From: Rhododendron vialii
Taxonomy: Eukaryota; Streptophyta; Magnoliopsida; Ericales; Ericaceae
Direction: 5' to 3'
Length of the DNA: 64,000 nucleotides
Assembly: GCF_030253575.1 (NCBI RefSeq)
Contig: NC_080562.1
Location: 28,369,852-28,433,851, forward strand
In this document: piece after piece, positions 1-64,000 of the stretch
How the letters are laid out: the number at the start of each line of letters is the position of its first letter
Position numbering within the stretch: the stretch's first letter is position 1
Translations under genes and position numbers: made by a program
Notes under the pieces: generated by a model
The model's database searches: none
What the model was told of the DNA's origin: nothing
What the model saw: the letters and a program-made list of their open reading frames with translations, nothing else

Positions 1-1080
1 ATTTGAGACTAAGCATCACAAGATGAATCATGTGCCTCCAGAATCGAGGAACCACGACAGAGTAAAATACCATTGAAAGTAATTTCCACAATTGAATTTG
101 TATTGAACGGTGTCAATGAATAGACATCAATAGATATGTCACCACAAGATTTGACTCCAACAATGGAAATTCGAACCAACCGAATAGGCAAGGGCAAACA
201 AATAGATACAAAGCGGATGTGAGTTCAAATCATATGACTTCTTAGTCATGGGACCAAAATGGATGATGGCCTAAGCAGGCAATAATGGGAACAAGGTCTA
301 AATTTTGATAATGCTAACAAATTTGTATTTCATACGGTACATAGCCAAAGGTTGGGTTCAATAGATTGATGTTGCAAATTAAATACTTATATGGAATAAC
401 GGTTACAAGCAAACGACGAAAATGGTAATCGCATCAAGGAAATCCAAACTGACCAATGAAAATTTATCTCAAGCAGGGTAATGTCAAAATAAGACCTTGA
501 ATAGGGAACGAGGAACATTTGTCAAATTTGATAGCAACAGTGTCATAAGATACTTCGCTACGAGAATTTAAATATGCCCAAGAAAAGCTAGGAAGGGATC
601 GCATGATAATTGACTCAAATACTAAGAATTATAACAGGTCATCTACACGCTGGACTACACGGAAGAATAAATTACGATACAATTCTAACAATATTCAGCT
701 TGGCCAATGAAAGATGGTAATAAAAGAAACAACTCTTCTAAAATCACATTTGAGATGTCACCAATCATTATGGATACGTACAATCCCTGTCCAAATCAAA
801 CCAAATCTCGATATAAGCAATTTAAAGAGGTCAAGGACAACACTTCAATATGGAATGATTAACCTCTAATCTCGGCAAATATGATCTATCGATATTTCTC
901 AACACGCGTGGACTAAGATTTCTTATTTTCTATTCCAAACATGGACAAGAATAGGATTCTCAATGAGTGAAATGCTTCCAAATCAAAAGTATTGTAGAGA
1001 ATGAGTAGCACAACTAGGAATAAATGATACCTCAAACAAGTGACGCTTCTAAGAGCTAGAGAATAAGGGGGGGTGGTAGT

Positions 1081-1641
1081 TTAGCGGCGGAACTGCATCT
1101 GTTGCTGTTTCGACGTATGTGTTTCCTGCTGCATCGAGCTCGACTCACCATGTACTCCCAATCCCCGAGGACAATTCCTTGCCATGTGGCCACGTTCACC
1201 GCAAGTATAACAAGATCCCCCACGCCGTGGACATTGAGAACGAATATGGCCAAACTGACGACATCGATAACACATAGTCTGACACTTGAGAAGAGCTCTT
1301 GGAGTCCCGATATAAAGAGGTGGCTTAAAGCCCTGCTGGTCCTGAGTAAAGTGATCTGATACTCTAGGTTTCTTCCTTCCTGAACTCTCAACACTCTCTG
1401 AAGATGATCTTGTGCTAATGACTTGATGCCTAGTTTCTCCCACATTCACACCACCTTGCGCACCTTCCAGTGTCTCGACACCTTTTCCGCACTCAGCAAT
1501 CTCAGGAAACATCGCTTCATCCCTGGTACATTGACTCACTTCATTCTCCCCGTTTGCACTACAACCCTGGTGCTCACGATCCCTGGTCTCACCACACCTA
1601 TCTCCACGTCTCGAAGACATCCTACTATGGAAGCATAACAA
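1081..1641 (-). pseudogene. gag nucleocapsid (double CCHC zinc knuckle) fragment of element A
   Basis: A 186-codon minus-strand frame ends in two closely spaced zinc knuckles: CYRCRQFGHIRSQC and CYTCGERGHMARNC. This is the nucleic-acid-binding nucleocapsid end of a Ty3/gypsy gag. The upstream part is polar and low in recognisable structure, and the capsid region is not identifiable. The same frame occurs on the plus strand in element C at about 51347-51906, so this part is shared by the family. It is a retroelement fossil, not a host gene. Confidence 0.8.
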
Positions 1642-2559
1642 ATGAAATCATCAACATTAGCCACCTAATCGTGTGCTACAGGTCTCCAACCTTTCCAACC
1701 GAAGTCAACAACTTTGTGCCACTCTATGTGATATATATATGCAATGTCACATCGACATACCGACTCTTCATGCAAGCACACATGTGATTTTGTAAAAAGA
1801 TGCAGCAATGTTTGAACCCATGAGACTAAAAGTCTTCCCACGGTCTCGAGGTATTCTAAACTTATGCTCTGATACCAAGTTGTCACGCCCTCGATTTTCA
1901 ACATAATAAAGTAATACATTTCAATAAAAGAGAAACCTCGCATATCATATACGTTACCCAAATGAGTTTCCCACCTGTTTAATTTACAAACAAGTCCTTA
2001 AGTTTAGATAATCACAACTTTAGTCAAAAGAAAATTCAGTAATAATTAGTTACAAAACCACCTTTAACAAAATGAGATCTTCACAAAGATGACGAAATAA
2101 CCAGTGAAGTCAGCTTCCAAAAGTCTTTTACTGTCAAGCACACAATGCATGCAATCTATTGCCCGGCATCAGAACCTGAAAAGAAAGATTTGGTTGAGCT
2201 ACACTAGCCCAGTAGAAAATTCTAAACTCAAGCTATATGCAATTTGAATGAACCATGCACCGAGAATGAATGAGTACTGACAGATACGCCTATACCACAA
2301 ATGACTACCAACAAGCTGCGAATTATCGCCTAAGAGTCCTAGACTTCACATCAATGTCACTAGCCGTTTACTTCTTTAACTAGTTACATTATTAAACTCA
2401 CGTCATCTCACACTTGTCTATAATCAAATCAAAACATCTTATTATTCTCCGTATGATAGTACAATCTTTCTCGTGTCCACATTGATCTTCATTAAATCCC
2501 TTAATTGCAAAACCTTTCTTTTCCTTTAATCCGGTATTTCCCATCAAATAATCACTAGG

Positions 2560-2780
2560 GTCACCTCGGGTCTAGTTCCCTCGAGCGCAGGGTCACCCCG
2601 AGTCTTTTCCCTCAATAACAATAATCGGGTGGGGTCACCTTGGGTCTAGTTCCCTCGAGCGCAGGGTCACCCCAAGTCTTTTCCTCCAATAATATGAATC
2701 AGTTGGGTCACCTCGGGTCTAGTTCCCTCGAGCGCAGGGTCACCCCGAGTCTTTTCCCTCAATAACGACCACTTGGGTCA
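2560..2780. repeat. Tandem repeat inside LTR A (three units)
   Basis: Three imperfect copies of a unit of roughly 70-80 bp contain GGGTCACCTCGGGTCTAG and CGCAGGGTCACCCCGAG. The same three units, inverted, occur in both LTRs of element C (about 50216-50426 and 56009-56219). They are part of the LTR family, not a separate satellite. Confidence 0.8.
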
Positions 2781-3496
2781 CCTTTCACACTTTTCACAAT
2801 CGACATCATTTCATAATCAATTTCATCATCCCTTTAACGGTTATACCACTGAATTTTAATTAGTCATTATGTGACTCCACAAATATACATGTTCATGCCT
2901 CCTCTTTTGTTTACATACCCGCATCTTACATGACGTACTAAGCCCATACATAAATTCCTACAATACTCTGTCCATTAGTTATTCACTTTCATTCCGCTTC
3001 CTATTTCACAAACATCCATTCATTCAATTAAATCCAAAGACCATTTAATCAATCGCATGGTATTATAAGACCAACAATCTGCCATATCGCATATACTCAA
3101 ATACACACGTCCTCACCGTACCCCTAAGTACACCCCCGTACCTTCGCACGCCACATATTAACCCATGACTAGACTTTACGATGCCTGATCATCTAGTTTC
3201 TATACTTGGAGTCCGTAAAAGCATGTACTAAACGAATCTAAGAAATTTACGAATCGAGAGAGGGAACGGATTGCAACACTACTCATCGAATCCCTAGACA
3301 TGTTCACTCTAGTCCATTGGATGCCACTCTAAGTGAGAAATGAGTAATACTCATCAAAACACTTGGAAGAATACACAAACAAGCTCATTAGAGTCGATGA
3401 GAGGCTTTGACATGCAAGTTGAAAGATATAGGAAAGCAGCTGAAAGATACTGCAGCAGCTCAAATAAGCAGGTGAAAGCAGGTGAAACTTCTAGTC

Positions 3497-3826
3497 TCCT
3501 ACCGGTAGGCAAGCAAGTCCTACCGGTAGAACTTGAAAACAGAAAGGCTAACATTCCGATAAAACCTAGACCTACCGGTAGGTGAACAAGTCCTACCGGT
3601 AGAAACTCCAATTCACGCAACCTACCGGTAGGCAAGCAAGTCCTACCGGTAGAACTTGGAAACAGAAAGGTCAACATTCAAATTCGAGCGTGACCTACCG
3701 GTAGGCAGGAAATTCCTACCGGTAGAAGTTCGATACATTGAGCAGCTTTTGAGCTGCTGCTGTACGTTTGAGCTGGTTGACAAAATTTCTCAATCGTTCT
3801 ACCGGTAGGGTAAAAGCTCCTACCGG
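3497..3826. repeat. CTACCGGTAG palindrome array in LTR A
   Basis: About ten copies of the 10-bp perfect palindrome CTACCGGTAG (often extended to CCTACCGGTAGG) occur here in pairs about 10-25 bp apart. The same array is in the LTRs of elements B and C. It produces long apparent reading frames rich in PVG/PTGR/STGR that are not genes. Confidence 0.9.
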
Positions 3827-4433
3827 TAGGAGGAGTTACTTACAGACGATTTCAACAGATTTCGACAGAAAATTTTAAGTTTCGATCCAATCTCAACGAC
3901 AACCAATACCAGCTCGAATAAGGCATAAAAACACTCAAATAGCATATAAAGTGAGGTAGAATTCCCTACCTCGAAGTCGGAGCACGAAACCCAAGAAGTT
4001 ACAAGCCCTAGCTTTCCGAAAACCTCAAAATCAACCGAATCTCCTCCTCCGAGCGAAACCCACGAAATTTCAAGCTCAACAACGTGAATGGATGAAGGTT
4101 TGGAGGTTATTTACCATGGGTTTTGAGTCCGGGTTGGAGAGGGAGAGAGAGAGGGTGTGTGCCGAGAGAGAGGGAGAGCCGAGAGGGAGGGGAAAGAGAG
4201 AGAGAGACAACCGAGAGCAAAAATGAAAAGGGGAAAAAAATGTTCCCTGGAAATAATTGAGGTTGGGGAAATGATCCCATGCCCTCACACCACACACTCA
4301 CACATGCACCTCTCATCCATTTATCTTTATATCCTTCCGCAAATACGTCATTCCATATATCCACACCGTTTATCTCGACAAGCCGCACAATTATATAAAA
4401 AAAAAATATAGGCCTAAAATACGGGTCTTTACA

Positions 4434-5699
4434 TATCGGCTTGCTCATTTAGACTTTATCGATTGGTCTAAATTCCGTCATTGCAGCCTCTGGTCTATTT
4501 ATTGAAAACTGCTACTCTATTCAAGTTCTTGTGTCTTAACACTCACTTATTGGAGACAAATTTTTTTTTTTGGTGACCTATTTATTGGTTAATATTGATT
4601 TATAGTTGTTGTTCGATTCAAATTCACTTGTTGTAGTTGGTCTCTGTGATGTTCAAACTTGTAGCCTTCGTGGTAGTCCCTCGACTTTGAAAGTATAAAA
4701 CTCATTCTATATTGCTCAATTTCACTCTGTTAGAAGTTTTGCTTATCCTTGGTATTGGACACATTGTCGATCTTGCATCAGTTCGTTTACTTAGTGAGCT
4801 GTCCTGTTGCTATGTGTTTGTCCTCAGTATTGAAATCTATCATTTGCAAGAGATTGTTCACCAACTCATTTGGCTTGTAGAGTAATGAGAAGGTTACGAT
4901 CGGTTATTTCTATGTTCCTCGGTACGTTGAGTTGGTTGTTTAGCGAATTTAAAGATTTCATGTGTTCCTTGGATTCCGGATGCCTCGTCCCCATTCTTTA
5001 AGTCCTTGATAAGTGTTGTCTGAGTCTTGAAGCTCACTGTTTCGTTTGAGATAACCGAAGGACGATGTTGACCGTCGTTGATACCCCTTTGTCATTCGAA
5101 GTGAGAGGACGTATTTCGTAAAGTATCGCCGCATTGAGGTTAGTTTCATTGAGGCAGAAAAAGGAGGAGCTTTTATCGTTTGAAGAATACGTTATGTATC
5201 GGATACGGTGCGTGTCTTTCGGATACCCAGGCGACAACCGACGAAATCCAGTTGGAAGAGGCGATTGATCACCGCCCATTCCAGATGGAAGTCTCGGGAA
5301 GTCAATTGGACTATCGGGTATTCTTGATGCATTTTAATACATAGGTATTGAAGAAGTATGAAACGAATCCGTTGCATGTGTTAGAGAGGTCCAAAATTGA
5401 GTTAAAAGCCGACGTGTCCTAAGGTGAGAATCCGACACGTATCCTAGATTTGTGTAGCCAAGTTTTGAGAGGCAATACGATACGATTAATATGAGTTTAC
5501 ATGGGGAAAGGGGGACGAAGTTCGAAGGAGATATCCACCTTCGTTTTAGTTGATTGATGTGAGTATGACGTAGCACTTTCATGATTATTGAACCGTTACA
5601 TATATAAGTTGTTGTGATTTTGCGTATCTATATGATGCTTGGTAGCGTTGGACCTGGTTTGGCAAATTTCGGGACGAAATTTCTTTAAGGAGGGTAGAA
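4434..5699 (+). mobile_element. Element B internal remnant (Ty3/gypsy-type), plus strand
   Basis: This stretch resembles the internal region of element C just upstream of its 3' LTR (about 53000-54290), including a recognisable trace of the integrase C-terminus around 5200-5420 and a purine-rich tract (AAGGAGGGTAGAA) directly before the LTR at 5700. Its left end is cut by the insertion of element A. The coding part is clearly decayed. It is an old, broken copy. Confidence 0.75.
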
Positions 5700-6257
5700 T
5701 GTAGAGACCCGTAAATTTCCTTATTTTTTTTAATTTTAATATTTTATAAAGGGATAAGTGATGGTTTAGTGTGGAGATTGTGGTTGTAGGTTAATGTGCA
5801 AGAATATGGAAAATATGGGTGTTAGTGTAATATAGTGCATGTGTGTATATGTGTGTGTGTGCCAGGAGAGAAAATTCATTTTCTCTCCTCCCTCTCCATC
5901 TCTCGGTTCTCTCTCTCCTCTCCCGGCTCTCTTCATCTCTCTCACTCTCTCACCCAAAAACTCGCCTCTAAACTCAAAACCCAAAACTATCAACCTCAAC
6001 TCCATTTTCTACTTGTGTAATCGGGCTCGTATCGCATTGGATAGAGCTCGGTTCGGTGTATTTAGCTCGGTTGGGATTCCGGAAGCTAGGGCTTGCATAA
6101 TCTCTTTGGTTTCGGCTTGGATACTCGAGGTAGGGAATTCTACCTCTCTTTATTTGTTTTATGGGTGATTTGGTGCATGAATCGTGCTTGTAATGTCGTG
6201 TTTAAGTTTGGATTGAAAATTCGTAGTTGCTGTTAGAATTGTCTGTTTTTCCTAGAT

Positions 6258-6655
6258 TCCTACCGGTAGGCCTGTCCTTTCTACCGGTAGAACGTTGTTA
6301 CTTTACCAGAAAATCGATTCCCTACCGGTAGGAGCCTTTTCCCTACCGGTAGAACAATTGAGAAATTTCTTCGTAACCAGCTCAAACGTACAGCAGCAGC
6401 TCAAAAGCTGCTCAACGTATCGAACTTCTACCGGTAGGAATTCCATACCTACCGGTAGGTCAAGCACAAATTCGAATGTTGACCTTTCTGTTTCCAAGTT
6501 CTACCGGTAGGACTTGCTTGCCTACCGGTAGGTTGCGTGAATTGGAGTTTCTACCGGTAGGACTTGTTCACCTACCGGTAGGTCTAGGTTCTACCGAAAT
6601 GTTGGCCTTTCTGTCTTCAAGTTCTACCGGTAGGACTTGCCTGCCTACCGGTAGG
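6258..6655. repeat. CTACCGGTAG palindrome array in LTR B
   Basis: About a dozen CTACCGGTAG palindromes, paired, with the same intervening segments as in the other LTRs (for example a block with CAGCAGCAGCTC and GAGCTGCTGCAG). The array is therefore ancestral to the A/B/C family. Confidence 0.9.
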
Positions 6656-7149
6656 AGACTAGGAGTTTGAGCTGCTTTCAGCTGCTTCCTTGAGCTGCTG
6701 CAGTATCTTTCAGCTGCTTTCCTATATCCTTCAACTCGCGTGTCGAAGCTTTTCATTGACTCTATTGGGTTCGTTTACGCATCATTTCTAGTGTTTGGAG
6801 AATAATACATATTTCATACCTAAAAACGTACCCGATGGACTTGAATGAACTTAATGGGTTAATTATCACAGAAACTAGGATCGACGGATTGACGTTAATG
6901 GATTACGGATAAAAATGTGATATGTTACCGCATAAAATAAACCGAAAATCGCAGTGAGTAGTTGATGCGTGGGTCATGGGTTTAACTTGAAGTAAAAGGT
7001 TAGTAGATTGCTTAAAGGGGAATTAATGACGGTTTACGAACATGTGAAGAACACAATGATATAAAAGATAGCTATTCGATGTAACGTGAAGCACGTATTG
7101 TGAATGTTGATATCTTTGAAACCTGAAGCTGAGAATAAAACATGAGAAT

Positions 7150-7330
7150 CAGATGTACGGGGTCTTAAGAACCCGGAATGAGAATCGGATGTACGGGGTC
7201 CCGAGAACCCGGAATGAGAATCGGATGTACGGGATGAGAATCGGATGTACGGGGTCCCGAGAACCCGGAATGAGAATTGGATGTACGGGGTCATGATCAC
7301 CCGGAATGTAAATTGGGTATACGGGGTCCT
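7150..7330. repeat. Tandem repeat in LTR B (about five units)
   Basis: Repeats of a roughly 35-bp unit containing GATGTACGGGGTC and ACCCGGAATGAGAATCG. This takes the place of the GGGTCACC repeat found in LTRs A and C, so the LTR subfamilies have different expanded repeats at the same relative place. Confidence 0.8.
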
Positions 7331-8321
7331 AATGCCCGGAATGTCTTTTGATTGATATCATAATGTGACGATGTGAAAGATTTCTTGCGTGCCCATCAAG
7401 GATCCATAGGGAACTTCTGAGATACTAAGCGGTTGGAACGTAACCATATGAGGTGGATGTGTGAAGATCGAAAGATGAGTAAAAATGAATTCAAAGGACA
7501 AAGATAGGTTAATTGACAAGAGTGAAGTGTTCGTTTACGTTCTAAATTTCTAATATAGTACTTGTGTCTTATCCATGCTCCTTTGTTATCCGAAAGTCCA
7601 TGTTTCATCGGCATCTTTCATCTCATTTGCATATAGAGTTTGCGTAGACTTTTCTACTGGGCTAGTGTAGCTCAAGCCTTATATTATTTTCAGGTGCTAA
7701 CCCGGAACCATAGCTTGCATTGCTTGGCATGCTTGGAGTGTGGACATTATTTTTTGAAAGTTAACCGAAGGAGTTACCTATTCATCTTTGTAAATTTATT
7801 TTGAAAGATGTATTTGTAACTAAAATTGTAATTCTTTTGACTCAGAATATTGTAACCACTAATTTTTTTTTTTTTTGAACTTCGCTACTTATGATAATTT
7901 GGGGCCATCGAGCCAATGTTGTAATATTTTGGAACCTTATGGACTTGGAAGTTTAATTGAGGGAATGGGAACACAGTGACCTTTTGGGTACCGTACGGAT
8001 ATTTGTGAGTATTTTTTTATGAAAATCATTTATAATTATGTTAAAAATTCGAGGACGTGACAGTGGCAGCTCAGATGATCGTAACTCCTGACTAAATAAG
8101 CGGAAACTTAACTGTGTATATGATAAATTGGTAAAATTGACCATGGTACTTATGATGTAGTATTTTATTCATTATTTCTTAGTTTGTCTCGCAATTTCCA
8201 TTCCCTTACAATGATCCTTAAGGCCCTAAGTTCTCTTTCGTTACCAGAATGTATTTATCCAATGAAAACTATAACCAATGAGAACATCAAATTTTTCATC
8301 ATCGTATTTTAGAGAAACTAT

Positions 8322-8454
8322 GCCTTGTTCTCTTCACTTTTCAAAAAATTCCCCCTAGATTCCCCCTACTTCCAACATTTCTCTCTCTATCTCTCTCCAC
8401 TTATTACTCCTACTATTTTTCAAAAAAAAATTCAAAAACCATACCAAACACAGC
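8322..8454. mobile_element. Possible small MITE
   Basis: A short AT-rich segment bounded by TGCCTTGTTC on the left and CCAAACACAGCA on the right. The inner flanks (TTTTCAAAAAATTC and its partner) are roughly inverted, and the core is CT-rich. It resembles the GA/CT-rich MITE-like elements at 26891 and 34417. The inverted ends are imperfect, so this is tentative. The rest of 8063-8500 shows nothing else recognisable. Confidence 0.4.
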
Positions 8455-9030
8455 ATTCATGTGCACAATTTTTCTCATAAGGCTCATAGCTATTTGGTGC
8501 CAGCAGCAACCATCCAATAAGGTATTCCTGTGACTCTTTATTCCTTTGCTAGCCCGATACCAGTTGCCATCAGAATCAATGTACGTAATGGCCGTGCGTT
8601 TGTCCACAGGATTGAAAGGCAGGAAATAAACTTCAGAGATGTTTGCACGTGCCTATAGACAAAAGAATTGTTTTCATCCTTGAATAAACTACAAGTGGAA
8701 AAGGGAAAGAAGAAAGCTATGAACTCAATGGCTCTATTTTCTAGTTCACCTCCTTTGGATCAGCAAGCATGCTAACGATGGCTGTATCAATGGCATCCTG
8801 ATTCTCCAGCCTTGATGCTCTGGCAGCTAGCAAGACAACCATGTCTTTGTCCATATCTTTATGAAAAACCTACAGAAGACGTTTATCATCTAAAGTTTTC
8901 CTGTGTTGAGAAACAACCTCTGAGAGCAGGCCAATGTAAACATGGAGGTGCATATATCTCAATCTCTAACATCACAGGTTAGAGAAAGAAAATCACCGCG
9001 CATTCTCACTACAATTACATTGACTACCAC

Positions 9031-9516
9031 CAGGGGTGGCTCCATGATTTTCATCAAGCGGTACCGAAAATATAGTGTTTTTTTTTTTTTTGCTCCAAGA
9101 AAATAGAGTGTTAATGACGAAAAGTTCTATGCAAACAATAAACTCTAACTTCGCGAGATATATTATAGAAGGAAAACGTATGTATAGATTTCCCTTTTAT
9201 TTTTTTGTCCAATCTATTTTTTAGATTCTAAAATTCATTGAGCTTGATTTACTTTGGTTTGTTGGGCTATATTATTTAGCTACCCAAATTTAATTGGACT
9301 TCCATTTATTTTACAACTTGTCTACAACCACATTCATACAAACTTGCACTGTGTGCCCACCAACAATGTGAGTGTGTATGTGTTTGTGTATGAGTTTGTG
9401 AATTAGAATTTTTGTTTACTTTAACTCACACGAGATATCTAATGCCGACAATACTAAAGAAAACTTGGACCAAGGCGGTTCGCTTGAACCCCTCAACCAG
9501 TGGTACAGCCGCCCCT
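9031..9516. mobile_element. Non-autonomous hAT-like element in ATPase intron
   Basis: Bounded by AGGGGTGGCT on the left and AGCCGCCCCT on the right (imperfect terminal inverted repeats). Flanking 8-bp blocks ACTACCAC (9023-9030) and ACTATCAT (9517-9524) look like a slightly decayed 8-bp target duplication, the hAT hallmark. About 486 bp, no transposase frame. Confidence 0.55.
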
Positions 9517-10573
9517 ACTATCATGAGATCTGATGAGTAGTTGCCGACAATTAAAATGAGAGTTCTGGAAGTTTAACAAATCTATTTAGGTTCTTATCAA
9601 GATCTTTATAGAGATGTACCTAAGTACTTTGTTCACATATCCTTTTCTAGGAGACAGAACGACCCTGCAGACATGATATTAATAGATACTTTGCATTAAG
9701 TCACTGTATAATAGTGAAAAAGTAGGCGCAAGTTTTGAAGCGCAGTCTCGTATTGCTTGGATATAAATTAAGATGTAACATGTAAGCGTAAGGGCACACT
9801 AACTTTAATAGCTAGTTTTTGGGGTTGAATTTAAACCAAGACCATGTAACACATGAATAAAGATCATAGAGAACAAAAATAAAATTCTGAAAAGTAATTG
9901 TTTCCCACAGAACAAGTAAACTGTAGCGGTAGGGAAATCAACCCTGCTGAGGTTAGCTTTCAAACCTCAATAAGGTTTCGATCAACCGTGAGGCGGTTCA
10001 GTGTCAGTGTTCCAGTTTTATCACTGCAGAGGACATCCATACAGCCATTTCTTCAATTGCTGTCATCCTCTTCGTAATGGTGCCCTTAAGAAATAGAAAA
10101 AAGATAATTGGAAAAAAGAAGAAAAGAATAAAGAGGAGTTGCAATTAATTCAGCAATGAAAATACGAGGCTGAGATTCTTCTGATAAAATACCCAAAAGC
10201 AGTACAATATTCCAATGGCACAAAAAATTCAGAGGTGTTGTGTTGTTACAATTTTGTCCAAATGGCTTTGCAATATACTGACCCGTAGCTATCGAAAGCT
10301 GTACTGCTGAGAGAGTCGATGTGAACCGATTGCAAGCGTGACAGACAATACTGTTGGCATGGCTATGGGTATCCCTCCAATCAGTAGCACAAGAAGGCTG
10401 TTGATTCCATCTCTATATGAACGATGCTGTATAGGGTACATGATAACGATTTCCAGAAGCATCCCCACAGCTATAGAACAAATGCAGAAATTCCCAATGG
10501 AGGTAAGAACCTTCAGCAACAGCATGTTACATTCCCTGCAATCACGTATTCCACCCTGGCTTTGGTTGGATAT

Positions 10574-10681
10574 TGTTGGGATTTGTCCCACATTGGTTAA
10601 TTATCTCTTCCAATACTAGTATATGAGCCTGGGCAGCCTCTCCACTCTTTGCCAATTGGTTTGAAGTTGGATGCTTTAACA
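10574..10681. repeat. TRIM left LTR (108 bp)
   Basis: Starts TGTTGGGATTTGTCCC and ends ATGCTTTAACA. Almost identical to 10820-10927. Followed directly by GTATCAGAGCTAG, a Met-tRNA-type primer site. Confidence 0.9.
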
Positions 10682-10819
10682 TTGTATCAGAGCTAGAGTT
10701 TCGGAGGCTTTTCCCCTTTGTCTGTGCCATAGTTGCACTTTCTTTCATTGTGATCCGTGTGTTCCGGATCCTTTGTTTACCTCTCCACGTGCAAGTCAGG
10801 GGTTGCACGTGCGGGGGAG

Positions 10820-10927
10820 TGTTGGGATTTGTCCCACATTGGTTAATTATCTCTTCCAATACTAGTATATGAGCCTGGGCAGCCTCTCCACTCTTTGCCA
10901 ATTGGTTTGGAGTTGGATGCTTTAACA
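10820..10927. repeat. TRIM right LTR (108 bp)
   Basis: Second LTR of the TRIM, preceded by a purine tract and followed by the GATAT duplication. Confidence 0.9.
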
Positions 10928-12109
10928 GATATTGAAAGCTCCCCAGTTCATTTCTTTTCAACAATTTTTTTATTTTTATTGCCAACAAGTTAAATTTTTC
11001 CTGGGCCTGGTGCGAAATTTCTTTGATTTAACATAATCCTTAAGTGCTACTGGAACTCTTGTACACGTTGAGCAAAAATGCAGTAGGCACAAGTGTTTCG
11101 GAATTCACATGTATAAGGCAAGACTCAAGAGGCAAAGTCTATGACCTTGTCATTCTAATAAAGATGGAAGAGTTCTAATTTATAAATCACCAGTTGGAAG
11201 TGACCAACTACTTCTGTTGAATCAACTAGATGTGCAGCTTTTCCAAACAAAGAGTGAACTCCTGTTGCTATCACTACAGCTTCGATCTCTCCGTGCTTAC
11301 ATGTCGAACCAGAAAAAACTTCATCACCGGTCCTCTTGGTGACAGGCAGTGATTCTCCAGTAAGAGCTGACTGTATGAAGAAAAAAGGAAAAACACTATC
11401 ATATAGCTATATGCAAATACCACTTAAATAAAGAAGCGTACAATAATTTAAAACTTCATGGAATTTCCATTGCAATGCCAAGAAAGGGCACTAAAATAAA
11501 ACATCGGATAAAACTATCAAACCTAAAATACCAAAAAGAACATATGTAGCGCATTAATTAGCTCATCAGAGAAGTATATTGCCTGGTCAATTCTTAGTGA
11601 ATCTCCCTCAAGTAAACGAGCATCTGCAGGTATGATATCTCCTAGCTTTATGCTGAAATATCTCCAGGTACTAAAACAGCTGCATCTTGCTCTTGCCAAT
11701 GGCCATCTCTAAGGACCTGCCAAAAGTTAGGTCATTCAATCTTTAGTCGAAAAGAAAAATATGATAGTGTAATTGTTGAATGCTCAAAACTCCAGACCAC
11801 CACTGTAAGGTTACTAACTTACTATACTACCCTCTTTGGTGAAGGTTGGCAAGCAACAAAAAAGGCTAGGCTGTACAGTGCATTTTCAATCGTTAAGCAC
11901 ACATCGAAATGTAACCCAAGTTTTGTACTATTATTTTTATAGTACTATTATAAGCCTATATTAAAAGATTATATGTATTTACGTGTAAAATGTAACCCAA
12001 GTTTTGAAATCTAGAAGTGTCTTGGGATACATATTACACAAATTTTAAGGCTATCCCATTATAATTATAGGCTAGACAGGCATATGAATAGAGATAGCAC
12101 AAGGTGATA

Positions 12110-13875
12110 AGTGATGTCTACGCATTTTCAAAGAGCAAAATCAAGACCCCAGCCATGGACCAAGTCATTCTGCAATAAAAGAAAAGAATTTTAATACTTA
12201 CCAAAGACAGCTTGAAGGGTTGGGAGCGATAGGAAAACGTGAAGATAATGTTTTGTACCTGAATGATATGCCAAACACAGCGCCATGCGTCTAGAGAAAA
12301 CACAGGTGCCATGATTTCAACAAATCTGTGAATTTTCAACAAAAGATAATCAGCAAAGACAATTTACCATATGAAGAAGCTAAGTGAAAACCCCAAAATG
12401 AGTTTGTACATATAAAATAGATGTAAAATGAATACATACGCTGCACATGGTGGCAAGTGTGGATCAGTGCACCGTATCTCTTTGGTTTCTCTGGAGGACA
12501 AACTTTAAAAAAAAAATTTGAAAGAGTGTCTAGCAACAGTACAAGTTTATCTGACAAAGCAACAATAAATGCAGATCATCTCACTTGTGAACTTCACTAT
12601 CATCCCTCTTTTTGGTCATCTGCCATGTAAAACCATCATTTGGCTCCACAAAACCTAGTTGAGAAATTTCCAATCTATGCTTCCTCACCAGTTTAATATA
12701 ATATATCTGCATTTAATTGATAACATTAATAAACCCGATCCATTTAAACAACATCTTCAAAGATACTGAAATTTTCACTCGCTCCTCTGGATCAGAATGC
12801 CCAACCCCGAGGTCGTCATCCCTAATAAAAACATAATCACAGGTCGCCACAATCTTAGGATGCAGAAAACGTTTGGCATACCACCTTGCACAAATTTCAA
12901 CGAGTTTAGATATAAAATTAGGTAAAAATTTGTTAATCTAATATGCTTCAATAACAAGCCAATACAGCCCATCTAAAAACGTTGTTAGGAGGCAGAAGTA
13001 GGCATAACAGATTTACCATTTAGTTTGTTTCCGGACACTTATGTGGATAGCCCGCTTTGACCACTCAAATTCATCACTCACTTGTCCAACCATCATAATG
13101 GAACAGCAAAATGGTGAAGTTCTATGATAACTGTAAAACCATGGAATCACGATGTGAGAGAGAGAGAAAGAGAAATCAGTCCAACCTTTTTGATTGCTGC
13201 AATCAATATTCTTCTTTTGATCATAACCAACAGTAAAGGCCATGAGATACTTTGGTTTGACAACTAAGTCCGACAATCACTACTTAACTTAATTCAAAAT
13301 AACAAAATCATTCACTAATCATGAGAGAAAGTGCAGTCATCCGCAGCATTTTGTGTTAAGAACTGGAAGTTTCTGGCAGCCATCCATGTTATGAAGACCC
13401 AATACAAGTTGAATTTGGCATTTATTTTCCACATCACTCTTATCCTAGAGCTCCTGTTTTATGACAAAAACCTTTTTCCTGCCACTCTTGCTTCTATAAC
13501 TCATTTTTCATTGTATTCAGTGACCTACAAAACATATTAGCGTTCATGTATCTGCTATAGTGACAGAACAGAAGATACCATTTTAGGACGTTTTGTTTTG
13601 TATTTCTTCTAGTTTTCCTTCTCTCTTTCCCCAATGGAGAGAGAGATCGTCAAAAATTTTATCACCCACCAGACCACCACCAAAAGGGAAAAATCAAAAA
13701 GTCAAATTTATGGTATACCACTCCACTGGTTCTATGGTAGAAGGTACATACCTCATTAGGCAAACCCCACAAGCTGTGGAGATAGAAATCTGACTCAGTT
13801 TCAATGATGCCTAGGGCAAGCCTCTCAACCCCTCCAGGATTTGTGGGTACCCAAATCCGCATATAATCACGAGGT
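12110..13875 (-). pseudogene. DUF707 family protein pseudogene
   Basis: Exons of the plant DUF707 family (storage-protein or lysine-ketoglutarate-reductase-like annotation, function not established) lie in order on the minus strand. They are 13752-13870 (GGVERLALGIIETESDFYL), about 13180-13265 (KYLMAFTVGYDQKKNID), 13016-13130 (NFTILLFHYDGWTS, FEWSKRAIHISVRKQTKW), 12769-12874 (WYAKRFLHPKIVATCDYVF, then DDDLG), 12590-12712 (LVRKHRLEISQLGF, WQMTKKRDD), 12437-12500 (TDPHLPPCAA), 12249-12327 (RFVEIMAPVFSLDAWRCVWH) and 12118-12170 (NDLVHGWGLDFAL). In the last exon a stop follows FAL where the family has an arginine codon, and the second core exon is frameshifted after YDGWTSE. The C-terminal exons are absent. 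A decayed gene piece with introns intact. Confidence 0.88.
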
Positions 13876-14369
13876 TGCAAGTTAATATGAGAACAAAAAA
13901 TCAAGAACTTACATGAGTACATGCCTACTTACAATCACTAAAAAAATTACAAAAACAGAAAAAGTCACTGCTAACTGTGATTAGATGACTTAATCAACCG
14001 AATAATAATTGAATATTGTAACCACGGCTAATAGAGAGCAGGTAACAGACTGGAAAGTATCATCTCAACTCAACTCAACAAAGCCTTCCCCTGTCTATTT
14101 AGGACAAGCTTCACAATCCTGTTGGCCACTTCGTTTAAACACAGGGCCATAAATTCAATAGGTATGTCACAAAGTCGAAGCTTATGACAGATGTCTTAAT
14201 GGTTATGTACTACGCATTATGGGACCCATTCCAATCGGGATATACAGTCCTAGAGCAGCAATGTGAAGGCAATACTTCTGTTCCATGGCCTTAATACTCT
14301 CTAACGACTTCAATCTACCATACATATGCCTTCTAGATATATGCAGTACTACATTATTACATGCGTCAT

Positions 14370-14370
<1 letters not shown>
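13876..14370. other. Spacer, no gene seen
   Basis: AT-rich sequence between the DUF707 piece and a microsatellite. The short frames are not recognisable. Confidence 0.5.
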
Positions 14371-14409
<39 letters not shown>

Positions 14410-14410
14410 G
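14369..14410. repeat. (CA)n(TA)n microsatellite
   Basis: A run of CA dinucleotides followed directly by TA dinucleotides, about 42 bp in total. It abuts a Helitron-like 3' end. Confidence 0.95.
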
Positions 14411-14412
14411 CA

Positions 14413-14460
14413 CTAGAAATTGCCCGTGCCTAAAGGCACAACGCAACACGTTTTTTAACA
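14413..14460 (-). mobile_element. Helitron-like 3' terminus (minus strand)
   Basis: Read on the minus strand, a hairpin GTGCC-TTTA-GGCAC (14426-14439) is followed about 10 nt later by CTAG and then a T. This is the Helitron 3' signature: a short hairpin, then CTRR at the end, inserted before T. The element body would extend to the right. No matching 5' TC end was pinned down. Confidence 0.5.
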
Positions 14461-15749
14461 CGACTGAAATGAATTATCAAAGAGTGTAATTATTTTTCTT
14501 GGTTGAGGAGCGTGTAATTTTGGTAAAAAATGAAATAGTCAAAACAAAAGTTACAGACACCAACAGGTTGAACACCAAAGAAATGAACATAGCATAGACA
14601 GGCATCAAAATGCACGCTCCCTTTCTCTACTTTGAAAGGAGAAACAAATTCTCTACATCTAATTAACTGAAAGAAAAAATCACTAACCCCAATCATTTCA
14701 AGAAGGGGAAAAAATATATTCATTCATTAAATTTTTTGTCCTATTGGTTAGTGGAACCAAGAGCCTCGCATAGCGTCATGGGACTGGGAGAGAGGTTTGA
14801 GATCCTGACTTTCTCGATTCGTATTTAACTACTAGGTGAATAGTTATGTATGAATCTCCTCAGATTCGTGCAAACTCCGATCGAAGACAGAAATGTGCCA
14901 TTGCAGAGACCCACGGGGCTACTCCCGCTGCTACTGTAACTGTTTTCTTTAGAAAATGCCGACATCTACTCGAAATGGCTTGACATTCCAGAACAGGAAC
15001 TTGACCTGCAAAACGAACATCTTGAAGTAGCATAGTGAATCCAAATTGACGGGGCACGTGTTAATGAAAGTAGATGATGGGTTTCTGAATGGTAGTGAAC
15101 AAATTAACAGAATTCCAAGTTAAATGCATTTCATTCTTTCAACTATCAATGTGACCAGACCTTGAATTCTCTAAGAAAGCTAAGCATTGAAGAGGACTAT
15201 AAACCAATTTTTGATTGGAAACAGAATTCCAACTTTCTAAGCCAATTTTTCTAAGCTAAACATTTTCTAAACCAATTCTTGTTTCATTGTTTCATTGTTC
15301 AAAGGACAAAGAAATAAAGACATTAAACGATTGATTGGAAACACCAAAACAGTGGACAAAGCGGAGTTTGAATTGGTTACCTTTATGCTCTCCTTGTCCC
15401 CATGAACTTCCTATCCTTGAAATCACGAAGCTTTAGCAGACTAACTTGTAGAAATGACACCTGATAGAGAACAAATGAGTTCACAAATAGGTTCTCAAAT
15501 GTGAGCGTTCGATATACAAAAAATATAGCCAAAGAGGGGGAAAAAAGATTAAAATGTTGAAATCTGTTACCTTTGGGTTATGCAATATGGGAGAGAGAGA
15601 GAGATGCATTATCTTTTCCCTTATTTGCGTAGATGACTTTTTCTTTTCCCTTGGACTTTGCCTTCTCCATTTCTTTGTCCTAGTGTTGAAAAAAAAAATT
15701 CAACTCCTGATAGACAACAAAACTATCAAAATTTAGTAAGTACATTTAA
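14461..15749. other. Spacer, no recognisable gene
   Basis: AT-rich sequence. A minus-strand frame at 14860-15057 (65 codons) has an even composition but no family I recognise. Confidence 0.4.
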
Positions 15750-15800
15750 TAGTAATGGCCCGTGCCTAGAGGCACGACGCAACACATTTTAAACACTGCA
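15750..15800 (-). mobile_element. Second Helitron-like 3' terminus (minus strand), related to 14413
   Basis: A perfect hairpin CGTGCC-TAGA-GGCACG (15761-15776) is embedded in sequence related to that at 14413-14460 (shared GCCCGTGCCTA and CGCAACACA blocks). The terminal tetramer is CTAT rather than CTRR, so this end may be decayed. Confidence 0.4.
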
Positions 15801-18191
15801 TAAATGAAGTATCATTCCCCACTATTAACCACTCTCCTTCCCGTTTATAAGCCAATGACCATGGCAAGAAGAACTAAAACTCTAAATAAGTACAATAAGA
15901 CTAAAAAAAACATGTCCATATTAGCTTACACTTCAAAGGGGACATTTACAGGGGACATGCCCAACTCTATTATTTTTGGGTAAGTTGAAATATCAACCAA
16001 CACAAATTTCTGGAGTCAAAAAAAGGCAGCATTGCCTCTCGAATACAACCCGCTACAATGTTAGCTGCAAAAACATTTCCCCTTTAGAAACCACAGTTGG
16101 GTGTTTCAAAGGACAACACTGAGTCCCGCCAATATTTTCTGGAACATCAGTCACTTTGTTGCCCTCTCGTGGAGTGTGATTCATAGAGCTCTTACTACAA
16201 ATCTGGCAATCCTCAATCAGATTCCTATGAGGGTGATAGGGAGCTGGATTTTCTTTGGTCAGATTCACTACTTCCAGCAAATCCATCAGATTCACTACAT
16301 CTGTTATCAAAGGAATACTGCATAAGTAAATGCCTGGTAGTGTGAGCGCAAAATAGGAGACTTGCCCAAGCTGTGTTATTCAAACCCCTTAGCTTCACAG
16401 TCTTTCATCTTTCCCATTATATCGACAGAAACACAACCAATGTGAACAAGTAATTTCAAGGTGAGAGTATGGCAAACGAAGGTATAACAAAGGCGGTACC
16501 CTAAGATCCTCACGATCAAAGAACTAAGCTGAAGTCACGTTGCAACACGTATAAAATTGCATAGTCAAATGGGATTTCTAACCAACTATATTTCTCCTAA
16601 CCACAACCATTAACTTTAGTGATTGGTCAAACCAATAACTAACCAAAAAAAAAACATACAAAAGGGGAAACAACAAAAACTGATCATAGCTATTACCATA
16701 TGAAAATCCTCTTCATGTTCATTCCCAGTGAGATGTCCAAGACCCTCTAAGCATTCATTTGCAGCTTCACTTCCACCACATTCTTTAAACCTTGCGTACC
16801 AAAGCAATCATAAATTTAGCAACTCATCACTATGGGAATACAGAAGTACACGTAAACTGTATTGAGAACAAAAACAGGTAATCGTTGTTGGTTCCCAACT
16901 TCTCTAAACCCCATCAAACCTAATTTACAATCAACCTAATATACCACTATCCAAATTATCAGCTCTTTTCTCTTGTAAATGGGCATCACCTAATATTCTT
17001 TTTTCCTTCAAGAGATACAAATGGATATTTAGAGGCCAATTTGTGAAATAAAAGGGCAATGAAATAAGTATTATTTACCCTAAGCTTCTGTGTATGTCCA
17101 TATCTCCTTCACTGGTACCCATCATAAACACAAAATGAAACCAACGCAGTCTAATTCCACCAAGGCATTTCATATAACCAATGCATTACATTTAGCAAAA
17201 ACTCCCTAAAAACATAAAAGAAGCATTTAGGATGCAAAAACATAAAAATAAATAAACTAAGTCGGGCTCGTGTGTGCAAAAAATTGATTGCATATATGAA
17301 AAAAAAGAAAGAAGAAGAAGCATTGAGGATGCAAATTAACATGTTTCAGGCCATCTAACGTGTTCCAAAAGATTAAGTATTAGACTTAAATTCTCTATCC
17401 ACCCTATGAAGAAAAGATTAAAAAAATTGAACTATGACAGCTTTTCTTTCTTCTTTTTTTTTTATTTGGCTTGAAGTTGCCAAACTATGCAAATAAGATA
17501 ATGCGCAATAAGACGGCACTGAATACCGATAGGTCTCAAGCCTCACCCAAAATGTCTATGTTTCTACTCGACTCCTTCCAACATCCCCCAATTTTAAACC
17601 CTTGTGAATCGCCCAAACCCGTTACCATTTGCAGGCTAATCCCGCTCTACACATCCCAGCCCTCTCTAGTCTCCCCTTTTGCCAACAATCAACACAATCG
17701 AAGCAATACAAAATTAACTTTGTACAAAAGCATCAGATTCATGTTGCAGGATTTCATTTTATAGCACCTCAATCAGACATACTAATGAACCCTACAAATG
17801 AAATTTGACTCCTTCCAACATCCCCAAACTCTAAACCACCTCTGAATAGAACAAACCAGTTACCATTTGTAGCGTAATCCACACTACAAACCCGTTATTC
17901 ACTTTTTATTGCTTTCATCATCCATATAAAAGAGAAGTCGGTAAAGGGCAATCAACATAAGTCTTGATCAAATAAATTTTTGCCTAAAGATAATCGGATA
18001 GTATAAAAATCTAGAACAAAAAGAATGAAATCATTTTTTTTAGAAAAGCTAACGATTGACTTGTAATAAGAGTTGACAACAAATATATAAGTACTTCTCA
18101 AACAACCATATTAGCATGATTATCTAACCAAAAAAGGGGAGGAAAAAACATTTCTAATCCCATCATACCGCATTCTTAACACACGAAATAT
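15801..18191. other. Spacer with two unidentified coding-like minus-strand stretches
   Basis: Mostly intron-like AT-rich sequence. Two stretches look exon-like on the minus strand: about 16695-16805 (FKECGGSEAANECLEGLGHL) and 16053-16310 (NLIEDCQICSKSSMNHTPRE). They might belong to one decayed gene, but I do not recognise the family. Nothing else is supported. Confidence 0.35.
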
Positions 18192-18819
18192 GGGGGTGTT
18201 TGGGAGGCAACTTTTTGGCTTTTCATTTTTCACTTTTTGTCTTTTTGACTTTTGGGATTATGATTAGAATGTATTTTGTATTTAGTAGAGTGTTTGGATG
18301 ATATGTGCAGAACGCATTTTACAGTAGGAGTAGTGTTTGGAAGATATGGAATGAAAATGAATTATGGATTGATTTTTTACTATGTTGCCCCCAATTATTA
18401 ATAATGGTGTATATTGTATATAAATAATGTTTGGGCTCAATTTATTTAAAATTTAATTCCGAAATTCTGCCCCCGGTCATGATTCATGAAATTCTGCCCC
18501 CGGTCATGATTCATGAACTGGTGTCCCCCGTTTTTATTTTTAATTATATTTTTATTATTTCAATTATTGTTTGTTGTTACTTTTCCTAAACCATGGCAAA
18601 AATGGGAATTATCCAAAAAGAGAGAGGGTAGCCTTGTCTTTTTGGCATGGTTGAATTCAAAAATGTGAAAATGGAAATCCAAAAAGCTCCTATTTCCAAA
18701 TTTTATGTTTTGTTGTAGAAACAAGAAATTGCAAAATCCATTTTCCCTCTTCCTCCCAAACACCCAAAATCCAAAAATGGGAATTGAAAAATGTAAAACC
18801 ATGCCTCCCAAACACCCCC
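18192..18819. mobile_element. MITE with long terminal inverted repeats (628 bp)
   Basis: Starts GGGGGTGTTTGGGAGGCA and ends with its exact reverse complement TGCCTCCCAAACACCCCC. The inversion continues weakly inward. The trinucleotide TAT flanks both sides (18189-18191 and 18820-18822), consistent with a 3-bp target duplication as in PIF/Harbinger-type elements. The interior is AT-rich and non-coding and includes a direct repeat (ATTCTGCCCCCGGTCATGAT, twice, 18462-18515). Confidence 0.85.
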
Positions 18820-20888
18820 TATGTATCCTCAGTGACTTTAGTAAGGATCATGAAACGTGATCAGATAATAAATTAGACAGTGGAGCCCATAGATTTCACA
18901 CCTACAGACTTCTTCATTTATTTCTAATCACAGTTTATTAAGCCAAGCAAATTGCACATACAGCCATACCTAAAGGCACGAATCAAACCTAAATCAACCA
19001 ACCAGTTCAAAAGTTTCTTCCAAATATTGTCAGAAATCGGGGGGAGGATCTCTTACCGGTAAGGATTTCAACAACCTTGAAATACTACCTTTGAACATTA
19101 CCTTCTATGCCTTCAATACCTGACACATTTTTTCAAAAAAAAAATGAGTAGCAACATATTGGAGACAAATCCGATGCTACCCATTGTGCTCTCTTTATAA
19201 CCATAAACAAAAGTCAATCAATGAAGCAACTTTTATTTCCATCGGTTAGTTTTCTTCAATGTTTATAGGTAATGATTTATAACCAGCCAACAATTGAATC
19301 GATCAAAACTCAACCACGAAAAATAATGAAGAACACATAAAATAGAGATTCTTACACGGAATGATGGTTTGGTGAGAAGCTGATTGTTGTTGTGCGAAGT
19401 TCTCGATTTAATCTTCATTAGCTGAAGCCGAATTTCACTTTGCCAGTCAAATCCAATGGCTACAATAGAAAACGAAAGTCGGAAATGTGATTTCGTGGGA
19501 AATACTTCTTTGAAGATTCTAAATATGAGACCAAAAATGATTTGAAAGCATAAGGGTATGGTAGTTGGGACCTTTAGCCAAACACTTGAAAGGCAATTGA
19601 AATTAATGTTCCTGTTTCGATATACAAATCAAAAGACAGAAATAGAAGATCTCAGTTTGTTGCTTCCATTTTTTATTTGTCCATCAATGGTTTCATAGTG
19701 GCCTTTTGTCAAACATGTGGTGAGTTCCTATAAATCAGTTCTTCATAAAAAAAATTTACGAGACATTAAGCAAGGGGGGAAACCCCATCAAGAATAAAAG
19801 TATTGTATACCATAAAATTAGAGAATTTTGCACCTTTCAACAACCCATTCAATCCAAAACTGGAGAACAACCGTAAGAGAACTCTCTTAGAGGACAGAGG
19901 AACCGATTTCTTACCTGAGAACAACCCGATGTGTGAACTGGCCATGAGATTTAGTACAGAGTTTTGGGTACGTTTAATCCTCCACCATCTAAGCACTTCC
20001 TACCGATCCCCAACCATCCGCTACCCGTCATCCCGTGGCGTTGCGAGAGATTGCCTGATTTAACGACGTTCCTTGAGTTGCCATAGAGTTCGGTATCTAG
20101 ACATCTATACTGTGTGAGATCGATAAAGATCAGAGAGAGGGTAATCGTTAGATACTTAGATATGGGAGAGAGGCAATAATCGTTAAAATTTTGAAAAAGA
20201 GAGAGAGAGCGCACCAGAGAGAAAAAAGGGGGAGGATAAACGTGTTTCATTCCACAACCTCAATTTGATCCAACGGCCACGTTGAGTAAAAGCAATTGAA
20301 CAGCCAGGATTTTTAGATACACATTTTTTTTCAAAAGCCATGAGCTACTGGATAATGTAGGCTGAAAGAAGCCCGTGCCAAAATAATTCCAAGCCTTGAT
20401 CAACTAAGATTTTGAAGAAAAATGACAACATTGAAAAAACATCACTTTAGCAGGAACCAAAGCCATATATTCCTTCATCTAACATCATATAATCTGGGTA
20501 CAAGAAACTAAGCTTTTTTACCGCAAAAATAACAACAATTACATAAATCCAGGATCTAATTTCAAAACATACAACCTAAATGAAACAAACGAGAGAGCAT
20601 CAACTTGACATACCGATGGAAGATTGCAATGTCAGCCCTTGAAAGGGTTTCCATGAACTTCTTATGCTTCGATATGAAACACGGGAAGGTAGAGGAGGGA
20701 TGCCACCATATGAACCCGAGAAATGAGACTTTGAGTTGAATACCTTCAGAGAAATACTCAGAGTGACCAAGGACAAGGAGCATCCATTTAGAATCATCTC
20801 CCGGCAATCAAAACAGCATTTATGTATATATGTGAATAATGTATATACCATCACAAGATATAGAATATTTGCAAGCAGGGACACCACT
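18820..20888. other. Spacer, no recognisable gene
   Basis: AT-rich sequence. Around 19900-20230 GC content rises and GAGAGA tracts appear, as in a plant 5' leader, but I cannot tie this to a gene. A minus-strand frame at 19766-19996 is unassigned. Confidence 0.35.
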
Positions 20889-21232
20889 AGGGACACGGGA
20901 GGACACGGCACGGACACCGATGGAAACACGGCAGGGTCAAACTGTAATTTTAAAAAAAAATTAGGGGCCAAAATGTAATTTCTTTAAAACTTTCAAAGTT
21001 CAAACTGTTATTTTTCAATAGGGTTGTATTGAACTTATGGATGTCTTGTTTTGTTTGAATGGTATTGGAACTATGAATTTTTTCATTTTGTCCACATTTT
21101 GTCATTTAAACTTGAAAAAAAAAATTGAAAAAAAATATAAATAAATATACAAGTGGCGTGTCCCCCGTATCCGTATCCCCATTTTTTTAGAATTCCCGTG
21201 TCCTTGTGTCAGTGTCCGTGTCCATGAAATGT
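20889..21232. mobile_element. MITE-like element with GGACACGG termini
   Basis: The left end carries GGGACACGGGAGGACACGG. The right end carries CCGTGTCCTTGTG and AGTGTCCGTGTCC, roughly its inverse. The core of about 340 bp is AT-rich with no frame. The inverted ends are repetitive, so exact termini are uncertain. Confidence 0.6.
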
Positions 21233-23080
21233 GGAAGAGGAATAAAGGATCTGCAAATGATATGGACAGTTTAATTATTTTCTTTATGAAAGAAATTACC
21301 AGCAAAACTACTGGAATTGGATCATTGGGCATTTGAAACTTTTCAACTGTGATGTAGAAAGATTGAGTAGATGAAACAAGTAACACCAAACAAGTCCATA
21401 AACGAGGTACCTTGGCAATCTAAGTCAAAAGAAGATGGCCAGGAAATATCACTAATGAGTAAAGAGCAACCAACATGTGCCATTCAAGGATTTAAAGGAG
21501 ACGACAAATGGAGAGAACTACAGGAAACTAGATGCTACCAACTTCTCTCATTGTTTCAATATTTTACATATTTATCGAGTAAAAAGAATCACTGATCCTG
21601 CCATAAAGAGTTTACGGAAAAAATATTTGATGATGCTTCGTTTAAGCTTTCATTGGTTCAAAAAGATCCACTAAATTAATTTCTTCATAAATGGAATTGA
21701 AGAAGAAAGAACGGCAAGAATATTTAAGAAGTATTACTGAAACTCACCGTATGTGGTGGCATCATGGTTGAGGGAAGCAAATACGAACCAAGTACATCCC
21801 TGATACATTGTTCCTGCACATGGTTGAAAAAGAACTAAAATGTGTTGCAATTCACCCTTTCAAAAGCCAAACTCATTATTTCACCTTTCACCCAAACTTC
21901 GTATCAGAAAAAACAAATCTCAAATACCATGCGACTGAGAAAGGCTAATGTATCAGTCAAGCAATGAAGCAATATGATTCATAGAAAACACTAGTCAAAA
22001 TGAACTCCCCAAAACCCTATGATTGAGCATTATAAATTTTGAAACTAGAGAACTGCATACGCTATGTGATTTGAGGCAGTTTTTCACTCTCACAATTAAT
22101 GTCACAAAATTTCAGTGGACAAAGTATTTAGAATACACGAAGGTCACAGATGTTACCAGGGAATTCAAAATCTGTTTTAAGGTAGACTCATCTTCATCCA
22201 ACGACTTGAAGTACACCTCCACCATATCAGTCGGTTCAAGGGCAGCTTTCTTTCGTAGCTTCTGGATTTTATTAACAACCTAAACAATTCAAGATTACAA
22301 TCATCATTACAAGATAGCTTTTGGATCCTATTACAAACCTACTCTATTGAAGTTTGGAACTTGTATACAAGCCTCCCTCCCTCATCCGCCTACTTATGAG
22401 AGCAACCACAAGTCACAAAAGTAATCACAAGCAGCTTTGATTTACCTCACGAGCAACCCCAGCCTCAAACAATGACTCATCAGGGCGCAAATCCAATATC
22501 ACCAAAACATCACCTAAACATGTGATTGAAAATGAATGTCAAGAAATTCATGATCATACGCTGTTGTATTTGAGGAGATAATGTCCCCACGGATCCTTAC
22601 CATCTCCTGCAGCATCAATTTCCTCCTCTGTCATATTATCAGGGCGCCGGAAACCCCAGTTGATCTAAAAGTCAAAAGAATGTCAGCTCTTAGAGATACA
22701 AGTAAATATTCAGCGAAATAATACAATTGATGTCTAAAAGGTAATTCAAGTGCTATTTCCGAATTAATTCCAGTCAGAATATAAAAGGTGGCTCCCATTG
22801 AACTAATACGTAATCTAAATGGACTAAGAACTTGTGCATAATAGAGGTAACCAGTAGGACAGCTTATAGAGGGCCAATATATGGGCCGATAAAGCCAGAA
22901 ACAACAATGCACCTTAATATCAGACAGCTTCAAACAGTGTATAGCAATGGTAACTTCTCCATGCTTCTCGAAATCTAAAATATCTTTTTGAGACATGGCT
23001 TTGACTTCCTTGGCAACAATGCCCATTGATTTTCCAAGACGCTTACCTAATACACTAGGAAACAGCTCAAGGACAAACTT

Positions 23081-23094
<14 letters not shown>

Positions 23095-23125
<31 letters not shown>
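23095..23125. repeat. (GA)n microsatellite in IleRS intron
   Basis: About 30 bp of AG repeats inside an intron of the IleRS fragment. Confidence 0.95.
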
Positions 23126-23129
<4 letters not shown>

Positions 23130-24885
23130 TAAATCATAAAATAGTACCTGAAATCAGGCTCAGCTCGTAGAGAAGCATACTTCAAAAGATCATTGCAGGG
23201 GACAATGGATTTTACATTGAGTTCCTCCAACACAAACTACAAAAAGAAAACCGAACTATAAGAAAACCAAAAAGTTAAGCACTGAAAAAGGCAATCAGAA
23301 ACCCAAAAGAAATTAATGAAATATTGGAATACTGTCTGAAACCTCTAAGATTTCACATACTAGATCTACATCTAATCGTAAAAGCAATTCAATCCGAACA
23401 ACATTCCAGACAAAAACACATAAATCATCAAACAGAAATAGAGCATAGTTCCGAACTTCAAGTAGATTTAGTAATCCTCAAACACTACAAAATATCCATT
23501 TGAGATATATCTAAGATCTCAATTGAAACTAGGTTCTCAGCATTATTCAATAAAGCAAGATTCCATCAGAACAGAATTGCAGAACACTTTCATAGTATGC
23601 TATGCGAGGCAATAGTTTCCTAAGTATGTCAAGAGAAAAGGAACAACCATCCCTGCCAAGTTTAGATTGGTAATTTACCTGCAATGGAGTCACAAATTGC
23701 ATAAACATAAAATGAAAGAACAAGAGAAATTGTGTTGCCCATGCTGCATATAGGGTGGAATAAAGAGAAAAAAGCACACTCAAACATCCTGGTTGATTCA
23801 CACCACAGACAAGCCAATGATATGACCTCGTACGCCAAAAAGAAACTCTGTGAATGTATGACTTTACTTACAGCACAAACAATGAAATACATACAATTAT
23901 ATCATACTCTAAATACTGCAGATGTTCTTTCCAGCTATATCATTGAGAAACTCTGCATCAGGATGAACTACAACCATCTCCCTGCAGTTCACATAGAATA
24001 ATAGAAAAGGAAACAGTTATAAGGAAAGCAAATACAGAAGCACAGAAAGAAAGTAGTACATGGAATCAGACAAGGCACAAAAACTATTTGAGTGGTGTTT
24101 TCAGAGGCTTGTTGTGACGCTCACGGATATTCTGGGCAAGATCAATGATAATTTTCATCCTTTTAACACTCTGTTCAATACGTTGCCCTCCCTGAAAAGA
24201 CAAAGGGCTTTAGACAAGTTCCACCCAAACTCCCTAAGAACAGACTTAACTAATGCAGCAGGAATCAACAATACCTTCCCTTCTTCCTGGGGAAAACTGC
24301 AAAAGTGAATGCTTTCCTCCAACCCATTGGAAGCTTTACGCAGATTTTGGTAAAGAACTTCAGTAAAGAATGGTGTGAATGGAGCCATTGCTTTACAAGA
24401 AGTTAGGAGCACCTGAAATGCAAATCCAGATTACGAGACATTCTTTTTACGTGTAGGCATGTACGTTTATGTGGAATAGATATTCCTTTGAATCAAGATG
24501 ATAGGTAACCAATAGTTGAGTAGGTGAATAATAAGTGAATATAGAAGAGTAAATTACCAATAATTAAACATCCAGGACAGCAAGTCATAACGTTAAAGAA
24601 CCTGACACATCGCACGTTGTTACAAATAAGAATAGCAAGGGACCCTATTTGGAATATGCACATGCATAAAGCCACAACTAAGGCCAAGAAACCTAGAATC
24701 GCACGCTTCATGATCCAAGTGTACAATCGCACGCTTCATGATCCGTAATACACCAAGAATCAATTCATATCTAGGGGTGAATTACTCAAAGCATGATGCA
24801 TAGTAAAAACAGATGATTCACAATGCGTCTCGTGCAATTCCATTTGACACATCAAATAATCAATTCAGTTACTTTACATACTCCC

Positions 24886-24990
24886 TCCGTCCCCAAAGTT
24901 GTGATACACAATGTATATACGTTACATTTATCTTTCAAAACTTCTCCAATTCAATACATTGAATTGTGTTATATTAAGACAACGGATCAC
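24886..24990. mobile_element. Stowaway-type MITE fragment
   Basis: ACTCCCTCCGTCCCC is the typical Stowaway (Tc1/mariner) terminal sequence. The matching inverted end is not clear, so this looks like a one-ended remnant in an IleRS intron. Confidence 0.5.
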
Positions 24991-26890
24991 CCAAAAGAAA
25001 AAGAGTAGCTACCAGAAACTAGTAATTCTATCAGTTTATATATATTGTAACATCACAAGCTATGCATACAAGAAGATCTAGGTCACTCAGTTCTAGATAA
25101 GCAGAATTGATACAGAGACCAGATAAGCATTGCTAAATGGATGTCCCAAAACACACCATGGAACCAGACAGTTAAAACTGGAATCAACGCAAAAGAAAAT
25201 CAAAGATGGATGAGAAAGCATTCAAAGAGTGCACTGTTAATGAATAAGCAAAAAATAAAAATTTAACAAGAGGGAAGTCATTGTCAACATGCATGGTATA
25301 GAGTCGAAAGTGCAACCCTGCAATCATCTTCTCCTGTACGACCTTTAAGCCTCTTGCGGTTAAACCGAACATATACATTGGTGAGGTCATCGAGAAATTT
25401 CAAGAGATAAGGAACCACCTGTGAAGAGGAAGTATAAACATAGGAGCATGATTGAATGATTCAATATGGAGTAACTTTTATTTACATGCACCAATTGCGG
25501 AGACCAGATAGGGCAACTTTGTATTCCAGTCTATTTAATTACAATCCTAAGCCTTGAAAAGTAAGTGTTATATTCTCAATTTGATAAAGTTGATGATTTT
25601 AACAGCTCAATCTAGCGAGTTACACAAATTCAGGTCTTCAATATACTAGAGTAGGTCATAAAGCTTTCCTTCAGGCCAGCACCAATAAAAATGCTTGTGC
25701 CTGCACTGTGGCCTGGTCCTGAAAGTTAAATATTAATCCTCTGAAAGCCGAAAGAAAAGCCAAAATCTAGTCAAGCTCATTAGACTTGCCTGCCCACACC
25801 TAAACCAAGTAAAAGGGATATAGATTCGGGCCAAAGCTTGGGAGTTTGGACAATAAAATATGACAAACCGCGAATGCAGTCTACATCAGCTCTTTCACAA
25901 AAAAATCCATCAACTTGTCATGTATTTTGAGATGTATTGGTATTCTCGTGTGCAGAATGCTACTTGTGAAATAAATTTAAAAACATTGTTAAGATAGCTG
26001 CATCATAAGACCCAAAAAGAAAAAGCAAAACCAAACTGCACCTGTAACACCTTGTGCTACAGTTTCCTATAGTTCGTTAACCTCAACATAGTTAAGAATG
26101 TGACCCCTAGTGAACCTATTTTTCTAATATTTAGCAGATACTTAAAGTAAACAAACCTTCTCATTCTGGCATAATTAAATCCAACACAGAGCACCAAGGG
26201 TGCACAAACCAAGAACTTCACCATCTTGGGCAAAGCACATGAACCAAGTGGTTACAATATCATACTAGTAAACGAAAAAACCCTAGCTGCCAACTTAGTA
26301 CAACCTAAGCCTTCTAAAGTTTAACCTAACAAAAAATTGGATGTGAAAAAGATGAGGGGACGTATCGGTGTCAATGTTACAGTCATATATCAGATAGTAT
26401 CTAACAGGACATAGGTAAGTATCGGTCACTGGTCGAAAATCCTGTTATGTAGCATCTGATATTCACAATCCTGGATGCTGCCCTTTTTTCTATGCATCAA
26501 TCAATGTGCTTGAATCAACAATTAAGTTGTCAAATGTTAAGCTAGGCTTTAGCTTAAAGTAATGAATGACAAAAATGTGTACAGGTGATTAAATAAAATA
26601 CTAGATCAAGCTCAATATGATTCAACTTGCATGGACCTAGAGCCAAATGCGAAACCCCTAGAGGTTCTGATGCTTGCCACCCAACTCGTAAAATAGGTAG
26701 CAAGAAAACATTGATGTCCTTTGGGAACTTAGAATAGGCAAGATCAGGATGAATTGCTTCTTCAAAATCCATGTCTCTATTCATACCATTCAATTTTCAC
26801 TTAATTTACTAGGTTATTTATCTTTTGGCTTCCTTAGCTACGTTTTTCTTGGAAGGTAACTTTCAGCTACATATTCAGCCCAATCTTTTA

Positions 26891-26992
26891 TGTTGTGTTT
26901 GGATGAGTTTTTGAGAAATTTTGTAGGGTTATAAGTGGAGAGAGAAATGAGAGTACTGATTGGAAGTATAGGTAATGATTGGAGAGAGAGAG

Positions 26993-27047
<55 letters not shown>

Positions 27048-27150
27048 GAGAATAATGATTGGAGATAGGGATGAGTAATGATTGAAAGTAGGGGTAATGA
27101 GTGTTTTTTGAGTTGATAATTTTTTTTCAAAAAGCAATCCAAACAAAGCA
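26891..27150. mobile_element. GA-rich MITE with microsatellite expansion
   Basis: Left end TGTTGTGTTTGGATGAGTTT and right end AGCAATCCAAACAAAGCA are imperfect inverted repeats, with TTA on the left and TAA on the right. The interior is rich in GAGAGA (about 26982-27044), with repeated GTAATGATTGGA-type words. The same words occur in the MITE at 34417-34634. Lies in an IleRS intron. Confidence 0.6.
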
Positions 27151-28410
27151 TAATAGTTTCTTTCATATGCTATTTCAAAAGGCAATACTCCCACCAAGAT
27201 TAAAACTATCAATTCAGCAATGAATTTGGTCAACTCAAGCATGATCTCCTATGAGCCAGATGTGGTCCTGATAGAGTATCCTCCGGTAGCTATTCGTCAA
27301 CCACAGTCACTTGGAACTTTCAACTTCTTTCACTTCTTCAGAGTAAAAATTACAAACAAGAATCTCTTTTCTTTTCCTCCTTTTTTTTTAAGAATTATAT
27401 TATTTCTACTTCAAAAGAAGTGAAGTTGAGCAGCAACTCCTCTTAGCTGGTCCAGATAATGACCCATAATTCTCTGAGAAGGAGTGGCAGTAACTTTTTC
27501 TAGCTAGTCTCTTTGCTTCTACACTATTCTACAGCTTCACATTTCCAACAAAAGCGAACATACTACAAAGGTTGCAACTTGCAAGTACACTGCATAACTA
27601 CATCGAAAATTATAAAAGAAACAAAAATTGCAGAATGCTCAGTAATGCTTAACAGGCAACTCACTGTGTAGAGGCGGTATCCATCCATTTCTTGCTGGAC
27701 AAAATGAACCAAACTCCAAGTGGCTGAGTTGATCCACTGGTCAAGAACATTAGATGACTGCTGAAGTGTAACTTTGTCAACCGGAATGAATGGTGCAAGC
27801 CCCTCGACCTCAAGTCTCTTTGCATTTTGAACAAGGAATCTATATGCATTGTACCATGGTAAAAATACATCTTTCACCTACGTAGAAAGGAGAGAAATTG
27901 AAGATCAATGAGATATAACAAGTAACCAAAATATTGAAGCAAATTAAAAGTATCAAGGTCATTAAAACATCTAGAAAGATAACACTAATAGAGTCACTCG
28001 CAAACAAAAGAAAAAAAAATTACTTACAACACCAAAAACTCCATCCTTTTTAAAACGTAAAGGCTCAGCCCGCACAACTGGAGAGTTAATTATGTATAAT
28101 CGCAAAGCATCCTGCACAAGGGTCAAGACAGTACGAATCCAAGCAATATTTTAAGTATCATGGGGAAACATAAAACGATCAATGAGACAGGATGATTCCA
28201 GCAATTATTGTAACCTACATTAGCAATATAAGTTGGAAATTACTTACGGCCCCATAATCATTTATGACTTCCATAGGTGATGGATAGTTCTTGAGTCTTT
28301 TACTCATTTTCCTCCCATCCTCAGCGAGGACAAGTCCATTACAAATGATATTCCTAAACGCAGGCTTTCCAAAAAGCGCAGTTGACAAGACCATGAGAGT
28401 ATAGAACCTG

Positions 28411-30990
28411 TGCATTGAAAAGGAAAAGTATAAAGCCCAATTCCAACCTATAAAGAAAACCTGGGCCACTCCAAGATAACATTGAAGAGTACCGATGAAC
28501 ATTCAATGCTAACAGATTGGTTGAGATAAACTCTGTAAGACGAGGATTGAAAACATTTATTCAAGACAAACATGAAAGAACTTGTAGAAGCCATATGAGC
28601 GGATATTTATCTTATTCTTAGTTATCTACAGCAAGTGACACCTCAGCTCCACTGAATGGAAACCACTAAGGGTGGGGTGGGTTTTCCCTAAAAGTTTGTC
28701 TATGGCTTAAGGACTTTAGACAAGTTGTTTCCGAGAAAAATAAATGACAGAAGTAAATTTCCAGCTCCCGATCATATACCAGCAAAGCAGATATATGTAT
28801 CCAAGACTTGTGAGACCCACAGCCTAAAAAAATATTTCTTGCAGAATAAATACCACCTTTTTGAAATCAGTCGTAACTCATCAGTATATGAACCCCATAC
28901 AGAAATTGAGCTTTCATGATGTGTTTGGATCTTGAATTTTTCATGGAATTGAATGTGAATGCCAACTAAATGAGTCTCGCCTACAATATTTTTCTTCTCC
29001 ACTAATCAAGCAGAAGATGGAGTTTTTTTACGAATAACTCTTTGTTCTCATCTCTCTCCAAACGCAATAAAAAAAAAAATTAGGTTCTTTGAAATCATGT
29101 TATTCTCTTATCTCCTTAAAATCATCTCAGACATACCAAACAATACAATTATTCATGGAAACAGACAAACACAATAGTTTTACAGCTTCGACACCAATTC
29201 TTTAAAAGTACTTACGAAGACAATGATGAAAGCAACATATTCCAAAGCATTTTATACTAAGTCGTAGCCTTATACGTTCACAGTAGTTCAGTAATCATCA
29301 ATTTTAAGCGAGTTCCTCCAATTGTACATAGCATGTAGTGGCTTTTATCAAAAAACAATTGAATGTAAATCATGTGAAGGAAAACATAGAGAAAATCAGA
29401 TAGAGGATTCAGTGATACTTATCTTGAGCATTGGAAAATCGAGTTTGTAAGGAGCATACTCGTCATCATCCTTCAGTTGATTTTAACTATTAAACTCCAA
29501 AGGGCAATCAAAGTGTTCAGCTGGTGCACACATACAAGATGACAACGGAAGTCCAACATAGGCAAATCTGTATCCCCTACTATATATATGATAAAATGAA
29601 CTAGAAAGACAACACGGAAAAATCTATTATGGTACATGAAAAAAGAAAAACATAATTACTGCCTACCCACGATAACTTTAATAGAGTAAGTTGTCTCACC
29701 AATTACTATATTTTCTGTCTCATCTTCCCTTTTTCTTTTTCCTTAGTTTTCCCTCTACCTTGCTCTTTTTCCTTTCTTCACACCTCAGTGGCTATTTATG
29801 TGGCTTTTATTACTTCTATTACTGATGCTTACAAACTCTTTTTACTAAAAATAAATAAAAAATACAGCTTTTTTGAACCTATGTAGCTGCCTTATAAGCC
29901 TCATGATTCAGTGACATGTAAAATCCAGTGTATTGTGTGATTTAATGATCCTAGGGACACCATAAATGGAATACATGCATTATTTAAAGCGGCAATTCTA
30001 AAGCAAATGTACAACTATATTACCATATACCGCACAAATCATAGAAACTGAAAACCAACGGAAAATTACCTCTCCAACATAGAAAACCACAAAAGAGAAC
30101 AAAACAACTGTCTTCTTTGTTGTAGCCCTAACCAACACAAAAGGCATGAGTAAATTACCCAATCTAGATATGACACTGAACCAAAAGTAGTAAGGGAAAT
30201 TACCACTGAGGGAGCTGATTGCAAGCTCTGTAGGGAGAAATTAGACAAAGAGGACGAGAAGATAGAGCTCAAAACCAGAAAACTAAGAGTCCGTGATGTT
30301 CTAACCCTAGTCCCATGGGGGAGAGAGACCATAATGTTCTGAATCGTCTGATCTTTAGATTAATTTTGATTTTGTCCACACAAAAAAAAGAACACTACAG
30401 ATTAATTGAATCTCATATTGTAAGCTCTGAATTTTTTAATTTGACTAACAACCGCCCATATTAACTACTCCAGAAAAAATGTTGTTTGCAGTGTCCAACA
30501 CCATACAGTATATGACATGCTGAGAGAGAGAGTGAAAGAATACCTTGAGTTCTAGTTGAGTAATCGAATTGTATTGGAACAAGAAAGAGCTGACTCCCAT
30601 TATACATCTAGCTAAATAAGTACCCCATATGCTATGGCAAAACCGCAAAAGTATGTTCGATTGGAAGATCAAACTTCACATAGAAAGTAAAAAAGTCAAA
30701 CAAGATGTGCATCCAATTGAGCCAATGTTCTACACACATATCTTTCATGTATAAACCATGCATTCCCGATTCCGCTCTGTCAAGGGCTATATGTTCGATT
30801 AAATTCAATAGATTCATGACTTTTTACCATGTCATTCCATGTCAACTTAAGTCATACCCTCCGTCTAGCATTTCCATTAGTGGCAGCTCATCGCTTTTCT
30901 TTGTTGTTACAACTTGCAACTACCTCTCTTCGTGGACCGTAACACTCTAAGACTAATGAACATGAAATAAATTCGAGCTGTGTTACTCTT
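28411..30990. other. Spacer between IleRS and FPGS pieces, no gene confirmed
   Basis: Where the upstream IleRS exons should lie I find none. A short coding-like minus-strand stretch at about 29422-29471 (DDEYAPYKLDFPMLK) and a frame at 30066-30332 are unassigned. The rest looks like intron or intergenic sequence. Confidence 0.4.
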
Positions 30991-31284
30991 AGGGCTGGAA
31001 ACGAGATGAGATGAGCCGAGCTTTTAAGTGTTCAACCTCGGCTCGAACTCAAGTCGAGCCCAAATAATCTAGCCCGAGCTCAGCTCGTTAAATATCAAGA
31101 TGTTCAAGCTCGGTTCTTTTACTAAACGAGTCGATCTTATACAAACAGGCCACATTACAAGTAACTGGAGCTTTACTAAATGAGCTTGAAACTCAAGCTC
31201 GAGCTCTGCTTGTTAGTAAACGAGCCAAGCCCATAATGAGCCCAGCCTCAAGTTGCTCGCAAACACTCGGTTCGTTGCAGCCCT
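30991..31284. mobile_element. MITE with AGGGCTG termini
   Basis: Left end AGGGCTGGAAACGAG and right end CTCGGTTCGTTGCAGCCCT are inverted repeats. The interior repeats GAGCTCG, CGAGCC and AAACGAGC words typical of a widespread plant hAT-like MITE group. No frame. It sits between the FPGS exon and the IleRS piece. Confidence 0.75.
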
Positions 31285-31398
31285 AATTTCTCTGGATTAG
31301 AACCAATTCATATGCGGTTCGAGAAATAAGCCCCCACAGTCACAGCTAAACCAGATTCTTCTTTTACTCCTTACATAGAAAACGGGAAATCATGCTAC

Positions 31399-31720
31399 CT
31401 TTCCTTTGGTTCCAGCGACATGAATAACCTTCAACTTCGAAATCGGCTCCTCCAAATCCAGCATCTGCAGTTCATACACAGCAAACCATCAGCTCAACAT
31501 TAACAACAAACGTACGTACAGCAATTAAGTCACCATATAAACAAACCAAATTACCAGTAATAACATAATCACCTTGATATAATCGTACAGAATGTCGAAT
31601 CGATCGCCTTTGTTGGTCTTATCCGCACGGCTGCATTTCGTTATCAGAGATGACAAGCGTCCATTGCCTCATCGTAGGGAGAAGCCCGAGGTCTGGGCGA
31701 TTCATTTTCACCTTCAGCCA
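31399..31720 (-). pseudogene. Folylpolyglutamate synthase, N-terminal exons only
   Basis: Two minus-strand exons match folylpolyglutamate synthase, which adds glutamates to folates. 31573 to about 31715 encodes SPYDEAMDA, a frame break of one base, then the equivalent of SSLITKCSRADKTNKGDRF and ILYDYIK. 31399-31464 encodes MLDLEEPISKLKVIHVAGTK, the start of the ATP-binding P-loop (the family continues GKGSTC in the next exon). The next exons are not found to the left. The missing base in the first exon and the missing remainder make this a pseudogene piece. The intron between the two exons is retained. Confidence 0.85.
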
Positions 31721-32272
31721 GCCATATGAACCGAACCATCAATAATTACACAAATAATTATACAAATACATTGAATTAGAGAATTCATAGATTTCGTGAC
31801 AGTGATCTCAAAAAAGAACGGGATGGCGACAAGCATGCCTTCTTCTGTCATGCTGATTTTGCTCAGAAAAAAGTTTGAAACCTAAATTTGGCAAATGATT
31901 ATAAGCTCAACAGTATGGGGAAGAAGATCGATAGATGGTATGCGTAGGTGCATGCATCTGCAGAGAGAAGGGAACGGGGAGCAGGTGAGGAACGAAAAGT
32001 ATGGCAAACCAAATTTTCCAGTTAAACCAAACCCATGCACAGAAATCAAACCCATGCCTACAATAATCAAACTCATACCTGGGTTAAAATGATAACAGCC
32101 CTAAAATTAACAAACCCTTAGTGAAACGAGGGATGAAATTGCCTTCCCACATAATCTCATTATTGTACCAAAACCCCAAGTCTGATTATGCTATATATGT
32201 TCAACCACAAATATGATTCATCTATTCTATCTATCAATGACTTAAATAAATCAGGAATGACAAACATATAAT

Positions 32273-32274
<2 letters not shown>

Positions 32275-32341
<67 letters not shown>
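32275..32341. repeat. (CT)n microsatellite, about 66 bp
   Basis: An almost perfect run of CT dinucleotides upstream (minus-strand sense) of the FPGS fragment. Shorter CT/GA runs occur at 32683-32700 and 32790-32822. Confidence 0.95.
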
Positions 32342-32345
<4 letters not shown>

Positions 32346-33277
32346 GTGAAGATTGGCAAAAAAAGACAAAAGAAAACAGAGTAGCGCATAAGTGAAACAA
32401 ACCAAGCAAGGAGACGCAGGACAGAGGAAAATAACTCACAAATTGCACCTGACGCTTCCGTATTCAGTTGCCCAAAGAGCCATTGCCTTCTTCACTTCTC
32501 ATATCTAGGGTTTTTTTCGGAGAACTCTCAAAACTATGATCGTCAAAATTCAGAGAAACCCCCAAACAGTTTCAATGCCGTTACCACCAGACTTCTGACA
32601 ATCTTCATCGGTGACACCAGTGATTGCAGTGGTAAAAGATTGGGATCGTAGGGTTTGAGAGAGGTACCAAGGGATTTTCGGAGAGAGAGAGAGAGAGAGG
32701 GGATTTTGAAATTGGGAACAAACCGCTCCGGATGAAAACGTGCATGCGAAGGAAGAGGCCTAATTTTTTAACGGTACGTTGCACAACCGTCTCTCTCTCT
32801 CTCTCTATCTATCTCTCTCTCTCGAATGCGTTAAGAAATTCAAACAAAAAATTGCATGAGGGAAGATTTCATCCGGTTAATAAGATACGCATGCTGATGT
32901 GCACAAACGGCTCCATGTGGATCGTGTGGGTGTGTTTTGCAATTCCAAATCAAGCTTTAAGTCTTGGTTATAAATTTACAAGGAATAACAAAAAATCGAG
33001 AAACCTATAGAAACAGACACCCCACACCGATAGGATTCGTAAAAAAAAAAAGAACATTGGATCGAGCACGCACATATATTGGATTAAATTGATTTGTTAT
33101 GGGTCCACTCAATTTTTTTTTAAAATTATTAAGCAACTCGAATCATCTGTGCAGGACTCTGGAATGTATCCCACGAGCCTGTCGGTACGCTTGGTTGGTG
33201 TAGTGTGTCGGTTTTCCCTAGCATCTTCCTACCGAAATTTAGCTCTTAACTTTGTGCACAAAATTTACATAGACTTA
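32342..33277. other. Spacer, possible old 5' leader
   Basis: The segment 32440-32760 has GA/CT tracts and TAGGGTTT words common in plant 5' leaders and may be the former upstream region of the minus-strand fragment train. No gene is supported. Confidence 0.35.
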
Positions 33278-33402
33278 GGCCTTGTTCTGCTAATTAAAAT
33301 AAGTATTTGTTTTTGAATTAAATGTAATGTATTGTGAGAATGACCTGTTATGTAAAGCAAAAAATAAATATTTAAAAAATAAAAACTTTAGCAGAACGTG
33401 CC
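33278..33402. mobile_element. PIF/Harbinger (Tourist-like) MITE, 125 bp
   Basis: Left end GGCCTTGTTCTGCTAA and right end TTAGCAGAACGTGCC are inverted repeats. TTA flanks both sides (33275-33277 and 33403-33405), the expected 3-bp target duplication. Confidence 0.85.
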
Positions 33403-34416
33403 TTAAGGCTCCATTCTTCCCGAATTTTTTTGTCGAAATCTTTTTCCGTTATTTTTTTTACTTTTTGTAATTTTTTGTTGAGTTTTTCGTCGTAATTTTT
33501 AAGGTTAATCATTCTTCTCGACAATGTAAAAATATGGACCGATATTGAAAACAGTTCGTACAAGACGACACTTTAGGATAAAAAGACAGCTATTTGGTAG
33601 TTATTTTTTTCGCCTTTAGTATTTTTTTTTTTTTTTTTTTGCTTTTGGTCATAAGGCAACGGAAATTAGGAAGAGTGATTCCCAGGTTTGATGGAAGGTT
33701 ATCTTCAATTTGGTTATTCATAACTTCAAATTCTGTGACAGAAAAGAGATTATATATATTGAGAAAGGAATGGCAGTATGGCACCGACCAAATTGTTCCC
33801 CCCTAATAAGTTCCATTTTTCCCCACCGACCAAGAGTAGCTGGTATATTACCGCCAATCTTATTATAAGTTGCATAAAATACTGCAAGAGAAGATAGATT
33901 CCCAGGAGTAGAAGGCAAACCACCAGTTAGATTGTTTTTTGCAATAGACAGTAACTCGAGCTTAGTCAAAAACCCGAGCTCTGCAGGAATTTCGCCTGTC
34001 AACCCATTGCCAGTGAATTCAAGGGTAATAAGCTTAGAACAACCAGATATATTATTGGGGATTTCACCCGTAATGGTATTTGTGGGGGGCTGAATCTTCC
34101 TTGAACTTTTTCCTCCTTTGATCTGAACGGTGGTAGAGAAGAACGGTGACTTGAGTACTTGAGAGACCGAAAGGGGGTGTACCTCCGGGAAGAGACTCCG
34201 ACTCCGACAAACAAGTCAAAATGTGGAAGAAGAATATATGAATCTTAGAGATAGAAAGTGTCAAGAAGAAGATCCCCTTACCTAGGTATGTCGTCTACTA
34301 TTTATAGGCAAACCTTGGAGTATTGAGCAAGCAGGCCGTGCCTTGGCACGTATGTAGGTCGTGCCTTGGCAAGCACGTAGTACTGCTCGGATGACGTCAC
34401 ATGTCAGAGTCATTGA

Positions 34417-34634
34417 GGCCTTATTCGTTTGATAACTTTGGGTATTTTAGTTTTGATAGTGGGTGGAGAGAGAAATAGGGTAATGATTGGAAAGAGAGGT
34501 ACTGAGTGGAGAGAGATAGAGAGAGAGAAATGAAATTAATAATTTGAAAAAAAGAGTAATAATTGGAGAAATATATAGAGTAATAATTGAAAAACAAAGT
34601 TAAAACAAAATAAAATTTAGAAACGAACAAGGCC
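34417..34634. mobile_element. GA-rich MITE nested in solo LTR
   Basis: Ends GGCCTTATTCGTTTG and AAACGAACAAGGCC are inverted repeats. The interior has GGAGAGAGAAAT and GTAATGATTGGA words shared with the element at 26891-27150. Flanks are TGA and TAA, possibly a decayed 3-bp duplication. Confidence 0.75.
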
Positions 34635-34676
34635 TAAATGTGCAACGCAGCCCCTCATCAAGAGGGACCATGTGCG

Positions 34677-34822
34677 AGTGTCAAGTATATTGCCTTGCCA
34701 ATGGAAGCTTCCAGTCGATTCCTAAGCTCCAGCTGGTAGGGCTAGGAAGAGTGTCAAGTATATTGCCTTGCCAATGGAAGCTTCCAGTCGATTCCTAAGC
34801 TCCAGCTGGTAGGGCTAGGAAG
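34677..34822. repeat. Two-copy tandem repeat (about 73 bp unit)
   Basis: The unit starting GTGTCAAGTATATTGCC and ending CAGCTGGTAGGGCTAGGAAG occurs twice back to back within the solo LTR. A partial third copy (AGCTTCCAGATGATTCC) follows. Confidence 0.9.
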
Positions 34823-35743
34823 CTTCCAGATGATTCCTGAGCTCCAGTTGGCAAGCATCGCCTCCTCGTAAGATATTACTCCCGAGCGCTAGCGTGATTC
34901 CCGAACAATAATAGCCCTTCCGAACGATAGCTTTCCTGCCGAGTGATAACATTTCCAGCCGAGCGTATTAAATGTGTGCCGAGTGATTAAACGGTAAATA
35001 AACAAAGAAGCATTACTACGATTCGGCGGACGAGTGGTACGCCTTCGTGAGGTCCATAACGACGTTGCAAGCGAACCGAGACAGCTGGCATACGTCGGAG
35101 ATGACGTGTTCATAACTGGGGCCAAGTTTGACCCCGATCCATGGATATTTCTGCCCACTACAGTATTGGTTCCCAACAACATTCTTTGTAGTCTTCGCAA
35201 GTGGCTGACTTCTGGAGGGATTTCACCACTCAAGATGTTGTTTTGCAACCATAGTATCCTGAGAAAGCTCAAATTTCCAATGTGAGGCGAAACAGACCCG
35301 GATAGCTGTTGATGATCGAGCTTCAACTCAATGACCCTCTGATGTTGGCGGCCGCATGTTACACCGAACCATTGACAAAAGTAGATGAATTCATTCCACA
35401 AGAGCTCCAAAGGGGTCACTGGTTATTGCAGCTTTGATTGCAACCAAGGCTAGACGGTCAGTCTCATTCCCTCCTTGCATAAAGCCGGCTACAACCGGAG
35501 AGCCAGAATGCAAGCACGACAGAAAAACAACGGGAACGAAAAGCGTAGTAATTTTTAACACTGCCATACCGATGTGGTAATAGGAATCTTAAACACGGAA
35601 TTTGGTGCTTGCTGATAACCGTAATTTAAGATAGTGTTGGTTTTCTAATCAAGCTGATATTTGCTTGACCTTAGTACACTTGTTTTCTGGTCTACATCCA
35701 TTGATCCTTCCAGTACCCCAAAGTCAAGTCATGTGCCGTAGAA

Positions 35744-36116
35744 TATTAGCCGGTCGGCTAAATAAGTTAAGTGACTTACTTTTTTTGTTCTTATTCAAAT
35801 TTTTTTTGCATTTGTTAGTTTTTCGTTAATTTTTTGGGGATTATTGCTTCGTCATGATGAAAGAAATCTACAAAAGTAAAAAATTACAATCAAAACCTAA
35901 TTTTTTTGAATAAAGACAAAAATAAGCCAATAAGCCAATTTTTTGCCTTTATTCAAAAAAAAAAAATTTCGATCGTAATTTTTTACTTTTTTGATTCTTC
36001 TTGTCATGAAGAAGCAATAATCCCTCAAAATTGACAAAAAAACTAACAAATGCGAAAAGAATTTGAATAAAAACAAAAAAATAAGCCAAGTAGCTTATTT
36101 AGCCGAACGGCCAATA
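35744..36116. mobile_element. Fold-back (long inverted repeat) MITE, about 370 bp
   Basis: The two halves are nearly complementary over almost the whole length. The outer ends are GGTCGGCTAAATAAG and CTTATTTAGCCGAACGG. Inner matching blocks include TTGCATTTGTTAGTTTTT against AACTAACAAATGCG, and GATTATTGCTTCGTCATGA against TCATGAAGAAGCAATAATCC. Its transcript would fold into one long hairpin. No frame. Confidence 0.8.
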
Positions 36117-38051
36117 ACTATTTTTCTTCCCCTCTGGATAACTACTGACGTACTTTGAGAATTCGAGAGGTCTAAATCATTGCCCATGGACTTGACTCTC
36201 CTCTAGAGTTTCTATTTATTTTTATTTTTTAAAATTTCAATAGTTCTTGCCAACTACTTACCAAGAAGAAAATAGTTCTTCTTGGTTCCCAATCGGAGTT
36301 GGAAAGTTTTAGTTGGATTGTTTTCTTCAACGGACAACAAAAGAGTGAAAAGATGATGGCAAGAGGATGTCGGAACCCTACTTTCTTCACATAGATTCAA
36401 TGTTGGAGAAAGCTATGGTACACCTGGGTCATGTATGGTACAGATTTTATACACTTTTTTGCTGTTTTTTACACATTTTATTGGTGTATGTTGCATTCTT
36501 TTATTTAGTTACGCAAGGATGTACCTTGGAAGTATATGGTACACACATTTTATTGGGTCATGTTTTTTTTTTTTTGTACATAGTAGGCATATTTTGTACG
36601 ATACACGTAGTTTTGGTTCATTCGTTACGCAATTTTTTTTGGTGAAGTTACGAATACAGTAAACCCCAAAAGAGTTGCATATATTTTCTGGTAAGTTACG
36701 CCTTTTCTTGATCCCATTCACTAATAGAAAGGATTTCCAATCTCATTCTCAAGCTGCATGAGAGAGATTCTGGTTATGTATCTGGACGAAGATATCGCAC
36801 CAGAGGTTGAGTCAAAACTTCAATATTTCATCATTTCTTTGTTATCATCCTTGACAATACTTGTAGAAAAATCAGCAGGCTATATGTTCCTTAGCATGCA
36901 AATGATGAAACCTGAGATAATCCAAATTTATTCTAGGTATTATCAACAGCCGCTTACCTCGTGGAGAAGTATTTGAATGATTCTACTTGCTCCTATGTCG
37001 GTACATAGATGGAGCCATACAGGATAGCCGGTAGACCACTGCGAACCCTGTGCAAGGTTTTTATTAGTTAGGTAGGGGAATAAAAAGATTCCAGACAACT
37101 GCTCAGATCAATTTCAAGTACGTGACAATAAGCCATTAACTGAAATACAAGATCTTAAGTAACTTTTATGGTGAAAAAGACAATAAGCCAATAACTGCAA
37201 TTATCGCCCGACACGATTTGTGAAAGGGGTTAATTTGCAGAACTTTCCACACAATCCTGGCCATTGTGTCACCCAATGTATGACTTTGTTTCTATTAATC
37301 AGTAATCTTATGATCAAGTAGTCGGAAGTTAAGAGGCATATGATGTGACCACAAGCTTCATTGTGTGATGAAGAAAACACAGCACTTTAATTTGCAGAAA
37401 TTTGTTTCGGCAACAAATCAAAACTTTCAGAAGAAATGCCAAGAATTCCAAATTTTCATTGAGGAAAATATCTCCAACCCAGCAAACACTGTCAAACACA
37501 ACTACTTACATGATCCAATTCTCCTTAGGGAGCTGTGTGACAGAAGTTTTTTATTTTTTATTTTGGAAGAGTTGAAAGAGAGCGGAATCATGTTCTTTTA
37601 ATCTTTTCTCAGCTGCCTTTAAACATGTGCTATATTGTGATTTCCTTCTAAACAACTCTATGAATCCATGATTGGCATATAGACCTACTGTACCATTTGA
37701 AGGTTTTTCTTGTCTTGTTCACAGAAGCTGGTAATGAAATAAGAGACCACCAGAAAGTCAACCAGGATTGTTTAGAAAAACAGACCTTTCAAACTAGCAG
37801 AAAATCATCGTCATGGATTAGGTGTGGACCTTCAACAAGAAAATTGACCCTTTCAAGATGCAGAAAGGGAGAAAAGAATCACTGATTTTGTTTATGCAGG
37901 GCGGTAACTAACTGATAGCGACTGAAGAAATGTAAAATAAACACAGCACTTTTTCAGTACACATAACCTTCCATGCACTCCTAGGACATTATGCTTTCAA
38001 AATCTTCATGAACTAATGCTACAAAATTAGCTCTGCAGTGCCAAACCAAAA
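36117..38051. other. Spacer upstream of the RLK gene, no gene seen
   Basis: AT-rich sequence with locally repeated words (GGGTCATGT, GGTACA) around 36420-36560. None of the short frames is convincing. The last few hundred bases should hold the RLK promoter, but I see no clear TATA box that I would commit to. Confidence 0.4.
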
Positions 38052-41000
38052 ATGACAGCCTTTGTCTATGCCATCATCATTGCATTGGTCTCTTCTTTTG
38101 ATTCTTTTTCGCATGCTTATTCTGACAATAGAAAATTTGGAGGAGGAGGATGTGAGGCAGTGGCTCTCTTGACATGGAAAGCTAGCTTTGAAAATCACAG
38201 CCAATCTCTCCTGTCATCATGGAATGGAAGTGATCATTGCAATTGGGCTGGAATTGGTTGCAATAAGGCCAGTAGAGTCATCCATGTAGACCTTGAGAAC
38301 TTTGGTTTGAGAGGTAAGCTTTCCACTTTAAGCTTTGCTTCCTTTCCTCATCTCCTCAGCCTTGACCTTTCAAACAACTCATTCTACGGGACCATCCCTC
38401 CAGCGATTGGTAGCCTTTCGAGACTCACGGACCTTAACTTGTCCAACAATCTTCTTTCAGGAGTGATCCCATCAGAAATGGGAATGCTCAGTTCTCTCAG
38501 CGAACTCTCTTTGCAATCTAACCAACTCATGGGTTCAATACCTCCATCTCTAGGAAAGTTGGGTAATACGACTGTATTATGCCTTTTCGGAAACCAACTT
38601 TCTGGACCCATTCTGGAACAAATTGGGATGCTTACATCTCTTATTGATCTCGACCTATCTGAAAACAATCTCACAGGTTCTATCTCTACTTCTATAGGAA
38701 GCTTGTGCAACCTGATCAGTCTATACCTTGATGACAACCACCTCTCAGGATGTATCCCTTCCACTATTGGGAACTTGACGAGCCTCAAAGTGTTGTCTTT
38801 GCATCTAAATCAACTATCATGCTCAATCCCCCCTGAATTAGGAAAGCTGAGCTCCCTTACTAATCTAAGATTGTCAGCTAACAAACTCATTGGCTCTCTT
38901 CCTCTGGAGTTGGACAACCTTACGCATTTGGAGAACTTCGATATATGTTACAACAAGCTCACAGGTCATCTACCAAAGAATCTATGCCTCGGCGGATCAC
39001 TTGAAAGTTTGCTTGCATTCCACAACTCCTTAATAGGTCGTATCCCTAAAAGCTTGATGAATTGCACAAGCTTATGCCATGTAAGGCTTAATCGAAACGA
39101 ACTCACGGGAAACATATCAAAAGATTTTGGCTTACTCCCAAACATGTATTATATTGACCTGAGTTATAATTTTTTCTATGGAGAGCTTTCTATGAACTGG
39201 GGGAAGTCCTATAACTTGACTCTCCTCAGGATCTCCGACAATGAACTTTCTGGACAGATATTGCCTGATCTTGCAGGTGCAACTCAGTTACAAGTACTTG
39301 ACCTCTCTTCAAATCATCTAGTCGGGGAGATTCCAAGTACGTTGGGGAAGTTGATTTCATTGTTTGATCTAAATCTAAGAGGGAACAAACTTTCCGGAAA
39401 CATTCCAGCAGAAATTGGCAGCCTATGTAAGTTGCAACATCTTGACTTGGCAGGAAACAATCTTAGTGGGTTGATTCCAAGGCAGTTGGGGCAAAGTGTG
39501 AATCTAATTAAGTTGAGATTGAGCAGAAATTCACTGACAAAGGCTATTCCAATAGAAATAGGCCAACTACGTTTTCTTCAGAATCTTGACCTTGGAAACA
39601 ATTCATTAACAGGTGAGATACCACAACAGACGGGAAATTTGCAAAGCTTAGAGATATTAAATCTCTCCCACAATAGGCTATCTGGTTCTATCCCATCCTC
39701 TTTCAGTGGAATGTCAAGTTTGACATTTGTTGATATATCTTACAATCACTTGGAGGTCCTCTGCCCGAAACCCGAGTCTTTCAACATGCCCCATTTGAGA
39801 CATACAGAGATAATGATGGATTATGTGGCAATCAAACTGGTTTAATGCAATGCTCACCTATAATGAACAATGGGGCTAAAGGCCATACCAAAGTTGTGCT
39901 TTCGGTGGTAGGCTCTGTGTTAGGCATTTTGTTACTCCTAGGTGTTGCGATTTTGTTTGTTTTTTCCAAAAGAATGGGCAACAAAGAAAGTGAGCCCAGA
40001 AGAGGAACTACTGAAAACTTGTTTGTGATATGGAGCTATGATGGGAAACTGGTTTATGAAAACATCATTGAAGCAACGGAGGACTTTAATGCCAAACATT
40101 GCATAGGTGTGGGAAGACAAGGCATGGTGTATAAAGCTGAGTTTCCTAGTGGTCAAGTTGTTGCAGTGAAGAAACTTCATACTTTGCAAGATGGAGAGTT
40201 GGCTAATCTATCTAGTTTTACTACGGAGATACGTGCGTTGACAGAGATAAGACATCGGAATATCATAAGGCTCTATGGATTTTGTTCTCATCCACGACAC
40301 TCGTTGTTGGTTTATGAGTTCTTGGAAAGGGGGAGCTTGCTCAAGATACTTAGCTATGAGGAAGAAGCATTGGGTTTTGAGTGGAGTAAAAGGGTGAATG
40401 TTGTTAAAGGTTTGGCAGATGCTTTGTCTTATATGCACCATGATTGTCTGCCTCCGGTCATTCATCGTGATATATCAAGCAAAAATGTTCTGCTAGATTC
40501 AGAATGCGTAGCTCATCTCTCTGATTTTGGCACTGCTAGACTTATAAGCCCTCAGTCATCCAATTGGACTTCATTTGGGGGAACCTTTGGCTATGCTGCT
40601 CCAGGTTTGGCATGTTTTTTAATTTTGTTTATTTGCTTGGCTTGGCATGTTCTTCGGTTAATACATTAAAAATGTAATTCCTAGTTTCAAATCTTCTTGG
40701 CATACATTCAAATCAGCATGCTAAGCCTTCTCAACAATTCTTCACTTATTTTTATACCTCTATGTGGTTTGCTTTTGCTTTGTTGCAGAACTAGCTTACA
40801 CAATGGACGTGAATAAAAGATTGGATGCTTATAGCTTTGGGGTTGTAACACTCGATGTATTAATGGGGAGGCATCCAGGCGATCTCCTCTCTTCTCTTTC
40901 CTTGTCCTCAGGGTTGTCATCATCATCAGATTTATCTCCACCCACTGCCAACAATATATTGCTGATAGACATATTGGACAAACGCCTCCCCATTCCAAGG

Positions 41001-41189
41001 AATCAGGTGGCAGGAGCAGTGGTTTTTGCGGCAAAGCTAGCATTGGCATGTTTGCATCCCATTCCACAGTGTCGACCAACTATGCAAAGAGTTTCTTTGG
41101 AACTAGCAAAAGAAAGCCCACCATTGCAATACGCATTGCCCATGATTACACTAGTACAACTCTATAATGTCAACTTTCTGACATCCTAA
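38052..41189 (+). CDS. LRR receptor-like kinase (MIK2-like), one frameshift
   Basis: A plant plasma-membrane receptor kinase. The ATG at 38052 opens a signal peptide (MTAFVYAIIIALVSS). Next come the LRR cap (ALLTWKASFENHSQSLLSSW, CNWAGIGC) and about 20 LRRs (LxxLxLxxNxLxGxIP) up to about 39750. At 39751-39757 one base is missing relative to the family's HLEGPLP, so the ectodomain frame runs on to a stop at 39845. The other frame carries the C-terminal cap (DNDGLCGNQTG), a transmembrane segment (about 39897-39962, VVGSVLGILLLLGVAILF) and the kinase: P-loop IGVGRQGMVYKAE, VAVKKL lysine, HRDISSKNVLL, DFGTARL. A 184-bp intron (40605-40788) splits AAP from EL, and exon 2 ends with RPTMQRVSLELA at 41189. 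The RD-type kinase core looks intact. Similar in layout to Arabidopsis MIK2 (At4g08850) type. Either a recent pseudogene or an assembly error. Confidence 0.85.
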
Positions 41190-41789
41190 GCACTATATTT
41201 TTTCTTGATTTTATTTTGGATCCCCATCTTCTATGTTAAATTTGAGTTTCAGTCTCATTTAGTGTCACTTGTTGTGCCCTTTGCTGCAATCAACATTGTA
41301 GTGACATAAAATTCGTCATTTCTGTAACATAACCATGCTTAGCAGTAAAAATAAGGATGATACATACCTATTGTCATACCATGAAATTCAAAATGAATTG
41401 GCAGCACATGTATTTCTGTCCTCTGCAGAAGTAGAAGGATACTCGGACTTAGCCACTATTCTCTGGGGTAGTTGTTAACTTCTAAGATTTATGATCTATT
41501 GTGATACATAAATGACACGATCAGTTACTTTGCAAACTCAATAAAGTGAACATATGTTCATGTTTCTCTAAAATTAGATCTCATACCTATAGGTAGTATG
41601 TTGATTCAATAGAAATTGTGTTTTACTACATTTTCAGTTGAAAACATCACGGGGAGGACAATTTTTTGCTTCATGATAAAGCCGTTCAATGGCAAGTTTC
41701 TTCAGATTGAAGAAACAAAATATGGTTCTAAAATTAAGTCAAGGAGGCAAGTCGATAGGAAACATATGCATGACCGTGGAGATCGCATA
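41190..41789. other. Spacer between RLK and TULP pieces
   Basis: AT-rich RLK 3' flank, no gene seen. The TULP similarity begins near the right end. Confidence 0.4.
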
Positions 41790-43425
41790 TAGCCCCCGAA
41801 AGTTCTTCATCTCCATTTGCATTGTTGGTTCAGGAGAGCCATTGGGTGGATTTGCCACCTGAGTTGGTTCTTGTCATAATTCAGCGACTAGAAGCTAGCC
41901 AGACCTTGTGGCCTGCCCAGAGGGATGTGGTTGCTCGTGGCTGCAGTTTGGTTGTGGAGGGAGACAAAGACAGAGGTCATGAAAACTCCTGAGCAATGCG
42001 GGTGCTCACTTTCCCCATCTCAGTAATTTTGAGCCTCAACATCCCCTTAATGTTTCCCCCTTCCCTACCCCCATTCTTCTGTTTGTTTTTGTTAACCGTT
42101 TTTTTTCCTTCAATTTTTGTGTGCCTGCTTTCTGCATACTGAATTGGTGGTTCTTTGATTCCATATTACCTCGACTTTTGAATATCAGCCAAGACCAAGA
42201 GATTCTCTAATCCTATGCTTTATGAAAAGGGAAAGGGGAACTTCTTTTTGTATCTTTTGTATCTGAGTCCTGGTAAGTAAACCTATGATTTCTCTTTCTT
42301 TATTCCATGACTCAACTTTTATTGTCTAACTTGAATAAACATCATGATGCGTTTGAAAGTTTGTACTACATATCTTATTTGACTGTGACTGTCTAGTCCT
42401 GATTGATAATGCTATATTAACATAACTTCATTTCTCGTCCTTTGTTTTGTTATATTATCCTTTAAATCGATCTTTTTGATGTCTCTATATTATCGTTTTT
42501 TGGTTCCATTATGTATGATAAGTTTTCAATTTGATTTTGAGAACTGGTTCAAATTAGCTGTGCATGATATAAAATGCTGGGATATTTTTCTTCACAATAA
42601 TATACCTAATTTTCCCTCTCAAAACTTTAGACCATTAGACGCACATAAGGTGCCTCTAGCTGATGATTTTATTTTTGCTTCCAGCACTGTCAGGGGTTTT
42701 CAGCAAACTGTAGTTGGCGGCTGCAAGAAAGATCAGAAGTACAACAAGCACAAAATTTATACATCCTTGGCAGCTGATGATTTCTCTCAAGCTAGTGATA
42801 TGTATTATGTATATTGGTAGATTGTTGCTTGTAAGATCCACATCCTTTTCTTTGCATCATTTGATTCAATTTTCAGGCAATTAATTGGCAACATCTTGAA
42901 CAGGTCAAATTTACTTGGGACCAAGTTCAGTATTTATGATTGCCAGCAACGATCAAGGAGAATGCTTTGCTCAATGCACTCAATCCCCATCTCTAAGGGT
43001 CGATCACTTCGACATTGCTATCCAATACAGCAAGTATCTTCTAGAGTTTCCAACTCACAATGTGGCTACAATATCTTCTCAGCTCATGTTCTTCGTACCA
43101 CAGGACCAAGGAGAATGCTTTGCGCAATGCACTCAATCCCCCATCTCTGCAATTTAAGAAGGGGGCACTGCTCCAACTCCATCAACCTTCCTCAGTTGCG
43201 TTGATGAGCATTGCTCATTTTCTCAGCTGCAAAAGGGAAAGAGGTCTTAAAATTTGGCTCCAGTAGTCCTTGTGAGCCACTTGAATCAGTCCAAAGAGAC
43301 CCATTGATGGTGAAAAACAGAGCTCCTAAATGGCCTGAACAGTTGTAGTGTTGGTGCCTTAATTTCAAAGGACGTGTCACAGTGGCTTCTTTGAAGAATT
43401 TTCAGGTGGTGGCAGCTGTTGAACC
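41790..43425 (+). pseudogene. Tubby-like F-box protein pseudogene
   Basis: Plus-strand pieces of a plant tubby-like protein (F-box plus phosphoinositide-binding tubby domain). The F-box is at 41845-42040: LPPELVLVIIQRLEASQTLW, PAQRDVVA, then in shifted frames TPEQCG and LTFPIS. Tubby domain: about 42755-42810 (SLAADDFSQASD), 42896-42955 (RSNLLGTKFSIYDCQ), 43056-43140 (YNIFSAHVLR, GPRRMLCAMHSIP) and 43300-43425 (VKNRAPKWPEQL, stop, [20 protein letters not shown]). A stop replaces the glutamine codon before CWCLNF, several frames shift, and the C-terminal FAICLSSF part is missing. The RRM-CxMHSIP segment is duplicated (42955-42995 and 43108-43146). Long dead. Confidence 0.88.
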
Positions 43426-43449
43426 ATGCCTTCTTTCCATTAGAGATGG

Positions 43450-44293
43450 AGTTGGATATACCTCTTCTTCCTCCAGCGGCTTTTGTTCTGCATCAAAGGC
43501 AACGCTCGGATGCATTTGGGTTGCTACTTCTGAGCCTGGCACTACACTGAGAATCTCACTGACACCAATGATCTTCTCTTTGCTCCAGTCTTCTTGCAGA
43601 ATTTCAATCTGATTCTTGAAGGGACCTGATTTCAGAAATTCACATGAGAAAAATCTAATTTCTGGGCAAGGACAGGGGTCTCCTAGCTGCTGTGTATGTT
43701 TGCACTGTTTATGTTACACATATGATGCTTCCGAACGTTCTGCTGGTATAATGTTGGACTGAAAGGTCATTTGGCTCAGATGTTCTCTGAGCATTTAGAA
43801 CATTCTCAGATGCTGTTTCTCTCTTCGGATGCAGCTCTTCCCAGACCTAGCCGGCTTTTGTTCTTCTTCAGACACAGACAAGATAGACTCACTGTTTAAA
43901 GGTCATTGGGCCCTGAGTTATGGGTTGTAAATTTTCTGAGTGACTGCATCTGCTGGTGCTGATTGTGCTGGAGTGGCTGTGAAAGATGGAGAAGAAGGTG
44001 GCAGTGAGGATGTTTGGACTAAAGTCTGAGACGCTAAGTTGGGTGGTCTCTGAGCAGGTGTGGTGGTGGTGGTGGTGGGCTGGGTAGCGCCTGTTGGACT
44101 TTCGGCTTCTGATGGTGCTGGTGTAGTAGGTGATCGTGGTGGCCGAGGAGGAGCTCGTTTCTTGTATCCAGGGGAACCAAAAGCATAAGCTCCACTTTGT
44201 ATATTTTTCCTTTTCAGATTTGCAAGACAATTGAGGAAAACAGGGGACCGAAAAACTGCAATTAGCAATTATTAGATTCGCATGAGAGCACAT
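43450..44293 (-). pseudogene. Unidentified coding-like region, proline/threonine-rich
   Basis: The minus strand shows two open stretches. 43918-44268 has GSPGYKKRAPPRPPRSPTTP and a run of six threonines within a P/T/S-rich tail. 43450-43640 has [20 protein letters not shown] and an acidic end (EEEE). They may be parts of one gene, with a decayed stretch between them. I do not recognise the family. The region abuts the end of the tubby pseudogene in the opposite orientation. Confidence 0.35.
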
Positions 44294-46500
44294 CTCGACT
44301 AGGAGAGTAGTCTAGAATCTAATATTTTTATGACCTCCGCCAGTAAAATGAAGGATTGCTTAATCGTCACAAGAAAAGAAAAGAAAAAAAGACCAAGCTT
44401 ATGCCTTCCAACTACCAAAGATGAAGCATATCTAATCTCTTCGAATAGAATCACAAACCAGACACTAATTGAGGAGTCATAACTGCAGTATATTGCTCAT
44501 TTAATGACCATCCTTCTAAAGAGCATATGTTTACCTCAGCAATTGCAAGATTGAGCAATTCCCATTGGTGGTTAGATAAACCTCATGCATCTATCTCCTT
44601 ATCTTTTGGAAAATTCCATCAGCAAAAGATCCTTTTACTCCTTTTCCGCTCTGATTGCCCAAATCTCTGTTCCCTTTATTCCAAGGTTCCTTCCAGTGTG
44701 GATGAGTGGGCCATGTATTGGTTGGTGGATTCCAGCTACTCAAAATCCAAACAGCTTACAAGGTTGTTTCTACTTCAAAATAATATGACTCATTGAAGCT
44801 AAAGATGTCGAGTTATCCGGCCTTACAGTTGATTTAAATTGGTGAAATTATGAAGCCAAAAAAGTAGTATGTATGCTACAGAAAAAAACATTGATTGGTG
44901 CTATCTCTACTCGGGTATCTGTTACATACGCACACATTAAACATGTACGCGGCGATTTAGAAATGTAACTTAAGGATCATTCACGGACAAGTATGTGGTT
45001 GAGTCATATGTGGATGAATCTCAATGATCATAACCATCTTTATTATATTGGTTTATGGACATGGCTAGATGCATATTGGTAGCACCTATATATATCTCAT
45101 GATCGAGCAGAAGTATATTAAAATATTGGTCCAAAATCTCCTAAGTGTTGCTTCTCATTTGCTCTTGTTGTTCTAAGTCTTGTTTGTCAATGTAGATATG
45201 GAGTGGGTCACACCCAAAAAGAATCTGGTCCGTGAATTAAAATTCTAGTTAAAATTCTAAATATGCAGCATTGTTGTGCTAATGAAGGCTATACAAAAAC
45301 ACCCACCATGGGAAAAGCCTATTCGGAATAATAGTTCAATCATAGGGAAGGATCCAACTCAGAAGATCCTTTCTGAAAGAGGGGGAAAAAGGGTGGAGTG
45401 GAACCCATTGACATCAACTCTCTGAGATGGACCAGAGATGATAAGGATTCTAGATATGAAAGCAATGGTGTACTTTTTATACGGATTCCCAGTGCCATTG
45501 GCTTGAATATAACCCCTGAGAAGTGCCCACCACGGCCTGCATGTGCATGGGTAGTATCTCAAAGCAAAGGACCCAAGTTGGGTCTACCCTCACCTTCCTT
45601 TTAGGGAAGAAACACAACTTGATTAAGCACCTGTTAAAATGATATGAGCATTAGTTTTATTAAAAACAAAAATTTGTTCAACTCAAGATTTCATATGAAG
45701 AAGACATCGGGTTCCAAGATGAGGAGATAAAACTCAAAGCACAAAATTCTCAGCTGCGTTAGTCAGCAGTAAGCAAAAGGAATAATATGGCAAATCACAG
45801 GAATTTAATCAACGCTGCTCTCATGGATTCCCCGTCAAAGTGCTCAGATGGTTACTCTTGCCCCAAAGGCAGTTTTTTCCCCGGCATATAGAAGGCTTAA
45901 GTCGGGAAAAAAAAAAAAACTTAATAGCACGAGTAGAGGGCATAAGTTATTATAAGGCCTCTAAGGGCATTAGTAGATTTAAACTTTCATTAGCAGCAAG
46001 TAACTACTATTGCAGTATCATTTGTATTGCCATATCATTTATCCCACATTGTGTTTTCACTTATGACTATTCACTTCCTACTCTGAGAATGATGAAGATA
46101 GTTTTTGCAAAGTTGATGGGAATATGGAATAAGAAGATATTAGGATCCCATTAAATGTGACAGAATATCTAAGCGAATTTATTCTTGTGATAGGGATTCA
46201 CATTGTTGGCGCATCGATCTCAATGGCTAGGCTTGGAATTGAGGGATCTAATCCCCACCATCTGGGTGAGTTCCCTAAATCCACTTGCAGACGATATTAT
46301 TAAAAGACGAGAAAATGACTTTTCAAAAGGAATTCAGAAAGAGCTTGTCCTTTGACACTCTTCTTTGATTCTCGTACTCTATCTTCTCCTTCTTAGCTTT
46401 GTTTCATGTTGTGACCTCTACGCAAATGAATCAAATCTTGCTTTACCTCCCCCCAAAGACGAATAAATAAATAAACTACCGAATTACTCCTCTCTTACCA
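44294..46500. other. Spacer, no gene seen
   Basis: AT-rich sequence. Frames such as 45398-45604 are short and match nothing I recognise. Confidence 0.4.
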
Positions 46501-46521
46501 GTTACCACATTTTCCTCTTTA

Positions 46522-46529
46522 TATATAAA
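46522..46529 (+). promoter_or_regulatory. TATA box of the RADIALIS-like gene
   Basis: TATATAAA lies about 180 bp upstream of the ATG at 46710, followed by a pyrimidine-rich leader (CTTCTCCCTTTACTG) typical of plant 5' UTRs. Confidence 0.6.
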
Positions 46530-46709
46530 AGTTGCCATGGCAATCTCTTACCCATACCAACCCCTTGACTTCAGTCTTCTCCCTTTACTGAGAGGACATA
46601 CTTTACTCTTGCAAATTTCTTCCCTTCTATTGACTATTTTTCACTTTTGTCTCCATCGCTTTTCTTACACTGAACTCCTCTGAATTCTTACTTGTGGTCA
46701 CTAATAGAA

Positions 46710-46991
46710 ATGGCATCAAGCTCTATCACTTCTTCGCGTAGTTCTAGCTCGTCGTGGACACCCAAGCAGAACAAGCAGTTCGAGGAGGCTTTAGCCTATT
46801 TCGACAAGGACACACCAGATCGCTGGCAAAATGTAGCCAGGGCAGTGGGTGGAAAATCAGCAGAGGAAGTAAAAAGGCATTACGAGATCCTTCTGAAGGA
46901 CATCATGCAAATAGAATCTGACCAAGTCCCTCTGCCCAGTTACAGGTCCGGTGGAAACAATGGTAGAGCCATTTATAATGGCCAGAGGTAG
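46710..46991 (+). CDS. RADIALIS-like SANT/MYB protein
   Basis: A 93-residue protein with a serine-rich N-terminus ([16 protein letters not shown]) and one SANT/MYB-type repeat (residues about 16-64): [40 protein letters not shown] and YEILLKDI. The third aromatic is a tyrosine, as in the RADIALIS/RL group of small single-repeat proteins, which in snapdragon (RAD) antagonise other MYBs by competing for shared partners. The ATG at 46710 is preferred over the in-frame ATG at 46692 because family members start MAS(S). A TATA box lies upstream and the frame is intact, so this is a plausible functional gene. An intron in the 3' UTR is common in the family; GGTAGTG after the coding region at 46987 could be a donor, but this is not certain. 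Confidence 0.9.
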
Positions 46992-48116
46992 TGTTATGGT
47001 AATTCTCTTCACCCATCGCTCAACAAAGTCCAAAGACTCCAAACAATATATTTGCATTGCATTCTTGAGTTTTCTGTACTGCTATTCAAGGGATTGTGTG
47101 CCATGATCCAATCAGCTAGTGCCAGAAAATCTATTTTGTACTTGTACCATCTACGTTCCATTTGTTACAACAGGCTAGAATTAGGAAAAAAGTCCACTAG
47201 ACAGACCATATGTGGAAACAAATTAGGCTGTATATTTGCATTAGAAATGTTTAATCAATCCACACTCACAATAGTTAACACATATCCTGTTCAAGTTAGG
47301 TCACCATTGTTACCATTTGTGGAAGCTAACATTGACACCGGTCGTGAAAACCCCTCCCAATTGAGAAGAGCTGAGCACCAGAAATAGTTTACAAAAGTAA
47401 ACATATCCATTCAACATCCAAAAGTAGTCCGCATGAAATCTACTCCTACTTGTTTTGGATCACATGCACATAGTCCTAGTTTTACATCTCCGGCCACCTC
47501 ATAAGACATGTATATTATCCCGTGATTCCTGTTTAGATAAAGATTGCCTATAGCCTCATCAGATTCTTTATCTATCCTTCAGATTCCAATGTTACCTTCC
47601 GCCATTTGTCCCCAGCCTCTCTCAAAACAATCGTTTGTTGGATATAGTTAGAATCTAATTTTTCTGTAGTCAGAATCCTCTATAAATGCATCAGGTTTCT
47701 TGCAGAACTAACGCACCTTTGTCTCCCTGCTTCATTTGTATATCAGCAGGCCAATGAAGAATCTGAAGCTCCAATGAAGTAAAAGATGCAGCTATGATAC
47801 ATAATAGATGGATTTTATTACAAGAACCAATGCATAAAAGTGTAAAGAGCATTGCTCGGAAGTGGTTATAGACTACTGTCGCCTCTTCGTTCTATCTTCC
47901 CATTGTTGGTACATTTTCAATTGATGCAGCCTAAACCTATGTGTAACTGTTTATGTCATCTTAACTTTTCTCTATTTTTTTTACCAAAACAAACAAAATC
48001 CATGTTGTAATGGGTTCTCTTATTCGAGACCATATTTAGAGTACTCCTAATGTTTTTGTTTTTACCCTTGGGTTGGTTTTTTTACTTGTGCATGTAAAAT
48101 AATCAAATAACCAAAC
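46992..48116. other. 3' flank of RL gene, no further gene seen
   Basis: AT-rich sequence, probably holding the RL 3' UTR. No recognisable coding sequence. Confidence 0.45.
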
Positions 48117-48497
48117 TGTCACACCCCAAAATGAGAAGTGACCGGCCATGAACCACAAGACCAAAGCTCGTAGAACATGCAGCCTAAAAATTCTATAAAA
48201 ACTCCCAAGCAAAGATCCACCAAACAGTCAATCATTTTTTCTTATTCAGAGCATCCCCAACCAATAAATTCCACAAAAAGAATGGGGCACAAACATCCCA
48301 TGAACCAAATAAAATCCAGTGATCCAACAGTAATAAAAGAATCCAGATGTCTGACAAAATATTTCAAATGCGGAAGCGATTAATAAAATAAAAATATGAT
48401 GAGACACCCTAAGGAGGTCAATATAAGAAATCCCCGAGATGCCACCAGTGTCCTCGCCTAATTCCCCAACTTGCCTGAAAAGAAGTTGGAATAAATC
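48117..48497 (-). mobile_element. Element D, left part: LTR relic split by element C
   Basis: Starts TGTCACACCCCAAAATGAG, the reverse of a typical gypsy LTR end (GGGGTGTGACA), and continues on the far side of element C at 56899. The target duplication AAATC of element C marks the break point. Confidence 0.6.
48493..48497. repeat. Target-site duplication AAATC (left) of element C
   Basis: AAATC directly before TGTAAAGACC. The same five bases follow the right LTR at 56894-56898. Confidence 0.93.
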
Positions 48498-49085
48498 TGT
48501 AAAGACCCGTATTTTAGGCCTATATTTTTTTTTTATATAATTGTACGGCTTGTCGAGATAAACGGTGTGGATATATGGAATGGCGTATTTGTGGAAGGAT
48601 ATAAAGGTAAATAGATGAGAGTTGCATGTGTGAGTGTGTGGTGTGAGGGCATGGGATTATTTCCCTCACCTCTATTATTCCCAGGGAACATCTTTCCCCT
48701 TTTCATTTTTTTTTTCTTCTTCTTTCTCTCGGCTGTCTCTCTCTCGGCTCTCCCTCTCTCTCGACACACACACTCTCTTTTTCCCTCTCCAACCCGGACT
48801 CAAAACCCATGGTAAATAACCTCCAAACCTTCATCCATTCACGTTGTTGAGCTTGAAATTTCGTGGGTTTCGCTCGGAGGAGGAGATTCGGTTGATTTTG
48901 AAGTTTTCGGAGTCTAGGGCTTGATCAATCGCTTGGGTTTCGATCGAATCACTTGAGGTAGGGAATTCTACCTCTCTTTATATGTTTTATGAGTGATTTA
49001 GTGCATAAATCGTGCTTGTAATGTTGTGTTTGAGTTTGGATTGAAAATTCGTAGTTGCTGTCAGAATTGTCTGTTTTTCCTGGTT

Positions 49086-49485
49086 TCCTACCGGTAGGCC
49101 CGTCCCTTCTACCGGTAGAACGTTGTTACTTTACCAGAAAATCGATTCCCTACCGGTAGGAACTCTTCACCTACCGGTAGAACGATTGAGAAATTCCTTC
49201 GTAACCAGCTCAAACGTACAGCAGCAGCTCAAAAGCTGCTCAACGTATCGAACTTCTACCGGTAGGGATTCCTTACCTACCGGTAGGTCAAGCACAAATT
49301 TGAACGTTGGCCTTTCTGTTCCCAAGTTCTACCGGTAGGACTTGCTTGCCTACCGGTAGGTTACGTGAATTGGAGTTTCTACCGGTAGGACTTGTTCACC
49401 TACCGGTAGGTCTAGGTTTTACCGGAATGTTAGCCTTTCTGTTTTCAAGTTCTACCGGTAGGACTTGCTTGCCTACCGGTAGGAG
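49086..49485. repeat. CTACCGGTAG palindrome array in 5' LTR of element C
   Basis: Twelve CTACCGGTAG palindromes arranged mostly as six pairs with 12-25 bp between partners. Identical array in the 3' LTR at 54879-55278. Confidence 0.95.
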
Positions 49486-50215
49486 ACTAGAAGTTTCACC
49501 TGCTTTCACCTGCTTATTTGAGCTGCTGCAGTATCTTTCAGCTGCTTCCCTATATCCTTCAACTCGTATGTCGAAGCTTTTCTTTGACTCTTATGAGTTT
49601 GTTTACGCATCATTCCAAGTGTTTTGGTGAGTATTACTCGTTCCTCACTTAGAGTGGCATTCAATGGACTAGAGTGAACATGTCTAGGGATTTGATGAGT
49701 AGTTTTGCAATCCGTTTTCTCTCTTAACTCGTAAGATTCTTAGATTCCCACAGTGCATGCTTTTACAGACTCCGAGTATAGAAACTAGATAATCGGGCAT
49801 CGTAGAGTCTAGTCGTGGGTTGATATGTGGTATGCGAAGGTACGGGGGTGTACTTAGGGGTACGGTGAGGACGTGTGTATTTGAGTATATGCGATATGGT
49901 AGATTGTTGGTCTTATAATACCATGCGATTGATTAAATGGTCTTTGGATTTAATTGAATGAATGGATGTTTGTGAAATGGGAAGCGGAATGAAAGTGAAT
50001 AACTAATGGACAGAGTATTGTAGGAATTTATGTATGGGCTTAGTACGTCATGTAAGATGCGGGTATGTAAACAAAAGAGGAGGCATGAACATGTATATTT
50101 GTGGAGTCACATAATGACTAATTAAAATTCAGTGGTATAACCGTTAAAGGGATGATGAAATTGATTATGAAATGATGTCGATTGTGAAAAGTGTGAAAGG
50201 TGACCCAAGTGGTCG

Positions 50216-50426
50216 TTATTGAGGGAAAAGACTCGGGGTGACCCTGCGCTCGAGGGAACTAGACCCGAGGTGACCCAACTGATTCATATTATTGGAGGAA
50301 AAGACTTGGGGTGACCCTGCGCTCGAGGGAACTAGACCCAAGGTGACCCCACCTGATTATTGTTATTGAGGGAAAAGACTCGGGGTGACCCTGCGCTCGA
50401 GGGAACTAGACCCGAGGTGACCCTAG
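50216..50426. repeat. GGGTGACC triplicate in 5' LTR of element C
   Basis: Three units with CTCGGGGTGACCCTGCG and CTCGAGGGAACTAGACC. Same block in the 3' LTR at 56009-56219 and, inverted, in LTR A. Confidence 0.9.
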
Positions 50427-51100
50427 TGATTATTTGATGGGAAATACCGGATTAAAGGAAAAGAAAGGTGTTGCAATTAAGGGATTTAATGAAGATCAAT
50501 GTGGACACGAGAAAGATTGTACTACCATACGAAGAATAATAAGATATTTTGATTTGATTATAGACAAATGTGGGATGACGTGAGTTTAATAACGTAACTA
50601 GTTAAAGAAGTAAACGGATAGTGACATTGATCTGAAGTCTAGGACTCTTAGGCGATAATTCGCAGCTTGTTGGTAGTCATTTGTGGTATAGGCGTATCTG
50701 TCAGTACTCATCCATTCTCGGTGCATGGTTCATTCAAATTACATATAGCTTGAGTTTAGAATTTTCTACTGGGCTAGTGTAGCTCAACCAAATCTTTCTT
50801 TTCAGGTTCTGATGCCGGGCAAATTATTGCATGCATTGTGTGCTTGACAGTAAAAGACTTTTGGAAGCTGACTTCACTGGTTATTTCGTCATCTTTGTGA
50901 AGATCTCATTTTGTTAAAGGTGGTTTTGTAACTAATTATTACTGAATTTTCTTTTGACTAAAGTTGTAATTATCTAAACTTAAGGACTTGTTTGTAAATT
51001 AAACAGGTGGGAAACTCATTTGGGTAACGTATATGATATGCGAGGTTTCTCTTTTATTGAAATGTATTACTTTATTATGTTGAAAATCGAGGGCGTGACA

Positions 51101-51118
51101 ACTTGGTATCAGAGCATA
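51101..51118 (+). promoter_or_regulatory. Primer-binding site of element C
   Basis: TGGTATCAGAGC, complementary to the 3' end of initiator Met-tRNA, lies just inside the 5' LTR. Element A has the same site in reverse, next to its LTR at 1881. Confidence 0.85.
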
Positions 51119-51346
51119 AGTTTAGAATACCTCGAGACCGTGGGGAGACTTTTAGTCTCATGGGTTCAAACATTGCTGCATCTTTTTACAAAATCACATG
51201 TGTGCTTGCATGAAGAGTCGGTATGTCGATGTGACATTGCATATATATATATATATCACAATAGAGTGGCGCAAAGTTGTTGACTTCGGTTGGAAAGGTT
51301 GGAGAGTTGTAGCACATAATTAGGTGGCTAATGTTGATGATTTCAT

Positions 51347-51906
51347 TTGTTATGCTTCCATAGTAGGATGTCTTCGAGACGTGGAGATAGGTGTGGTGAG
51401 ACCGGGGATCGTGAGCACCAGGGCTGTAGTGCAACGGGGAGAATGAAGCGAGCCAATGTACCAGGGATGAAGCGATGTTTCCTGAGATCGTTGAGTGTGC
51501 GAAGAGTGTTGACATTCTGGAAGGTGCGCAAGGTGGTGTGAATGTGGGAGAAACTAGGCATCGAGTCGTTAGCACCAGATCATCTTCAGAGAGTGTTGAG
51601 GGTTCAAAAAGGAAGAAACCTAGAGTATCAAATCACTTTACTCAGGACCAGCAGGGCTTTAAGCCACCTCTTTATATCGGGACTCCAAGAGCTCTTCTCA
51701 AGTGTCAGACTATGTGTTATCGATGTCGTCAGTTTGGCCATATTCGTTCTCAATGTCCACGGCGTGGGGGATCTTGTTATACTTGCGATGAACGTGGCCA
51801 CATGGCAAGGAATTGTCCTCGGGGATTGGGAGTACATGGTGAGTCGAGCTCAATGCAGCAGGAAACACATACGTCGAAACAACAACAGATGCAGTTCCGC
51901 CGCTAA
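51347..51906 (+). pseudogene. gag nucleocapsid (double CCHC) fragment of element C
   Basis: Homologous to the frame at 1081-1641 of element A. The knuckles CYRCRQFGHIRSQC and CYTCDERGHMARNC are readable. No capsid or protease domain is recognised. Treated as a retroelement fossil. Confidence 0.8.
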
Positions 51907-53879
51907 ACTACCACCCCCCCCCCCCCTATTCTCTAACTCTTAGAAGCGTCACTTGTTTGAGGTATCATTTATTCCTAGTTGTTCTACTCGTTCTCTACAA
52001 TACTTTTGATTTGGAAGCATTTCACTCATTGAGAATCCTATTCTTATCCATGTTTGGGATAGAAATAAGAAATCTTGGTCCACGCGTGTTGAGAAATCTC
52101 GATAGATCATATTTGCCGAGATTAGAGGTTAATCATTCCATATTGAAGTGTTGTCCTTGACCTCTTTAAATTGCTTATATCGAGATTTGGTTTGATTTGG
52201 ACAGGGATTGTTCGTATCCATAATGAGTGGTGACATCTCAAATGTGATTTTAGAAGAGTTGTTTCTTTTATTACCATCTTTCATTGGCCAAGCTGAATAT
52301 TGTTAGAATTGTATCGTAATTTATTCTTCCGTGTAGTCCAGCGTGTAGATGACCTGTTATAATTCTTAGTATTTGAGTCAATTATCATGCGATCCCTTCC
52401 TAGCTTTTCTTGGGCATATTTAAATTCTTGTAGCGAAGTATCTTATGACACTGTTGCTATCAAATTTGACAAATGTTCCTCGTTCCCTATTCAAGGTCTT
52501 ATTTTGACATTACCCTGCTTGAGATAAATTTTCATTGGTCAGTTTGGATTTCCTTGATGCAATTACCATTTTCGTCGTTTGCTTGTAACCGTTATTCCAT
52601 ATAAGTATTTAATTTGCAACATCAATCTATTGAACCCAACCTTTGGCTATGTACCGTATGAAATACAAATTTGTTAGCATTATCAAAATTTAGACCTTGT
52701 TCCCATTATTGCCTGCTTAGGCCATCATCCATTTTGGTCCCATGACTAAGAAGTCATATGATTTGAACTCACATCCGCTTTGTATCTATTTGTTTGCCCT
52801 TGCCTATTCGGTTGGTTCGAATTTCCATGGTTGGAGTCAATCTTGTGGTGACATACCTATTGATGTCTATTCATTGACACCGTTCAATACAAATTCAATT
52901 GTGGAAATTACTTTAAGTGTTATTTTACTCTGTCGTGGTTCCTTGACTTTGGAGGCACATGACTCATTCTGTAACACTCAGCCTTAACTTGTTGGAAGGT
53001 CTTACCCTTCCCGGTATTGGACAAATTTTTGATCTTGTATCAGTTAACTTACTAGAGATTTGTTTCACTTCTTGTATTTATCCTTAATATCGACATCGTT
53101 CAGTTGCTAAAGGTTATTCACTGACTCTGTTGACTCGAAAAGCAATAAGAAAGTTATGATCAGTCATTTCAAATTTCTTGGGTTGTCATAAAAAGGTATT
53201 TTGAATTGTTGCCAAACCGTCCTGAAGATTCCACGTGTTCTTTGAATTTCGGATGCCTCGTTACCATTCTTCCAATTCTTGATTGACACTACTTGAGTTT
53301 TGTAGCTTATTCGTTTCGTTTGAGATGACAAATCGAATCCTTCTCATGATATAGAATCACCCAACCTAGAATGAAAATTTTGTGCGACTTTTAGAAGAAC
53401 TGGCTTGTGTTATGGACCCGCTAAAACAATTAATTCGATTCGCCAACGATATTTGGAAGCTCGAGGGAGAATGACCGAAAAGAGAAAGGTAAAGATCGTC
53501 AAAGATTGCTAACTGCGGAGGGCCGACCAAAGGATTGTGTTGACTGTCAACGTCACCCAATGTTATTTGAAGAAGGGAAATCATGAACTTCGTAAAGCAT
53601 AGTTGCGTTGGGGTTTGTCTCGTTTTGGGCAGAAAGGAAGCGTTCACCGTAAGAAAGATAGTTTAAGTGTCGGACACTATGTGCATGTTTTGGGATACCC
53701 AGGCGACAACCGGTGAAATCCACTTGGAAGAGGCGCTTGATCACCGCCCATTCTAGATGGAAGTCTCGGGAAGTCAATTGGATTATCCGGTTATACTTAG
53801 GAGGTAAGATCTCTATAGTGAGATAGATAATTGTGTATAGGATTTGTATAATAAAGAAAAGTTTAGAAACTGTGAACCG

Positions 53880-54120
53880 TTTGACGTTGCCGCCTAACTT
53901 TTTCAAAATATATGACGCATTCTGTATACGGAGATTGAGGAGGTATGAAATAAATCCATTGCATGTGTTAGAAAGGTCCGAAATTGAATTAGAAGTTCAA
54001 GTGTCCTATGATGAGAAACCGATGCGTACCTTAGACTCGCGTAGTCCATTGTTGAAAGGTAAGCTGATGTTGTTAGTGCATGGTCACGTGGAAATGGGGG
54101 TACGAAGTTCGAAAGATATA
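53880..54120 (+). pseudogene. Integrase C-terminal trace in element C
   Basis: LPPNFFKIYDAF, RRYEINPLHVLE and MRTLDSRSPLLKG-type words match the C-terminal part of Ty3/gypsy integrases near the end of pol. Only this tail is recognisable. Element B holds the equivalent region at about 5200-5420. Confidence 0.6.
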
Positions 54121-54277
54121 CGTGTGTTTGTTGTGGTCTGCTTGATATGAATCTAGACGTAGACTTCGATGGTTATTGAATTGTTGTATAATGGATAGTG
54201 TTACAGTTGGAGTATGTTGATGTGATGCTTGGCATGATTAGGCTTGCCTTATCTAATTTCGAGGACGAAATTTCTTT

Positions 54278-54290
54278 AAGGAGGGTAGGG
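54278..54290 (+). promoter_or_regulatory. Polypurine tract of element C
   Basis: AAGGAGGGTAGGG directly before the 3' LTR, the usual primer for plus-strand DNA synthesis in LTR elements. Element B has the equivalent tract before 5700. Confidence 0.8.
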
Positions 54291-56893
54291 TGTAAAGACC
54301 CGTATTTTAGGCCTATATTTTTTTTTTATATAATTGTACGGCTTGTCGAGATAAACGGTGTGGATATATGGAATGGCGTATTTGTGGAAGGATATAAAGG
54401 TAAATAGATGAGAGTTGCATGTGTGAGTGTGTGGTGTGAGGGCATGGGATTATTTCCCTCACCTCTATTATTCCCAGGGAACATCTTTCCCCTTTTCATT
54501 TTTTTTTTCTTCTTCTTTCTCTCGGCTGTCTCTCTCTCGGCTCTCCCTCTCTCTCGACACACACACTCTCTTTTTCCCTCTCCAACCCGGACTCAAAACC
54601 CATGGTAAATAACCTCCAAACCTTCATCCATTCACGTTGTTGAGCTTGAAATTTCGTGGGTTTCGCTCGGAGGAGGAGATTCGGTTGATTTTGAAGTTTT
54701 CGGAGTCTAGGGCTTGATCAATCGCTTGGGTTTCGATCGAATCACTTGAGGTAGGGAATTCTACCTCTCTTTATATGTTTTATGAGTGATTTAGTGCATA
54801 AATCGTGCTTGTAATGTTGTGTTTGAGTTTGGATTGAAAATTCGTAGTTGCTGTCAGAATTGTCTGTTTTTCCTGGTTTCCTACCGGTAGGCCCGTCCCT
54901 TCTACCGGTAGAACGTTGTTACTTTACCAGAAAATCGATTCCCTACCGGTAGGAACTCTTCACCTACCGGTAGAACGATTGAGAAATTCCTTCGTAACCA
55001 GCTCAAACGTACAGCAGCAGCTCAAAAGCTGCTCAACGTATCGAACTTCTACCGGTAGGGATTCCTTACCTACCGGTAGGTCAAGCACAAATTTGAACGT
55101 TGGCCTTTCTGTTCCCAAGTTCTACCGGTAGGACTTGCTTGCCTACCGGTAGGTTACGTGAATTGGAGTTTCTACCGGTAGGACTTGTTCACCTACCGGT
55201 AGGTCTAGGTTTTACCGGAATGTTAGCCTTTCTGTTTTCAAGTTCTACCGGTAGGACTTGCTTGCCTACCGGTAGGAGACTAGAAGTTTCACCTGCTTTC
55301 ACCTGCTTATTTGAGCTGCTGCAGTATCTTTCAGCTGCTTCCCTATATCCTTCAACTCGTATGTCGAAGCTTTTCTTTGACTCTTATGAGTTTGTTTACG
55401 CATCATTCCAAGTGTTTTGGTGAGTATTACTCGTTCCTCACTTAGAGTGGCATTCAATGGACTAGAGTGAACATGTCTAGGGATTTGATGAGTAGTTTTG
55501 CAATCCGTTTTCTCTCTTAACTCGTAAGATTCTTAGATTCCCACAGTGCATGCTTTTACAGACTCCGAGTATAGAAACTAGATAATCGGGCATCGTAGAG
55601 TCTAGTCGTGGGTTGATATGTGGTATGCGAAGGTACGGGGGTGTACTTAGGGGTACGGTGAGGACGTGTGTATTTGAGTATATGCGATATGGTAGATTGT
55701 TGGTCTTATAATACCATGCGATTGATTAAATGGTCTTTGGATTTAATTGAATGAATGGATGTTTGTGAAATGGGAAGCGGAATGAAAGTGAATAACTAAT
55801 GGACAGAGTATTGTAGGAATTTATGTATGGGCTTAGTACGTCATGTAAGATGCGGGTATGTAAACAAAAGAGGAGGCATGAACATGTATATTTGTGGAGT
55901 CACATAATGACTAATTAAAATTCAGTGGTATAACCGTTAAAGGGATGATGAAATTGATTATGAAATGATGTCGATTGTGAAAAGTGTGAAAGGTGACCCA
56001 AGTGGTCGTTATTGAGGGAAAAGACTCGGGGTGACCCTGCGCTCGAGGGAACTAGACCCGAGGTGACCCAACTGATTCATATTATTGGAGGAAAAGACTT
56101 GGGGTGACCCTGCGCTCGAGGGAACTAGACCCAAGGTGACCCCACCTGATTATTGTTATTGAGGGAAAAGACTCGGGGTGACCCTGCGCTCGAGGGAACT
56201 AGACCCGAGGTGACCCTAGTGATTATTTGATGGGAAATACCGGATTAAAGGAAAAGAAAGGTGTTGCAATTAAGGGATTTAATGAAGATCAATGTGGACA
56301 CGAGAAAGATTGTACTACCATACGAAGAATAATAAGATATTTTGATTTGATTATAGACAAATGTGGGATGACGTGAGTTTAATAACGTAACTAGTTAAAG
56401 AAGTAAACGGATAGTGACATTGATCTGAAGTCTAGGACTCTTAGGCGATAATTCGCAGCTTGTTGGTAGTCATTTGTGGTATAGGCGTATCTGTCAGTAC
56501 TCATCCATTCTCGGTGCATGGTTCATTCAAATTACATATAGCTTGAGTTTAGAATTTTCTACTGGGCTAGTGTAGCTCAACCAAATCTTTCTTTTCAGGT
56601 TCTGATGCCGGGCAAATTATTGCATGCATTGTGTGCTTGACAGTAAAAGACTTTTGGAAGCTGACTTCACTGGTTATTTCGTCATCTTTGTGAAGATCTC
56701 ATTTTGTTAAAGGTGGTTTTGTAACTAATTATTACTGAATTTTCTTTTGACTAAAGTTGTAATTATCTAAACTTAAGGACTTGTTTGTAAATTAAACAGG
56801 TGGGAAACTCATTTGGGTAACGTATATGATATGCGAGGTTTCTCTTTTATTGAAATGTATTACTTTATTATGTTGAAAATCGAGGGCGTGACA
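54291..56893 (+). repeat. 3' LTR of element C (2603 bp)
   Basis: Same ends, length and internal repeats as the 5' LTR. Followed by AAATC at 56894-56898. Confidence 0.95.
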
Positions 56894-56898
56894 AAATC
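56894..56898. repeat. Target-site duplication AAATC (right) of element C
   Basis: Matches 48493-48497 exactly. Confidence 0.93.
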
Positions 56899-58166
56899 CG
56901 TCAGCTGACGAGCTCAGTGAGTAGCAAAGCACGTATATTAAATACAATTCCAAAACATGGATCAAAATAATTTACCATGTCATCATAAATTTGGCATATG
57001 CGGTGAACAACAAAATAATCCATTATTCCAATTAACGATTCATTCGATAAGTCTTAATGGTGATCACAATACAACCTCCAACAACAATGGGGAACCACAA
57101 CCAAAATTGATAGTATCAAGTGCCAGTGAATAAATATCCCAAAATTGGATCCAATATCGAATCTTAGGGTCACCACGAGTAGGCAGCCCGTGGAACTTTT
57201 CCCAAAGAACGATCCGGTCAATAACAACCGTTGAGCATTAGGGTCACCGGCCTAATCCGATCTTTTCCCTAATGGCCAGAGTTACCCGCACACAGATGAT
57301 TAATTTCCCTGGACTTCAAAAATATGTTCCCATCAATATCCACAAAGTTCTCACCAAAAGATTATTTGAACAACAAATGGTTTCACCAATACCGCATGCC
57401 AATTTAATATAATCAAATATAAACAATATGTGTTTCCAATTTCAATAGTAAATTTCTCAAAACAACAATTTAATGGACACAGAGAAGTTCAAAAGTACAT
57501 AACATGCTTAACCACTCACCTGGGTCCAAAGCTAATGCAATCGAATAATGCGGAACAAGCCTAACCTTAACAAAGAATCATATAACAATATTATCACTAA
57601 CTATATCATGTATAATAATGTCTATAACAATGAAGGACTGCCTATTTAACTAACCTAGACTAATTACCCAAGTTACAAGACAACTAGCAAACCTAAAACT
57701 CTAATTCCCAAGTCCAAGTTCCACGTACACATGAACCCAATGCCCCCTCCAAGTGCCGAAACCCATCTGCACGATCCACAAATACCCACCTGCATCAAAT
57801 TAATCTAGCTTACACCATCGAAACCATTTAATTCCACCACTGGTATTTATATTCAATTCATTCCACAAATATCCAATATTTTAGTAGTTCCCAATTGACT
57901 ACCATCGATCACCGCCAAACACACACCACGCCGCACACCGCCTCACCATGATGATGTTCTTTCTCTCTCTCCTGAAAAAACCCATTAAACTAGGCTCCAA
58001 CCCAAGGGTCTGACCAATCCATGGAACAAATATACGTCACAACAAAAGAAATGAAGGAGAAAATTACCTCTGATCGATAACCCAAAGAAGACCACTTCGA
58101 GACTCTTCTGGAGCCGTTGCTGCTCTTTTCTCACTAAACGTTTGAAAGACAATAGCACTAGTCTAA
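56899..58166 (-). mobile_element. Element D, right part: LTR relic
   Basis: Continues the minus-strand LTR begun at 48117. It has GGGTCACC and CTTTTCCC blocks (57170-57290) like those in the A/C LTRs, so it is a distant relative. Its right end is not resolved: it stops at or before the Helitron-like TC end at 58167. Nothing coding is seen. Confidence 0.5.
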
Positions 58167-59074
58167 TCTCTATTATAAAACAGGAGGGTGTGGGGACAAG
58201 TTGTTGGAATGGTCTGGATTGATTTGATCCGAGGGCTGAGAGGCATTCTCCTCATCTCATTAAAGAGCCCACAGTTTTATTACACAGTTCCATCACCGTA
58301 CTTCTTCTTTTCCTTCCACGTTTCAAACCCACAAACGTTCTAAACCTAAACCCCGCTGCCCCCCTGCCAGCAGCTTCATCTTTTCCTTCCAGCAGCTTCA
58401 TCTTTTCCTTCACCGTCCTTTGTCTTCTCACCAGCAGCTCCGACTCACGGAGGCACCTTCTTAGCCAACCCCGCTGCCCCCCTGCCTCACCAAGCAATGG
58501 AACGCACCCGGACACAGTGAGCCGATAGCGCATGACCATCGGAACACCACCACAAAAAAACCCTCTTGGCCCTCTTCCCTCTCTGCTTTTGAGAAGGTAT
58601 GTTTGTCCGTGAGACTGAAAATATGTTCAGGAGAATGCCTACAACGTGTTTGTGAAAATGCATGTGACTGGGTTTTGTGCTACATTTAGTTAAAGTGTAA
58701 TAGTTTTGATGCGAGAAGAATTGAATGGGAGGGGAATCTTTGTCTGAGTGCATAAGTAATTGAAAAGCAACCCCTTTTGCTTATCTTAGAGGAGATGTGC
58801 CAAGAAGTACACCTCTGTTCAATTCTAAACTTTAGATTATTAACCTTCCGAGAATCCGAAATTTTTTGACGTCAAATCCCTTTATTTTAAATCCACTCAT
58901 CCAAATGGAGCCTCAGGGTATTTTTGATTTTGGTTGGATTGTGAGACAGAATACTTCATAATCACCTGTGACTGGGTTTAGTTGAATAATTAGAGTTGCA
59001 TGTGACTGGGTTTTGTGTGCTTTGATTGTGCTACGTGTTTGTGAAAATGCCTACAACGTGTTTGTGAAAATACA
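58167..59074 (+). mobile_element. Helitron-like 5' end, copy 1 (908 bp)
   Basis: Starts TCTCTATTATAAAACAGG directly after an A, as expected for a Helitron 5' end inserted at A|T. Almost identical (about five differences by eye) to 61149-62056. Contains GC-rich CAGCAGCTTCATC repeats and a short internal repeat (ACGTGTTTGTGAAAATGC). It ends abruptly where the inverted Rep fragment begins. Confidence 0.65.
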
Positions 59075-61038
59075 CATCTCATTCCCGCGCAGACTTCCAC
59101 ATTGATATGGCAATTGAATAGTCTAGAAAGGTAAGCGTTGTACGGAACAACATCCCTGTTATCAACCGGTTGACCCCTAACAATATACACCTGACCATCA
59201 TTACGACGTCGATAGATTGGATATCCATCTTGGTCCAGTGTAGTTGTTTCCGAAAAGGCTTTGGGATATTTCTTAGTGCATTTTCCATTTTCCATACATG
59301 CTGCTTGAGGATTTCGAGCACCACATGGTCCATGTACCATGCAACCCTTAACAATATTAAAAAACAAAAAATCATAGTTAGGATATAGAAAAGACCAACA
59401 AAAAAAATAAAAAGATGTTCTTATTTGTTTGTTCATACCTTAACAGTATCAAAAAGTGAAGGGTCTTCTATAGGATCTGGCAATTCAGCACATACTACTT
59501 TATCGACCTGAGCACTTGTATGTATTTTGTCTGAACCTAGAAGAAACAAAAGTAAATGCATATGCGGTAGCCCCCGTTTTTGGTACTCAATTGTATAAAC
59601 ATATCCAACAACTTTGCCAAACACCTGCTTCTTTTTTATCTCACTCATCAAACATTTTCGCTTCAACTCAAAAACACGTGCAACCAAATCTGGACGATCA
59701 ACAGCTTTCTGATGTGGTAGCAAAGCCTCAGTAATTTCAGGCCAATTGGGATTGGCAGTCATTGTTAGGAAAATGTCTGGATGTTGATTGTGTCGTGTGA
59801 TAGCCATTGAGTCTTGAAATATTTGGAACATATATCTGGGACATCCAGGGAACGAAGATGGCAAAATAATACGTTTACCAACTTGACCAGGCCCTAACCC
59901 ATCAGGACCAATATCTGCGAGATCCTGGTAAAGTTCGGATCGAATTTTTCCTTGATTCAGCCTATGAAAGTTCAATCGATTTTGCTCAGTTGCTACCCAA
60001 GCATCTACGATAAACTCTTGGAATAGTTTCTCAGCTCGTAAAATGGTTGAGTACTCTGAGTCTCGTTGAAACAAACGAAAGCTATAAAATTCCATTTGAG
60101 TCAGTCTTTTATTTGTGTATTGTTTGGTTCGTACATCCCAATGTCTCATCTCAGGTTCCCATCCAAGCTCACCACGGGGAAACAATAGAACATAATGCAA
60201 TGGTAAATAAGCCGGGTGACATTCATTAACTCGCATTAGCCTATTATTTCCTCTCAAATGCAACACAATATCTCTCATTCCACTTTTCTCTGTTCCATCG
60301 CCAGGTAGAATTATTGCAATCTCATCTGTTGTTGGGAGATTATACCTCCGACGATCGGTTGACGAACTGTAATGAAGATAAGCAGGTAAATTTTGTCCCA
60401 CTGATTCGGATTGATTCAAAATCTCAAAAGCTCGAAGAAATTTAACAGGAAACGGATTAAATGCCAACAAACTATCTTGAATTGTCTTGAGGACATCTCT
60501 TCTCAAGTGCGGATTTCTGTGATTGCGAGCATTTAGAGCAGACTCAGGGTCGTATATGTACAGTTGAGAATAAATTGCTTCATTCCCTAGCTGTGGCAGC
60601 AATGATCCTGTTCGATGACGTAATTCACCATGGATAGTGAACGATAAAGGCCCTCTTCCATTAAGCACTCTTGTATCTAATTTAGCACCAAGACTTGTAA
60701 AAGCATTAGTTGCATTATACTCTCGACTATGATGACGAAATGATTTTGATTGCTCATCATTGCCATCGTATAACTCTTGTAGCGCCAATGGCGGTGCAAT
60801 AAGGGATGGTAGCTTAATCTTTCCTTGAAGGCAGCAAGTTCCAAAAAGTGGATGTATTAAAGATGAATTGGTCAATTTTTCACCCATCCAATGCAAGGCT
60901 TTACAATGAAGACATGATACATCCATCCTCCCGAGATAATGACGATTGAGATATCTATTAGTTTGAGGATCAACCCCTACGTTTGTAGATTCATCCTCCT
61001 CTAACTCATCATCAATAGATTGATTTTCAGAAGGTAGC
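59075..61038 (-). pseudogene. Helitron Rep (HUH) N-terminal coding region, truncated
   Basis: A minus-strand two-exon Helitron replication-initiator region. Exon 1 (59439 to about 61038) carries the conserved start (LGRMDVSCLHCKALHWMGEK, FGTCCLQGKIKLP), then HPAYLPLHYVLLFPRGE, the Helitron-like N region (SFPGCPRYMFQIFQDSMAI, TMTANPNWPEI) and the HUH metal-binding motif in YQKRGLPHMHLLLFL. A 92-bp intron (59347-59438) joins VK to GCMVHGPCGARNP, and exon 2 continues to YNAYLSRLFNCHINVEVC. It then stops at the edge of the 908-bp repeat, just before where the family has its catalytic tyrosines (YLYKYxYKG). The PIF1-like helicase half is absent. The reading frame is intact as far as it goes, so the loss is recent, but it cannot drive transposition. 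Confidence 0.85.
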
Positions 61039-61148
61039 CTACACATACATGCTAATACATATGTGAAGTAAAAAAAAAAAAGGTATAGAAATTGAAACAT
61101 ATCAAAGACAAATGAAAAAATAGATTGATTTCCAAGAGGTAGCCTACA
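61039..61148. repeat. Short tandem duplication at Rep exon edge
   Basis: GATTGATTTTCAGAAGGTAGCCTACA (61018-61043) recurs with small changes at 61123-61148. The first 20 bases suffice to see it. The copy lies directly against the TC start of the second 908-bp repeat. Confidence 0.6.
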
Positions 61149-62056
61149 TCTCTATTATAAAACAGGAGGGTGTGGGGACAAGTTGTTGGAATGGTCTGGA
61201 TTGATTTGATCCGAGGGCTGAGAGGCATTCTCCTCATCTCATTAAAGAGCCCACAGTTTTATTACACAGTTCCATCACCGTACTTCTTCTTTTCCTTCCA
61301 CGTTTCAAACCCACAAACGTTCTAAACCTAAACCCCGCTGCCCCCTTGCCAGCAGCTTCATCTTTTCCTTCCAGCAGCTTCATCTTTTCCTTCACCGTCC
61401 TTTGTCTTCTCACCAGCAGCTCCGACTCACGGAGGCACCTTCTTAGCCAACCCCGCTACCCCCCTGCCTCACCAAGCAATGGAACGCACCCGGACACAGT
61501 GAGCCGATAGCGCACGACCATCGGAACACCACCACAAAAAACCCCTCTTGGCCCTCTTCCCTCTCTGCTTTTGAGAAGGTATGTTTGTCCGTGAGACTGA
61601 AAATATGTTCAGGAGAATGCCTACTACGTGTTTGTGAAAATGCATGTGACTGGGTTTTGTGCTACATTTAGTTAAAGTGTAATAGTTTTGATGCGAGAAG
61701 AATTGAATGGGAGGGGAATCTTTGTCTGAGTGCATAAGTAATTGAAAAGCAACCCCTTTTGCTTATCTTAGAGGAGATGTGCCAAGAAGTACACCTCTGT
61801 TCAATTCTAAACTTTAGATTATTAACCTTCCGAGAATCCGAAATTTTTTGACGTCAAATCCCTTTATTTTAAATCCACTCATCCAAATGGAGCCTCAGGG
61901 TATTTTTGATTTTGGTTGGATTGTGAGACAGAATACTTCATAATCACCTGTGACTGGGTTTAGTTGAATAATTAGAGTTGCATGTGACTGGGTTTTGTGT
62001 GCTTTGATTGTGCTACGTGTTTGTGAAAATGCCTACAACGTGTTTGTGAAAATACA
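61149..62056 (+). mobile_element. Helitron-like 5' end, copy 2 (908 bp)
   Basis: Second copy of 58167-59074, again starting TCTCTATTATAAAACAGG after an A. Unlike copy 1 it continues into unique sequence leading to a plus-strand spliced gene, so this is the better candidate for the true 5' end of a Helitron that runs off the right edge. Confidence 0.65.
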
Positions 62057-62887
62057 TGTGAATGGGTTTAGTTGAATAATTAGAGATTGGGGTCGTTTTT
62101 CTTCTCCTCCACCCAAGGGGTTTTTTTGGGCTCTTGGAAAACCATTGGGTTGCTCCTCTTTTCCATTTTGTAATGCCCCAATATGTATGTCACTTTTCAA
62201 AATCCGATTGCTAAACCTAACTCTTTTAAGTAGCTACAATTGGGTTACATGAAAAAACCCATAATAGGCAGAAAAAACCAACAAAATGAGAAGCCCCAGT
62301 TAAATTGCAAACCTGAAGTTACCCATCATTCTAGCCTTTGGGTAACCTTTTTGTACTCGACTTTTCCATAACCATCTTTCCCAACGTTGGCAATCAATTT
62401 CATTTTTCATTCTCACGGACAAATACTCAATCACGGTAGAAAATTGGGTTTTTTTCTCATCTTTTGTGGAGCTCTAAAATTGTTTTTTTTTCCTCATCTT
62501 TTGCTAGGAAATAGTGGCTTCGGGGGTTTAACCTTTCATTTTACAATCGTTGTTGATGCTAATTCATTTTTTTCTCTTTCCAGGTAATTGTATGGGATAG
62601 GGGCAAGAGTATAATCGCCCTTTAATACTTTCATCAAAATCAAGATTGGAAGCTTGCTTAGCGAGTGGTACGATTTTTAAGCTTTTTTGATCTTTCTGCT
62701 TTTGACCAATCACTCTTTCTTTGCTCGCCGAAAGTCGCTCTTTCTCCAATAACACTCCAATATGGTCTAAAATTAATCTGTAGGGGGGATTGATTAGTTT
62801 TAGGGCACTTCGGCGGACTTTTTAGTTTTAGGGGACTTCGGTAGTGTGGGATTCATAGAGGGTTTTTTAATTTGTGTTCCAGAAGCA
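62057..62887. other. Leader region between Helitron 5' end and gene
   Basis: Non-coding, with T-rich tracts. It probably holds the promoter and 5' leader of the gene at 62888. No clear TATA box. Confidence 0.4.
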
Positions 62888-64000
62888 ATGGAACTTTCTA
62901 AAGGGAAAGGGAAGGCCATCTGTGTATCCAAGGGAAAGAAATCTCTACTGGATGGTGATTTGGAAAAAACCGTAAGATAAACTTTAACTCTTCATTTTTT
63001 ATTTTCTATTGATCATTGTTCTTCATTTTTCATTTTCTATTGATCACTGTTTTTCATTTTCTATTGTATAGGTTAGGTTTCTTCGAGAAAAGAATGTTGG
63101 CGTAGTGATCCATGATGAGCGAGAATTGAATCAGATTTGCATGCATGGGGTATGTCTATTAATTACATCAGGAAGTTTGTTAGTACATACATTCTAAAAT
63201 ACTGTTAATATTATTCTTTTTCAAGGAAAAAGCAAAGGCAATAGCAATTTGTGGAGGTAAAGAAAATGTTGCACCTAAAGTGGTATGATTTTGTACACAT
63301 TCCTTCAAGTTCCCTATTTTTTTTTTGGGACCAATCATTTTTATTGTCTTTTCTATATCAAGATTCTAAAGTTAATTCATCCACCGCGTAGGCACCTAAT
63401 GATAATGTTATATCAAAGGCCCAATGCTTACGACGTGAACGAGAGAGAGCAGGAGACTGCATTCAACAGAGGCGGCCCACATTCTTTCCGTCTTTAACAC
63501 CAAGTCGTCGTCGACGTGCATGCCTAGAACGTGGCTTGATGGCAACAAATATCAATCAATTGACTTCTACATCTATAGAAATTCTAGCACCAAAGCGAGC
63601 AATGGTTTCTCATGCCTTTCAATCATCATCAGTTGTGGTGCTTCCTAAAACACCAAATTTGAGGGACTATTCTGCAATAACTGTGGATAGTATGCTATGT
63701 CATCATGAATCCCATGCACACCAACATGAGGTATTGAATATTGAAGAATCTGTAGCTATGCCGAGCATTATCGAAGAATCTGATTCTGAAATATGTCATC
63801 CTACAATGCCTCCTCGGAATCTCGAGGAAGAGTTTCTAGCCGTGGCAACTCCTCCACGGAATATTGACGAAGAACTTCTAGCTATGCCGGACATATCTTT
63901 AGCTCCAATTCATCGGTAAATTTTTTTCATTTGTCTTTGATATGTTTCTATTTCTATACCTTTTTTTGTCTGTTTTTACTTCACGTTTGTGTTAACATGT
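62888..64000 (+). CDS. Spliced N-terminal part of a Helitron-associated protein (runs off edge)
   Basis: A plus-strand gene with four in-frame exons and GT/AG introns: 62888-62971 (MELSKGKGKAICVSKGKKSL), 63072-63149 (VRFLREKNVGVVIHDERELN), 63226-63282 (EKAKAIAICGGKENVAPKV) and 63392 to about 63917 (APNDNVISKAQCLRRERERA and a long basic, then Ser/Thr/Glu-rich tail with the repeat TPPRNIDEELLAM). It ends at a TAA at 63917-63919 or continues from a GT donor at about the same place (CATCG|GTAAAT). The basic RRER and RRRR patches resemble the N-terminal leader that precedes Rep in plant Helitrons, and the position downstream of a Helitron-like 5' end supports this. I recognise no catalytic domain, so it could also be an unrelated or captured gene. 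Confidence 0.5.

Follow-up and report, generated by a model that had tools for sequence, protein, structure and literature searches.

Layout of the compound Helitron

The window analysed here is a stretch of 64,000 nucleotides (C6:28369852-28433851) of a 532.6-Mb assembly in 13 contigs; positions above 64000 continue the window numbering into the neighbouring locus L009 (L009:1 = ext. 64001) and are marked "ext." Near its right end begins a compound insertion totalling 11,241 bp, in which the segments follow one another in the order A-B′-A-C-B-D, with two 5′ ends and a single 3′ end. The outer 5′ end and leader (A1, 58167-59074, plus strand, 908 bp) start after a host A at 58166, and the left flank is continuous with ext. 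69408 in the empty site. At junction J1 (59074/59075), located by source alignment, A1 meets B′, an inverted copy of the element's own Rep segment (59075-61148, minus strand, 2,074 bp) recognised by alignment to the direct segment B, by Pfam and by its reading frames. At junction J2 (61148/61149), an A^T site of B′ (source CCTACA^TATAC) is joined to the TC of the inner 5′ end and leader (A2, 61149-62056, plus strand), identified by alignment with A1 and by the order A-C-B-D in relatives. An 8,259-bp Helitron with Rep and PIF1 helicase starts there at 61149 and runs through the remaining leader and N-terminal coding part (C, 62057-64000 and on to ext. 64003, plus strand), the direct Rep segment (B, ext. 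64004-66077, or C6:28433855-28435928, plus strand) and a segment holding the helicase, hairpin and CTAG (D, ext. 66078-69407, plus strand), B and D both lying in L009.

Canonical plant Helitrons have a TC 5′ end, a hairpin and CTAG at the 3′ end, an A^T target, and Rep and helicase domains. On the same features (TC end, hairpin and CTAG, A^T insertion, Rep and helicase) the present element is a canonical plant Helitron: a TC 5′ end follows A at both 58166/58167 and 61148/61149, and the 3′ terminus consists of a hairpin, GTGCCGTAGGCAC...CTAG, and then T (ext. 69382-69408), in the canonical CTRR + T form, with homology to other family members ceasing at about ext. 69407. In 58001-70000, scanned on both strands, there were two exact matches to the 5′ end (up to seven mismatches allowed) and a single, exact match to the 3′ end, at ext. 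69382 (up to six mismatches allowed), with no 3′ end between the two 5′ ends. The tandem rolling-circle insertion that an earlier note on this DNA had entertained does not agree with this single 3′-end match, and a head-to-tail tandem Helitron was rejected, no 3′ end being found next to a following 5′ end. End bypass, also raised there, was not borne out either, since use of the 3′ end is normal and the sequence of the right flank carries on unbroken in the empty site.

Leader repeats and Rep segments

A1 and A2 both begin TCTCTATTATAAAAC after an A and align without gaps over 908 bp with five differences, and on sequence comparison their length and identity exclude a chance origin of the repeat; the next best A in the genome reached 85% over 803 bp (93-96% in pieces). 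The earlier note had described two copies of about 99% identity that carry Helitron 5′ ends and flank a minus-strand Rep region of about 2.07 kb, and each part of that description was confirmed. Its LTR-like layout did not stand, since the repeats are 5′ leaders and the single element end is CTAG. An LTR retrotransposon was rejected: one of the repeats, the second, lies inside the element, CTAG forms the outer right end, and target duplication is absent.

The minus strand of B′ holds a 572-codon stop-to-stop frame (Pfam Helitron_like_N, E 8.7e-59), and B′ differs from the direct B at 5 of 2,074 positions, the next best B in the genome being 96% identical. B′ ends before a KYIHKYIYKG stretch, which we take to be the Rep tyrosine motif, and lacks the helicase. 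The inverted and truncated Rep first noticed from the letters is a copy of the element's own Rep. The earlier note had suggested looking for an intact element with Rep in either orientation; Rep in the ordinary direct orientation is present in two relatives (L014 and L015) and in the same element just past the window end. There the plus strand encodes Rep and helicase domains (Helitron_like_N, 3.9e-58; PIF1, 1.7e-73; Pif1_2B, 3.1e-19; Pfam), and the frames contain PHMH and KYIHKYIYKG, presumably the Rep (HUH, two tyrosines) motifs. This downstream gene is split over frames: L009:1713-2498 and 2383-3654 overlap in different frames, and an additional break lies at L009:3654-3731, the breaks representing either a frame shift or an intron. 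Two derived changes of B alter amino acids in the direct Rep, and the element looks decayed.

Age and reality of the duplication

In total, 10 of the 2,982 duplicated positions differ (0.34%, 95% interval 0.16-0.62%), in keeping with the recent rearrangement proposed earlier; at an assumed substitution rate of 7e-9 per site per year the duplication would date to ∼0.24 million years ago (0.11-0.44). Divergence between A1 and A2 did not differ significantly from that between B and B′ (Fisher p 0.18). With relatives as outgroup, two derived changes were assigned to A1, two to A2, two to B′ and three to B, and one A position was ambiguous. Among the rows used to polarise A, L003/L012 and L004/L011 represent the same two places, position 310 is contradicted by L026 and position 367 shows a third base in L005, and B was polarised by L015, plus L014 at one position. 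Private changes thus occur in all four segments, which argues against a copy made during assembly. Such an artefact might be suspected in that inverted and direct repeats lie 2-3 kb apart and the junctions are known from the assembly alone, but it is very unlikely given these changes, the absence of any N across 84 kb, and a joint that falls on an exact terminus and a target-like A^T.

Host site and flanks

The host DNA is repetitive, and three of its four retrieved paralogues (L022, L024 and L029) align continuously across the joined flanks; in L029, on C4, the empty site reads letter by letter CACTAGTCTAA|TATACCTATACTCC, unchanged at the site. Because the paralogous empty site is continuous, the 11,241 bp can be placed between one host A and one T with no target duplication. 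The fourth paralogue (L023, on C11) carries a ∼240-bp insertion (L023:3874-4113), with TCTAA repeated, at the exact position that the Helitron took on C6. No match to C (E ≤ 1e-3) or to the whole element (E ≤ 1e-5) was found in the flanks (58.2 kb on the left, 14.6 kb on the right), and a nested insertion that left the remainder of the outer element in place was rejected on this basis.

Junctions and the inner target site

At J1 the leader, ending AAATACA, meets B′, and ACA is also present in the B′ source, a microhomology of 3 bp. At J2, B′ ending CCTACA meets TCTC, and since the uninterrupted source reads CCTACA^TATACATG, it was an A^T of the opposite strand that received the TC end. Each junction, queried with 150-151 bp, gave one spanning match in the assembly, at its own locus (59074/59075 for J1, with the best 40 of 43 candidates scored; 61148/61149 for J2, with the best 40 of 520 scored). 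A recurrence of the repeat-Rep-repeat unit as a whole, which the earlier note had thought worth seeking, was not seen among the best 40 candidates per junction.

A target profile was assembled from 60 left flanks (60 of 401 5′-end matches) and 35 right flanks (those with the 3′ end within the retrieved stretch), excluding the central A and T; 59 of the 60 sampled 5′ ends follow A, and 34 of the 35 right flanks begin with T. Of the element's 1,536 A^T sites, both strands included, 95.8% scored below the J2 source, as did 95.1% of the 10,102 that the window holds to the left of the element; this was a test of one site, devised after the site had been seen, and ∼4% of A^T sites score as high. For comparison, each of the 35 true sites was scored by leave-one-out and ranked against the A^T sites in the opening 20 kb of the window, which gave a median of 94.7% with the lower quartile at 87.5%, and the actual host site, which lies outside the profile, reached 97.2% (element) and 96.2% (window). 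The J2 source thus looks like a real insertion target of the family as judged from its letters, and the inner 5′ end appears to sit at a valid target; the profile score agrees with the exact placement of TC and with the A^T at J2. Plain AT content does not set the site apart, 74% of A^T sites being at least as AT-rich, and only the positional profile separates J2. TATAC is common to the host flank and the continuation of the J2 source, and none of the 35 sampled sites begins with TATAC.

These features bear on three other accounts of the locus. A1-B′ might be a separate, rearranged Helitron that had acquired a new 3′ end and landed at the A^T boundary of an existing element's 5′ end; bat Helitrons are reported to form 3′ ends de novo and to insert directly next to one another (PMC4778049). 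Such an origin is highly improbable here, however, in that B′ ends in CCTACA without CTRR and without a hairpin (−0.6 vs −11.4 kcal/mol at the true 3′ end), and the target-like J2 source site would be left as a coincidence. Microhomology-mediated template switching without a transposase, from A1 to the opposite strand of B and back to the 5′ end, would be expected to leave short homologies such as the ACA at J1 and the shared A-T at J2, but it gives no reason for an exact TC terminus at a target-like A^T and is regarded as rather improbable. Finally, in the main rival account, a Helitron X may have inserted into an A^T of a near-identical sibling Y that already carried A1 and the inverted Rep, followed either by joint mobilisation from the outer 5′ and inner 3′ ends or by 3′-end recombination that deleted the rest of Y. 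Nested siblings of this kind would explain the target-like A^T at J2 equally well, the TATAC common to source and host flank could reflect the deletion, and the model has been proposed for Fusarium Helitrons with several 5′ ends (PMC5148889). It requires, however, a second, already rearranged element within 0.6% of X, and no trace of Y was seen: J1 and J2 have one match each (best 40 candidates), the next best Rep is at 96%, and the flanks hold no element DNA. On this evidence nested siblings are unlikely.

Inverted self-insertion as the proposed origin

We propose, at about an even chance, that a canonical plant Helitron had its 5′ end duplicated by inverted self-insertion into its own opposite strand, followed by repair. 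The self-insertion probably took place in one event, either before or after arrival at this site, and we infer both this and the order of the steps from the joints. Rep would first nick the top strand at the host A^TC boundary, and a polymerase extending from the flank would copy the first 908 nt (A1), displacing the old 5′ strand (A2). The displaced TC end may then have been joined by Rep to an A^T in the Rep region, on the bottom strand of the same element, an act that would link B′ to A2 and leave the joint seen at J2. The 3-bp microhomology would then serve to join B′ to the 3′ end of A1, closing the broken intermediate. At the locus the product is A-B′-A-C-B-D, with two 5′ ends and one 3′ end at one clean A^T target, and each of the four duplicated segments has gathered substitutions of its own since then. 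The joints, their source sites, the empty site and the single 3′ end are direct observations, and the composite Helitron structure that had been one suggestion of the earlier note is found here as two 5′ ends, an inverted copy of the element's own Rep and one 3′ end.

Self-insertion is supported by the match of all duplicated DNA to one element (5/2,074 for B′/B, 5/908 for A1/A2), the fall of J2 exactly on the TC terminus and a source A^T, the high target score of the J2 source (95.8%), the 3-bp microhomology at J1, the clean empty site with a single 3′ end, and the ancestral order A-C-B-D in relatives. Counted against it are the single locus, the post hoc target test, the ordinary AT content and the TATAC common to host flank and source. 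A more specific reading is tentative and somewhat short of an even chance: transposition may have been abortive, with the transposase-bound 5′ end attacking an A^T on its own opposite strand before 3′ processing, and repair may have fixed the strand-inverted duplication as a fossil of autointegration.

Relation to known systems

Autointegration is familiar from cut-and-paste transposons such as Sleeping Beauty, whose ends can attack a target within the very transposon they belong to; the enzyme chemistry differs, a single-strand HUH (Y2) transposase being assumed for the present Helitron. The movement of Helitrons is still inferred largely from one reconstructed bat element. At this one locus every joint, its source site and the empty site are readable, and the inner joint resembles a genuine insertion. 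Were the proposal true, transfer of a 5′ end to a target could precede processing of the 3′ end, multi-5′-end and orientation-reversed Helitrons would have a route of origin, and a signature, TC joined to inverted own DNA at A^T, would be available for counting such events in plant genomes sequenced with long reads.

The reconstructed element Helraiser shares the TC 5′ end, 3′ hairpin and CTAG, A^T target, and Rep and helicase (PMC4778049, PMC5876387); relative to Helraiser and canonical plant Helitrons, the present element has an extra 5′ end and an inverted Rep segment. Head-to-tail tandem Helitrons, mentioned in PMC5876387 and PMC5148889, likewise have more than one 5′ end in a row, whereas no 3′ end lies between the 5′ ends here. 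Closest are Helitrons of Fusarium oxysporum with multiple 5′ termini and one 3′ terminus, for which self-insertion was proposed and orientation reversal discussed (PMC5148889), and which resemble the present element in its two 5′ ends and single 3′ end. The Fusarium elements are of the Helitron2 type with a duplicated 5′ part typically <200 bp, in contrast to the canonical plant type, the 908-bp duplication and the inverted own Rep of the Rhododendron element. Multi-5′-end, single-3′-end Helitrons and self-insertion are therefore already in print (PMC5148889), and the present case is a legible plant variant. Within a partial coverage of the Helitron literature, no case was found in which an element's own Rep lies inverted between two 5′ ends.

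Related loci and other repeats

Among 15 related loci compared, B was present in two, L014 and L015 (with L028 continuing L015), each time following A and C in the order A-C-B, and the remaining loci had pieces in the order A-C-D or single pieces; inverted B was found in none of the 15. The 60 sampled 5′ ends were taken in list order on C1-C7 among 100 listed of the 401 pattern matches, leaving out the double-5′-end loci L027, L030 and L031. A BLASTN comparison of the 1 kb upstream of each with the 8,259-bp element (E ≤ 1e-4, low-complexity filter) detected element DNA at none of the 60. One of them, L076, has a second 5′ end 135 bp downstream. Other arrangements include a 3′-end-like hairpin between close 5′ ends (L026 and L031), three same-direction 5′ ends at 2050, 2160 and 2645 with the first directly following CTAG and no 3′-end match in 5 kb (L030), a direct duplication in which the second copy lacks the tip (L025), and 5′ ends placed head-to-head (L027).

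Short members account for 35 of the 60 sampled 5′ ends (L034 and 34 others in L033-L092); they span 136-189 bp, 29 of them being 184 bp, and end in CTAG (34) or CTAA (1), with right flanks AT-rich at +7 to +12. At L031:2016-2404 lie two 195-bp units in tandem, 98.5% alike, each made up of a short Helitron and a few further bases that recur after the array, which suggests that the units include 3′ flank. Three tandem units of ∼755-765 bp, 92-95% alike and each with a Helitron 3′ end, lie at L032:1466-3756. Elsewhere in the window, identical 2.6-kb direct repeats at 48498-51100 and 54291-56893, with TG...CA ends and AAATC on both outer sides, constitute a very recent LTR retrotransposon (48498-56893), and a related copy (96%) lies inverted at 23-3830.
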